DNA from: Candidatus Kaiserbacteria bacterium
Lineage (GTDB): Bacteria; Patescibacteriota; Minisyncoccia; Phycocordibacterales; UBA2100
Assembly: GCA_016867375.1 (NCBI GenBank)
Contig: VGJQ01000008.1
Location: 1-41,540, forward strand
Length of the DNA stretch: 41,540 nucleotides
Reading direction: 5' to 3'
Each line of letters begins with the position of its first letter. Position 1 is the stretch's first letter. The notes under the pieces were generated by a model. That model saw only the letters and a program-made list of their open reading frames with translations, made no database searches and was not told the DNA's origin. This document shows, piece by piece, positions 1 to 41,540 of this stretch. A program made the translations under genes and the position numbers.

Positions 1-4
1 TCGT

Positions 5-577
5 ATGTCCCTCATCATCGGTCTTATCGGAGAAAGCGGCGGCGGCAAGGATTCTTTTGTGAGCGCTTTGCGTGCGTGCCGTCCGGACCTCTCGATCGAA
101 TCATTCAAATCCTCGGACATTCTCTTCGAGACCCTCAAAATCTGGAATATCGAAGCGACCCGTCAGCATCTGCAGGCGCTGCCTGTCGCCATGGAAAGCA
201 CATACGGCAAGGGAGTCCTCACGCGTGCGACGGGGATACGCCTAGAGGGGAGTACGGCCGCGGTCGCTCTGTTCAACGGCATTCGCTGGCAAACCGATGC
301 CGACCTCGTGCGCACATTTCCACGCCACGTGCTCGTCTATGTGACGGCCGATCCCGAGTTGCGTTTTCAGCGCCTACACGGCCGTGGCGAAAAGGTGGGG
401 GAGACCAATATGACCTACGACCAATTCCTCATGGAAGAGCAGGCCGCGACAGAGCGCGACATCGCGCGGATAGGAGCGACTGCCGATCTCATCATACGCA
501 ACAACGGCACCAAAGAGGCACTCGCCGGAGAGGTGCGGGCCTTCGCAGGGGAATATCTAAAAGGTGCTAGTGTATAG
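5..577 (+). CDS. P-loop nucleoside-kinase-like ATPase
   Basis: A 190-residue protein opening with a Walker A loop, GESGGGKDS at residues 9-17, directly after a hydrophobic first strand. This is the layout of small P-loop kinases such as dephospho-CoA kinase and adenylate-kinase-like enzymes. A second hydrophobic strand (HVLVYVTADPELRFQRL, about residues 108-124) followed by an Arg-rich lid-like stretch (RLHGRGEK) also fits an NMP-kinase-type fold that phosphorylates a small substrate with ATP. The substrate cannot be read from the sequence. The ATG at base 5 leaves the P-loop in its usual N-terminal place, so the gene is probably complete although its promoter lies outside the window. It ends just before a strong hairpin shared with the convergent gene. 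Confidence 0.75.
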   Translation: MSLIIGLIGESGGGKDSFVSALRACRPDLSIESFKSSDILFETLKIWNIEATRQHLQALPVAMESTYGKGVLTRATGIRLEGSTAAVALFNGIRWQTDADLVRTFPRHVLVYVTADPELRFQRLHGRGEKVGETNMTYDQFLMEEQAATERDIARIGATADLIIRNNGTKEALAGEVRAFAGEYLKGASV

Positions 578-582
578 TGCTA

Positions 583-614
583 CGGCCTCGTTCCATAGAA
601 ATGGAACGAGGCCG
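583..614. terminator. Bidirectional hairpin between convergent genes
   Basis: A perfect 14-bp inverted repeat (CGGCCTCGTTCCAT / ATGGAACGAGGCCG) with an AGAA loop lies between the stop codons of the two convergent genes. The T-run is short (three T), so termination strength is uncertain. Confidence 0.65.
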
Positions 615-619
615 TTTGA

Positions 620-1456
620 CTACGAAACATTCCGAGGCATGAAGTATCTCGAGAATTGCTCGAACGACATGTCGTAGTTGAATCCAGGATCGAAGTCTTG
701 TATACGCGGCCACCGTTCCTTATTGAACCGATGGCTGGATTCGAAGTCGACGAAGAGCACCATGGCGTATCTGCCATTACGTCGTGTCTCTGGAGTCGAC
801 ATGATCCGATGGTAAAGGGCAGTGAGCTGACACGCCGATCGGTATTGGAGTCCGAGGCCGGGGAAAATGATCGTTTTGTTTGCACCTACTTCCCATGGCT
901 GCCACACATAATCGAAGTCCAGATATTCTCCGCCGGGCGCGCTTTCATAGAGGTGGAAGGTGAATCCTCCTCGATCTGCATGGGCATGTGCCAGCATCTC
1001 CTCGGCGTCTGCGCCAAAGTAGTGCAGGTACCGGAAGGTCCAGCTGTCTTGCGAGGACATGACCTCCTGTTCGAATCCCTCGAGACCAAACGCGTGTTCG
1101 ACTGAATGGGCGAATTGACGTATGAGAGGCGCGGACATTTTCATTAAGACATCGATTGCTCGTATGAAATCGATCGCTCGCGTATCGGCGACATTTGCTG
1201 CTTGCGCGTAGAGTTTCGGCAGATGCTTACCCACCAGATGGAACAGCTCTTTTTGGTCCGCATGTGGTCCCGTATCCTGACGCAGCATATAGCCGAAATC
1301 CTCGATACGGTCTCCGCCCGATAGGCCCGCTTTCTCTTCGGCAGGCAATCCGCAGAATGTTTTCCATGATTCCATGGCATGCACGACGTGCGACCGCAGG
1401 CTTGTGGGGTATGCGACGGAGACGAATCCGTCCGTGATGAGTGATCCTATGTTCAT
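620..1456 (-). CDS. 2-oxoglutarate/Fe(II) oxygenase, isopenicillin-N-synthase-like
   Basis: A 278-residue protein with the facial triad of non-heme iron oxygenases: H159-A-D161 in HAHADRGG and a distal His216 in ALYHRIMS. Arg229 (GRYAM) lies 13 residues on, where the family binds the 2-oxoglutarate carboxylate. The N-terminal half (VSVAYPTSLRSHVVHAM, about residues 12-28) resembles the DIOX_N helix region of isopenicillin N synthase-like enzymes. It should couple oxidative decarboxylation of 2-oxoglutarate to oxidation of an unknown small molecule in the cytosol. AAGGAG lies a good distance upstream of the ATG at 1456. It is alone between a hairpin and a 200-base gap. Such enzymes are unusual in a genome this reduced, so transfer is plausible. 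Confidence 0.75.
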   Translation of the reverse strand: MNIGSLITDGFVSVAYPTSLRSHVVHAMESWKTFCGLPAEEKAGLSGGDRIEDFGYMLRQDTGPHADQKELFHLVGKHLPKLYAQAANVADTRAIDFIRAIDVLMKMSAPLIRQFAHSVEHAFGLEGFEQEVMSSQDSWTFRYLHYFGADAEEMLAHAHADRGGFTFHLYESAPGGEYLDFDYVWQPWEVGANKTIIFPGLGLQYRSACQLTALYHRIMSTPETRRNGRYAMVLFVDFESSHRFNKERWPRIQDFDPGFNYDMSFEQFSRYFMPRNVS

Positions 1457-1602
1457 GAAGATACTCCTTCGCTATGTGCATCACCATGCACATGATCCTG
1501 CATGTATTGTACCGGATTTAAAAACCCCGCAAGATTGATCGCCGTGCAGAGATGGGGTGTGGTATCGGTCTTCTCAAGAGGATGGGATTTTTGTGGGTCG
1601 GA

Positions 1603-1622
1603 ATTGGAACCAATTGGTCCCA
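1603..1622. repeat. 20-nt near-perfect palindrome
   Basis: TTGGAACCAATTGGTCCCAA reads the same on both strands apart from one base pair. It sits in the gap between the oxygenase and the ParB-like gene (1457-1664), which otherwise shows no gene. It may be a protein-binding site or part of a terminator for the ParB-like gene. Confidence 0.4.
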
Positions 1623-1664
1623 AATTTGTACTAATGACAGGAGTAGGGGAAGAATCGTCGAAAG

Positions 1665-2210
1665 TCAGGTAGGCGAATTTGCTTGGCCCAGGGAAGGCAG
1701 CGGATCTCTAAAATCAGCGAGAGCTATAGAAAGCTTTGCGTCCAACGCGATACCCTTTTGAGCTGCAACAGCAAGGGCGCAGCACCGATGCATCCCGTCT
1801 ACGATGATAATCTTTTCATCCTTACGTAGACCAACGAGAATCGAGTCCTTTGGAAAGTTTTGGATGATCTCATTAATGTTTGAATCGGTTTGGAGAGCGG
1901 GCTTGTTTGCCAATTCACTAAATGGGATGATCTCGCGTTGTTCGTAGTATTTCTGCCGCCACGCCCGGAAAGGTCCTGCGTAAAATGTAGGAATCGATGC
2001 GTTGTCTTCGATCTCAAAAAGCCCCCATTTCAATAACTCTGGTTTCAGGCTTTCCGTCGAGCTACGACGCCAATCCTCCCACGTTTTAAAACCTCGCTTT
2101 GTGTAGTGCTCAATCCAATGAGGCAAATGCGCTTCTCCCTTGCTCCACACAGAAAGGACGTCTTGCCACTGCAAATCTCGAACAAATTTCAAGCCAACGT
2201 ACTCATTCAT
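1665..2210 (-). CDS. ParB-like nuclease-fold protein
   Basis: About 181 residues if started at the ATG at 2208-2210 (MNEYVGLKF). The C-terminal third carries IIIVDGMHRCCALAVA, like the ParB/sulfiredoxin-fold motif (V-D-G-x-H-R) that binds nucleotide in ParB-family proteins. Upstream of it is a charged region rich in Trp and Tyr with no clear domain. The open frame continues to 2417, but that stretch runs through tRNA-Glu and cannot all be coding. AAGGA directly abuts the chosen ATG, which is too close for a normal ribosome binding site, so the true start is uncertain and the 5' end may have been lost when the gene landed beside the tRNA. The sequence is more AT-rich than the housekeeping genes. 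Function unknown. Confidence 0.6.
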   Translation of the reverse strand: MNEYVGLKFVRDLQWQDVLSVWSKGEAHLPHWIEHYTKRGFKTWEDWRRSSTESLKPELLKWGLFEIEDNASIPTFYAGPFRAWRQKYYEQREIIPFSELANKPALQTDSNINEIIQNFPKDSILVGLRKDEKIIIVDGMHRCCALAVAAQKGIALDAKLSIALADFRDPLPSLGQANSPT

Positions 2211-2290
2211 TCCTTGAATGGTATCACGGGTCCAATAATCTCTTTTTTCGGCCAAACGACGTGTTTGAAAATAGCGCGATAAAGCATCTG

Positions 2291-2362
2291 TGACCTCACG
2301 GGGAATCGAACCCCGATTTACGCCGTGAAAGGGCGCTGTCCTAGCCGTTAGACGATGAGGCC
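2291..2362 (-). tRNA. tRNA-Glu(TTC)
   Basis: Read on the minus strand it folds as a 72-nt cloverleaf: acceptor GGCCTCA / TGAGGTC, D stem GTCT/GGAC, anticodon arm GCGCC-CTTTCAC-GGCGT with anticodon TTC, T arm CGGGG-TTCGATT-CCCCG, discriminator A. The CCA tail is not encoded (the next bases are CAG). A damaged second copy lies 260 bases upstream on the same strand. Confidence 0.93.
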
Positions 2363-2482
2363 TGTATGAATGGCCATAATACAACAAAACGGGGTTTGAT
2401 TCCAGGGAATCGGTCACGCATCATTTTCTGCTGAAAATGTGCGCGACCCCGCCTCGCGCCGTCGCGCTCCGGCTTTGCGAAG
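2351..2482. repeat. 132-nt direct repeat, copy 1
   Basis: This stretch covers the 5' part of tRNA-Glu and its upstream flank. It recurs 260 bases away at 2611-2742 with about three mismatches. A local tandem duplication of tRNA-Glu plus flank explains both copies. Confidence 0.85.
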
Positions 2483-2519
2483 CTCCAAGTATTCGCTTCG
2501 CAACCCCTCTTACGCCGTG

Positions 2520-2549
2520 TCCGCCGGAGGCGGATCCGCCTACGGCGGA
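2520..2549. repeat. Two tandem 15-nt palindromes in the tRNA relic
   Basis: TCCGCCGGAGGCGGA followed at once by TCCGCCTACGGCGGA. Each is a 6-bp stem (TCCGCC/GGCGGA) with a 3-nt loop. They split the anticodon loop of the tRNA-Glu relic. Confidence 0.8.
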
Positions 2550-2569
2550 AAAGGGCGCTGTCCTACTTG

Positions 2570-2584
2570 CCCGCCTCTGGCGGG
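2570..2584. repeat. 15-nt palindrome CCCGCC-TCT-GGCGGG
   Basis: A 6-bp stem with a 3-nt loop, the same format as the neighbouring units. It lies in the D-loop of the tRNA-Glu relic. Confidence 0.75.
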
Positions 2585-2591
2585 GCCGTTA

Positions 2592-2606
2592 TCCTCCGAA
2601 GGAGGA
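2592..2606. repeat. 15-nt palindrome TCCTCC-GAA-GGAGGA
   Basis: A third variant of the 6-3-6 hairpin, inserted at the start of the D-loop of the tRNA-Glu relic. The bases CAGG after it are also absent from the intact tRNA. Confidence 0.75.
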
Positions 2607-2610
2607 CAGG

Positions 2611-2742
2611 GACGATGAGGCCTGTATGAATGGCCATAATACAACAAAACGGGGTTTGATTCCAGGGAATCGGTCGCGCATCATTTTCTGCTGAAAATGT
2701 GCGCGACCCCGCCTCGCGCCGTCGCGCTCCGGCCCTGCGAAG
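2611..2742. repeat. 132-nt direct repeat, copy 2
   Basis: Second copy of the tRNA-Glu 5' part and flank at 2351-2482. It keeps the same upstream sequence, so a promoter for tRNA-Glu would be present in both copies. Confidence 0.85.
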
Positions 2743-2787
2743 TAGAGCTTTCCATGAAAGTATGGTATTTTATGGCCTGAACGGGCG

Positions 2788-2793
2788 TATAAT
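2788..2793 (+). promoter_or_regulatory. -10 box of tRNA-Ser
   Basis: TATAAT lies 29 bases before the first base of tRNA-Ser. No convincing -35 box is seen at the usual distance. Confidence 0.5.
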
Positions 2794-2822
2794 CCGTTTA
2801 GAAGCCATATTAATGCTTCATT

Positions 2823-2909
2823 GGAGAGGTGGCTGAGTGGTCGAAGGCACCGCACTCGAAATGCGGCGTGCTCGAAAGGGTACCGAGAGTTCGAATCTCT
2901 CCCTCTCCG
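2823..2909 (+). tRNA. tRNA-Ser(CGA)
   Basis: An 87-nt class II tRNA: acceptor GGAGAGG / CCTCTCC with discriminator G, anticodon arm CCGCA-CTCGAAA-TGCGG (anticodon CGA), a long variable arm, and T arm GAGAG-TTCGAAT-CTCTC. CCA is not encoded; the following bases are CAAAA. Confidence 0.95.
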
Positions 2910-2921
2910 CAAAAACAAGGA

Positions 2922-2942
2922 GCCCAAAGAAAAGCTTTGGGC
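2922..2942 (+). terminator. Hairpin after tRNA-Ser
   Basis: GCCCAAAG and CTTTGGGC form an 8-bp stem, followed after a short gap by TTTTTT. It probably ends the tRNA-Ser transcript. Confidence 0.55.
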
Positions 2943-3016
2943 GACTATGTTTTTTCTGAGAGGATGACAGGAGAGGGAAAGTGTGTCGAGAATCTATGCA
3001 AGGACACATATCCACA
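2937..3016. repeat. 80-nt direct repeat, left copy
   Basis: This 80-nt stretch begins in the hairpin 27 bases after tRNA-Ser and recurs at 6743-6822 with two mismatches. The two copies bracket about 3.7 kb. Both end in ATATCCACA, one mismatch from the DnaA box TTATCCACA. They could be target-site or attachment-site duplications, or products of recombination. Confidence 0.85.
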
Positions 3017-3042
3017 CTTATCCCCCAAAAACAATCCTCTCA

Positions 3043-3072
3043 AATCCGGCTCGTAATTGAGCCGGATTTTTT
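3043..3072 (+). terminator. Intrinsic terminator
   Basis: AATCCGGCTC / GAGCCGGATT, a perfect 10-bp stem with a 6-nt loop followed by TTTT. A clear rho-independent terminator for plus-strand transcripts from tRNA-Ser. Confidence 0.8.
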
Positions 3073-3092
3073 GGGTGATGGGGTTGAGCCAA

Positions 3093-3117
3093 GTTATCCA
3101 CAATTACGGTGGATAAC
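3093..3117. promoter_or_regulatory. Inverted pair of DnaA-box-like sites
   Basis: GTTATCCAC and GTGGATAAC face each other across 7 bases. The left half contains the exact E. coli DnaA box TTATCCACA (3094-3102); the right half is TTATCCACC on the other strand. The site could bind chromosomal DnaA, or the DnaA-domain fusion protein encoded 1.4 kb downstream. Confidence 0.55.
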
Positions 3118-3210
3118 GACATTGCATATTCTATATCGGATGCGACAATGTATGTACCGATTTGCGATTGTAGATTGGTTGATCGTTCAAAATTGAATAG
3201 AAAAACATTT

Positions 3211-3405
3211 GCCCGTCCGGCTGGTCCCCGGACATAAAACGGGCGGCCGGTACAAAGCTAACCAAATGAGGGGACAAAACCATCTTTTAGGCGGTTACTC
3301 TAGCGGAGGCGTGAAAGCGTCTCATGTTAGTTGACCAACTAGCCATGGGGGCTGATTCAAAATCTGCTTCCGTGACGAGTACCGGCCTGAGCGATGGTTT
3401 TTTGT
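3211..3405 (+). ncRNA. Multibranched structured RNA, family unknown
   Basis: The stretch folds on paper as a hairpin (GCCCGT/ACGGGC, 3211-3241) followed by a closed multi-stem domain. The outer stem AAAACCATC (3276-3284) pairs exactly with GATGGTTTT (3393-3401) and is followed by a T-rich tail. Inside are AGGC-GG-T-TACTC pairing with GAGTACCGGCCT, and hairpins GAGGCG/CGTCTC and GTTAGTT/AACTAGC. GGCCGGTAC (3245-3253) is also the exact complement of GTACCGGCC (3379-3387), so two exclusive folds are possible. It does not match tmRNA, RNase P, SRP or 6S signatures. A 54-codon open frame (3324-3488) overlaps it and may be chance. Confidence 0.45.
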
Positions 3406-3511
3406 TTTCTGGTAAACCCCATCGAAAGCTTGCGATAGGCGGTGCTTGGTCGATAGCATTGAAAACCGGCGGCAGTGACAGTCGTTAATTTATCAGTGTT
3501 GAATCATTAAG

Positions 3512-3709
3512 ATGATCGACACAGTTACAGGAGAGGTACGTAAATGTTACCTCACACCCGATGGCTTCATGGTGTGCAACTATGTTGTACGACATGGTAA
3601 AGTCATTCGGTCGGTGAGTGGGAAGTGGTTGCGTTTTCGTGCTCGCGTTCCACTCAAAAAGAAAAAACCTCCCAAGGAGGAGGTTGTTTCTGCTAAGCCA
3701 CAAACTTAG
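3512..3709 (+). CDS. Small hypothetical protein
   Basis: A 65-residue basic protein (TGEVRKCYLTPDGFMVCNY near the start, Lys-rich tail). The alternation of charged and aromatic residues is protein-like, but no family is recognised and no ribosome binding site precedes the ATG. A different, well-spaced AGGAGAGG lies inside it, upstream of an ATG in another frame that would give only 18 codons. The last codons overlap a CCTCC/GGAGG hairpin. It may be real, or a by-product of the structured RNA region next to it. Confidence 0.35.
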   Translation: MIDTVTGEVRKCYLTPDGFMVCNYVVRHGKVIRSVSGKWLRFRARVPLKKKKPPKEEVVSAKPQT

Positions 3710-3742
3710 TCTTTTTTAATTCTCACTGCAGGAGAAGCAGTT

Positions 3743-3770
3743 AAGCCCCACAAGGGGCTTTTCTGTTTCT
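3743..3770 (+). terminator. Intrinsic terminator
   Basis: AAGCCCC-ACAA-GGGGCTT followed by TTCTGTTTCT. It would end transcripts from the structured RNA and the 65-aa frame. The next 150 bases hold no supported gene; a tiny 18-codon frame (3864-3920, Lys-rich) could be the tail of a lost gene. Confidence 0.65.
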
Positions 3771-3922
3771 CCTTAGATTCAGAGTATCACCGATTCATGA
3801 TCGCAAGGCAAGTTATCAACATATTTGTGGTCCACTTATCGCTAATGTCAACAAAAAAAGATAATGGCTAAACTGCAGGCTGCAGCAAAACACTCACCAA
3901 AGAAGAAAACCGCGGAGTAAAC

Positions 3923-4014
3923 GGGGACAGGCACATTTAAACTCTAATTTGTGTGGTGTGATGCGAGTCCACATACCACACAACATGTTTGATAAAATAA
4001 TTGTGCCTGTCCCC
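3923..4014. repeat. 92-nt GGGGACAGGCAC hairpin element, copy 1
   Basis: Ends are GGGGACAGGCACA and TGTGCCTGTCCCC, a perfect 13-bp terminal inverted repeat. Inside, TTGTGTGGT pairs with ACCACACAA. A copy of equal length lies at 6646-6737 in the same orientation. Repeats with this kind of end are often REP-like elements mobilised by Y1 (RAYT) transposases in other bacteria, but none is in the window. Confidence 0.8.
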
Positions 4015-4022
4015 GTTACCTT

Positions 4023-4064
4023 CGGACGGCACGGCAGGAGGGGGTGTGAGAGGAATGCCGTGCC
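4023..4064. repeat. Left inverted-repeat end of the GHKL cassette
   Basis: CGGACGGCACGGC (4023-4035) is the exact inverse of GCCGTGCCGTCCG at 6563-6575. The end also folds on itself (GGCACGGCA / TGCCGTGCC), and the G-rich loop resembles the complement of the C-rich loop at the right end. The two ends bracket the 77-aa and 678-aa genes. Confidence 0.65.
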
Positions 4065-4092
4065 GATTTCGATCTGACTTTATTGGTACATA

Positions 4093-4122
4093 CCCCGTGG
4101 GTCGGTACTCCGACCCACGGGG
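4093..4122. terminator. Strong 13-bp hairpin upstream of the GHKL operon
   Basis: CCCCGTGGGTCGG / CCGACCCACGGGG with a TACT loop, followed by TTCTTGATTTTT. It would insulate the operon promoter from transcription entering from the left. Confidence 0.75.
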
Positions 4123-4155
4123 TTCTTGATTTTTGGCGGAATCTACTTGCAAAAT

Positions 4156-4164
4156 TTATCCACG
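4156..4164 (+). promoter_or_regulatory. DnaA-box-like site upstream of the GHKL operon promoter
   Basis: TTATCCACG, one mismatch from the DnaA box, ends 20 bases before the -35 hexamer of the operon whose second gene carries a DnaA domain IV. This suggests autoregulation by that domain or control by the chromosomal DnaA. Confidence 0.5.
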
Positions 4165-4184
4165 TGATGTATTTTGTAAGGGCA

Positions 4185-4213
4185 TTGACTTTTACATAAA
4201 TACAGAATACTAT
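4185..4213 (+). promoter_or_regulatory. Sigma-70 promoter of the GHKL operon
   Basis: TTGACT, a 17-base spacer, then TACTAT. It ends 28 bases before the ATG at 4242. Confidence 0.8.
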
Positions 4214-4241
4214 TACCAAAGTATGGATTTGCTACAAAAAT

Positions 4242-4475
4242 ATGAAAGAAAACAATAATAAAGATGAGAAGCGTGAACGGTTTAAGCGTTTGGCGACATA
4301 CAGAACCACCGAGGTTCTTAAGCGTCTGCAAGTTCTCGCAAATTGCGCCAATCGAAGCGCATACGAATACTCCGAAGATGAGATCAATAAAATTTTCTCT
4401 ACGATTGATAAAGCAGTTCGCGACGCAAAATCTAAATTCCATTATCCGAAAGAGAGGATAAATTTCAAACTCTAA
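4242..4475 (+). CDS. 77-aa protein, partner of the GHKL-DnaA fusion
   Basis: A highly charged, Lys/Glu-rich, helix-forming protein (RERFKRLATYRTTEVLKRLQ; then YSEDEINKIFSTIDKAVRDA). No transmembrane segment and no known domain are seen. It begins 28 bases after a good promoter, and the next gene starts four bases after its stop, so the two are almost certainly co-transcribed and likely act together. It could be a small regulator, an adaptor, or a helical bundle resembling small DNA-associated proteins; none of these can be shown from sequence. There is no Shine-Dalgarno sequence before its ATG. Base composition is AT-rich like the downstream gene and unlike the housekeeping genes. Confidence 0.7.
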   Translation: MKENNNKDEKRERFKRLATYRTTEVLKRLQVLANCANRSAYEYSEDEINKIFSTIDKAVRDAKSKFHYPKERINFKL

Positions 4476-4479
4476 ATTT

Positions 4480-6516
4480 ATGACGATCAGAACCAAAAAA
4501 ATCGATATAACGCCAGACAAAACCCTTTTTCCCAAAATCGGACAAACTGGCTACACGGTCGCCCAAGCCCTTTCAGAATTGATAGACAACTCGATTGATG
4601 CTCGCGACGGATCGGTAAATTTAGACATAAAAGTTGATAAGAAAAAAGGGTACATTCTCATTGCAGATGATGGTGCAGGAATGGACGAGGAAGTCGCGGC
4701 AAACAGTATCAAGCTCGGTAGTTCTCGTAAAAAAGAGGGCGACCTTGGTCAGTTTGGCATTGGACTAAAAGCGGCTTGTATGAGTTTGGGTAAAAAGTTT
4801 ACCCTCGAAACGTCGCCCAAAAATCATGATGAGGAGTTTGTTTTGATTTTTGACGAGGACGATTTCGTTTCAACGGGAAACTGGAAAGAGTTTGAATTAC
4901 AGATAAAAAAAGGTGCCGACAAAAATAAGTCGTTTACGAGAATAAAGATTGAAAAACTGAAAATAAAATTTTACGGCACTTTTTTTGAAGTTCTGAAACG
5001 ACATCTTAGTGAACGCTTTACCCCATTTATCGCCAATGGTGAAGTTGTAATAAAAATCAATGGAGAAAAGGTAAAAGCAGAGCCGTCTGAAATTTTCTCC
5101 GACAGCAAAAGAGATTTTTCAATCAAGCTAAGTAATGGCGAGACAATAACTGGCTGGACTGGAATACTTAAAGTCGGTTCCGTAGAGCGAAGCGGCTTTA
5201 ATCTTTACCGATATAAGCGACTTATTCGAGTCCACGAAAAACTCGGCTATGTTTATCACCCGTCGAAAATGGCAATTACCGGCGAGATTCACATGGATCC
5301 GCTTCCAGTAACCATTAACAAGCGAGAGTTCGAAACAGAGAACGAATACTACATAGAATTTTTTGAGAAATTTTGTGAGTATCTAAAGCCGATACTTGCA
5401 GAGGTTCAAAAACGGCACCAAGAAGAAAAAATTAAGGACTTGCCGCGCGAGATTAAAGAAACCTTAAAAGACAATATTCTCAAGGCGCTGAACGAAACCG
5501 AGGAGCTAAAAGAATTAGCATTTCCTGGTGCAGATACCAAAAAAAGAAGTGAGAACAATGAGGGTGAGTTGGACGACCAAGAACAAAGAAAAAGTCCTGA
5601 AAATGAAGTTGCAGTCGTTGAAAACGAACCCGAAGAAACAAAGGATCGAACACCGAAACAAACGCAACCAAACAGAGTTCGTTTCATGACTATTGCGGGA
5701 CACCGCTATCGTTTTGACTATGACTGGGGATCATTGGAAGAATCCATTGCAAAAGAAGCGTATTTGGACAAAGAGAGGAACACGATAATGGTAATTCTTA
5801 ATACCCACTATCACATCCTGAAAGTTTTGCCTAAGCCAGACATTTTCTACCATGTTATTTTCTTGACCGAAGGAATTGTTGAAGTGTTTTTGAGAGAAAA
5901 TAACATCTCGCTGGAAAAAGTGGTCGGTTTGCGTGACAAACTGACACAGCAACTAGCCGACATAATGGCTGAAGATGTTGCTACCGATGACGCGAAAAAA
6001 GATTCTCAAATTCTAGGCGCGCAAACCTATCTACTTAACCCAGAGCGAACGGATGTATCTCTTACAGAAAATGAGCGTCTCGTTTTGGAGCAACGATTGG
6101 AGGGCGGCAAAACTTATCAGGAAATTGCAAACGAACTTCATGTGTCTCGCCAGAGAGTTGAACAACTTTTCAGGACGGGGCTGAATAAGATAAACCGAAT
6201 TGATAAGTTGGAGAGTGTTGAGGAAGCGGAAGAAAAAGGAATTGATACATCAAAAATTATTACTGAAAATATCAATTCGGTTATTGAAAGCACAGCGCGA
6301 AATTACAGCATAAAAATTGCCGACTTACTCGGCAATAGACGACAAGCTGATCTTATTCTGCCTCGCCATACGGTAATGTATCTGCTTCGCAAAGAATTAA
6401 ATCTCTCGTTCCCAAAAATTGCCGAGGTTATGGGCAAGCGCGATCATACGACAATCATGTATGCGCATAACAAAATGAAGAAATTGATTGAAAATTCAGA
6501 TTCCGCCAAAAAATAA
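4480..6516 (+). CDS. MORC-like GHKL ATPase fused to sigma-70 region 4 and DnaA domain IV
   Basis: A 678-residue protein in three parts. Residues about 15-300 are a GHKL ATPase with N-box ELIDNSIDA (Asn37), G1 box D63-x-G65-x-G67 and G2 box GQFGIG (90-95), followed by an S5-like transducer, as in MORC, MutL and Hsp90 proteins. Residues 315-395 are a charged linker. A middle region (396-500) is unrecognised. Residues 527-573 match sigma-70 region 4 (LTENERLVLEQRL, YQEIANELHVSRQRVEQ). Residues 600-672 match DnaA domain IV, with the box-binding signature KRDHTTIMYAHNKM (653-666). It should be a DNA-bound, ATP-driven clamp, possibly for replication control, defence or element maintenance. AAA+ DnaA domain III is absent, so it is not a replication initiator of the standard type. 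Confidence 0.9.
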   Translation: MTIRTKKIDITPDKTLFPKIGQTGYTVAQALSELIDNSIDARDGSVNLDIKVDKKKGYILIADDGAGMDEEVAANSIKLGSSRKKEGDLGQFGIGLKAACMSLGKKFTLETSPKNHDEEFVLIFDEDDFVSTGNWKEFELQIKKGADKNKSFTRIKIEKLKIKFYGTFFEVLKRHLSERFTPFIANGEVVIKINGEKVKAEPSEIFSDSKRDFSIKLSNGETITGWTGILKVGSVERSGFNLYRYKRLIRVHEKLGYVYHPSKMAITGEIHMDPLPVTINKREFETENEYYIEFFEKFCEYLKPILAEVQKRHQEEKIKDLPREIKETLKDNILKALNETEELKELAFPGADTKKRSENNEGELDDQEQRKSPENEVAVVENEPEETKDRTPKQTQPNRVRFMTIAGHRYRFDYDWGSLEESIAKEAYLDKERNTIMVILNTHYHILKVLPKPDIFYHVIFLTEGIVEVFLRENNISLEKVVGLRDKLTQQLADIMAEDVATDDAKKDSQILGAQTYLLNPERTDVSLTENERLVLEQRLEGGKTYQEIANELHVSRQRVEQLFRTGLNKINRIDKLESVEEAEEKGIDTSKIITENINSVIESTARNYSIKIADLLGNRRQADLILPRHTVMYLLRKELNLSFPKIAEVMGKRDHTTIMYAHNKMKKLIENSDSAKK

Positions 6517-6530
6517 AGTCAGAACGAAGA

Positions 6531-6575
6531 CGGCACGACATTCCCTCCCCCAAACCTCTCCGGCCGTGCCGTCCG
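6531..6575. repeat. Right inverted-repeat end of the GHKL cassette
   Basis: GCCGTGCCGTCCG (6563-6575) is the exact inverse of 4023-4035. The preceding C-rich stretch and GGCACGACA mirror the left end with some changes. It may double as the terminator of the operon, since the stop codon is at 6516. Confidence 0.65.
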
Positions 6576-6645
6576 AGTCCAAATTAGCCCCGCCACCTGC
6601 CCGAATACTTGGAGGGCAGACCCCGAAGTAAATGGGGACATAAAT

Positions 6646-6737
6646 GGGGACAGGCACATTTAATTTCTAATTTGTGTGGTGTGATGCGTGTCTATATACT
6701 ACGCAACATATTTGATAAAATAATTGTACCTGTCCCC
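6646..6737. repeat. 92-nt GGGGACAGGCAC hairpin element, copy 2
   Basis: Same length and orientation as 3923-4014, roughly 88 percent identical by eye. Within the inner stem two bases differ, and both changes turn a Watson-Crick pair into a G-U pair, so the RNA hairpin would survive. Together with 6743-6822 this fills the gap between the fusion gene and the redox operon; no gene is seen there. Confidence 0.8.
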
Positions 6738-6742
6738 GTTAC

Positions 6743-6822
6743 TTGGGCGACTATGTTTTTTCTGAGAGGATGACAGGGGAGGGAAAGTGTGTCGAGAATC
6801 TATGAAAGGACACATATCCACA
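6743..6822. repeat. 80-nt direct repeat, right copy
   Basis: Matches 2937-3016 with two mismatches and ends in the same ATATCCACA. It directly follows the second 92-nt hairpin element. Confidence 0.85.
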
Positions 6823-6832
6823 GTACCTCCTG

Positions 6833-6862
6833 TTGCGGATATTTTTGCGTATGTGCTATAAT
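6833..6862 (+). promoter_or_regulatory. Promoter of the redox operon
   Basis: TTGCGG, an 18-base spacer, and a perfect TATAAT. It lies directly upstream of a palindromic operator. Confidence 0.8.
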
Positions 6863-6867
6863 GGTAT

Positions 6868-6891
6868 ATGAACATATCGTCATATGTTCAT
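6868..6891. promoter_or_regulatory. Palindromic operator, probable ArsR-family site
   Basis: ATGAACATAT and ATATGTTCAT are perfect inverted arms separated by CGTC. The site starts five bases after the -10 box and covers the expected transcription start. Size and AT-rich form fit sites of ArsR/SmtB regulators, one of which is the second gene of this operon. Confidence 0.75.
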
Positions 6892-6917
6892 GATTATTAG
6901 TTAACACATGTGTATAC

Positions 6918-7154
6918 ATGAAGACTGTTACCATATACTCCCTCCCGACGTGCCACTTTTGCCATGAGGCAAAGGCATTTCTAACGGAAAACAGTATTCC
7001 TTTTACCGACTATGATGTCTCAGTTGACGAAGCACGCAAGAATGAGATGATAGAAAAAAGCGGACAGTTGAGTGTGCCGGTGATTTTCGTAGATGGGGAG
7101 ATGGTGCTGGGTTTTGACAAACCAAAGCTTACCGCGCTGCTAGGGATTCAATAA
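6918..7154 (+). CDS. Glutaredoxin-like thiol oxidoreductase
   Basis: A 78-residue thioredoxin-fold protein with active site C12-H-F-C15 after the first strand, and the cis-proline loop LSVPVIFVDG. The length and the form TIYSLPTCHFC match the small YruB/NrdH-like glutaredoxins that reduce disulfides in the cytosol. It is the first gene of a five-gene run (gaps of 5, 6, 11 and 1 bases) that also encodes a regulator, a membrane-anchored thioredoxin and a CcdA-type transporter, so it probably serves a thiol-disulfide relay. No Shine-Dalgarno sequence precedes the ATG. Expression should be set by the operator at 6868-6891. Confidence 0.85.
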   Translation: MKTVTIYSLPTCHFCHEAKAFLTENSIPFTDYDVSVDEARKNEMIEKSGQLSVPVIFVDGEMVLGFDKPKLTALLGIQ

Positions 7155-7159
7155 ACATC

Positions 7160-7444
7160 ATGCAAAAAGAAAGTGATAATGTACTCTTGATGAAAATTCT
7201 GGGGAATGCGACCCGGCAAAAGATTTTGCGAATTGTGTATGGCACAAAAAAGGATTTGTGTGTAAATGAAATCGCCGAACGTGCCCGCATCTCACAATCT
7301 CTCGCTTCGCATCAGCTTGCCTACCTTTCCGCCCATGGCGTGGTCGAGGGGCATAGGATGGGCCAGACTATGTGCTACATGCCGGCGAAGGGTGAGCTGT
7401 CAGGTACATTAGTAAAGGTTTTGAAAGTGTTATCAAATGAATGA
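7160..7444 (+). CDS. ArsR-family transcriptional regulator
   Basis: A 94-residue winged helix-turn-helix repressor: LLMKILGNATRQKILRIV at the start, recognition helix RISQSLASHQLAYLSAHGVV (about 43-62), then a beta wing GHRMGQTMCYMP. Classic metal-sensing ArsR proteins carry ELCVCDL; here the site is DLCVNEI with a single Cys34, and another Cys72 lies in the wing. With only these two cysteines, a redox switch is as likely as metal binding. It most likely represses its own operon by binding the inverted repeat over the transcription start. It follows the glutaredoxin gene by five bases. Confidence 0.85.
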   Translation: MQKESDNVLLMKILGNATRQKILRIVYGTKKDLCVNEIAERARISQSLASHQLAYLSAHGVVEGHRMGQTMCYMPAKGELSGTLVKVLKVLSNE

Positions 7445-7450
7445 AAATAT

Positions 7451-7648
7451 ATGATAGTAAAAATTATTTTCTGGTTGTTATTGGTCGATAGTTTGATAGT
7501 CAACTATATTGCCTGGTCCAAGTGCGAAGCGTATTTTAGTACATTTGCGCTATTCAGAAGATATTTCCCCATAACTAAAGGTTGGACTATCTGGTATTTA
7601 GTATTATCCCTCTTTATTGGGTACCTGATTTATTTTTATAAGATTTAG
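7451..7648 (+). CDS. Small membrane protein in the redox operon
   Basis: A 65-residue protein with two likely transmembrane helices (about residues 3-21 and 46-63) joined by a short loop with one cysteine (WSKCEAYF). No family is recognised. Its place between the ArsR regulator and the thioredoxin gene, six bases after the first and 11 before the second, makes a role in the same membrane-linked thiol system likely. It could be a small accessory subunit of the CcdA-like transporter. Confidence 0.6.
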   Translation: MIVKIIFWLLLVDSLIVNYIAWSKCEAYFSTFALFRRYFPITKGWTIWYLVLSLFIGYLIYFYKI

Positions 7649-7659
7649 TAATAAAACAT

Positions 7660-8172
7660 ATGAACAAAACTATTGTAATCGTGCTTGGAATCATCATTAT
7701 CGTGGGAGTAGCATTGTATGTATTCTCTGGACAGAAGACAGAGCAAAGCGAAATGGTACATAACGTGCCGGAAGTGCAAAATGAGACACCAAAAAATGAA
7801 GTGCAAAAAGTGGAGCCAACGACTGAGGTAATGGCAAAAACCGATGCCGTCAGTACTACTGCCCCTGGTTCGTATGAGGCATTTGCGCCTGAGAAAATCG
7901 CTATGGCAGCAAAAGGCAAAGTCATTCTTTTCTTCCACGCATCATGGTGTCCGTCGTGCCGCGGACTCAACTCTGATATAGAGAAAAATGTGAACGGCAT
8001 CCCATCCGGAGTGACTATTCTTAAAACCAACTACGACAAAGAGACAGAGCTCAAGAAAAAGTACGGCGTCACCTCACAGCACACGTTGGTTCAGGTGGAT
8101 AAGGATGGCAACTTGATCAAGAAGTGGAGCGGTGGCTCAAGGCTGGAGAATCTACTCGCGCAGATACAGTAA
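7660..8172 (+). CDS. Membrane-anchored thioredoxin-like protein
   Basis: 170 residues: an N-terminal signal anchor (IVIVLGIIIIVGVALYVF, residues 5-22), a flexible Pro/Thr/Glu-rich linker to about residue 75, then a thioredoxin fold with active site W96-C97-P-S-C100 and the strand LVQVDKDGNLIKKW. The redox domain should face the outside of the cytoplasmic membrane. There it can pass electrons received from the CcdA-like protein encoded next, whose ATG lies one base after this stop. This resembles CcdA-linked thioredoxins such as ResA or TlpA, but with a minimal domain. Confidence 0.85.
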   Translation: MNKTIVIVLGIIIIVGVALYVFSGQKTEQSEMVHNVPEVQNETPKNEVQKVEPTTEVMAKTDAVSTTAPGSYEAFAPEKIAMAAKGKVILFFHASWCPSCRGLNSDIEKNVNGIPSGVTILKTNYDKETELKKKYGVTSQHTLVQVDKDGNLIKKWSGGSRLENLLAQIQ

Positions 8173-8173
8173 C

Positions 8174-9823
8174 ATGATTTTCCTGCTTGTAGCGATAGTG
8201 GCGGGAATACTGACGGTGCTTGCGCCGTGTATTTTACCGCTTCTACCTATCGTTATCGGCTCTTCGGAGACAAGTGAGCGTCGCATCGGAGGGCGCTCAC
8301 TTGTGGTGATAGGTTCGCTGTCCGTTTCCGTTGTTCTGTTTACACTTCTTCTCAAGGCATCGACGCTTCTCATCAATATTCCGCAGTCGTTCTGGAGTGT
8401 CTTTTCGGGGACGATCATAGTGCTCGTGGGATGTGCAATCGTCTTCCCATCCTTATGGTCGCGTATTCCGTTTGTACAAAAGATAAGCATTGCGGGGAAT
8501 AAAGCCATCGGTACGGGGTACCAGAAAAAGAATTACTGGGGTGACGCGCTCATCGGCCTTGCATTGGGACCCGTGTTTACCACCTGCTCACCGACGTACC
8601 TCTTTATCATCGCGACCATTCTCCCTGCAGGATTTGTACTTGGGTTTGTGTATCTCTTGGGGTTTACGCTCGGCCTTGCGATCTCACTTCTTCTCATCGC
8701 GTACTTTGGCGGGCAGTTGGTGAATGCCATTACGAGCCACATGGGTGCGGCCAACCGCGCCAAACAGCTACTTGGCGTGCTGATCATCCTGGTCGGTATC
8801 GCTATTTTTACCGGCTACGACAAAAAGCTAGAGACGGCAATTCTGGATGCGGGCTACGGAGCTACTATCAATTTTGAAGAGGTGCTCATAGAACGCTTCG
8901 CTCCAAAAACTGAAAGCGCTGCGGGACAGACGGGAAGCGCAAATGTCCCCGCAAACTTGAAGCGGGCATTTTCAAAAACTGACTGGAGCTTTGCAGACCC
9001 TAGCCTAGAGCAAGCACTGTCGGGAGGCCCGGGGAAGGACGGTATACCTTCTATCGACACTCCAAAGTTTGTACCAGTACATGCATTTAAACATCCGGAC
9101 TCTGTCCAAGCGATAGTGATGCACGATGGAAGCAAGGTGAAGGTCTATCCGTACAACATTCTCAATTGGCACGAAATCGTGAATGATACGGTAGCCGGTA
9201 TCCCGGTTGCGGTGACGTTTTGCCCGCTCTGTGGCAGCGCCATTGTCTATGATCGGCGAGTGGGTGGAGAGACACTCACGTTTGGAGTGAGTGGATACCT
9301 CTTGGAGAGCAATATGATTATGTACGACCGGGAGCATGAGGCGCTTTGGCAACAGAGCACTGGAGAGGTCCTTGCGGGAAGAGCACTTGATACTCAGCTC
9401 AACCTTGCTCCATTTCAACTCATGACTATAGGTGAGGTGAAGCAGGTATACCCCGACGCGCTTGTATTGAGTGAGGAAACGGGGCATCGCAGAGACTATG
9501 CGCGCAACCCGTATGCGGGATATGAGGATAGCGAAGGGTACATTTTTTCGCCGTCGAGAGAAGATGTACGCTATCCGTCAAAAACAATCTTCGTGGTGTT
9601 TCGTTATAAAGGTACATCTGTAGGAACTCCATATCTAAAACTGAAAGAAGGAATGGTGTTTAAGACCGATGTGCATGGAAATACTATCAGGCTCGTCCGT
9701 GACGGCGATCTACTCACCATCACTGACCCAAGCGGAGGGGAGTTACCATTTTATTTTGAAATGTGGTTTAGCTTTGCTACCCAACATGGGGAAGAGGCAA
9801 TTGTTTTTGACCCGTCACAATAA
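8174..9823 (+). CDS. CcdA/DsbD-type electron transporter fused to DUF3179
   Basis: 549 residues from the ATG at 8174; a longer frame from 8132 runs inside the previous gene and is unlikely. Residues 1-215 hold about six transmembrane helices with the two CcdA cysteines: Cys19 in LAPCILPLLP and Cys138 in FTTCSPTY. Residues about 295-540 are a DUF3179 domain with its signature F-C350-PLC353-GSAIVYDR, likely a metal or thiol site. The membrane half should move reducing equivalents across the membrane. The DUF3179 half may be the outer receiver or a linked enzyme of unknown activity. Joining the two in one chain, next to a thioredoxin, gives a rare clue to the role of DUF3179. Last gene of the operon. 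Confidence 0.88.
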   Translation: MIFLLVAIVAGILTVLAPCILPLLPIVIGSSETSERRIGGRSLVVIGSLSVSVVLFTLLLKASTLLINIPQSFWSVFSGTIIVLVGCAIVFPSLWSRIPFVQKISIAGNKAIGTGYQKKNYWGDALIGLALGPVFTTCSPTYLFIIATILPAGFVLGFVYLLGFTLGLAISLLLIAYFGGQLVNAITSHMGAANRAKQLLGVLIILVGIAIFTGYDKKLETAILDAGYGATINFEEVLIERFAPKTESAAGQTGSANVPANLKRAFSKTDWSFADPSLEQALSGGPGKDGIPSIDTPKFVPVHAFKHPDSVQAIVMHDGSKVKVYPYNILNWHEIVNDTVAGIPVAVTFCPLCGSAIVYDRRVGGETLTFGVSGYLLESNMIMYDREHEALWQQSTGEVLAGRALDTQLNLAPFQLMTIGEVKQVYPDALVLSEETGHRRDYARNPYAGYEDSEGYIFSPSREDVRYPSKTIFVVFRYKGTSVGTPYLKLKEGMVFKTDVHGNTIRLVRDGDLLTITDPSGGELPFYFEMWFSFATQHGEEAIVFDPSQ

Positions 9824-9907
9824 CAGAGAGGTGTCTTATCGGAGGATACCGGAAATACTCTGCTGCTTGCAGTGGGGGTCGACGAGGCGGACGTTTGTAT
9901 CGAAAAT

Positions 9908-9941
9908 ACCACCCTTCGCGCACGCATGCGCGAAGGGTGGT
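9908..9941. terminator. Terminator between redox operon and nagB-like gene
   Basis: ACCACCCTTCGCGCA / TGCGCGAAGGGTGGT, a perfect 15-bp stem with a CGCA loop. It lies between two convergent transcription units. Confidence 0.8.
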
Positions 9942-9990
9942 TTGTGTATGAGGTCCCGTTCAATGGGCACGTTAACTTGTGGACGAGCCC

Positions 9991-10566
9991 TTACCACGTC
10001 TGATCCGTCAGGATGGTCAGATCGGGATGTGGTAGAAGCCAGTGGGCGGGGAGGCGTTGGTCGCTGTACGCTTGTTGAAAGATCCCCCATTTTTCCGCGC
10101 CCAAGATGATAAGCAGGAGCGCCTTTGCTTCCGTAAGTGCGCCAACGCCTATTGTCCATGCCTCAGTGCCCGGCTCGACGCCCAGGCGATGTGCGGTTTC
10201 TGGAAGCAGCGTCACTTTGCCGTAGCGGAATGATGCAGGGATGCCGGGTTCGTGAAAGGCGACGTGGCCGTTGTATCCCAATCCAAGAATAGCGAGATCG
10301 GGCCGCATGTCTTCATGAGGCGGAAGCACCTGGTATCGAGGGAGGTACCTGCGGAAGAAGAGCGCAAATCGTCTCCCTACTTCATCAAGTTGATGGAGAC
10401 TCTTGTTTCGCAGAGACTCGGGCGGTTGTTGCGTCCAGTAGTCGAAGAGTCGGATGGCTGTATTGCCAGCCGGCAGGCATATGCTTTGTGCCCCATATTC
10501 TTGACTCTTTTCTGAGACCCAGTCGGTTGCGGCGAGGTGCCAATCGGCTCTCGGAATGACCTGCAT
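9991..10566 (-). CDS. NagB-like glucosamine-6-phosphate deaminase/isomerase, short form
   Basis: 191 residues against about 260 in typical NagB. The segment DLAILGLGYNGHVAFHEPG aligns with the NagB active-site loop, with His101 and Glu106 kept. LDE (Asp61-Glu62) fits the catalytic base region. The Asp normally just before GH in GxGxDGH is Asn99 here. NagB converts glucosamine-6-phosphate to fructose-6-phosphate and ammonia in the cytosol. A sugar-phosphate lactonase of the same fold is the alternative. AGGAGA sits seven bases before the ATG. The upstream gene encodes a PIG-L deacetylase, which would make amino sugars from N-acetylated ones. Confidence 0.7.
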   Translation of the reverse strand: MQVIPRADWHLAATDWVSEKSQEYGAQSICLPAGNTAIRLFDYWTQQPPESLRNKSLHQLDEVGRRFALFFRRYLPRYQVLPPHEDMRPDLAILGLGYNGHVAFHEPGIPASFRYGKVTLLPETAHRLGVEPGTEAWTIGVGALTEAKALLLIILGAEKWGIFQQAYSDQRLPAHWLLPHPDLTILTDQTW

Positions 10567-10644
10567 GCGCTTTCTCCTGTGGTAAGGTCCGTATTCTCTG
10601 GGGAATATATAACATCAAAAATTGGATTTGTCCAGGACATGAGA

Positions 10645-10680
10645 AATGCGGGCCGGTTCCTTAAGGAACCGGCCCGCATT
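10645..10680. terminator. 36-nt perfect palindrome after the PIG-L gene
   Basis: Arms AATGCGGGCCGGTTCCTT and AAGGAACCGGCCCGCATT meet without a loop. It starts five bases beyond the PIG-L stop (minus strand) and probably ends that transcript. Confidence 0.75.
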
Positions 10681-10685
10681 GATAC

Positions 10686-11528
10686 TTATGAGAACAGGAT
10701 AGCACTGACAGAATCGTCGGCGTAGAGCGCGCGGGCAGGGATTACCGACATCTTGCCAAACTCATAGTCTCCATCGCACTGCGACACCATATAGATGCCT
10801 GCGAACTTAAACGGGGGAGCTGAGACCCCTTTTCCGAGCACTATCTCGCACCGTCGTACGTTGTCCATGAGCTTCATCGGCCACGTGTGATGATACGGGT
10901 TCCGTAAGAGTTCGCCCTTGTGGAACGAAAGCGCCTTGAGCAAGTAGACCTGATGGTCGCGTGATATCTCCAGTAGGAGGTTAGGATTTTTTATGTCGCT
11001 CCAGAACTCGCTTTCGATGAAGGCTCCTTTCCAATGAGAACATATCATCGCCATGTTTATCACACTTGCAACGTGTTCATGTGAAGAATGCGCGTCCTCA
11101 CGATGATTAACGATGATGGCGCTCGGATTCACTTTCTTCAGAAAATTTGAGGTACGTAAATAGACTGAAGAGTATGAATTCACGAAGTCATCAGTTTCGA
11201 ATCCGTTTTCGTTATTAGGGATGATCAGGTCGAAGCCAATGAACTCGCATGCGGACTTGAGTTCCGCACGACGACGGGGGCGTTCTTCCGCCTTGCTGCC
11301 AAGTGTCATCGCGACATTGATGATCGGGTACCCCTCGTGCCTCAGACGTAATGCGATTGCGCCTCCCAGCAGCACCTCGTCATCCGGGTGCGGTGAGAAG
11401 ATTACGATCGGACGTACATCATCGCGCAGGGGTGGCAGTTTAAGCGGTTCGTATGATCCCAGTGGGATCATGGGCCATGTGTCCTTCAGTTCGACGAGCT
11501 TGTCGACCATGCCTTCGAAAGTAGCCAT
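10686..11528 (-). CDS. PIG-L/LmbE-family deacetylase
   Basis: 280 residues from the ATG at 11526-11528, chosen because GGAGG precedes it by seven bases; a longer frame to 11585 has no such site. The metal-binding motif SPHPDDE (His47, Asp49, Asp50) is followed by GGAIALRL, and the second metal ligand region is REDAHSSHEH. The family removes N-acetyl groups from GlcNAc-containing glycans or small conjugates, using zinc. With the NagB-like gene downstream on the same strand, a short route of deacetylation then deamination of amino sugars is plausible, although a palindromic terminator separates them. Confidence 0.85.
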   Translation of the reverse strand: MATFEGMVDKLVELKDTWPMIPLGSYEPLKLPPLRDDVRPIVIFSPHPDDEVLLGGAIALRLRHEGYPIINVAMTLGSKAEERPRRRAELKSACEFIGFDLIIPNNENGFETDDFVNSYSSVYLRTSNFLKKVNPSAIIVNHREDAHSSHEHVASVINMAMICSHWKGAFIESEFWSDIKNPNLLLEISRDHQVYLLKALSFHKGELLRNPYHHTWPMKLMDNVRRCEIVLGKGVSAPPFKFAGIYMVSQCDGDYEFGKMSVIPARALYADDSVSAILFS

Positions 11529-11626
11529 ACTCACACCTCCATATTTGACTGGCGTTTTTATAACACACTTAATCAAAGTATGCAAACATTTGCGTACTAT
11601 TTCTTTCCGCCCAGGAATCAGGTACC

Positions 11627-12652
11627 ATGGCTTCTATGTCCGTTTCGGACGGTCCCCATACTATTGGCCTTTGGCCGGTCGCCGCAGCTCTCATGGGCAA
11701 TGTGGTAGTCACGATGTTCAAATTTGTCGCGGCGTTTGCGTCTGGCTCAAGTGCCATGTTTAACGAAGCGATACACAGTGTCGCCGACACGTCCAATCAG
11801 CTGCTGCTTCTCATAGGGCTGCGTCGTTCGCGCAAAAAGGCGGACGAGGATTTTGAGTATGGCTATGGGCTCGAGCGCTTCTTCTGGGCCCTCCTTTCAG
11901 CGTGCGGGGTCTTTTTCGTCGGTGCAGGAGTGACGATCTCGCACAGCATCGAGTCTCTGCTCAAGCCTCATCCGATCGAGATACAGTCGGTCGTTTTTGT
12001 CGTACTCTTTATATCGCTTGTCATCGAGTCGTGGACGCTTTTTATCGCGTTGCAATCTATCCAGAAGCGCTATCCCGATGTGTCGTGGCGTGAGCGTTTT
12101 GCGCTCTGCGATCCTTCCACGCTTGCAGTGTGCCTCGAAGACAGTGTGGCGCTGATCGGCGTCCTTATCGCAGCGGCAAGTATCGGACTGGCCTATATGA
12201 CCGGCAATGTATTATGGGACGCGCTCGGATCGCTCATTATCGGCCTCATGCTTGCGGGTGTTGCAACCACACTCATCATTCGCAATCGGTCATACCTCGT
12301 CGGTCATTCGATTCCCGAAGATCTCAAGACCGAAATCATCGACTTTCTCGAATCGGATCCGGCCATAGAAAAGGTGATCGACTTCAAATCTTCGATCCTC
12401 GATATCGATGTGTATCGCATCAAATGCGAGGTCGAGATGACGGGCTCGGCTTTGCTCAAAGCACTCTACAAGCATAATTCGCTGAAAAACGAATACGAAG
12501 AAGTGCACGATGATTTCGAGGAGTTCAAGAAGTTTTGTGTCGCCTACAGTAATCGCATTCCGCGTCTCATCGGCAAACACATCGACGATCTCGAATCGCG
12601 CCTTATGAAGGAATTTCCGGCAGTGCGACACATCGATATCGAGATCAACTAA
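11627..12652 (+). CDS. Cation diffusion facilitator, ZnT9-like
   Basis: 341 residues with five or six transmembrane helices between about 14 and 220. The metal site of the second helix reads FNEAIHSVADTSNQ (His, Asp), and the fifth-helix site is LEDSVALIGV. This form (Asn-Gln after the Asp, Glu-Asp in helix 5) is typical of the SLC30A9/ZnT9-like branch. A cytosolic domain of about 120 residues follows, ending in HIDIEIN as in CDF C-terminal domains. It should export zinc or a similar divalent ion in exchange for protons. It diverges from the PIG-L gene and ends at a strong terminator. Confidence 0.9.
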   Translation: MASMSVSDGPHTIGLWPVAAALMGNVVVTMFKFVAAFASGSSAMFNEAIHSVADTSNQLLLLIGLRRSRKKADEDFEYGYGLERFFWALLSACGVFFVGAGVTISHSIESLLKPHPIEIQSVVFVVLFISLVIESWTLFIALQSIQKRYPDVSWRERFALCDPSTLAVCLEDSVALIGVLIAAASIGLAYMTGNVLWDALGSLIIGLMLAGVATTLIIRNRSYLVGHSIPEDLKTEIIDFLESDPAIEKVIDFKSSILDIDVYRIKCEVEMTGSALLKALYKHNSLKNEYEEVHDDFEEFKKFCVAYSNRIPRLIGKHIDDLESRLMKEFPAVRHIDIEIN

Positions 12653-12683
12653 AACTGAAGAAAGTCTGACTTTCTTCAGTTTT
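12651..12683 (+). terminator. Terminator of the CDF gene
   Basis: AAAACTGAAGAAAG / CTTTCTTCAGTTTT with a five-base loop, starting on the stop codon; the second arm ends in TTTT. Confidence 0.8.
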
Positions 12684-12720
12684 ACATAGCGTGTTCAGGG
12701 GTCGTTATACCGAGATGTAT

Positions 12721-12756
12721 GGCTGACAAAAATCCCAATTGGGATTTTTGTCAGCC
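12721..12756. repeat. 36-nt perfect palindrome, GGCTGACAA family
   Basis: Arms GGCTGACAAAAATCCCAA and TTGGGATTTTTGTCAGCC. The same palindrome with compensating inner changes occurs at 16971-17008 and 17801-17838. All lie between convergent genes, so they probably act as two-way terminators. Confidence 0.8.
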
Positions 12757-12795
12757 ATGGCAGATTCACAGACTCCGTTATGCGTGGACGAGCCC

Positions 12796-13182
12796 TTAAG
12801 GGTGCATGAGTGCTTTCATGGTGCCGCGGTAGAAGAGTACCGTGCCGGTGACGAGTGCAGTCGCATACAGTAGCCACATGAGATAGGCGAGGAGAAGAGG
12901 CTGGTCCCAAAATGCGAGCAGTGCGAGCGCAACGAAGAGTGAGATCGCCGAGGCGAGGTGGATATGGAAGAGGGCGCCGCGCGGGAGGCGCAGTCCCATC
13001 TTCACGCGTAGTTTGATGAGAAGGATCAGTACGACAAAGGTGTACCAGGCGAGGCGGTACCAGGATGCCTGGTCGACGGCGTGTGAGGTCATGGCTTGCA
13101 CGATGAAGTATGTGGCGAGGCACAGGATGATCGTCGAGATCGCGCTGAGCGCTAGGTAGCGGACTTTCTCTACTGGTTGCAT
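12796..13182 (-). CDS. Small membrane protein, four helices
   Basis: 128 residues from the ATG at 13182 (MQPVEKVRYLALS); the frame runs further up, but those residues overlap the divergent gene. Four hydrophobic helices at about 8-31, 41-63, 69-91 and 95-118. HIHLAS in the third helix and the general layout recall small membrane proteins with heme- or quinone-like histidines, but no family is recognised. It diverges from a second four-helix protein about 100 bases away, suggesting a joint function. Confidence 0.6.
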   Translation of the reverse strand: MQPVEKVRYLALSAISTIILCLATYFIVQAMTSHAVDQASWYRLAWYTFVVLILLIKLRVKMGLRLPRGALFHIHLASAISLFVALALLAFWDQPLLLAYLMWLLYATALVTGTVLFYRGTMKALMHP

Positions 13183-13278
13183 GGTGGCACTATACAACGA
13201 GAGTTCGATTGACGCATCTGTGTCGTATAGGTACACTCTGCCGCAGATTACAATGCCTATCCAGAGGAGGATGGCACA

Positions 13279-13725
13279 ATGCCGATCAAGATAGCCTATC
13301 TCGAAATAGCGGCCGTGTTTGTGGTCGCGATACTGGTACTTAGTAATGTCTTGGCTTTTCTTTATGGAATCGAGACGAGAAAAGCCCGCATTGCCTTTTC
13401 GAAGACAAGCGAAGTGTACCGCACTATGCGGGATCGACACTTTGTCTACCTCGGAATATTTTTCAGTTCACTGGTGGTCGCTATCGGGGTGATCGAATAT
13501 ATGACGTCTCTGAGGCGTACTGCGGGTATAGCTTCGCCACTCACTCCCGTCCATATCGTGCACTATCTGCTTGATGCACTATACATCGGGAGTCTTGCGT
13601 TGGCGGTATGGTACAACGGACTCCGTAGCGACAGGCATGACGCATATGTGTGGTGGCTTATCTGGCCAAGTGTTGCTGTCCTGGTGACAGGGTTATACCT
13701 GTACATTCGGCTGATTATGATGTAA
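13279..13725 (+). CDS. Small membrane protein, four helices
   Basis: 148 residues with hydrophobic segments at about 8-29, 56-76, 90-111 and 124-146, and a basic cytosolic loop with ETRKARIAFSK. HIVHYLLDALY in the third helix resembles the histidine-bearing helix of its divergent neighbour, so the two may be distant paralogues or subunits. GAGGAGG precedes the ATG by about nine bases. No family is recognised. It ends at a strong terminator. Confidence 0.65.
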   Translation: MPIKIAYLEIAAVFVVAILVLSNVLAFLYGIETRKARIAFSKTSEVYRTMRDRHFVYLGIFFSSLVVAIGVIEYMTSLRRTAGIASPLTPVHIVHYLLDALYIGSLALAVWYNGLRSDRHDAYVWWLIWPSVAVLVTGLYLYIRLIMM

Positions 13726-13730
13726 ATAGT

Positions 13731-13772
13731 GCGCGCCGAATCCTTTTTAGGATTCGGCGCGCAATCTTTTTA
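13731..13772 (+). terminator. Strong intrinsic terminator
   Basis: GCGCGCCGAATCC / GGATTCGGCGCGC, a 13-bp stem with a six-base loop, followed by AATCTTTTT. Confidence 0.9.
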
Positions 13773-13808
13773 ATACTCGTCAACACCCCGTCAAACATAT
13801 CTTTTGAT

Positions 13809-15266
13809 ATGATGCCGAAGATGACTCAGTCTGAAGCGCTCGATATACTCAAGATCGGTGCCAATGTCTTCCTCACGGGCGAGCCCGGCGCAGGCAAGAC
13901 CCACACGATCAATGCATTTGTGGCGTGGCTCCGGCAGTGCGGTATCGAGCCCGCGATCACCGCATCGACCGGTATCGCTGCCACGCACATTGGCGGACTG
14001 ACGATCCATGCATGGAGTAGCATCGGCATTCGGCGCGATCTCACCGCCTACGACGTGGATCAGATCACGCAGAACAAAAGCGCGGTGGCGCGCATCACCA
14101 AGACCCGTATCCTCATCATCGACGAAGTCTCGATGCTCTCTGCACGTACGCTCGATATGGTGGAGACGGTGTGCAGGGAAGTCCGCCGCGTCGACGCGCC
14201 GTTTGGCGGACTCCAGGTCGTCTTCGTCGGCGACTTCTTTCAGCTTCCCCCCGTGTCACGCAGTGACGACCGCGATGGTCCGACCATCGAGTATGGTGAT
14301 CATGAGCCACAAGGTGTGTTTGCATTCCAGTCTCGCGCGTGGCGGGCGGCCAATCCGATCGTGTGCTACCTCCACGAGCAGCACCGTCAGGAAGATGGAG
14401 ATTTTCTCGCGCTTCTCACAGCGATTCGTCGTGGTACTTTTGGTGAATCGCACAAAGGTCTTTTGCGTACGCGCTATCGCAAGACCCCCCTCGATGGCGT
14501 CACACAGCTCTATTCGCACAATGCAGACGTGGACACGATCAACGCCGGAGAGCTCGAAAAGATCGACAATGAGACGCGCACCTACTACATGCAGAGTCAG
14601 GGCTCTGCGAAGCTGGTGGATGCGCTCAAGCGCGGCTGCCTCTCGCCCGAGGTGCTCCATGTGAAGCTCGGTGCGCGCGTCATGTTTACCCGCAACGATG
14701 TCGAAGGTCAGCAATACGCCAATGGCACCCTCGGCGAGGTCGTCGGATTTTCCGAAGATATGAGCTATCCCGTCGTGCGCACTAATCAAGGGCGTGAAGT
14801 GGTGGCCGAGCCGGACGAATGGCGTATCGAAGATGGGCCAAAAGTCCTTGCGCGCATCACACAGATACCGCTACGGCTGGCGTGGGCGATCACCGTACAC
14901 AAATCCCAGGGTATGTCGCTCGATGCGGCGCATATGGATCTCTCGGGCACCTTTGAATACGGCCAGGGGTACGTGGCGCTCTCGCGCGTGCGCACGCTCG
15001 CCGGACTCTCTGTCGCAGGCCTCAATCAGCGTGCCGTGGAGGTGCATCCGGATATCCAGGCACAGGAAGAGATTTTTCACGCTGCATCTGATCGTGCGGC
15101 GCAGACCTTCGCACAGATGTCGCGCGCAGAGCTTGCAAAAATGCACGAGAATTACATCCGTGCGATCGGTGGGCGCCTGCCAGGTGAAAAATTGGGAGAA
15201 TCAGATCCTCCCAAATCGAAGTCTGCGTATCACGAGCGCATCGCTAAGGGCTCGTCCACAAAATAA
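13809..15266 (+). CDS. Pif1/RecD2-type DNA helicase
   Basis: 485 residues from the ATG at 13809. A longer frame from 13650 crosses the previous gene's end and its terminator. Walker A GEPGAGKT (24-31), Walker B ILIIDEVSML, then motif III VFVGDFFQLPPV, the HEQHRQ region, and late motifs ITVHKSQGMSLD and QGYVALSRVRT are those of superfamily 1B Pif1-like helicases. These unwind DNA 5' to 3' and are used at replication forks, G-quadruplexes and recombination intermediates. The C-terminal tail is short, and a separate small HTH gene follows 75 bases later that resembles a domain often fused to such enzymes. The stop codon lies inside a hairpin. Confidence 0.9.
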   Translation: MMPKMTQSEALDILKIGANVFLTGEPGAGKTHTINAFVAWLRQCGIEPAITASTGIAATHIGGLTIHAWSSIGIRRDLTAYDVDQITQNKSAVARITKTRILIIDEVSMLSARTLDMVETVCREVRRVDAPFGGLQVVFVGDFFQLPPVSRSDDRDGPTIEYGDHEPQGVFAFQSRAWRAANPIVCYLHEQHRQEDGDFLALLTAIRRGTFGESHKGLLRTRYRKTPLDGVTQLYSHNADVDTINAGELEKIDNETRTYYMQSQGSAKLVDALKRGCLSPEVLHVKLGARVMFTRNDVEGQQYANGTLGEVVGFSEDMSYPVVRTNQGREVVAEPDEWRIEDGPKVLARITQIPLRLAWAITVHKSQGMSLDAAHMDLSGTFEYGQGYVALSRVRTLAGLSVAGLNQRAVEVHPDIQAQEEIFHAASDRAAQTFAQMSRAELAKMHENYIRAIGGRLPGEKLGESDPPKSKSAYHERIAKGSSTK

Positions 15267-15286
15267 CGTACTCGTTATTTGTGGAC
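15254..15286 (+). terminator. Hairpin over the helicase stop codon
   Basis: GTCCACAAAATAACG / CGTTATTTGTGGAC with a TACT loop and one bulge. The stop codon is within the first arm. A second inverted repeat (GGGCCCGTTCAT / ATGAACGGGACCC, 15296-15338) follows at once. Confidence 0.55.
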
Positions 15287-15341
15287 TACACTTATGGGCC
15301 CGTTCATTTTGTGTTGCAGTTATTTATGAACGGGACCCAAA

Positions 15342-15518
15342 TTGCGCGAAAAGCATCCCAACGCCTACATGCCCTGGACAGACGAGGATGATGACGCACT
15401 CCAGGAGGCATTTGAAAACGGCACGTCGCAAAAAGCGCTCGTCAAACAGTTTGGTCGTCAGCCAGGCAGCATCCACATGCGCCTCGTGAAGCTCGGGCTC
15501 ATCGAGGCGGAGGAATAA
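15342..15518 (+). CDS. 58-aa helix-turn-helix protein or detached helicase C-terminal domain
   Basis: The frame opens after a stop at 15327, with TTG at 15342 or ATG at 15369 as possible starts. MPWTDEDDDALQEAF, then ALVKQFGRQPGSIHMRLVKLGL, is a SANT/HTH-like module: an acidic W-x-x-E/D-D-D-x-L helix, then a G-R-x-P-G-S-I-x-x-R-L recognition helix. This type is often found at the end of helicases and nucleases. It follows the Pif1 gene, so it could be that enzyme's C-terminal domain cut off by the two hairpins inserted between them. No ribosome binding site is clear. Confidence 0.6.
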   Translation: MREKHPNAYMPWTDEDDDALQEAFENGTSQKALVKQFGRQPGSIHMRLVKLGLIEAEE

Positions 15519-15524
15519 AAAAGC

Positions 15525-15575
15525 CGCCCCTTCGTACGAGACGAAAGCTTGGCTTTTCGTTTCGCCGAAGGGGCG
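15525..15575. terminator. Two-way terminator
   Basis: CGCCCCTTCG / CGAAGGGGCG with a second inner stem (GAGACGAAA pairing near TTTTCGTTTC). It lies between convergent genes, with an A-run on the left side serving the minus strand. Confidence 0.7.
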
Positions 15576-15598
15576 TTGAGTCAACAGCTGTTTCGACT

Positions 15599-15877
15599 TT
15601 AGCCGTGTATGAGCCTTTCGATCATAATCGTTTCTGCCTCCGTACAATACGGTACGTCGGCATAGTCGCCGACATAGGCGAGGTGGTCGAGTGTGCAGTT
15701 CCTGTCGCCCTCCTTCCACATTTTGATGAGTTTCTCAGCCGCTGCATCACGAGCTTCTTGCGGCCAATTTTCGTTTTCCTCAGTCATAATAAGATTTACC
15801 AGATCATCTGGATCACTGGCCTTCTCGACGACATGTAGAGCGTTTTCGACGCGTAGGTCATATTCCGTGCACAACAT
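15599..15877 (-). CDS. Hypothetical acidic protein
   Basis: 92 residues, strongly acidic and probably all helical (VEKASDPDDLVNLIMTEEN), with three cysteines. No family is recognised. GGGAG lies about nine bases before the ATG, and a very good promoter is just upstream, so it is a real and probably well-expressed gene. It is divergent from obg and shares the -35 region with it. Confidence 0.65.
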   Translation of the reverse strand: MLCTEYDLRVENALHVVEKASDPDDLVNLIMTEENENWPQEARDAAAEKLIKMWKEGDRNCTLDHLAYVGDYADVPYCTEAETIMIERLIHG

Positions 15878-15910
15878 TTCAAGAGACTCCCATTGCTGTT
15901 GTCGTGCTCA

Positions 15911-15938
15911 ATTATACACCATTATAAATACTTGTCAA
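15911..15938 (-). promoter_or_regulatory. Promoter of the acidic protein gene
   Basis: On the minus strand: TTGACA, a 16-base spacer and TATAAT, both hexamers perfect. Its -35 box overlaps that of the obg promoter on the other strand. Confidence 0.85.
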
Positions 15939-15960
15939 CTACTGCAAAATCACGTATATA
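15932..15960 (+). promoter_or_regulatory. Promoter of obg, probably leaderless
   Basis: TTGTCA, a 17-base spacer and TATATA. The obg ATG starts six bases after the -10 box, at the expected transcription start. Confidence 0.65.
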
Positions 15961-15966
15961 TGAGAG

Positions 15967-16935
15967 ATGTTAATCGACGAAATCACTGTCACACTGACCG
16001 CTGGGCATGGCGGTCGGGGGGCGGTCGCCTGGAATAATATCAAGCTCCACCGTGGCCCGGTGGGTGGCGATGGTGCACGTGGCGCGTCGATCTACTTTGA
16101 GGGGGCTTCTGACATCAGCCTACTCAAGCAATTCCAGAGCCGACCGGAGATCAAAGCGCGCGACGGCGAAGCGGGCAAGGGCCAGACACGCGATGGCACG
16201 AACCCTGATCACCTCGTGATCAAGGTGCCCACGGGCACCGTAGCGACCAACCTGGAGACCGGCAACGTGATCGAGATCACCAAGGTCGGGCAGCGCGAGC
16301 TTATGGTCTCGGGAGGCTTGGGCGGCTGGGGCAATTTCAAATACAAATCATCGACCAATCAGGCGCCGCGTCAGTATCAGGAAGGTCTACCGGGGGAGTC
16401 TGCGGCATTTCGCCTCGATCTCAAGCTCATCGCCGATGTCGGATTTATCGGGCTACCCAATGCGGGCAAATCGTCGCTCCTCAATGCACTCACCTCGGCA
16501 CGCGCCAAAGTGGGGAATTATCAATTTACGACACTTGAGCCCAATCTCGGCGATTACTACGGCCTCATCCTTGCTGATATACCGGGACTCATCGAAGGAG
16601 CGGCTGAAGGCAAGGGTCTGGGTGACAAATTCCTCAAGCACATCGAGCGTACCGGTGTCCTCATGCACCTCATATCCGCCGAATCCGATGACCCGGTGGG
16701 GGACTACAAGACTATCCGCAACGAACTGAAAAAATACAACAAGTCGCTCCTTGAAAAAGAGGAATATGTGCTCCTGACCAAAAATGATGCGGTAGATGCA
16801 GCAACACTCAAAGCACATCAGCAAGCGCTCAAAAAGGCGAAAATCAAAGCGACCCCTATCTCCGTCTACGACGATGAGAGTCTCAAAGAGGTAATGCAGA
16901 TTCTCAATACCATTAAAAAAGAGAAAGGCATCTAA
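15967..16935 (+). CDS. obg: Obg/CgtA GTPase
   Basis: 322 residues. The N-terminal Obg fold is glycine-rich (GHGGRGAVAW, VGGDGARGAS, GGWGNF). The G domain has G1 GLPNAGKSS (162-170), G3 DIPGLIEG (204-211) and G4 TKND. The protein stops soon after G5, so the C-terminal OCT domain found in many Obg proteins is absent. Obg binds the 50S subunit and links ribosome assembly to nutrient state. The gene appears leaderless. It is convergent with trxB; the terminator region between them has been duplicated. Confidence 0.95.
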   Translation: MLIDEITVTLTAGHGGRGAVAWNNIKLHRGPVGGDGARGASIYFEGASDISLLKQFQSRPEIKARDGEAGKGQTRDGTNPDHLVIKVPTGTVATNLETGNVIEITKVGQRELMVSGGLGGWGNFKYKSSTNQAPRQYQEGLPGESAAFRLDLKLIADVGFIGLPNAGKSSLLNALTSARAKVGNYQFTTLEPNLGDYYGLILADIPGLIEGAAEGKGLGDKFLKHIERTGVLMHLISAESDDPVGDYKTIRNELKKYNKSLLEKEEYVLLTKNDAVDAATLKAHQQALKKAKIKATPISVYDDESLKEVMQILNTIKKEKGI

Positions 16936-17028
16936 CGAGCAGCTTTCGCTCAGACCTCTCGAATCCCCATCGGCTGACAATTTTCCCAATTGGGAAAATT
17001 GTCAGCCGGGTTCAAATAAGGAAACGAA
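16928..17028. repeat. 101-nt perfect direct repeat, copy 1
   Basis: Begins in the last codons of obg and includes the 38-nt palindrome at 16971-17008. It is identical to 17758-17858. The perfect match implies a recent duplication. Confidence 0.9.
16971..17008. terminator. 38-nt perfect palindrome after obg
   Basis: Arms CGGCTGACAATTTTCCCAA and TTGGGAAAATTGTCAGCCG. Likely the original obg/trxB two-way terminator, now present twice. Confidence 0.7.
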
Positions 17029-17095
17029 CTTGGGTGCAGGCAGTGATAGATACTCGAGTCGATCGAGATGTGGGGGATTTAAAAAAGCGCTCTAA

Positions 17096-17158
17096 TGCTT
17101 CATCTTGTGGGCGAGGTAGATGTCTTCCAGGGCTTTCACTGCGTCGCCTGCGGCGATG
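17096..17158 (-). pseudogene. Duplicated 3' end of trxB
   Basis: This stretch matches 17922-17984, the last codons of thioredoxin reductase, with a few mismatches. It is a leftover of the same duplication that copied the obg 3' end and cannot encode a protein by itself. Confidence 0.8.
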
Positions 17159-17173
17159 TTGGTATAGAAAAAT

Positions 17174-17207
17174 AAAAAAAGAGCCCTTGATGCTATCTCT
17201 GGGCTCT
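17174..17207 (-). terminator. Terminator of the 118-aa gene
   Basis: On the minus strand AGAGCCC / GGGCTCT enclose a 14-base loop and are followed by an unbroken T-run. Confidence 0.8.
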
Positions 17208-17217
17208 TCCGAATTAC

Positions 17218-17574
17218 TTAGCGAACATACGGATCTTTTTTAAGGTGAACAACCTCAATTTCACCACCACGAATAAAGCACTCGAAGTAGCCGGCGATAT
17301 TGTTCACACTAATGACTATTCGACTGACTCGAAAGGATGTTGGGCTCACGCTGTCATCGAATGATACGCCAACATGCGCTCGAACCCATGCATTCCCGTC
17401 TGTATAGCCGGCCACCGTACATTGGCGCGCTGATGGCCCAAGCCTTGTACCACTCAATGGTATATCCGATATGTCGTACTGCGACATAAACGCGCCGATA
17501 TCAAGGAACTTGACAAGCGCATTCATTGCAGCAATTGAAGTTGCTCGAGCGCAACCAACAGACATTATGCTCAC
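17218..17574 (-). CDS. Hypothetical protein in the duplicated obg/trxB gap
   Basis: 118 residues starting with GTG at 17572-17574, supported by AAGGAG seven bases upstream. The sequence mixes helical (RATSIAAMNALVKFLDIG) and beta-rich segments (RIVISVNNIAGYFECFIRGG). No signal peptide and no known domain. It has its own good promoter and terminator and sits between two copies of the obg/trxB terminator region, so it was probably brought in as a cassette. Function unknown. Confidence 0.65.
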   Translation of the reverse strand: MSIMSVGCARATSIAAMNALVKFLDIGAFMSQYDISDIPLSGTRLGPSARQCTVAGYTDGNAWVRAHVGVSFDDSVSPTSFRVSRIVISVNNIAGYFECFIRGGEIEVVHLKKDPYVR

Positions 17575-17641
17575 GTTCTCTCTCCTTGTCTAAAGGATGC
17601 GGCATAGGTGCCGGCTCAACCGTCTAGGCTCAGCTATGTAT

Positions 17642-17670
17642 ATGCTAGCATATTCGTAAATAAATGTCAA
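17642..17670 (-). promoter_or_regulatory. Promoter of the 118-aa gene
   Basis: On the minus strand TTGACA, a 17-base spacer and TAGCAT preceded by TGC (extended -10). Confidence 0.75.
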
Positions 17671-17757
17671 ATCTGAGAGGAGGTCAGGGCAATCGCATTA
17701 GAAAAACCAAGCAAATAAGCCATTAAACTATTTCCCGTCTTTGCCTAAAAGATGAAA

Positions 17758-17858
17758 GCATCTAACGAGCAGCTTTCGCTCAGACCTCTCGAATCCCCAT
17801 CGGCTGACAATTTTCCCAATTGGGAAAATTGTCAGCCGGGTTCAAATAAGGAAACGAA
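17758..17858. repeat. 101-nt perfect direct repeat, copy 2
   Basis: Identical to 16928-17028, again with the 38-nt palindrome (17801-17838). The rest of 17575-17917 holds the promoter above and a short tandem GTGAGCCTTATGAA motif; no gene is seen. Confidence 0.9.
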
Positions 17859-17917
17859 TAGCAATGGGAACCATACATAAGTGAGCCTTATGAATGAGTG
17901 AGCCTTATGAACGGGAC

Positions 17918-18844
17918 CTAGTGCTTCATCTTGAGTGCGAGGTAGATGTCTTCCAGGGCTTTCACTGCGTCGCCTGCGGCGATATTATTTTGGTGATAGA
18001 GGCCGTCGGTGCAGTCGCCTGCTGCCCAGATGCGCGGATGCGAGGATCTCTGTGTGCGCGGATCGACGACGATCTGCCCCACTGGATTCTTTTGTACGAT
18101 GTCGCCGAGCCACTGCGTGTTTGGTAGGAGGCCGATTTCGACAAAGACGCCTGTCACGGGCAGAATGGCCTCAGTGTTCGTGGTCGTGTCTTTGTATTTT
18201 ACGCCGCTCACGAACTGTTCCCCCTCGATTGATACGATTTCAGCATTGACGATGATGTGGAAGTTCTCATGCTTCTTCGCGGCCGCAATCGTGACTTCGT
18301 CTGCGCGGAAGACGTCGGTGCGATTGAGTAGCGTGACACTCGTGCAATACGCGAGGAGCTGGAGTGTGGTCTCAAACGCGGCATTGCCGCCGCCGATCAC
18401 CGCGACATCTTGTCCGGAAAAGAGTGGTCCGTCGCACGAGGCGCAATAGGTCAGGCCCTTGTTGTCATGTTCGGCCGCGCCAGGACACTCTAGCTTGCGG
18501 CGCGTAGAGCCGGTGGCGACGAAGAGAGCCTTCGCTTCGTATTTTACACCTTTTTGTGTGGTGACTTCGATGCGTGTGTCGTCTGCGATGGCGGATACGG
18601 CCAGATCGGGTGTAATGATGGTGAGGTACTCGCCCGCGTGCGTCTCTGCGTGGGTGCGGAGGTTTTTTGCTAGATCAGCGCCCGAGATGCGTGGCGTGCC
18701 GACCCAATTTTCGATTCCTTCGGATACGGCGCTTTGTCCACCCCATTCGGAGGTGATAAAAACGGTTTTAATTTGCTTGCGGGCTGCATAAATAGCGGCG
18801 CTTATCCCTGCGGGGCCGCCGCCGACGATGATGAGGTCGTACAT
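17918..18844 (-). CDS. trxB: Thioredoxin reductase
   Basis: 308 residues from the ATG at 18844 (MYDLIIVGGG); a longer frame lacks the family's N-terminus. FAD-binding GGGPAG (8-13), redox-active C134-A-S-C137, second dinucleotide-binding motif GGGNAA (151-156), and the C-terminal FAD motif AAGDCTDG are all present. The NADPH-recognition motif HRRxxxR is NRTDVFR (174-180) here, so the enzyme may use another donor such as NADH or ferredoxin. It would reduce cytosolic thioredoxin or glutaredoxin and could feed the redox operon at 6918-9823. It is convergent with obg across the duplicated terminator. Confidence 0.93.
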   Translation of the reverse strand: MYDLIIVGGGPAGISAAIYAARKQIKTVFITSEWGGQSAVSEGIENWVGTPRISGADLAKNLRTHAETHAGEYLTIITPDLAVSAIADDTRIEVTTQKGVKYEAKALFVATGSTRRKLECPGAAEHDNKGLTYCASCDGPLFSGQDVAVIGGGNAAFETTLQLLAYCTSVTLLNRTDVFRADEVTIAAAKKHENFHIIVNAEIVSIEGEQFVSGVKYKDTTTNTEAILPVTGVFVEIGLLPNTQWLGDIVQKNPVGQIVVDPRTQRSSHPRIWAAGDCTDGLYHQNNIAAGDAVKALEDIYLALKMKH

Positions 18845-18947
18845 AAAATAGTGTTTAGCTAATAGGGTATAGCCACTAGTAAATAAATACAAGACACGAA
18901 TGGTACAGAATGTATTTTACTATACCCGAGTGGCTAGTCGCTAATCA

Positions 18948-20234
18948 CTACTTGCGACGCAGGAATGCGGGTAAGCCACCCCATGGGTCTTCACTCTCGC
19001 CTTCTTCGGCGGCTTCTGTCGTGCTTGCAGGGGGTGCGGGGATGACGGGGGTCGAGGAGTCGATTTTGATGTCACGGATCGTCTTGTCATGTTCAGACTT
19101 CTCTGCGGCGATGGGATCAACGATACGCCTCACCTCCTCGCCGCGTCCGCGCACGGTAGCGGGCGGGACATCAGCATCCTTTTTTGAAGTGGTCGAAGAG
19201 GTGATGCGGCTCGCGGGAGTGGCCGAAGTGGCGGAAGTACTCGTGCTGAAAAGGGGTGTGCGCACGCCGCCCGAATTCTCCGGGAAACCAGTGGCGATGA
19301 CCGTGACGCGGACCTGGCCTTTCTTGAGTGATTCGTCGGTGACGGCACCGAAGATGACTTTGGCATCCGGGTCGATCGCCTCGGTGATGACGGCGGCCGC
19401 GTCCTGTACTTCGAGCATGCCGAGGTCGTCGCCGCCGGCGATAGAGAAGAGTACACCTTTGGCGCCCTGAATCGATACTTCGAGGAGCGGGGAATTGATT
19501 GCTGCCCGTGCTGCCATCTCTGCGCGTTTTTCGCCGGTCGCTATGCCGATACCCATGAGCGCACTGCCGGCGTTTTGCATGATGGTGCGCACGTCCGCGA
19601 AGTCGACGTTGATGATACCGGTGGTAGTAATGAGATCAGAAATGCCCTCCACGGCTTGCTTGAGGATGTCGTCGCACATGGCGAAAGCGTTTTTGATGCC
19701 GGTGTCGCGGGAGACGATAGAAAGCAGTTTGTCGTTCGGGACGATGATGAGTGCATCCACTGCCTTGCGTAGATTATTGAGGCCCTCGTCGGCCAGCCGT
19801 CCGCGCGCGGCTCCTTCAAATGCAAATGGCTTGGTGACGACCGCGACAGTGAGTGCGCCGAGCTCACGCGAGAGTTTGGCGACCACCGGTGCAGCACCTG
19901 TGCCCGTGCCGCCGCCCATCCCGCCAGTGATGAAGACCATGTCGGAACCCTTGATGGCTTCTTGGATCTCTTCGCGCGTCTCCTCGGCGGCCTGCTTGCC
20001 TATCTCGGTATTCATGCCGGCGCCGAGGCCGCGTGTGAGCGACCGGCCGATGTGAATCTTTTTCTTTGCTTTTGATTTATGAAGGTCTTGGGCGTCGGTG
20101 TTGATGGCGATGAAATCAACGCCATGGACATTACTGGCGACCATGTGATTAACGGCATTATTGCCAGAACCTCCGACGCCGATGACGCGAATACGAGCGA
20201 ATGATTCGACGTCGGGTTTAACCTGCTTCGTCAT
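18948..20234 (-). CDS. ftsZ: Cell division protein FtsZ
   Basis: 428 residues. The tubulin signature GGGTGTG is at 107-113, with [12 protein letters not shown] and NTDAQDL before it. The GTPase core runs to about residue 320, followed by a flexible Ser/Thr-rich linker and the C-terminal peptide [13 protein letters not shown], which binds FtsA. FtsZ polymerises with GTP into the division ring. It lies 62 bases after ftsA on the same strand, the usual order, and is probably co-transcribed. Confidence 0.97.
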
Positions 20235-20296
20235 AGTGGCATCACTATAGCAGATTTTGAGAAAAGAAAACTTGACAGGATACCCAATCGCTTTGT

Positions 20297-21469
20297 CTAA
20301 GGCAGAAGAGATCGGAATAGTCCACGCAATGATTCGCCAGCACTACGCAAGACTTCTCTCAGCGAACTTGAGTGTTTGATGGAATCTTCCGCATAGGCCC
20401 AGCGGCACAGGCCAAATGCGACGGCCCATGTGGCGTCGATGCTTGAGGCGCGAGAAAGCTGGCCGATGACACCAATTTGGGAGGGGAGCTTCATGATGGT
20501 GCGCGCGATGTCAACTGCATCCGTGAATCCACTGCCACCGCCGGTGATGACGATGCCGGCAGGAAGGAGGCGTTGGCGTCCGATGGACTTCAGGTGTGTG
20601 TCGACCAAGACAAACATGACCTTCAAGCGTGCGGAGATGATAGTGTTCATTTTTCGTTCTGATACGTCGGAGCCGGACACGCCGCCGCGCTTAAGCTGCT
20701 CCGCTTCGGGGAGTGGTAGCTGCAATGATAGCGCGATGGTATTGGTGATGTCGGATGAGCCGGTAGGAAACATCTTGAGCGATATCGGAGTGTCTGCATC
20801 AAAGACGATGACGGAGAGTGTCTCTGCCCCGATATTGGCAAGTACGACGCCGGCCATTTTTTGGGCTTTCGTGAGGGTGACGAGGCTTGCGGCCAAAGGG
20901 GACGCCATCACATCGTCTACTTCGACCCCCGCTGCTTCGACGGAGGCGATGAGATCGTCGTGGTGCTGACTCAACATTGTAATAAGGAGTGTGTCGACGG
21001 ATAGTTTGGTACCCTGCATACCTTCCGGCTTACCGTAGACCTTGGCGCCGTCGAGGCGGAATTCGAGAGGAATCGTATGAATGACTGTCCGATTACCGAG
21101 CTTGCCTGAGGCACGTTTGACGCTTTCGGCCTTCACACGTTCGATATCGCGCTCGGTGACGATGCCACCTGAGGCGGTCAGACTGATTTCGCCGTTGGAC
21201 CGGATCTCTTCCATGGATACGCCGCCGACGGCGATGCGTGCATTGCGTACACGGACCTTTGCGGCGCTCGATGCGCGCTGGACCGCTTCCTGGATGCTTT
21301 TTGCGGCCTCGGCTTTATCGATGATATAGCCATGGCGCAGTCCCCGGGAAGACGACATGCCAGTGCCGAGAATCTGCATCGGGATATCGGGTCGTTCTGG
21401 TGTAGAGGCGATGACTACTTTGACGTGGTATGTCCCGATATCTATTCCCGTGTAGATTTTGTTCTGCAT
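20297..21469 (-). CDS. ftsA: Cell division protein FtsA
   Basis: 390 residues from the ATG at 21469 ([13 protein letters not shown]). Actin-fold phosphate loop [11 protein letters not shown], the 1C-type domain around [12 protein letters not shown], adenosine motif [11 protein letters not shown]. The C-terminus [11 protein letters not shown] has the spacing of the FtsA membrane-targeting amphipathic helix. FtsA links FtsZ filaments to the membrane. The next gene, ftsZ, follows on the same strand. Confidence 0.95.
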
Positions 21470-21578
21470 GATATAGGTATAGCCGCACATGCCTGCTTGT
21501 GTACAGGCGTAGGCATGTCCTTATTGTACGTCACTAAAGGAGGCATTCAAGCCAAAGAGTGCGTGGATAGTATAGCGC

Positions 21579-21740
21579 GTGTCCCCATATAGCATACTTT
21601 GGGGTATTTCGAGTGCGCGACCAATTTTTCTTAGCCGGAGGCTTAGAAAAATGGAAGTACTCTTGTGGTGACGGCACGAGAACGAAGGGAGTTTTCTAGC
21701 AAGAAAACGACCGACCCCAAAGTATGCTATGTGGGGACAC
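21579..21740. repeat. 162-nt inverted-repeat element with inner hairpins
   Basis: Arms of 27 nt (21579-21605 and 21714-21740) match 26 of 27. Between them are three further hairpins: CCAATTTTTCTTAGCC with GGCTTAGAAAAATGG, TCTTGTG/CACGAGA and GTTTTCT/AGAAAAC. The inner part (21613-21670, minus strand) is clearly related to 30967-31021. It fills the gap between ftsA and ybeY, where there is no gene. It may be a small mobile element or a structured RNA. Confidence 0.75.
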
Positions 21741-21761
21741 TCCTCGACAGAGGGATAATCA

Positions 21762-22166
21762 CTACGAAACAAGTTTGAATCGCGACAGGATCCGGTCTTC
21801 GTGGCGTTCCATGGTGTCGCTATGGTCGTATCCGGCTAGGTGGAAACACCCGTGTACGTACAGGTGCGCGATACGTTCGCGGAGTGATATGTTCATCTCC
21901 TTTGCTTCACGCGCTGCTTTGCTGGCGTTGAGGAACAGCTCACCGCTTTGTTTGTCCAGAGGGAAGGAAAGCACGTTTGGTGTGTAGTTGTCTGGCTTGC
22001 CTTTGAGGTCTGCGCGGGAAGAAAGCAGGACGCGACGAGCAAGTGCATCTGCGCAGATGACCACGGACAGGTCGTATCGGTCGCCCAGTATTGTGCGGGC
22101 GATCTGTTCAAACGGAATGCGCGGCAATGAGCCGCGCACTGTCGTCTTTATGTTGAAGTGAGCCAT
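21762..22166 (-). CDS. ybeY: Endoribonuclease YbeY
   Basis: 134 residues with the zinc-binding motif HGCFHLAGYDH (His105, His109, His115) and upstream NVLSFPLD, both diagnostic of YbeY. The enzyme takes part in 16S rRNA 3'-end maturation and ribosome quality control. It follows rpsU by three bases on the same strand, so the two ribosome-related genes form an operon. Confidence 0.95.
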   Translation of the reverse strand: MAHFNIKTTVRGSLPRIPFEQIARTILGDRYDLSVVICADALARRVLLSSRADLKGKPDNYTPNVLSFPLDKQSGELFLNASKAAREAKEMNISLRERIAHLYVHGCFHLAGYDHSDTMERHEDRILSRFKLVS

Positions 22167-22169
22167 TGC

Positions 22170-22490
22170 CTAGCGTGCGATGGGAGTGCCTTCGCCGAAT
22201 TTGCTGCTTGAGGAGGTGTTTTCGGTGGTGCTTTGAGGGCGATTGAATCCGGGGCGGCGGGTAGGTGTCTCGGCGACCTTACCTTCTTTGACGAGCTGCT
22301 TGAATTCCTCTCGGCGCTTGAGGAGCTTGAGGGCGCGCTTTTTCTTGACGGTCTGCGAGGATGAGCGCGAATAGTAGCGCTTATTGCGGACGGTCTTGAT
22401 AATATTGGCACCCTGTGCGCGCCGCGTGAATCGGCGGATCGTGGAGAGGGCGTTCTCCGTCCCTGTCTTGACTACTTCTGCATTAATCAT
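22170..22490 (-). CDS. rpsU: Ribosomal protein bS21, extended
   Basis: 106 residues. The first 60 or so match bS21: ENALSTIRRFTRRAQGANII, then the Arg/Lys-rich helix with YYSRSSSQTVKKKRA. The last 35 residues are a disordered Pro/Ser/Thr-rich tail not found in the E. coli protein of 71 residues. bS21 sits at the 30S platform near the anti-Shine-Dalgarno end of 16S rRNA. First gene of the rpsU-ybeY operon. Confidence 0.85.
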   Translation of the reverse strand: MINAEVVKTGTENALSTIRRFTRRAQGANIIKTVRNKRYYSRSSSQTVKKKRALKLLKRREEFKQLVKEGKVAETPTRRPGFNRPQSTTENTSSSSKFGEGTPIAR

Positions 22491-22548
22491 GTAGGGGCAA
22501 ATATATCATAGGGCCCTATAAAAGGCAATGATGATTCAAAAGATAAGA

Positions 22549-22572
22549 GCGGCACGACCTCGGTCGTGCCGC
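22549..22572. terminator. Hairpin terminator
   Basis: GCGGCACGAC / GTCGTGCCGC with a four-base loop, followed on the minus strand by TCTTATCTTTT. It ends the secreted-protein gene. Confidence 0.7.
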
Positions 22573-22607
22573 CCTCCGGATTCCGATGGGTATCCGGTCG
22601 CGTCTGT

Positions 22608-23096
22608 CTAACGTGACGCAAGTTCTTGAAGGACTTCCTCCTTTACAGTTGCCCAACGCGCCATATCCTCAGGGGACATGACATGCTCCTTGTCCGAAGA
22701 TCGCATGTGATACAAGCTCCAATCTCCTTTGAGGGGAGACCATCCGTTTGGTGTCAAGGACATAGCGCCGACCTTGCACCAAGGCACGGGTCCGGTCGTT
22801 GCGGGGGATTGGCAATGAAGGATGAGCAGGTATCCCACAAAAGAATATATCCCCGGGCGGATCTCATCAATTCTAATGTATTCAGTTTGCCCTGGTTTTA
22901 CTACCTCCAAAGTGATCTCCTCAGACCACCATTTTTTGCTAGCATTCATCACAGGTATAAACATTTCGCGCCGTTCGAAGAAATATCCGTCAGGTGTTTG
23001 GCCCTCGTCAATTTCCCAAAGAGAGCTTTCGGACGCGGAGGCGGCAGTGGCCATCAGGAGTCCGATGACAGTTCGTAGCAATTTTGATATCAGCAT
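22608..23096 (-). CDS. Secreted hypothetical protein
   Basis: 162 residues from the ATG at 23096, which AGAGGT precedes at a suitable distance. An N-terminal signal peptide (LLRTVIGLLMATAASASES) is followed by a beta-rich mature protein with two cysteines (LILHCQSP, PVPWCKVG). No family is recognised. It is probably exported and anchored or folded outside the membrane, where the two cysteines could form a disulfide. It is alone between two terminators. Confidence 0.7.
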   Translation of the reverse strand: MLISKLLRTVIGLLMATAASASESSLWEIDEGQTPDGYFFERREMFIPVMNASKKWWSEEITLEVVKPGQTEYIRIDEIRPGIYSFVGYLLILHCQSPATTGPVPWCKVGAMSLTPNGWSPLKGDWSLYHMRSSDKEHVMSPEDMARWATVKEEVLQELASR

Positions 23097-23198
23097 CTCG
23101 CACCTCTTGTGAATGAGCGGTGTTTGGTATGGACGATCCATACCAAGCAGGATATACTATACAGCATATTCAATGAGAGTCAATATCTCGCTGTCGGA

Positions 23199-24413
23199 TC
23201 AGGCAAGTGCCTTTGGACGGGTGATGGTGCGATGTCGCTTGAGGTAGGAGGTGAGATCTTCGATCGGTACGGTGGCTTGTGAATTGGTGGCTACTTCACG
23301 GACGACGATGGTGCCTTCGGTCACCTCCTTGTGTCCGAGTATCAATATATAGGGAGTCCCAAAGGCAGTTGCCCGCTCCATTTGTTCGGTAATCCGATCA
23401 TGCCAGAGGCTATGATGGACATGGATATCGGCTTGTCGGAGATTTTCGAGGACGGTGAGTGCGCGCTGGCGTGCGAGAGTGCCGAGATGCGTGAGATAGA
23501 TCATGGGCGCGATCTTGCCTTCATACGGGGGAGCTTTCGATTTCTTGGCACTGTTGGGTGCTTCACAGGAGATCGAGACCATGGCGGCACTACGCGGTGC
23601 GCGCGCGAAGCGGCTCATGAGCGGATCATAGCGTCCACCGAGTGCGATGGGTATGCGCATGTGTGTCGCTGGATCGATTTGTGATATCTCGAAGAGCGAA
23701 TGCGACCAGCAATCGCGGCTCCCGAGGATGTGCGGATTGAGCTCGTAGGGCAGACCGGCTGATTCGAGGTATTCGAGGATCTCCCAGAAGCGTGAGCGCT
23801 CCTCTTCGGTCAGGTATTCCATCGCCTGAGGTGCGCGCGGCACTGCGGGGTGTCCGCGTTCGATAAGCTGTACGAGTGTACCCAAGGGATCGATCGCGGC
23901 GCGTGGGCGAAGTGTGGGGGAGATCGATTCGATATGTTTGCGTAGATAGAGTCCGACATCGCGGATGTAACGCCCCGACGATTCTGAGGAGCCTATATTG
24001 TTGATGAGTACTACACGCTCTTCTGCTCCGGCTTGCTGTGCGATTGCATTGGCGACGATGATGAGTAGCGCTTCGGCGATCGTGCTTGAGGTGCCGAGGA
24101 TATGAAGCTCAAGCGACACAGAAGGGCACGTGCCGGCATTCCCGACGACGCGCCAGGCGAGCATGGTCTCGCGGGGATTGACGCGGGCGAGCAGCTTGCG
24201 GGCAGCGGCAGGGAGTGCGCGCTCGTCGCGGCGCGCAAACGATATGTCGTTCTCGGCCTTTGCCATCGCCTCGGTGTTCTTGGTGGCGTTGCCTTGTACC
24301 GGCTTACGTGCAATCGTATCAAGCGATGTAAAGCCATAGTATTCGGCTATACCGATAGCATCTGCCAAGAATGCATCGGTGGACTGTAGCACCCCCTCCT
24401 TTAATCTGATCAT
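23199..24413 (-). CDS. Divergent histidyl-tRNA-synthetase-like protein
   Basis: 404 residues with the class II layout of HisRS: a catalytic core, motif 3 LGGRYDPLM (like GGRYDGL), and a C-terminal HGTP anticodon-binding domain (VHHSLWHDRITEQMERATAFGTPYILILG, split here as about residues 330-360). Motif 2 is weak (AWRVVGNAG in place of FRYERPQ), and the histidine-specific loop RGLDYY is replaced by ILGSRDCWSHSLFEI. It is either the cell's own strongly diverged HisRS or a non-charging paralogue of the HisZ kind. The gene is 31 bases downstream of lepB and may be co-transcribed with it. Confidence 0.65.
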   Translation of the reverse strand: MIRLKEGVLQSTDAFLADAIGIAEYYGFTSLDTIARKPVQGNATKNTEAMAKAENDISFARRDERALPAAARKLLARVNPRETMLAWRVVGNAGTCPSVSLELHILGTSSTIAEALLIIVANAIAQQAGAEERVVLINNIGSSESSGRYIRDVGLYLRKHIESISPTLRPRAAIDPLGTLVQLIERGHPAVPRAPQAMEYLTEEERSRFWEILEYLESAGLPYELNPHILGSRDCWSHSLFEISQIDPATHMRIPIALGGRYDPLMSRFARAPRSAAMVSISCEAPNSAKKSKAPPYEGKIAPMIYLTHLGTLARQRALTVLENLRQADIHVHHSLWHDRITEQMERATAFGTPYILILGHKEVTEGTIVVREVATNSQATVPIEDLTSYLKRHRTITRPKALA

Positions 24414-24444
24414 GCGAGCGTAAACGATTACTTATAATAAAGCA

Positions 24445-25068
24445 TCATAAGGACATATCTTCGCTGTATCGAGCTTCTCCCGGAAACACGCTTATTCCAT
24501 TAAACGGATAGAGTCTGAAGAGTACGCGCCCGACGATGTCCGATACGGGCAAAATCCCCCAGATGCGCGAGTCGGCGGAGACTTTTCTGTTGTCGCCAAG
24601 CACAAAGTATTGGTCGGGACCCAATGAGACGGTGATGTCAGTCGCGCCGCCGTGATTTGCGGGGATGACGTATGGTTCGTCGAGTGTGAGACCCTCTGAA
24701 TGTGCGTCATGTATGATGGTGACGATCGGTTCGGGACCGCGTATTTCGATGGTTTCTCCGGGGAGACCAATGACGCGCTTGATGAGTGCTCGTCCGGTGT
24801 TGTGCGGGAGGTCGAGGACGATCACGTCGCCGCGTTGTGGCTCGGAAAATTTGTAGGTGAGCCTGTCGACGATGAGATAATTCCAATTGTCGAAGTCGGG
24901 CTCCATCGAAGAGCCGACGACGATGTAGGGGGCAGCGATGAAGAAGCGTACGACGAGCGCAATCGCGAGCGCGATGACGAGATAAAAGAAAAACGAACGA
25001 TCAGTTTTAACCATACCAGGAGATGGTTCCGTAGATGAGACGTCTGTGTGCATCAACGGATCGTTCAT
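24445..25068 (-). CDS. lepB: Signal peptidase I
   Basis: 207 residues from the ATG at 25068. One transmembrane anchor (FFFYLVIALAIALVVRFF), then box B VGSSMEPDF with the catalytic Ser54, box D ALIKRVIGLPGE with the general-base Lys97, and box E VLGDNRKVSADSR. It cleaves signal peptides of exported proteins on the outer face of the membrane. A longer GTG start six bases upstream is possible. Confidence 0.95.
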   Translation of the reverse strand: MNDPLMHTDVSSTEPSPGMVKTDRSFFFYLVIALAIALVVRFFIAAPYIVVGSSMEPDFDNWNYLIVDRLTYKFSEPQRGDVIVLDLPHNTGRALIKRVIGLPGETIEIRGPEPIVTIIHDAHSEGLTLDEPYVIPANHGGATDITVSLGPDQYFVLGDNRKVSADSRIWGILPVSDIVGRVLFRLYPFNGISVFPGEARYSEDMSL

Positions 25069-25231
25069 GTGCACACATCATACTGCATGCATGTCATTGA
25101 CGCAAAGTGTTTGTGCGTGTTGCGTCAGTGAAAACAGAAATTAAAAATTAAAAAAATAAAACAAAAATAAAAATGCAAAGATGCGATTTTCAGAGTTTGT
25201 GATTTATAGTTTTTCGTTTATTGTTTACTCT

Positions 25232-25822
25232 ATGTCATGGGTCATCGTCGGTTTGGGCAATCCAGGAGAGGAATATCGCACGACGCGGCACAATGCCGGA
25301 CGTATGGCGCTCGAGGCGGCTGCAAAAAAGTTCGCCGAAGGGGAGTGGAAAGAGGATAAAAAGGCCAATGCGACCGTAATCAAAGGGGAGATCGGTACAC
25401 AAAAGGCCGTATTTGTAGCGCCGGATACCTTTATGAACAAATCCGGCTCGGCAGTCATTAAATATGTGAAGAGTGTGAAGGCGGCGAGTCAGATGATTGT
25501 TGTCTATGATGATCTTGATCTCCCACTCGGCTCCTTCAAGCTCTCGTATGACCGGGGTTCGGGAGGACATAAGGGTCTCGAATCAATCATGCGTGCGGTC
25601 AAGACCAAGAAATTCACACGCATCCGCATCGGTGTGTCCCGCGCGAGTGCTTCGGGTAAGGTGAAGAAGGTATCCGGTGAGGGCGAAGTAATCGATTTTA
25701 TCTTGGCGCGTTTCAAGCCCGCTGAAATCGATCAATTAAAGGGGGTTTTTAAGCAAACGTCTAACGCAATCGAGCGTGTCGTAGCTGATGGACCTCAGAT
25801 AGCCATGAACGCATTCAATTAA
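25232..25822 (+). CDS. pth: Peptidyl-tRNA hydrolase
   Basis: 196 residues from the ATG at 25232; an upstream frame adds residues not found in the family. GLGNPG (7-12), catalytic His20 in TTRHNAG, the MNKSG loop and VVYDDLDLPLGSFKL are all diagnostic. The C-terminal helix is slightly extended. Pth frees tRNA from stalled peptidyl-tRNA. The leader is very AT-rich. The stop codon overlaps the next ATG by one base, so translation is probably coupled to the P-type ATPase gene. Confidence 0.95.
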   Translation: MSWVIVGLGNPGEEYRTTRHNAGRMALEAAAKKFAEGEWKEDKKANATVIKGEIGTQKAVFVAPDTFMNKSGSAVIKYVKSVKAASQMIVVYDDLDLPLGSFKLSYDRGSGGHKGLESIMRAVKTKKFTRIRIGVSRASASGKVKKVSGEGEVIDFILARFKPAEIDQLKGVFKQTSNAIERVVADGPQIAMNAFN

Positions 25823-27612
25823 TGTATATCATTATGATAGAGCGACTCTCTCAAAACGTGTTTGTGCTCCCGGGGCTGGTATTTGGCATCGGCGTCGTTG
25901 GATTTATATTCGGCCAACCTCTTTTTTATCTCGCGGCGACGATCATTGGTATTGCCAAGATCATCTTCGATTCGTACGAAAAGATCCGCGAAGGGCGGTA
26001 TTCGCTCGACTACATCGCTTTTTTGGCGATGGTGGTAGCAGTTATCTCCCAGTACTATCTTCCTGGCGCCGTCGTTGCGCTTATGTTTACCGGTGGCGAA
26101 GCGCTCGAAGACTTCGCCGAGACCCGTGCACGGGCGTCTCTGCGTGCGCTCCTTGAGCGGATACCGAAAGTCGCGCTCGTACGCCAAAAAGACGGCTCCA
26201 CCCATGAGGTGCCGCTCACCCAAGTGAGGGAGGAGAGTACGATCGTCGTGCGTACGCATGAGCTTATTCCACTCGACGGTACGCTTGTCTCCGAAGAAGC
26301 GACGCTCGACACCTCCAATCTCACCGGCGAATCAATCCCTGAGACCATCAAGCGTGATACGTTTATCAAAAGCGGCACGGTCAATATTGGTCCGGCATTC
26401 GACTTGGTGGTGTCGGGGACGTTTGCGACGTCGACCTATGCGCGCATCGTGCAGTTGGTCGAAGAATCCAAGCGCGAACAAGCGCCAATCGTGCGCTTGT
26501 CCGAAAAAGCCAATTTTCCATTTACCGCCATGGCGATCGCCTTGGCTGGCGGTGCGTACTTTTTCTCCGGAGAACTGGGTCGAGCACTCGCGGTACTCGT
26601 GATCGCCACACCGTGTCCGCTCATCATTGCCGCGCCGATTGCTTTTATCGGCGGCCTCTCGCGTGCCGCGCATCACAACATCATCGTCAAGAAGCCGAGC
26701 GCCCTCGAATCGCTCTCATATGCGACGACGATCTTCTTCGACAAAACGGGTACCCTGACGCTGGGCACACCAGAGCTCGTCGCGATCGACATACAGGACA
26801 CATCGTTGACCGAGGATCAGGTACTCGCCATTGCCGCCTCCATCGAATTTCATTCCATCCACCCGCTTGCCAGTGCAGTCACGGCCGCACTCCGGACGCG
26901 CGGCATCGCCCTGCTCCATGCGTCTGATGTTGTCGAAACGATCGGCAAAGGTATCAGCGGAAAGGTGCATGATGTGCGGTACAGCATCAGTAAATCCGCG
27001 CATGTGGGCGAACAGGGCGGCATTATCCTCTCGCTTTCGCGCGAGGGCGAGGTGATCGCCGAGATGCGATTTGCTGATATCCTCAAAGACAACGTCAAAC
27101 ACCTCATCTCAACGCTCCATGCTCAAGGTTTGCGGGTAGCCGTCCTCACGGGTGATCGTCGGGTGAATGCCGAGACGGTATTTTCTGGGCTGCCGCTTGA
27201 AATTTATGCCGATTGCTCTCCTGAAGAAAAGCATCGTCTCGTGACCGAGGCGAAGGAGAAGGGCGAAATCGTGGTGATGGTGGGCGATGGGCTCAATGAT
27301 GCGCCAGCGCTCGCTACAGCACATGTCGGACTCGTCTTCTCAGGCACCGAAAACAGCGCCACGATCGAGGCGGCGGACGTGGTGATCATGGGACGTGACG
27401 TCGGACTCGTGGCCGAGTCATTTGCGGTCGCGCATCGCTCGACCAAGATCGCGCTCCAGAGCGTGTGGACAGGTATCGGACTCTCGGTGACGGGCATGTT
27501 CTTTGCGGCGTTTGGATTTATCGTGCCGGTCATGGGAGCGCTTATTCAGGAAGCGATCGATGTCATTGTCATTCTCAATTCACTGCGCACGATCCGCGAG
27601 AGAAAACGATAG
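25822..27612 (+). CDS. Heavy-metal P-type ATPase
   Basis: 596 residues with no N-terminal metal-binding HMA domain. Actuator motif LTGES (167-171), membrane metal site ATPCPLII (262-269), phosphorylation site DKTGTLT (307-313), P1B-type His-Pro motif SIHPLAS, and hinge MVGDGLNDAPALA. The Cys-Pro-Cys-type site points to Zn, Cd, Co or Cu export; the residues do not decide among them. About six to eight helices. Translation is likely coupled to pth. Together with the cation diffusion facilitator at 11627 this gives the cell two metal exporters in a short stretch. Confidence 0.93.
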   Translation: MYIIMIERLSQNVFVLPGLVFGIGVVGFIFGQPLFYLAATIIGIAKIIFDSYEKIREGRYSLDYIAFLAMVVAVISQYYLPGAVVALMFTGGEALEDFAETRARASLRALLERIPKVALVRQKDGSTHEVPLTQVREESTIVVRTHELIPLDGTLVSEEATLDTSNLTGESIPETIKRDTFIKSGTVNIGPAFDLVVSGTFATSTYARIVQLVEESKREQAPIVRLSEKANFPFTAMAIALAGGAYFFSGELGRALAVLVIATPCPLIIAAPIAFIGGLSRAAHHNIIVKKPSALESLSYATTIFFDKTGTLTLGTPELVAIDIQDTSLTEDQVLAIAASIEFHSIHPLASAVTAALRTRGIALLHASDVVETIGKGISGKVHDVRYSISKSAHVGEQGGIILSLSREGEVIAEMRFADILKDNVKHLISTLHAQGLRVAVLTGDRRVNAETVFSGLPLEIYADCSPEEKHRLVTEAKEKGEIVVMVGDGLNDAPALATAHVGLVFSGTENSATIEAADVVIMGRDVGLVAESFAVAHRSTKIALQSVWTGIGLSVTGMFFAAFGFIVPVMGALIQEAIDVIVILNSLRTIRERKR

Positions 27613-27717
27613 TGTTGATAACTCCCTGAAATAGGGAGGAGGGGATATAAGATGAATAGAGTCGAAAGGGAACCAATAGCGCATCAGTGCGCTGCTCAAA
27701 CATAGCGGGAGGATCTA

Positions 27718-28545
27718 ATGAAACTTCATGACGCGACGAGGGATCTCGTTATCATTGGGACGGCGATTGCTGTCCTCGGGATGGTGATCTATGTGTTTGG
27801 CGGCTTCATGCTGCCGCCGGAGCCGAGTACACTGATCGAATCATCGGTCAAGATTGTGTCGCACGATCCGCCACCACCAAAGCCGGAGACGCCGCCGGAT
27901 TCGCCCGCGATGCCCGCACCACCTGCAGTGCCCGCACCGCCGTCGCTCCCCGAGCAACCTAAAACGGGTGCGGAAAAGAGTGGAGGAAGCGGCAGTGGCA
28001 CGGTGGTCGGATACACTTCCTACTATATCGGAGATAGTCCGGGAGTCAGGCATTCGATCATCTTGACCGCGGAGCATGTGCTCTCGGAATTACCGACTGT
28101 CGATGTGTATTGGAAGGGTCACAAAATTCCGGGGCGTGTGGTCGCGCGGGACCATGAGATTGATCTGGCACTCATCGAGGTGCCGGTCGTGCTGCCAAAA
28201 GCAGAGATGTATTTTGGTGATGTGGACCTTGGTGCTGCACAGTGGGTGGTCGGGTACCCGTTTGGTACCGGCATATCGATCACGTATGGATTTGTGAGCA
28301 CAATGGATCGCACGATCGCTCTGCAGCAGGGCTCGGCAGCGGTGTGGCCTGGCAATTCCGGTGGCGGACTGTTCGTGCTCAAGTGGCATCTCTGGCATAG
28401 TCGCTTTGTGCTCGTCGGAGTGGTCGACGCGGTCTATACGGCTCGGACGGGCGTGATGCAGCGGACCATCGTGAATACGATCAGCTATTCTGTGTCGATG
28501 GACAAGGTGAAGAAGTTCCTTGTGGACAATCATGTGTCTTTTTAA
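27718..28545 (+). CDS. Membrane-anchored trypsin-like serine protease
   Basis: 275 residues: a signal anchor (VIIGTAIAVLGMVIYVFGGF, 11-30), a Pro-rich spacer (about 51-82, PPPPKPETPP and similar), then a chymotrypsin-fold domain with His120 (LTAEHVL), Asp149 (EIDLALIEV) and Ser214 (PGNSGGGLF). No PDZ domain follows, unlike DegP/HtrA. The long Pro-rich spacer could reach across the cell envelope. GGGAGG precedes the ATG. Substrate unknown; envelope quality control or processing of surface proteins is the likely field. Confidence 0.85.
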   Translation: MKLHDATRDLVIIGTAIAVLGMVIYVFGGFMLPPEPSTLIESSVKIVSHDPPPPKPETPPDSPAMPAPPAVPAPPSLPEQPKTGAEKSGGSGSGTVVGYTSYYIGDSPGVRHSIILTAEHVLSELPTVDVYWKGHKIPGRVVARDHEIDLALIEVPVVLPKAEMYFGDVDLGAAQWVVGYPFGTGISITYGFVSTMDRTIALQQGSAAVWPGNSGGGLFVLKWHLWHSRFVLVGVVDAVYTARTGVMQRTIVNTISYSVSMDKVKKFLVDNHVSF

Positions 28546-28554
28546 GACAGGAGA

Positions 28555-28586
28555 ACCCTCGCGCATTCGGTGCGCGGGGGTTTCGT
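28555..28586 (+). terminator. Terminator of the protease gene
   Basis: ACCCTCGCGCA / TGCGCGGGGGT, loop TTCGG, then TTCGTTTT. Confidence 0.75.
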
Positions 28587-28625
28587 TTTGGGTAGGCGCG
28601 GGGTATGCAGGGTAATGAAAGCGGT

Positions 28626-28677
28626 CGGCCCCGTGAGATAGAGCTCGTAGCTCGCTATCTCACGGGGCCGCTCGCTT
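28626..28677 (+). terminator. Strong 16-bp hairpin
   Basis: CGGCCCCGTGAGATAG / CTATCTCACGGGGCCG, then CTCGCTTTTT. It reinforces the end of the protease transcript, or it may be a repeat element. Confidence 0.7.
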
Positions 28678-28720
28678 TTTCGCACACGTACATGAATGAT
28701 TATTGTATCGGTTTGAGCGT

Positions 28721-28752
28721 CCCCATTAGAAACGCTTCGCGTTCTAACGGGG
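28721..28752 (-). terminator. Terminator of rpsA, CCCCGTTAGA hairpin family
   Basis: CCCCATTAGAAACGC pairs with GCGTTCTAACGGGG across TTC. It lies 14 bases after the rpsA stop on the minus strand. A related hairpin is embedded in the methyltransferase gene at 38018-38048. Confidence 0.65.
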
Positions 28753-28765
28753 CAAGTATGCTCCT

Positions 28766-29911
28766 TTAGATCACTGGCTTGAGCGTCATTCTCCGCTCTT
28801 TCGGTTCGAAGAATGTGATCACAAACGGATACACGTTGCCGAGCTGAAGCTTGGAGCGCAGATCGTCTTCGCTGCCGAATTCGGACACATGGACGAGGCC
28901 CGCGACACCTTCTTCGATGGAGGCAAGCGCGCCATGCTTGTTGTACTTGATGACCACCGCGTCGACGCGCTGATCTTTCTTATACTTCTCGCTCGCCAGC
29001 TTCCATGGATCTTCCATGAGCGCTTTGATCGAGAGCGAGACTTTGTCTTCCTTCACTTCGATCACCTTGACCTTCACCGCTTCGCCGGTACGGAAGCGCG
29101 TCTTAGGATTCTCGACGAGCGCCCAGTCCATCTCAGAGATGTGGACGAGTCCCTCGAGACCCTCTTCGAGTTTGACGAATACGCCAAATTCGGTCGCACC
29201 GGTGACCACGCCATCGAGCACGTCTCCGACGCGGTATTTCTCGACGAGTCCGGAGCGCTCGCTTGAGCCCGCACCCTTCTCGCTGAAGATGAGCTTCTGC
29301 TCTTTTGGATTTGCCGTGATGATCATCACTTCGATGCTTGTGCCGACCATTTTCTTGAGTTCGGCATATACCTTGTCCTTATCGCCATCGGCGACGCGCG
29401 GGTAATGTGCAGGAGCCAATTGCGATGCCGGGAGGAATCCTGCAATGCCATTCCAGGTGATGATGAGGCCGCCCTTGTTGGCATCGGTGACAGGAAGCGT
29501 GAAGACGGTCTTTTTGCTACTCGCGACTTCAGCCTCATTCCACATGAGTGCCTGGCGCGCCTCGCGCAGCGACAGTTCGATATATCCTTCTGCAGTTTCT
29601 GTGCCGACGATCTTGGCGGCGATGATATCGCCGACGTTGACGTTTTTAAGCGTCTCGCGGGCCGAGAGGTATTCGCGGCCGTAGATGATGCCGGTGCCGA
29701 AAGGATGCAGATCGACGAACACGCGGGCGCGTCCGATCGCGATGACCGGCCCTTCGACCATCTCTTCCATGCTCGGCTTTTTGGGCGCGGTATTCAATAA
29801 TTCCGCCATGGGCCCAGTAGGCTCCATGACAGCGACTTGCTCACTCACCTCTGCCTCTATTTCCCTCGACTCCGCTCGGGACAAGTCGGCAGATACTTCT
29901 TTTTTTGCCAT
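28766..29911 (-). CDS. rpsA: Ribosomal protein bS1
   Basis: 381 residues from the ATG at 29911 (MAKKEVSAD). Four S1-type OB folds can be seen. The last two are the clearest: YRVGDVLDGVVTGATEFGVF with GLEGLVHISEMDW, and the C-terminal one with GVAGLVHVSEF. E. coli S1 has six, so this is a shortened form, as is common outside Proteobacteria. S1 helps place mRNA on the 30S subunit. The start codon has no Shine-Dalgarno sequence, and a long structured leader precedes the gene. Confidence 0.93.
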   Translation of the reverse strand: MAKKEVSADLSRAESREIEAEVSEQVAVMEPTGPMAELLNTAPKKPSMEEMVEGPVIAIGRARVFVDLHPFGTGIIYGREYLSARETLKNVNVGDIIAAKIVGTETAEGYIELSLREARQALMWNEAEVASSKKTVFTLPVTDANKGGLIITWNGIAGFLPASQLAPAHYPRVADGDKDKVYAELKKMVGTSIEVMIITANPKEQKLIFSEKGAGSSERSGLVEKYRVGDVLDGVVTGATEFGVFVKLEEGLEGLVHISEMDWALVENPKTRFRTGEAVKVKVIEVKEDKVSLSIKALMEDPWKLASEKYKKDQRVDAVVIKYNKHGALASIEEGVAGLVHVSEFGSEDDLRSKLQLGNVYPFVITFFEPKERRMTLKPVI

Positions 29912-30028
29912 AGTGAAAATATGACACTCCAGGTCCTCTCCGCCATGCAACAGACCCAATCGCGGCGAAAAGTGTTAGCCCAGAACGTTCAACTAATAAT
30001 GAACTGAGAAACTGTATCAAAAGAGGGG

Positions 30029-30070
30029 AAAAAGTAAAGCCCCCTGACCGCCATATGGCAGCCAAGGGGC
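30029..30070 (-). promoter_or_regulatory. Terminator-like hairpin in the rpsA leader
   Basis: On the minus strand GCCCCTTGGCTGCC pairs with GGCGGTCAGGGGGC, followed by TTTACTTTTT. It lies about 120 bases before the rpsA start and 180 bases after the expected transcription start. It could be an attenuator that sets rpsA expression, or the end of a separate small RNA. Confidence 0.6.
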
Positions 30071-30228
30071 CGATGTTTTGGTTGTTTTTTCCCGGACCAA
30101 AACCCCCGGGGATGATGCGTCGACTTATAAAAAGCCAATACAGCATCAATATGGAGTGCGATTGGTGAGGCGCCGGCGGCTAAATGAACATGACGGAAGT
30201 CGAAGACATCCTACTCTCCATTGTTCCA

Positions 30229-30245
30229 CAACTAACATGTAGTTG
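30229..30245. promoter_or_regulatory. Hairpin at the 5' end of the rpsA leader
   Basis: CAACTA-ACATG-TAGTTG, a perfect 6-bp inverted repeat just after the expected start of the minus-strand transcript. It could protect the RNA 5' end or be an operator. The remaining leader (29912-30228) shows no supported gene. Confidence 0.45.
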
Positions 30246-30253
30246 CATTTACA

Positions 30254-30281
30254 ATTATATACCCTATAAAATATTTGTCAA
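30254..30281 (-). promoter_or_regulatory. Promoter of the rpsA leader transcript
   Basis: On the minus strand a perfect TTGACA, 16-base spacer and perfect TATAAT. Its -35 box overlaps the -35 box of the divergent promoter. Confidence 0.85.
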
Positions 30282-30304
30282 GTCGATAGGAATAGGGCTA
30301 TACT
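30275..30304 (+). promoter_or_regulatory. Promoter of the MBL-fold gene, leaderless
   Basis: TTGTCA, an 18-base spacer and TATACT. The ATG follows seven bases after the -10 box, so the transcript should begin at the start codon. Confidence 0.75.
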
Positions 30305-30311
30305 AGGGCCC

Positions 30312-30932
30312 ATGATTCTCACATACCACGGCGGGGCGTGTATCAAGGCGACGGCGGGCGATACTACTATTGTATTGGGCCCCGTCTCCAAGCAGTCCAA
30401 AGCCTTTAAACCAGTCAATTTTGGTGCAGATATCGCGTTTGTCTCGCTCAATCACGCAGACATGAACGGCGCCCATGATGCCGTACGCGGCGAAAAGGAG
30501 CCCTTTATCATCTCTGGTCCCGGCGAATACGAAGTCAAAGACATCACGGCTGCCGGTTTTGCCTCCAAATCGTCGTACGCCGGCCATGAGCTGATCAACA
30601 CCATCTACTCGATTCATTTCGATGGTCTCTCGGTCCTCTATCTCGGTGCGTGCGGCGACGCGCAGCTCCCGAAAGACGTCCTAGAGATGGACTCGCCCGA
30701 CATCCTCATCGTGCCAGTCGGTGGCGAGGGTGCTTTGAGCCCCGCACAGGCGCAAAAGGCTGCCGTTCAGCTCGAAGCCAAGATCGTGATCCCCGTCCTT
30801 TTCGACGAAAAATCCCTCAAGACCTTCCTCAAAGAAGCCGGTAGCGAAGACGTAAAACCGGTCGAGAAGCTCACGCTCAAGCCCCGCGATCTCGCGGGCA
30901 AAGAGAGTGAGACAGTAGTCTTGGCGGTGTAA
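30312..30932 (+). CDS. Metallo-beta-lactamase-fold hydrolase
   Basis: 206 residues with the order of the UlaG-like branch of the MBL superfamily: MILTYHGGACIKATAGDTTIVLGP at the start (split at Gly/Ala), VSLNHADMNGAHDAV in place of the HxHxDH loop, then FIISGPGEYEV and VLYLGACGD. Several metal ligands differ from the canonical set: the HxHxDH loop keeps one His, one Asp and a later His. The metal content and activity are therefore uncertain. It is a widespread type in reduced genomes. It is divergent from rpsA with overlapping promoters. Confidence 0.8.
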   Translation: MILTYHGGACIKATAGDTTIVLGPVSKQSKAFKPVNFGADIAFVSLNHADMNGAHDAVRGEKEPFIISGPGEYEVKDITAAGFASKSSYAGHELINTIYSIHFDGLSVLYLGACGDAQLPKDVLEMDSPDILIVPVGGEGALSPAQAQKAAVQLEAKIVIPVLFDEKSLKTFLKEAGSEDVKPVEKLTLKPRDLAGKESETVVLAV

Positions 30933-30966
30933 AAGGATTGGCGCGGTCTTTGCGAGGAGGCTTTGC

Positions 30967-31021
30967 ACCACAAGGGCATGGCCATTTTTCTAAGCCCGAG
31001 TACGGGCAAGAAAAATTGGTC
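30967..31021. repeat. Relative of the ftsA-ybeY hairpin element
   Basis: Starts CACCACAAG and contains CCATTTTTCT-AA-GCCCG / CGGGC-A-AGAAAAATTGG, closely matching the core of 21613-21670 on the opposite strand. It appears inserted in a TTGCGAGGAGG...CGACGAAGCAATCT repeat of the kind common in many bacterial genomes. The gap 30933-31120 holds no gene. Confidence 0.65.
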
Positions 31022-31120
31022 TCGACGAAGCAATCTAGAGTTCGTGAATAAACTCCTGGATCGCTTCGTTGCACTCGCGAAGACGGATTAGCTTTTGTGA
31101 TGTCGTGATACAATTTTGAT

Positions 31121-31504
31121 ATGGTCATCAAGAGAACCATCGAGACTCTCAAAGAACGCCCGCGTGATGAGCGGCTGGCATTTTCGGCGCTCAGCGCGAT
31201 GGCCATCATGGCATTATTGCTGGTGGCGTGGGGATGGTTTTTCTTTCGCGATATGGGGAGAAGCGTTCCGGCGGTGACTGAAGGCACGGCAAGTGTCGTA
31301 GCGCCGAACTCAAAAGAACAGGCTGCTGCCGCCGCTGCATCGATCAAAAGCATCATAGATGCGACCGTCACGAGCGATATCGGCGCGCAGATCCCGGCAG
31401 ATACGGATGATGTAGTGTCAGAGGCAGAGAATCCCGCTTCTACTACCGATGTCCCCGGCATCGGCGCGTTGTCGGAGCTGCAAGCGGCTTTGCAGCAGCA
31501 ATAA
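31121..31504 (+). CDS. Single-pass membrane protein
   Basis: 127 residues: a basic cytosolic start (KRTIETLKERPRDERLAF), one transmembrane helix (about 22-43, ending AWGWFFF), then an Ala/Ser/Asp-rich outer part with no domain. No family is recognised. Two bases separate its stop from the next ATG, so the two small genes form an operon. Confidence 0.65.
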   Translation: MVIKRTIETLKERPRDERLAFSALSAMAIMALLLVAWGWFFFRDMGRSVPAVTEGTASVVAPNSKEQAAAAAASIKSIIDATVTSDIGAQIPADTDDVVSEAENPASTTDVPGIGALSELQAALQQQ

Positions 31505-31506
31505 AG

Positions 31507-31779
31507 ATGATAGAATCAGCACATATGACACCAGAACAAGGAAATCGGATCGAACAAAAGATGGACAAATACTTCGAGCTCATAATGGGCAAGATGAATA
31601 CCATGGAAGATGCTGCAGAGGAGTTCAGAGAAGAAGTGCGAGCTGAATTCAACGGCCTCAAGAATCGCATGGGAGCCCAAGACAACCGCATCGACGACGA
31701 GTCTGCACGGCGTACTGATCTCGAAAACCGCGTCAGAGTAGTCCTCCCCAATCTCCCACAAGCTCCCGAGCGGGTGTAG
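31507..31779 (+). CDS. Small coiled-coil protein
   Basis: 90 residues, almost entirely amphipathic helix (MDKYFELIMGKMNTMEDAAE, then FRREV-like heptads and LENRVRV), with a Pro-rich end. Likely a soluble coiled coil that pairs with itself or with the membrane protein encoded just upstream. The ATG at 31525 is an alternative start. No family recognised. Confidence 0.65.
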   Translation: MIESAHMTPEQGNRIEQKMDKYFELIMGKMNTMEDAAEEFREEVRAEFNGLKNRMGAQDNRIDDESARRTDLENRVRVVLPNLPQAPERV

Positions 31780-31795
31780 CGCCACACCAAAAGAA

Positions 31796-31824
31796 AAAGG
31801 CTCGGCGGGTGGTGCCGAGCCTTT
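31796..31824. terminator. Two-way terminator
   Basis: AAAGGCTCGGC / GCCGAGCCTTT with a seven-base loop, between convergent genes. Confidence 0.8.
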
Positions 31825-31850
31825 GGTTGGGATACAACCAGGCTTTGTTG

Positions 31851-32114
31851 TTAGGAGTGAATAAACGTCTGGAATCCCAACCACACCCAAAGAAAAAGGA
31901 TGAGGCTGATGAAGATCGCAATCCAGAATATGCCACCAATCCAAATACGCACCAGGATAAACTTCAGTGTCTCACAGATGTCGTAGAAGGTAAGCTTGCG
32001 CCATTCTCGCCACACAATTGCGCGTTGCCTGATCTCTTCATGCACCAAGACTAACGCAAGTATGGCCGCGATCAGTCCAGATACCCAGCTGATGGTGTTT
32101 AGCCATGCCAACAT
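31851..32114 (-). CDS. Small two-helix membrane protein
   Basis: 87 residues with hydrophobic helices at about 4-24 and 58-82 and a basic loop between (IRQRAIVWREWRKL). AGGAT precedes the ATG. On the minus strand a TTGACA box lies about 60 bases upstream. No family is recognised. It is divergent from gyrA. Confidence 0.6.
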   Translation of the reverse strand: MLAWLNTISWVSGLIAAILALVLVHEEIRQRAIVWREWRKLTFYDICETLKFILVRIWIGGIFWIAIFISLILFLWVWLGFQTFIHS

Positions 32115-32198
32115 GATCCTATCCCTCTCGAGGTTAGTGTAACTAAAAATAGTTTATCATATTGAATAACATTGTCAATCCCTCTAGTCACGAAAAAA

Positions 32199-32207
32199 TG
32201 CTATAAT
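32199..32207 (+). promoter_or_regulatory. Extended -10 promoter of gyrA
   Basis: TGCTATAAT, an extended -10 box ending ten bases before the gyrA ATG. There is no good -35 box; the leader must be only a few bases long. Confidence 0.7.
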
Positions 32208-32217
32208 TCCCGTACCT

Positions 32218-34704
32218 ATGGCTCGAAAAGGCGATCAAAAGGCACCCGCTCCCGCACCGGTCAATCCTGTTGGCATCGTGCCGCGCTCTATCACGCAGGA
32301 AATGCGCGAGAGCTATCTCGATTATGCAATGACTGTCATCACGGCTCGAGCACTTCCGGATGTGCGCGATGGTCTCAAGCCGGTGCATCGCCGCATCCTC
32401 TATGCCATGCTCGAAGCCGGTCTCACTGCTGGCGCCAAGACCCGCAAATCCGCCACCGTGGTCGGCGATGTGCTCGGCAAATACCATCCGCACGGCGATG
32501 CGTCCGTATACGATGCGATGGTCAAGATGGCACAGGATTTTTCGATGCGCTATCCGCTCGTGATCGGTCAGGGTAACTTCGGCTCGATCGACGGCGACGG
32601 TGCCGCTGCCTACCGCTACACCGAAGCCAAGATGTCCAAGCTCGCGGGCGAGATGATCAAAGACATCGAGAAAGACACCGTTGATTTCCGTCCCAATTAC
32701 GACAACACCAAGACTGAGCCCACCGTGCTCCCTGCAGCGACCCCGAATCTCCTCCTCAATGGTACGCTCGGTATCGCCGTGGGCATGGCATCCAACATCC
32801 CCCCGCACAATCTCCGCGAAGTGTGCGAAGCGGCCATCCATCTCATCGACGAGCCCGATGCGACGACCGAAGACCTCCTCACATTCGTCCAAGGTCCTGA
32901 TTTTCCCACTGGCTGTATCGCTTTCGATCACAAAGACATCGCGCATGCGTATGCTACCGGTCGCGGCGGTGTCGTGGTGCGCGGCAATGCCGAGATCGTC
33001 GAAGGAAAAAAGGGCGACTATCAGATCATCATCACATCGATCCCGTATCGCGTGGTCAAATCCGATCTCATCACCAAGATCGCCGATCTCGTGCACGAGA
33101 AGAAGCTCGAAGGCATCCGCGATGTGCGCGATGAATCCACCACCGACATCCGCATCGTGATCGATCTCAAAGCGAGCGCCAACGCACAGACCGTACTCAA
33201 CTATTTGTATAAACACACACAGATCGAAGAGACTTTCCACTACAACGTCGTGGCACTCGTCGATGGCGTCCCGCAGACGCTCTCCCTCAAGGCGCTCCTC
33301 GAATACTACATCGCGCACCGTCGCGAGGTCGTCACACGCCGCACCAAGTACGATCTCGACAAAGCGCAGGCGCGCGAGCACATCCTCCTTGGTCTGAAGA
33401 AAGCGCTCGATCACATCGATGCGATCATCAAGCTCATCCGCGCCTCGCGCACGGTGGAAGACGCCAAAGCAGGGCTCATGAAGCAGTTCAAATTCTCTGA
33501 TATCCAGGCGCAGGCGATCCTCGACATGCGCTTGCAAAAGCTTGCTGGCCTTGAGCGTAAGAAAATCGAAGACGAGCTCAAAGAGGTCCAGGCGCTCATT
33601 GCCGAGCTTCAGGCGCTCCTCAAGAGTGTGGCCAAGATGATGGCCCTCATCAAAAAAGAAATCCGCGAGATCATCGAGAAATACGGCGACGATCGCCGCA
33701 CCAAGATCATGAAGCATGGTCCCAAGGAGCTCAAGATGGAAGACCTTGTCGCCGACGAAGACAGCGTGCTCGTCCTCACCTCGGGCGGATATATCAAGAG
33801 AACGAATCCCAACGAATACCGCCTCCAAAAGCGCGGGGGTGTCGGCGTCGTCGATCTCAATACCAAGGAAGAAGACTTCGTGACGCAATTCCTTACCGCA
33901 TCTGCACACTCCGACATCCTCTTCTTCTCCGACCGCGGCAAGGCATACCAGCTCAAGATGTATGAGCTCCCCGAAGGCAAGCGTGCCACCAAGGGCAAGG
34001 CACTCGTCAATTTCCTCTCGATCGAGACGGACGAGCGCGTCACTTCCATCCTCGCCATGCCCAAGCAGGTCAAGGGTTCCGACGGTCTGAGTCTCCTCAT
34101 GGTCACGCGCGATGGTACGGTCAAGCGCACAAGCGCCGAAGCCTTCAAGGAAGTCCGCCGCAGCGGCCTCATCGCAATCGGACTTGATAAGGGTGATGCG
34201 CTCATCAGTGCACAGTTTGTGCGCGACGGCGACGATGCGATGATCGTCACCGCAAAAGGTCAGTCTATCCGCTTTGCGGTCAAAGACGTCCGAGAGATGG
34301 GCCGCCAGGCGGGCGGCGTGCGCGGCATGAAGCTGGGTAAGGGTGATACCGTCGTCGGCGCCGGCATCGTGCCCAAAGGTGTCAAAGACGCGCAGGTGCT
34401 CGTGCTCTCTAGTAGCGGCTACGGCAAGAAGACCAAGATGTCCGAATACAAATGTCAGGGTCGCGGCGGCAGTGGCATCAAGACGATGTCGATCACGCCT
34501 AAGACCAAGCAGCTCATAGGTGCTTCGGTCATCACCGATGGAGGTGAGCTCGTCGCCATGTCGCGCAACGGCCAGGCCATCCGCACTGAACTCAAAGAGA
34601 TCCCGACCTTGAGCCGCGCGACCCAAGGCGTCCGCGTCATGAAAATGCGCGAAGGCGACAGCGTAGCATCGTTCGTGGTTTTTGAGGGTGGGGAGGAGAA
34701 GTAA
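32218..34704 (+). CDS. gyrA: DNA gyrase subunit A
   Basis: 828 residues. The breakage-reunion domain has catalytic Tyr134 in AYRYTE and the quinolone region [12 protein letters not shown] (89-100). Position 83 of E. coli GyrA (Ser) is Ala95 here. The C-terminal beta-pinwheel contains the GyrA box QKRGGVG, which separates gyrase from topoisomerase IV. With GyrB it introduces negative supercoils using ATP. A long open frame on the opposite strand is a shadow of the codon usage. gyrB is not in the window. Confidence 0.97.
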
Positions 34705-34730
34705 GTCTGGTTAGAGGAAAGTCTCAAATA

Positions 34731-35060
34731 TCACTTGATGTTGAAGGCTTTCCACATATTATCTTCATTATATCTGCCACTTTCAATCCCAAAATAAAGA
34801 ACCTTCTTAAACATGTCACGCTGAATTTGGGCAAAAAGATTTTTCGGAATTGTAAGTACCAAACAGCTTCGGTCTGCGGGTGCACAAACAGTATCTTTGT
34901 AAGCTACAGCATGTGATCCGCGTCCATAATCAGTACGCACATGCAGGCCAAGCGTTATACAGACATTTTCCCAATCTTTGGCTGTTGCATTTTTGATCTG
35001 ATCAATGAGGTGTCCGTGTTCCAATTTGACACCTCGCCACCCATCAGGATTGGACGACAT
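34731..35060 (-). CDS. HicA-like toxin, extended
   Basis: About 109 residues from the ATG at 35060, overlapping the end of the upstream gene by 17 bases. The core ENVCITLGLHVRTDYGRGSH with a later LVLTIPKNLF matches the HicA double-stranded-RNA-binding-like fold, where the GSH histidine is the catalytic residue of the mRNA interferase. It is longer than HicA (about 60 residues), with an added C-terminal helical part. It may act as an mRNA-cleaving toxin. No ribosome binding site; translational coupling to the upstream gene is likely. Confidence 0.6.
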   Translation of the reverse strand: MSSNPDGWRGVKLEHGHLIDQIKNATAKDWENVCITLGLHVRTDYGRGSHAVAYKDTVCAPADRSCLVLTIPKNLFAQIQRDMFKKVLYFGIESGRYNEDNMWKAFNIK

Positions 35061-35364
35061 AATACGGTTCGCATTCAGATTTGACCCTCGTAAAGCCCAG
35101 GAAACTGGATGGAACCTTAAAGCCTTTCCATTGAAGCAAGTATCCGTAGTCCCCCCTGATTCCCGCAGCAGATACAATTGCATCACGCATCAATGTATCA
35201 AGTTCACTATAATCGCCAGTTGTGCCTGTCGTTATAGCAGGAATTTCATTGCACTCAGCAAGCCATGATCCGTCGTCGTATTGATTTGTCGTAAAGCTGA
35301 GTATCCTGCCCTGAAGGAATGCTCGCAGGAGGTCCTTTGCCTGCTCCTCTGTGTGGTTTTCCAT
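35044..35364 (-). CDS. HicB-like antitoxin
   Basis: 106 residues. The segment GSWLAECNEIPAITTGTTGDYSELDTL is split here as W-x-A-x-C-x-E-I-P and T-G-T-T-G, the HicB partial RNase-H fold. HicB proteins neutralise HicA and often repress the operon; the usual C-terminal DNA-binding helix is not seen here. The gene precedes the HicA-like gene and overlaps it, the reverse of the hicA-hicB order in E. coli but known elsewhere. Confidence 0.65.
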   Translation of the reverse strand: MENHTEEQAKDLLRAFLQGRILSFTTNQYDDGSWLAECNEIPAITTGTTGDYSELDTLMRDAIVSAAGIRGDYGYLLQWKGFKVPSSFLGFTRVKSECEPYYVVQS

Positions 35365-35474
35365 AGGTTCTACATATTATACTAGATTCCATTTAGGTCC
35401 AATGAAGTCAATGTGTGATGTTGGGGATGGAGAGAAACTGCTCGGTAGCGCTCATGTCTGAAGCACGAAGATGG

Positions 35475-35480
35475 TATACT
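35475..35480 (+). promoter_or_regulatory. -10 box, probably leaderless transcript
   Basis: TATACT ends six bases before the ATG at 35487. The -35 region is weak. Confidence 0.5.
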
Positions 35481-35486
35481 AGAATC

Positions 35487-35822
35487 ATGGAGGGGATGAA
35501 TAAGAAAAAGAAAGCGAGTGAAAAAGTGGCTCGTGTGCTTGGTGCGGCGCTTGCCGCTTCAAGTCCTGCTGCGGCACAAGCAGGATCGAATGATTTTCCT
35601 ATGCCTCATCATCACGTTGAAGGAAGGGGGAGGACTATAGGAGAGGCTCTCGAAGATTTACATAAAAAAGAACAAGACCCAAAAGTCCAAGAACAGATGT
35701 TACGGGATAAGCTCCAGGATTACGGCATGGACTACGACAGTGTCATGAAGAAATCAAAAGAGATTGAAGAAAAGGTTCGCAAAGAAGCAGAAGAATTGCG
35801 AAGAGAAGGGTATTTAAAGTAA
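35487..35822 (+). CDS. Hypothetical protein with possible export signal
   Basis: 111 residues from the ATG at 35487, chosen because the -10 box lies just upstream. A Lys-rich start (MNKKKKASEK) and an Ala-rich stretch ending SPAAAQAGS look like a signal peptide with a cleavage site. The rest is charged and helical (EEKVRKEAEELRREG) with MPHHHVEGRG near the mature start. No family recognised. Confidence 0.55.
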   Translation: MEGMNKKKKASEKVARVLGAALAASSPAAAQAGSNDFPMPHHHVEGRGRTIGEALEDLHKKEQDPKVQEQMLRDKLQDYGMDYDSVMKKSKEIEEKVRKEAEELRREGYLK

Positions 35823-35828
35823 TGAGAT

Positions 35829-35942
35829 AAGGGGACAGCACCATTAATTATTGAAGCATAGGCGACAGGGTCGCCCGTCTTTTAATTTCCTATATAATTC
35901 ACGCATGGATTAACGGTGTCAGGTACTGTTTTGTCTGGGGAT
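35829..35942. repeat. GGGGACAG-type inverted element, degenerate
   Basis: Begins GGGGACAGCACCATTAAT and carries ATTAACGGTGTCAGGTACTG near the other end, a rough inverse. Resembles the 92-nt elements in its first bases only. The gap 35823-36035 holds this and the next terminator, and no gene. Confidence 0.4.
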
Positions 35943-35983
35943 TAATGGGAGCAGTCACCATATTTCCCGACAAAAACTAAAAA

Positions 35984-36005
35984 ACCCCGGCGCGGACGTC
36001 GGGGT
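35984..36005 (-). terminator. Terminator of the 75-aa gene
   Basis: On the minus strand ACCCCG / CGGGGT around a GC-rich centre, followed by TTTTTTAGTTTTT. Confidence 0.75.
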
Positions 36006-36035
36006 AGGGTGAGTGCATAGGTCTTACACACTGCA

Positions 36036-36263
36036 TCATTTCTTTTCATAGTGAAGAATGATCGTATTATTGTCCTCGTCGACGGTGATCCGCGCGATGC
36101 CGAATTGATCACGGGCATGGCGCAATACGTCTGCCAGAAGTGATGTGTCCGACAGTGCGAGGAGATTTTTCATGAGCCACGAGAGTGGTAGTAGCAGACC
36201 CGTAAAACGTACACCTGCACATATACGGCGTATATCTCGGGCTTCGAGCGGGCGCTCAGACAT
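36036..36263 (-). CDS. Hypothetical protein
   Basis: 75 residues: helical start rich in Arg (ARDIRRICAG), a hydrophobic middle (GLLLPLSWLMKNLLAL), and a beta hairpin end (RITVDEDNNTIILHY). AGGAGGT precedes the ATG, which makes it a convincing gene. No family recognised. The gene is single, with its own terminator. Confidence 0.6.
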   Translation of the reverse strand: MSERPLEARDIRRICAGVRFTGLLLPLSWLMKNLLALSDTSLLADVLRHARDQFGIARITVDEDNNTIILHYEKK

Positions 36264-36338
36264 CGGTACCTCCTAGTGAGTCAGGATTCTACGAGGATAG
36301 TATCATAATTAGGAAAAGAGTGGCCGCATTCTCTGGGA

Positions 36339-36368
36339 TTGACAAGTGAAATACAAACATGGTATACT
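36339..36368 (+). promoter_or_regulatory. Promoter of the 154-aa gene
   Basis: Perfect TTGACA, an 18-base spacer and TATACT, 33 bases before the ATG at 36401. Confidence 0.8.
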
Positions 36369-36400
36369 ATTAATAGTCACAATCGGACGGAAATCTCAAA

Positions 36401-36865
36401 ATGAAAGAGACGTTAGATCAGGCGAAGGCGCGTATCAGAGCGCGGTTGGATGCATACGATGGGGGCTTGGGCGATGGTACGATTGATGAGGAGGCGAAGC
36501 CTCTCATCGTCGTTCTTGAGCTTCTCGGAATCGAGACCACGGCATCGTGTGGTGGTCATGCGGACTTTTTGAAATTTGGGTATCCTTGGATGCAAGGGAT
36601 TCTCAAAGATCGTGATAAGAACCACAGGCAGCGCAAACAAATCGAGGGATGGCTCACGGAGTTTAACTCTTGTCGTCACCAGAATGCAGTTGCGCTGCGT
36701 CTTAATCCGCATGTTCTCAACGGATTCAGGATTGCCACGCAGGACGAAACGGACAACGGACGAGCTCTGGGTAAATTGAGTTTTCGCCTGGTACGCAAGG
36801 CTCAGGCCGAGTTCCGCGCATTCACACAATTCTTGGAGGCCAAAGTGGATGCCTCTGGGATCTGA
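36401..36865 (+). CDS. Hypothetical protein with Cys-Gly-Gly-His motif
   Basis: 154 residues. ETTASCGGHADFLKFGYPW (about 45-63) looks like a small-molecule or metal-binding loop, and the flanks are helical and charged. The pattern T-x-S-C-x-G-H-x-D with a later P-W seems typical of a family of short proteins in reduced genomes, but I cannot name it. Promoter and terminator are both strong, so it is an independent, expressed gene. Confidence 0.65.
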   Translation: MKETLDQAKARIRARLDAYDGGLGDGTIDEEAKPLIVVLELLGIETTASCGGHADFLKFGYPWMQGILKDRDKNHRQRKQIEGWLTEFNSCRHQNAVALRLNPHVLNGFRIATQDETDNGRALGKLSFRLVRKAQAEFRAFTQFLEAKVDASGI

Positions 36866-36871
36866 CAATAA

Positions 36872-36905
36872 AGGACCTCGCAAACTGCGAGGTCCTAATT
36901 TTTTT
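36872..36905 (+). terminator. Intrinsic terminator
   Basis: AGGACCTCGCA / TGCGAGGTCCT with loop AAC, then AATTTTTTT. Confidence 0.9.
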
Positions 36906-36929
36906 CTATCGTGGAGTGCATGATTACAC

Positions 36930-37157
36930 TCAAAAGACCAAAAAGTCTCCCGGATTGAGCTCGTCGGCGACGATCAGTTTGCCTGACTTTACGGCATCGA
37001 CCAAAGTTCTCAATGCATCCAATCTCGCCGGTCCAGTGCTCAGACCTCGCAGTACCATTTCCGCCTCGTTGACGAATTTGATTGATTCGGCAGTCTTGCC
37101 CACCTGCCATTCCTGGCCTGGGGGTGCCTTGGCTCCCCCATAATCCCAGTCTCTCAT
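36930..37157 (-). CDS. Hypothetical protein
   Basis: 75 residues from the ATG at 37157, chosen for AAGGAG seven bases upstream. MRDWDYGGAKAPPGQEW, then a helical region and LIVADELNPGDFLVF. The last part resembles a small beta barrel end. No family recognised. It is convergent with the 154-aa gene across the terminator at 36872. Confidence 0.55.
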   Translation of the reverse strand: MRDWDYGGAKAPPGQEWQVGKTAESIKFVNEAEMVLRGLSTGPARLDALRTLVDAVKSGKLIVADELNPGDFLVF

Positions 37158-37304
37158 CTGATGTCTCCTTGGGTTGAGAGTCAAAAATTATGACCGAGCA
37201 CACTGTACCAGAATATCAGGGTGGTGAAAAGGGCACGATCGGATACTCTACACGTGTGCTACAGTCATTATAGTGATTTGTCACGATATATAAGTGAGGC
37301 GAAA

Positions 37305-37571
37305 ATGTCTGTACGGCTGCAGGAAGTGCTTGAAGATCTCCGGGATCGTGTGCTCGAAAGTATTGCCGATGACCTGAAGATGGCACGGCAGCTCGGCGAT
37401 GACGAAGTGTGGAGCTTGATCAAGAGTCTGGAATATAGTGCGAAGCGGGAGGCTGATCCATACATACTCTGCAATCGCGCGATTACATACAAATCGTCAA
37501 TTTATGGTATAATCTCGCATCACTGCAAGTATGAAAAAACCAAAAGACACTTCGTGGGGCACGGTGGCTGA
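37305..37571 (+). CDS. Possible small helical protein overlapping the methyltransferase start
   Basis: 88 residues from the ATG at 37305 (MSVRLQEVLEDLRDRVLES). The first 50 residues are strongly helical and protein-like. The last 14 codons overlap the next gene in another frame and include its -10 box. It may be real with a shorter ancestral end, or a decayed gene. No ribosome binding site. No family recognised. Confidence 0.4.
   Translation: MSVRLQEVLEDLRDRVLESIADDLKMARQLGDDEVWSLIKSLEYSAKREADPYILCNRAITYKSSIYGIISHHCKYEKTKRHFVGHGG
37508..37513 (+). promoter_or_regulatory. -10 box of the first methyltransferase
   Basis: TATAAT, 17 bases before the ATG at 37531. The -35 region (TTACAT, 19 bases away) is poor. 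Confidence 0.55.
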
Positions 37572-38322
37572 GTGGTACAGCACCTATCTCGAGACCAATC
37601 CTGATTCCTATCAGCGGCAGGTCATTTTGCCCAATCTCCTACGCATCCTCGCTATCAGGCAAGGGATGCGCGTGCTCGATGTGGCATGCGGGCAGGGATT
37701 CTTTGCGCGCGCGTTTGAGGGTGCAGGGGCTTCGGTCGTCGGTGTCGATATCGCGTCGGATTTGATAACGGAGGCGAAGAAGCTGTCCAAAAATATCCCG
37801 TATCATGTGACGCCTGCCGATGCGCTCGGATATGCCGAAGATGGCAGCTTTGATGCAGTCACTATGGTGCTCGCGATACAAAATATAGAAAATATGACCG
37901 GCGCATTTGCCGAAGCATCGCGTGTACTGCATAGAGAAGGGCGCCTCGTTCTCGTGATGATGCATCCGGCTTTTCGTATCCCGGAGCGTTCTTCCTGGGG
38001 GTGGGATGGTGAGGGAGGCCCCGTTAGAGGCGGGGCCTCTAACGGGGCGGGAGTGCAGTATCGTCGCGTCGATGGATACCTCTCTGCAGCGCGCTCCACG
38101 CTCCTCGTGCATCCGGGCCAGAAGGACAGCCCCACGACTACCTCGTATCATCGATCTTTGCAGGATTTCTCAAAGGCGCTTTTCAAGACCGGTTTTACCA
38201 TCACGCGGCTCGAGGAATGGATATCGCACAAGCAAAGTGAAAAGGGTCCGCGACAGAGCGCGGAGAATCTCGCGCGCAAAGAGATACCGATGTTTTTGAT
38301 GCTTGAAGCGACCAAGAGGTGA
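37531..38322 (+). CDS. Class I SAM-dependent methyltransferase
   Basis: 263 residues. Motif I VLDVACGQGFFAR (48-60), acidic loop VVGVDIA, motif for the adenine side (DALGYAEDGSFDAV), and post-motif IV VMMHPAFR typify the Methyltransf_11/25 group, acting on small molecules or lipids. Residues 162-173 or so (GGPVRGGASNGAG) are encoded by a GC-rich hairpin of 14-bp arms at 38018-38048, related to the rpsA terminator, which has entered the frame without breaking it. The insertion falls in a loop between conserved blocks. Substrate unknown. Confidence 0.88.
   Translation: MKKPKDTSWGTVAEWYSTYLETNPDSYQRQVILPNLLRILAIRQGMRVLDVACGQGFFARAFEGAGASVVGVDIASDLITEAKKLSKNIPYHVTPADALGYAEDGSFDAVTMVLAIQNIENMTGAFAEASRVLHREGRLVLVMMHPAFRIPERSSWGWDGEGGPVRGGASNGAGVQYRRVDGYLSAARSTLLVHPGQKDSPTTTSYHRSLQDFSKALFKTGFTITRLEEWISHKQSEKGPRQSAENLARKEIPMFLMLEATKR
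38018..38048. repeat. 31-nt hairpin inside a coding region
   Basis: GCCCCGTTAGAGGC / GCCTCTAACGGGGC, a perfect 14-bp stem with loop GGG. The outer arm sequence CCCCGTTAGA recurs in the hairpin at 28721-28752. Confidence 0.85.
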
Positions 38323-38343
38323 CAGATCGTCGCATATAAAAAC

Positions 38344-38371
38344 AAAGGCACATCGTGAGATGTGCCTTTTG
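38344..38371 (+). terminator. Terminator of the first methyltransferase
   Basis: AAAGGCACATC / GATGTGCCTTT, loop GTGA, with a further T. Between here and 38517, ACAAGCTTGC and GCAAGCTTGT form a 10-bp inverted repeat about 47 bases apart, a possible operator. Confidence 0.85.
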
Positions 38372-38503
38372 AAATAAAGAGCGAAATGCAGTGAGTGTCG
38401 ACCATAGATCCATAACGGACGGAGACAAGCTTGCATGTCTCTCTTCACTATCCTTTCCACACCAGATATACACCATGCACGCAAGCTTGTATGAATCATC
38501 ATA

Positions 38504-38509
38504 TATAAT
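38504..38509 (+). promoter_or_regulatory. -10 box of the second methyltransferase
   Basis: TATAAT ends eight bases before the ATG at 38518; the transcript should be leaderless or nearly so. Confidence 0.6.
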
Positions 38510-38517
38510 GGGTACAT

Positions 38518-39093
38518 ATGATGTCTCGTTTGAGCGACAATCACACTTCGACATTTGCACACCCGCCTTCGCACATCGCCGAAATGAATGTTGCTCCGGG
38601 TATGGTGGTGGTCGACTTTGGCGCCGGGAGCGGCGCACACGTCTTTCCTCTTGCAGAAGCGATCGGGCGCGACGGTCACGTGTATGCCGTCGATATCCAG
38701 CGTGATTTGCTGACACGTATCAAAAACGAGGCGCGTCGACGCGATCTGCATCATGTGGACGTGTTGTGGGGAGATATTGAGGTTCCTGGAGGGTCCAAGA
38801 TTGCCGATACAATCGCTGATATCGTACTGCTCTCCAATGTACTGTTCCAGCTTTCGGACAAGCACGCAGCGCTTTCAGAAGCACGCCGCATACTCAAACC
38901 CACGGGCCTTTTTGCAATCATCGAGCGCAATGGTGCGCCGGGGATCCTGCATCGCGAAAGTGCAATTCAAAAAGAAGACGTCCTCGCACGCGCGCTCAAG
39001 GCCAAATTTGAGCCCGTGCGCGAGTTTTATGCTGGTTCGCACCATTACGGCATACTCTTTCGCCCGATATTCTTACAACCGCCACGCGTATGA
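38518..39093 (+). CDS. Class I SAM-dependent methyltransferase
   Basis: 191 residues. Motif I VVDFGAGSGAHVFPLAEAIG (31-50), acidic residue in VYAVDIQ, and ADIVLLSNVLFQL fit a Methyltransf_25/31-like Rossmann fold; the form resembles UbiE- or arsenite-type small-molecule methyltransferases. No cysteine trio of arsenite methyltransferases is present. The stop overlaps the next ATG by four bases (ATGA), so the solute-binding protein is translationally coupled to it. Confidence 0.85.
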   Translation: MMSRLSDNHTSTFAHPPSHIAEMNVAPGMVVVDFGAGSGAHVFPLAEAIGRDGHVYAVDIQRDLLTRIKNEARRRDLHHVDVLWGDIEVPGGSKIADTIADIVLLSNVLFQLSDKHAALSEARRILKPTGLFAIIERNGAPGILHRESAIQKEDVLARALKAKFEPVREFYAGSHHYGILFRPIFLQPPRV

Positions 39094-40403
39094 AGATGAC
39101 CTCATTCCAAGTAGTGCTACTTGCGATATTTGCTGCACTCGCTGTCGCGGGCGTGCTCATCTTCGCTTTCGCGATCGGCGGGACCTCCTCGAACTCGATC
39201 GGGGCCATGACCATCTGGGGCACGTTTGATCAATACACCTTTTCGACACTTTTGCGTGAATTTTCCGATCGGGACCAGAACTTCCTGCAGGTCACCTATG
39301 TCCAAAAGAGCGCCGCGACATACGAGGAAGAGCTGACGCGTGCCATTGCCAGCGGCACGGGGCCCGACCTGTTTCTCCTTCGGCATGATTATGCGATACG
39401 CGCTGCAAATCAGGTCTTGGTGATCCCATACACGGGGGAGAGTTATTCCGTCTCTCGTGCGCAGTTTGAGAGCAGATTTGTCGACGTCGCAGCGCCTTTC
39501 ATGGTGGAAAAGGGTGTTATGGCGATCCCGTTTCTCGCTGACCCACTCGTCTTGTATTGGAACAAAGATATCCTAAGCACGTACGGGTTTGCCCAGCCAC
39601 CCCAATACTGGGACCAATTGCCCGCGATGGTCCCCGTCATCACCAAACGCAATGACGCTGGTCAGATCGTTCTGTCGACGATCCCTCTCGGTGAATATTC
39701 AAATATCGACAATGCAAAGGATATACTCTCGCTCATGATATTACAGGTCGGTGGTACGATCACTGTATACGATGACAACGGCAAGCTCATGCCTGCCCTG
39801 AGCGGGAATTCCCCCGCGTCTATCGGTGCAGTGGAAAAGGCACTCGATTTCTATACGAGCTTTGCCAATCCTTCTAAGCCTGGCACGTACACATGGAATC
39901 GTTCTTTGAACAGTTCGCGCGCGTCTTTTGCGGGCGCTGGTACGGCGCTTTACATAGGTCATGCGAGCGAGGAGGCGCTCATCAAAAAAATGAATCCCAA
40001 CCTCAACTTCGCCGTCGCCAAGGTCCCGCAGATCCGGGCCGCATCGACGACGATCAATACTGCACATGTGTATGGTTTCGCGATCCCGCGCAATGCCAAG
40101 AATCCGTCGGGGGCGTTGACTCTCGCCTTTTTCCTTGCCTCCAGTGACAACACGACAACAGCGGCACAATATTTCAAAATCCCCTCTGTGCGGCGTGACG
40201 TCCTCTCCAAAAAAGCAGATGGCAATATGGCGATATACCAAGGTGAAGTTATCAAGGGCCGCTCGTGGGTCGATCCCGACCCAGTGGCGACAGAAAAGAT
40301 CTTCCGGACAATGATCGAAAACACGACCAGCGGCTCCGTGCCACTGCTTTCGGACGCTGTACAGCGTGCACAGCAACAATTGAACGCGATTTTCGGTATA
40401 TAA
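39090..40403 (+). CDS. Extracellular solute-binding protein, sugar type
   Basis: 437 residues. A signal anchor (VVLLAIFAALAVAGVLIF) without a lipobox cysteine is followed by a family 1 solute-binding fold: MTIWGTF, ASGTGPDLFLLRHD, VMAIPFLADPLVLYWNKDIL, and a late segment AFFLASSDNTTTAAQYFKIP. Such proteins capture sugars or oligosaccharides outside the membrane for an ABC importer, but no permease or ATPase gene is nearby. Here it precedes VirB2-like genes, so it may serve surface uptake or contact instead. Confidence 0.88.
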   Translation: MKMTSFQVVLLAIFAALAVAGVLIFAFAIGGTSSNSIGAMTIWGTFDQYTFSTLLREFSDRDQNFLQVTYVQKSAATYEEELTRAIASGTGPDLFLLRHDYAIRAANQVLVIPYTGESYSVSRAQFESRFVDVAAPFMVEKGVMAIPFLADPLVLYWNKDILSTYGFAQPPQYWDQLPAMVPVITKRNDAGQIVLSTIPLGEYSNIDNAKDILSLMILQVGGTITVYDDNGKLMPALSGNSPASIGAVEKALDFYTSFANPSKPGTYTWNRSLNSSRASFAGAGTALYIGHASEEALIKKMNPNLNFAVAKVPQIRAASTTINTAHVYGFAIPRNAKNPSGALTLAFFLASSDNTTTAAQYFKIPSVRRDVLSKKADGNMAIYQGEVIKGRSWVDPDPVATEKIFRTMIENTTSGSVPLLSDAVQRAQQQLNAIFGI

Positions 40404-40431
40404 TGTGGAGTACACAACCTTCTTTGCTAGT

Positions 40432-40818
40432 ATGCGTAGCCTGACCACCAAAAGATCGATACAAAAGATAATCGTCTACGGACTTCCCATGCTGATCTTG
40501 CTTGTCGCGACACAGGCGCAGGCGCAGCAATGCACCGGCTCATGCCTAAACAGCCCTCTGAATCGGGCTATCAGCGGGATCCCGCAATTCTTTTCGATGA
40601 TTCTCAAAGCGTCGGTGATGATCCTTCTCCCTATCATAAGCTTGGCGATCGTCTTCTCGGGCTTTATGTTCGTCAAGGCGCGCGGCAATGAGCGTGAGCT
40701 TGCGACGGCGAAGCGAAATTTCTTCTATGTCATTTTTGGGGCGATCCTGCTTTTGGGTGCATGGCTCTTCGCCAACCTGATCGGCAACACCGTCTCGCAG
40801 ATTTTGCCGACAACATAA
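40432..40818 (+). CDS. VirB2/TrbC-like small membrane protein
   Basis: 128 residues from the ATG at 40432; a GTG at 40405 would add nine. A signal peptide (IVYGLPMLILLVATQAQAQ) is followed by a Cys pair (QQCTGSCLN) and two hydrophobic helices, with the basic cytosolic turn KARGNERELATAKRN between. This is the layout of TrbC/VirB2-type pilins of type IV secretion systems. TATAAT at 40399-40404 could be a promoter. First of three similar genes in a row. Confidence 0.7.
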   Translation: MRSLTTKRSIQKIIVYGLPMLILLVATQAQAQQCTGSCLNSPLNRAISGIPQFFSMILKASVMILLPIISLAIVFSGFMFVKARGNERELATAKRNFFYVIFGAILLLGAWLFANLIGNTVSQILPTT

Positions 40819-40834
40819 AATCACACGCTTCTAT

Positions 40835-41230
40835 ATGTATACGTCTCGCACTCTCTTCCTCACCATGCTTCTCGGGGCTGTGTATTGGGGTATGCCTGGC
40901 GTTTCGTTTGCTGCGCCGCAAAATCTGGTCGAGCTCGCCAATATGCTGGCCGCTATCCTCAATAGCGGCGCGACCTTCCTCGTGCTTCTGGCCGTCATCA
41001 TGTATTTCGGCACCCTCACAGCGTTTCTCTATAAAAAGCATAAGGGATTCACCTTTGCCGATCTCGGCAAAGTGATGCTATGGGGCATTATCGGCCTGTT
41101 CGTCATGGTCTCGATCTGGGGCATCATCCGCCTCGTACAAAACACGCTCTTTGGGGGCGGCGCGGGCGGGACGGGAGGTTTTGGGAACGAGACTCCGCTG
41201 GAATTTCAAAATTCATCCGTCTTGGAATAA
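40835..41230 (+). CDS. VirB2/TrbC-like small membrane protein
   Basis: 131 residues with a signal peptide (LTMLLGAVYWGMPGVSFAA), then two hydrophobic helices (about 44-63 and 79-100) joined by a basic turn (YKKHKGFTFADLGK), and a Gly-rich tail. The layout matches the preceding gene but the sequence differs. Probably a pilin-like or channel subunit of the same envelope structure. It lies 16 bases after that gene. Confidence 0.65.
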   Translation: MYTSRTLFLTMLLGAVYWGMPGVSFAAPQNLVELANMLAAILNSGATFLVLLAVIMYFGTLTAFLYKKHKGFTFADLGKVMLWGIIGLFVMVSIWGIIRLVQNTLFGGGAGGTGGFGNETPLEFQNSSVLE

Positions 41231-41243
41231 AGACAAGCAAGCT

Positions 41244-41540
41244 ATGAATAGTCTCTCGAAGCATTTCATAATACCGGGACTTATCGTCGGGTTCGTGCCG
41301 CATGCTGTGGCTGCCGAAGTATCTACCATTTCTGAGACGATAGGATTACTCAATATATTGACCGGATTCATGTTTGTGGCGGCGATTACGATCTTTGTGG
41401 GAGGGATCATCTCCTATTGGATAGACTTTGGCAATAGCGAGCGCATCAAGGGTATCAAACTGATGGAGTGGGGCGTGGCGATACTCTTCGTACTCGTGGT
41501 ATTTCTGGGTGTGGTGCAATTTTTCCAGGGTCATCAAGCG
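41244..41540 (+). CDS. VirB2/TrbC-like small membrane protein, cut by window end
   Basis: 99 codons are visible, without a stop. A signal peptide (FIIPGLIVGFVPHAVAAE) and two helices (about 30-56 and 70-90) with the turn DFGNSERIKGIKLMEWG again give the pilin-like layout; NSERIKGIK resembles NERELATAK of the first member. It is the third gene of this run. The operon clearly continues to the right. Confidence 0.6.
   Translation, partial: MNSLSKHFIIPGLIVGFVPHAVAAEVSTISETIGLLNILTGFMFVAAITIFVGGIISYWIDFGNSERIKGIKLMEWGVAILFVLVVFLGVVQFFQGHQA

Follow-up and report, generated by a model that had tools for sequence, protein, structure and literature searches.

A 678-residue protein encoded on the forward strand of a Candidatus Kaiserbacteria contig (C8) joins a MORC ATPase, a sigma-70 region 4 and a DnaA domain IV in one chain (positions 4480–6516 of the window, by which we mean the whole 41,540-nt stretch of DNA that was analysed). 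By sequence and predicted fold, the core of the fusion is a true bacterial MORC. We read the protein as a laterally acquired, defence-type MORC that its tail may aim at DnaA-box-like DNA, a reading that we favour and hold at somewhat less than an even chance. With its predicted DNA address, the protein would allow direct tests in bacteria of how MORC clamps choose DNA. The fusion also links the part of DnaA that recognises origins with neighbourhoods of defence-type genes, in candidate-phyla bacteria, a group about whose own immune systems very little is known.

Domain architecture of the fusion

The open reading frame is intact from its ATG to its TAA, and Pfam places three domains in it above curated cut-offs: HATPase_c_3 at residues 25–135 (E = 2.5e-21; 4552–4884), Sigma70_r4, a helix-turn-helix, at residues 527–571 (E = 8.6e-11; 6058–6192), and Bac_DnaA_C at residues 599–665 (E = 2.6e-20; 6274–6474). 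The three-part GHKL, sigma-70 region 4 and DnaA domain IV architecture proposed in the sequence-only reading is thereby borne out, and the motifs named there (N37, D63-x-G-x-G67, GQFGIG and RDHTTIMYAHNKM) are all present and largely conserved among relatives. An S5-fold domain at approximately residues 168–305 (4981–5394) is supported by Pfam, alignment and fold match. A middle region at approximately residues 398–518 (5671–6033), modelled by AlphaFold2 as a beta sheet leading into long helices, is common to the tail-less relatives. When compared with PDB sequences by phmmer, the front of the fusion matches MORC2, MORC3 and MORC4, while the back corresponds to E. coli DnaA domain IV (1j1v). 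The same domain order occurs in four independent full-length homologs, indicating that the fusion is neither a chance join nor an assembly artefact.

Both motifs and predicted fold place the core among MORCs. Specifically, E33/N37, D63-G65-G67, G90-G95 and T153, the last lying beyond the Pfam-defined ATPase domain, constitute the four GHKL motifs; an alignment of 20 sequences shows no variation in them or in K281 of the S5-fold domain. Residues 239–249 (GFNLYRYKRLI) correspond to GhXhhpXXRhl, the S5 motif that sets MORCs apart as one group from the remaining GHKL proteins (Iyer, Abhiman and Aravind 2008, PMC2292703). The Pfam family Morc6_S5 is sub-threshold in the window fusion (residues 231–290, E = 8.3e-4) but above cut-off in the homolog L093 (2.5e-7). 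The AlphaFold2 model of the fusion has a pLDDT of 80 and a pTM of 0.48. A fold search with the whole model covered residues 11–318, the sigma region 4 and DnaA parts being assigned by sequence profiles, and returned MORC3, MORC4, SMCHD1 and MORC2 as the best matches, with Z scores of 21–24 (MORC3, 23.6, 3.1 Å over 287 residues; MORC4, 22.4; MORC2, 21.9); Hsp90 proteins rank below them, at Z scores of about 18–19. The four GHKL motifs, the S5 motif and the MORC-like predicted fold agree with the earlier assignment to MORC-type ATPases.

In the DnaA part, R621, D655, H656, T657 and T658 align with R399, D433, H434, T435 and T436 of 1j1v, which we take to be the base contacts of E. coli DnaA in that structure. 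These residues, together with R629 (E. coli R407), are invariant in all five fusions, and the DnaA part looks functional by sequence. The likeness to DnaA lies in domain IV; the fusion differs in having neither AAA+ domain III nor domain I, for which Pfam gives no match outside the domains described above. Likewise, Pfam finds region 4 of sigma-70 alone, and not region 2, which serves core binding and −10 recognition. A DnaA domain IV tree has too few columns to place a donor; in it the tails of the five fusions form a loose group, apart from the host DnaA. Domain IV is also reused in short candidate-phyla proteins that have no AAA+ domain (L036:2739–3422, 227 aa; L039:1–652, 217 aa), which suggests that these bacteria use it more generally as a module for reading DNA.

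The host encodes its own, normal DnaA elsewhere (C1:58281–59636). Perfect TTATCCACA sites number 22 in the host genome, versus 5 for a reversed control pattern, and flank dnaA at C1:58087, 58156 and 59828. Given these flanking sites and the preserved contact residues, the fusion tail and the host DnaA could read the same sites. The fusion might then compete with DnaA for oriC boxes and clamp or release the origin. However, unlike replication regulators, the gene is sporadic, laterally acquired and missing in nearly all relatives, and its split and tail-less kin adjoin effectors, so that we consider control of host replication improbable.

The fusion family and its partner gene

Single-sequence scans of genome contigs and viral contigs with the fusion protein gave no match, so that a family profile built on the ATPase (A1) was needed; it yields 80 loci in species genomes. 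The search of candidate-phyla genomes for the same domain order, suggested by the sequence-only reading, produced four full-length homologs, from Kaiserbacteria (L091, 67% identity), Staskawiczbacteria (L094, 53%), Colwellbacteria (L092, 48%) and Magasanikbacteria (L093, 43%). Together with the window fusion they form one clade (support 100/98), whose sister, L132, is tail-less, so that this tree implies a single joining of the tail. Within a wider candidate-phyla MORC family of tail-less relatives, the fusions make up a small, conserved family of their own. Another candidate, L042, proved to be an ordinary DnaA.

About 1,160 candidate-phyla genomes, sampled at the level of order, class and phylum in draws that overlap, contain one fusion besides the window's own (G1091, on the same contig as L094), and the architecture is therefore rare. 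Searches of viral, phage and plasmid sequences returned matches to the GHKL part or the DnaA part alone, never the fusion. The architecture is unnamed in the family libraries and literature searched (a coverage with subscription papers and preprints mostly outside it), and to this extent the claim that no such protein had been described stands; the protein is not unique, being a member of a small conserved family.

Two other clades differ in length. A MORC-like clade of about 420 aa (L108:5320–6585, L114:1655–2920, L126:684–1946 and L116–L121) occurs in candidate-phyla bacteria, Clostridia and a Woesearchaeote; L108 has a PEP-utiliser mobile domain at its C-terminus (3.2e-25), the other members end alike, and some of these genes adjoin gyrA or PEP-synthase-like and phosphatase-like genes. 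A thaumarchaeal MORC clade of about 620–650 aa (L110, L112, L120, L123, L124, L127, L129, L130, L134 and L137) has a distinct C-terminal half, with a weak DUF6577 match in L110.

Four base pairs upstream of the fusion lies a gene for a 77-aa helical protein (4242–4475, forward strand), assigned through homologs and predicted fold to a conserved small-ORF family, in keeping with the two-gene unit proposed earlier. The predicted structure is a helical hairpin of low confidence (pLDDT 72, pTM 0.34), and R21, N34, N37, Y41, F66 and F75 are invariant across 15 members. Homologs of the small ORF directly precede the MORC gene in L091, L092, L094 and L107, and the split gene in L106; no such partner was found in L093. 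The split locus (L106, Parcubacteria) consists of the small ORF, a 466-aa protein that begins with DnaA domain IV (3.8e-19) and carries sigma region 4 centrally (3e-6), a separate MORC, PDC-M48B (2e-88) and PDC-M48A (5e-65). This MORC falls outside the fusion clade, in another MORC clade, so that DnaA domain IV and sigma region 4 have been combined with a MORC and the small partner in two different ways.

The small-ORF family is also found by tblastn on plasmids of Agrobacterium, Rhizobium, Dinoroseobacter, Priestia, Planococcus, Arthrobacter and others, mostly, in the cases examined, immediately upstream of a gene for at least about 620 aa. Four of these genes were scanned, and two match the predicted defence gene PDC-M33A of PADLOC. 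In Arthrobacter, PDC-M33B and DUF6339 (PDC-M33C) come next, and genes for Dcm, Vsr, restriction and Shedu lie nearby. PDC-M33A may be a very distant GHKL protein, as HATPase_c_3 at E = 0.003 in one related member and hhalign (E 8e-4, probability 24%) weakly suggest. The small partner in common with plasmid-borne PDC-M33 offers a handle for finding more of the class.

Neighbouring genes, repeats and DnaA-box-like sites

The tail-less relatives, of 544–557 aa, often have an effector-like gene downstream within 20 bp. This gene encodes AbiD (L095, 4.4e-71), ThsB-TIR (L105), Ymh/HEPN (L099), PDC-M36A (L101), or a protease of trypsin-like (L098), ClpP (L104) or SDH (L096) type, and an MBL gene is likewise among the effector-like genes next to family members. 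The L101 gene (9637–11049, 470 aa, directly after the tail-less MORC) has no Pfam match, and its match to PDC-M36A is partial (8.9e-10). Half of the 14 immediate downstream genes match PADLOC at E ≤ 1e-5, to which Pfam adds two ClpP-type proteases. Among 60 more distant control genes on the same contigs a minority match PADLOC, mostly in restriction, methylase and helicase families, the control matches being reported by family (each in one or two genes) and not as a per-gene tally. The downstream enrichment of defence genes in the MORC family is thus suggestive.

For the fusion clade itself the link to defence comes from L092, with a trypsin-like protease downstream, L093, with type I restriction-modification genes (methylase-specificity gene) and a UvrD helicase upstream, and L094, with Fic upstream; moreover, adjacency is a weak argument since defence genes cluster with one another. 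L091 has a divergent Schlafen AlbA_2 gene as a neighbour, and neither L091 nor the window copy has an effector gene downstream.

The fusion unit is sporadic and shows signs of lateral acquisition. The gene is absent from all 35 other same-genus genomes searched, and the GC content of the two-gene unit is 40%, versus 53% for its surroundings, in the window and 42% versus 53% in L091. MORC units are lower in GC than their surroundings at 13 of 14 loci, with L099 equal. An orthologous empty site was sought within the genus and none was recognisable, the flanks being too divergent.

In the window, an imperfect inverted repeat of about 63 bp encloses the two-gene unit (4022–4084, forward strand, and 6512–6576, reverse strand; 83% identity, the sole copy pair in the genome, which is 1.0 Mb and 96% complete). 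Two copies of a REPIN-like palindromic repeat (GGGGACAGGCAC...GTGCCTGTCCCC) lie at 3918–4019 and 6641–6742, and an 80-bp direct repeat (2937–3016 and 6743–6822; 98% identical, two copies only), whose left copy starts 27 bp after tRNA-Ser, brackets a 3.7-kb AT-rich island; all four copies are on the forward strand. A further REPIN-like repeat with GGGGACAGGCAC ends is present at G000:C21:18090–18187, and the host genome has 12 Y1-transposase matches, which could mobilise such repeats. The island also contains a 65-aa ORF at 3512–3709 (MIDTVTGEVRKCYLTPDGFMVCNYVVRHGK...).

With a DnaA-box-like site defined as having at most one mismatch, six of the nine sites of the 41.5-kb window fall within 3008–6822, the window as a whole not being enriched (9 versus 7.2 expected). 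Five sites at 3008–4164, a region chosen post hoc, compare with 0.6 expected, and 0 of 200 shuffles reach this number. They include an inverted pair, TTATCCACA-N5-GGTGGATAA, written jointly TTATCCACAATTACGGTGGATAA, at 3094–3116. No 1.2-kb stretch of the dnaA-bearing contig (92 kb) is as dense in such sites as this cluster. These sites and the direct and inverted repeats that bracket the island would fit a protein that recognises DnaA-box-like sites there and aids replication, maintenance or movement of the island. Such a role has a low probability, since the region was picked post hoc, the island is single-copy with no integrase, transposase, relaxase or replication gene seen inside it, and the relatives have neither comparable terminal repeats nor site clusters near the unit (none of five). 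The earlier suggestion that the protein maintains its own element is weakened accordingly.

Direct reading of the sequence before the small ORF reveals a likely sigma-70 promoter, TTGACT-17-TACTAT (4185–4213, forward strand), with similar ones in L091, L094 and L106. Just upstream, 20 bp before the −35 element, lies a DnaA-box-like site, TTATCCACG (4156–4164, forward strand). This arrangement, together with two HTH-type DNA-reading domains in one protein, raises the possibility of an ATP-switched transcription regulator, whose GHKL part would sense ATP state, single-stranded DNA or a phage protein and whose tail would govern expression of the operon that encodes it or of immune genes nearby, as a single-chain counterpart of CapK/CapS. 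Regulation of immune operons is known for GHKL proteins that have DNA-binding partners (PMC13373217). We regard this alternative as unlikely, though with a real share of the probability. The upstream site is not conserved in relatives, no conserved DnaA-box operator being found immediately before the unit in L091, L092, L093, L094 or L106; there is no STAS or kinase-substrate partner, and the core is a MORC (GHKL plus S5), not a kinase. A site cluster upstream in the window and not in relatives disfavours both simple autoregulation and a conserved element origin.

Proposed action and comparison with known systems

For the favoured reading, a defence-type MORC aimed at DnaA-box-like DNA, we infer that the MORC core would dimerise on ATP and, like eukaryotic MORCs, close on DNA. 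Sequence specificity would come from the tail, which would bring the MORC to DnaA-box-type sites, that is, to the points at which replication of the chromosome or of an incoming replicon begins, and there it would block or compact DNA. Alternatively, the MORC may switch on the adjacent effector (protease, TIR, AbiD, HEPN or MBL) in members that have one; the window copy, with no effector adjoining, would act alone or through an unlinked gene. A more specific version, in which the MORC finds replicating DNA through its DnaA domain, closes, and either shuts the replicon down or sets off a neighbouring effector, as an origin-reading immune ATPase, seems rather unlikely; if true, it would represent immunity keyed on replication-start sequences.

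Several known systems resemble the fusion in part. The small ORF belongs to the same family of helical partners, of about 75 aa, that directly precede PDC-M33A in the PADLOC phage defence candidate PDC-M33; the fusion itself has no PDC-M33 match, and M33B and M33C (DUF6339) are absent beside it. Membership in the MZA system is rejected, as the fusion scores 63.6 bits with MzaB, over the ATPase part only, versus at least 850 required for NCBIfam NF041932.

CapK, an HTH-STAS-GHKL kinase, acts with a separate STAS-wHTH repressor to regulate swappable immune operons (PMC13373217). CapK and CapS resemble the fusion in combining a GHKL enzyme with sequence-specific DNA binding, and they adjoin the operons concerned; the fusion differs in having no STAS domain, for which Pfam gives no match, and no kinase relation. 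VcSduA (GHKL-Shedu, paraMORC3; PMC12137116) is proven to be anti-phage, with an essential ATP motif, and likewise joins a GHKL ATPase to a C-terminal functional domain. In VcSduA this domain is a PD-(D/E)xK nuclease (DUF4263), whereas in the fusion it consists of two DNA-reading domains; neither Pfam nor PADLOC finds the C-terminal DUF4263 nuclease there, which excludes Shedu type I-D. Neither VcSduA nor CapK/CapS is the family of the fusion protein.

Prokaryotic MORCs and paraMORCs (PMC2292703, which makes no mention of DnaA or sigma domains) are typically found with SFII helicases and methylases, whereas the fusion's family is mostly found with single effector-like genes and, unlike typical members, has a small helical partner in some clades. 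The fusion nevertheless shares with them the GHKL and S5 module, the four ATP motifs and the GhXhhpXXRhl motif, as well as a sporadic distribution and conflict-gene surroundings.
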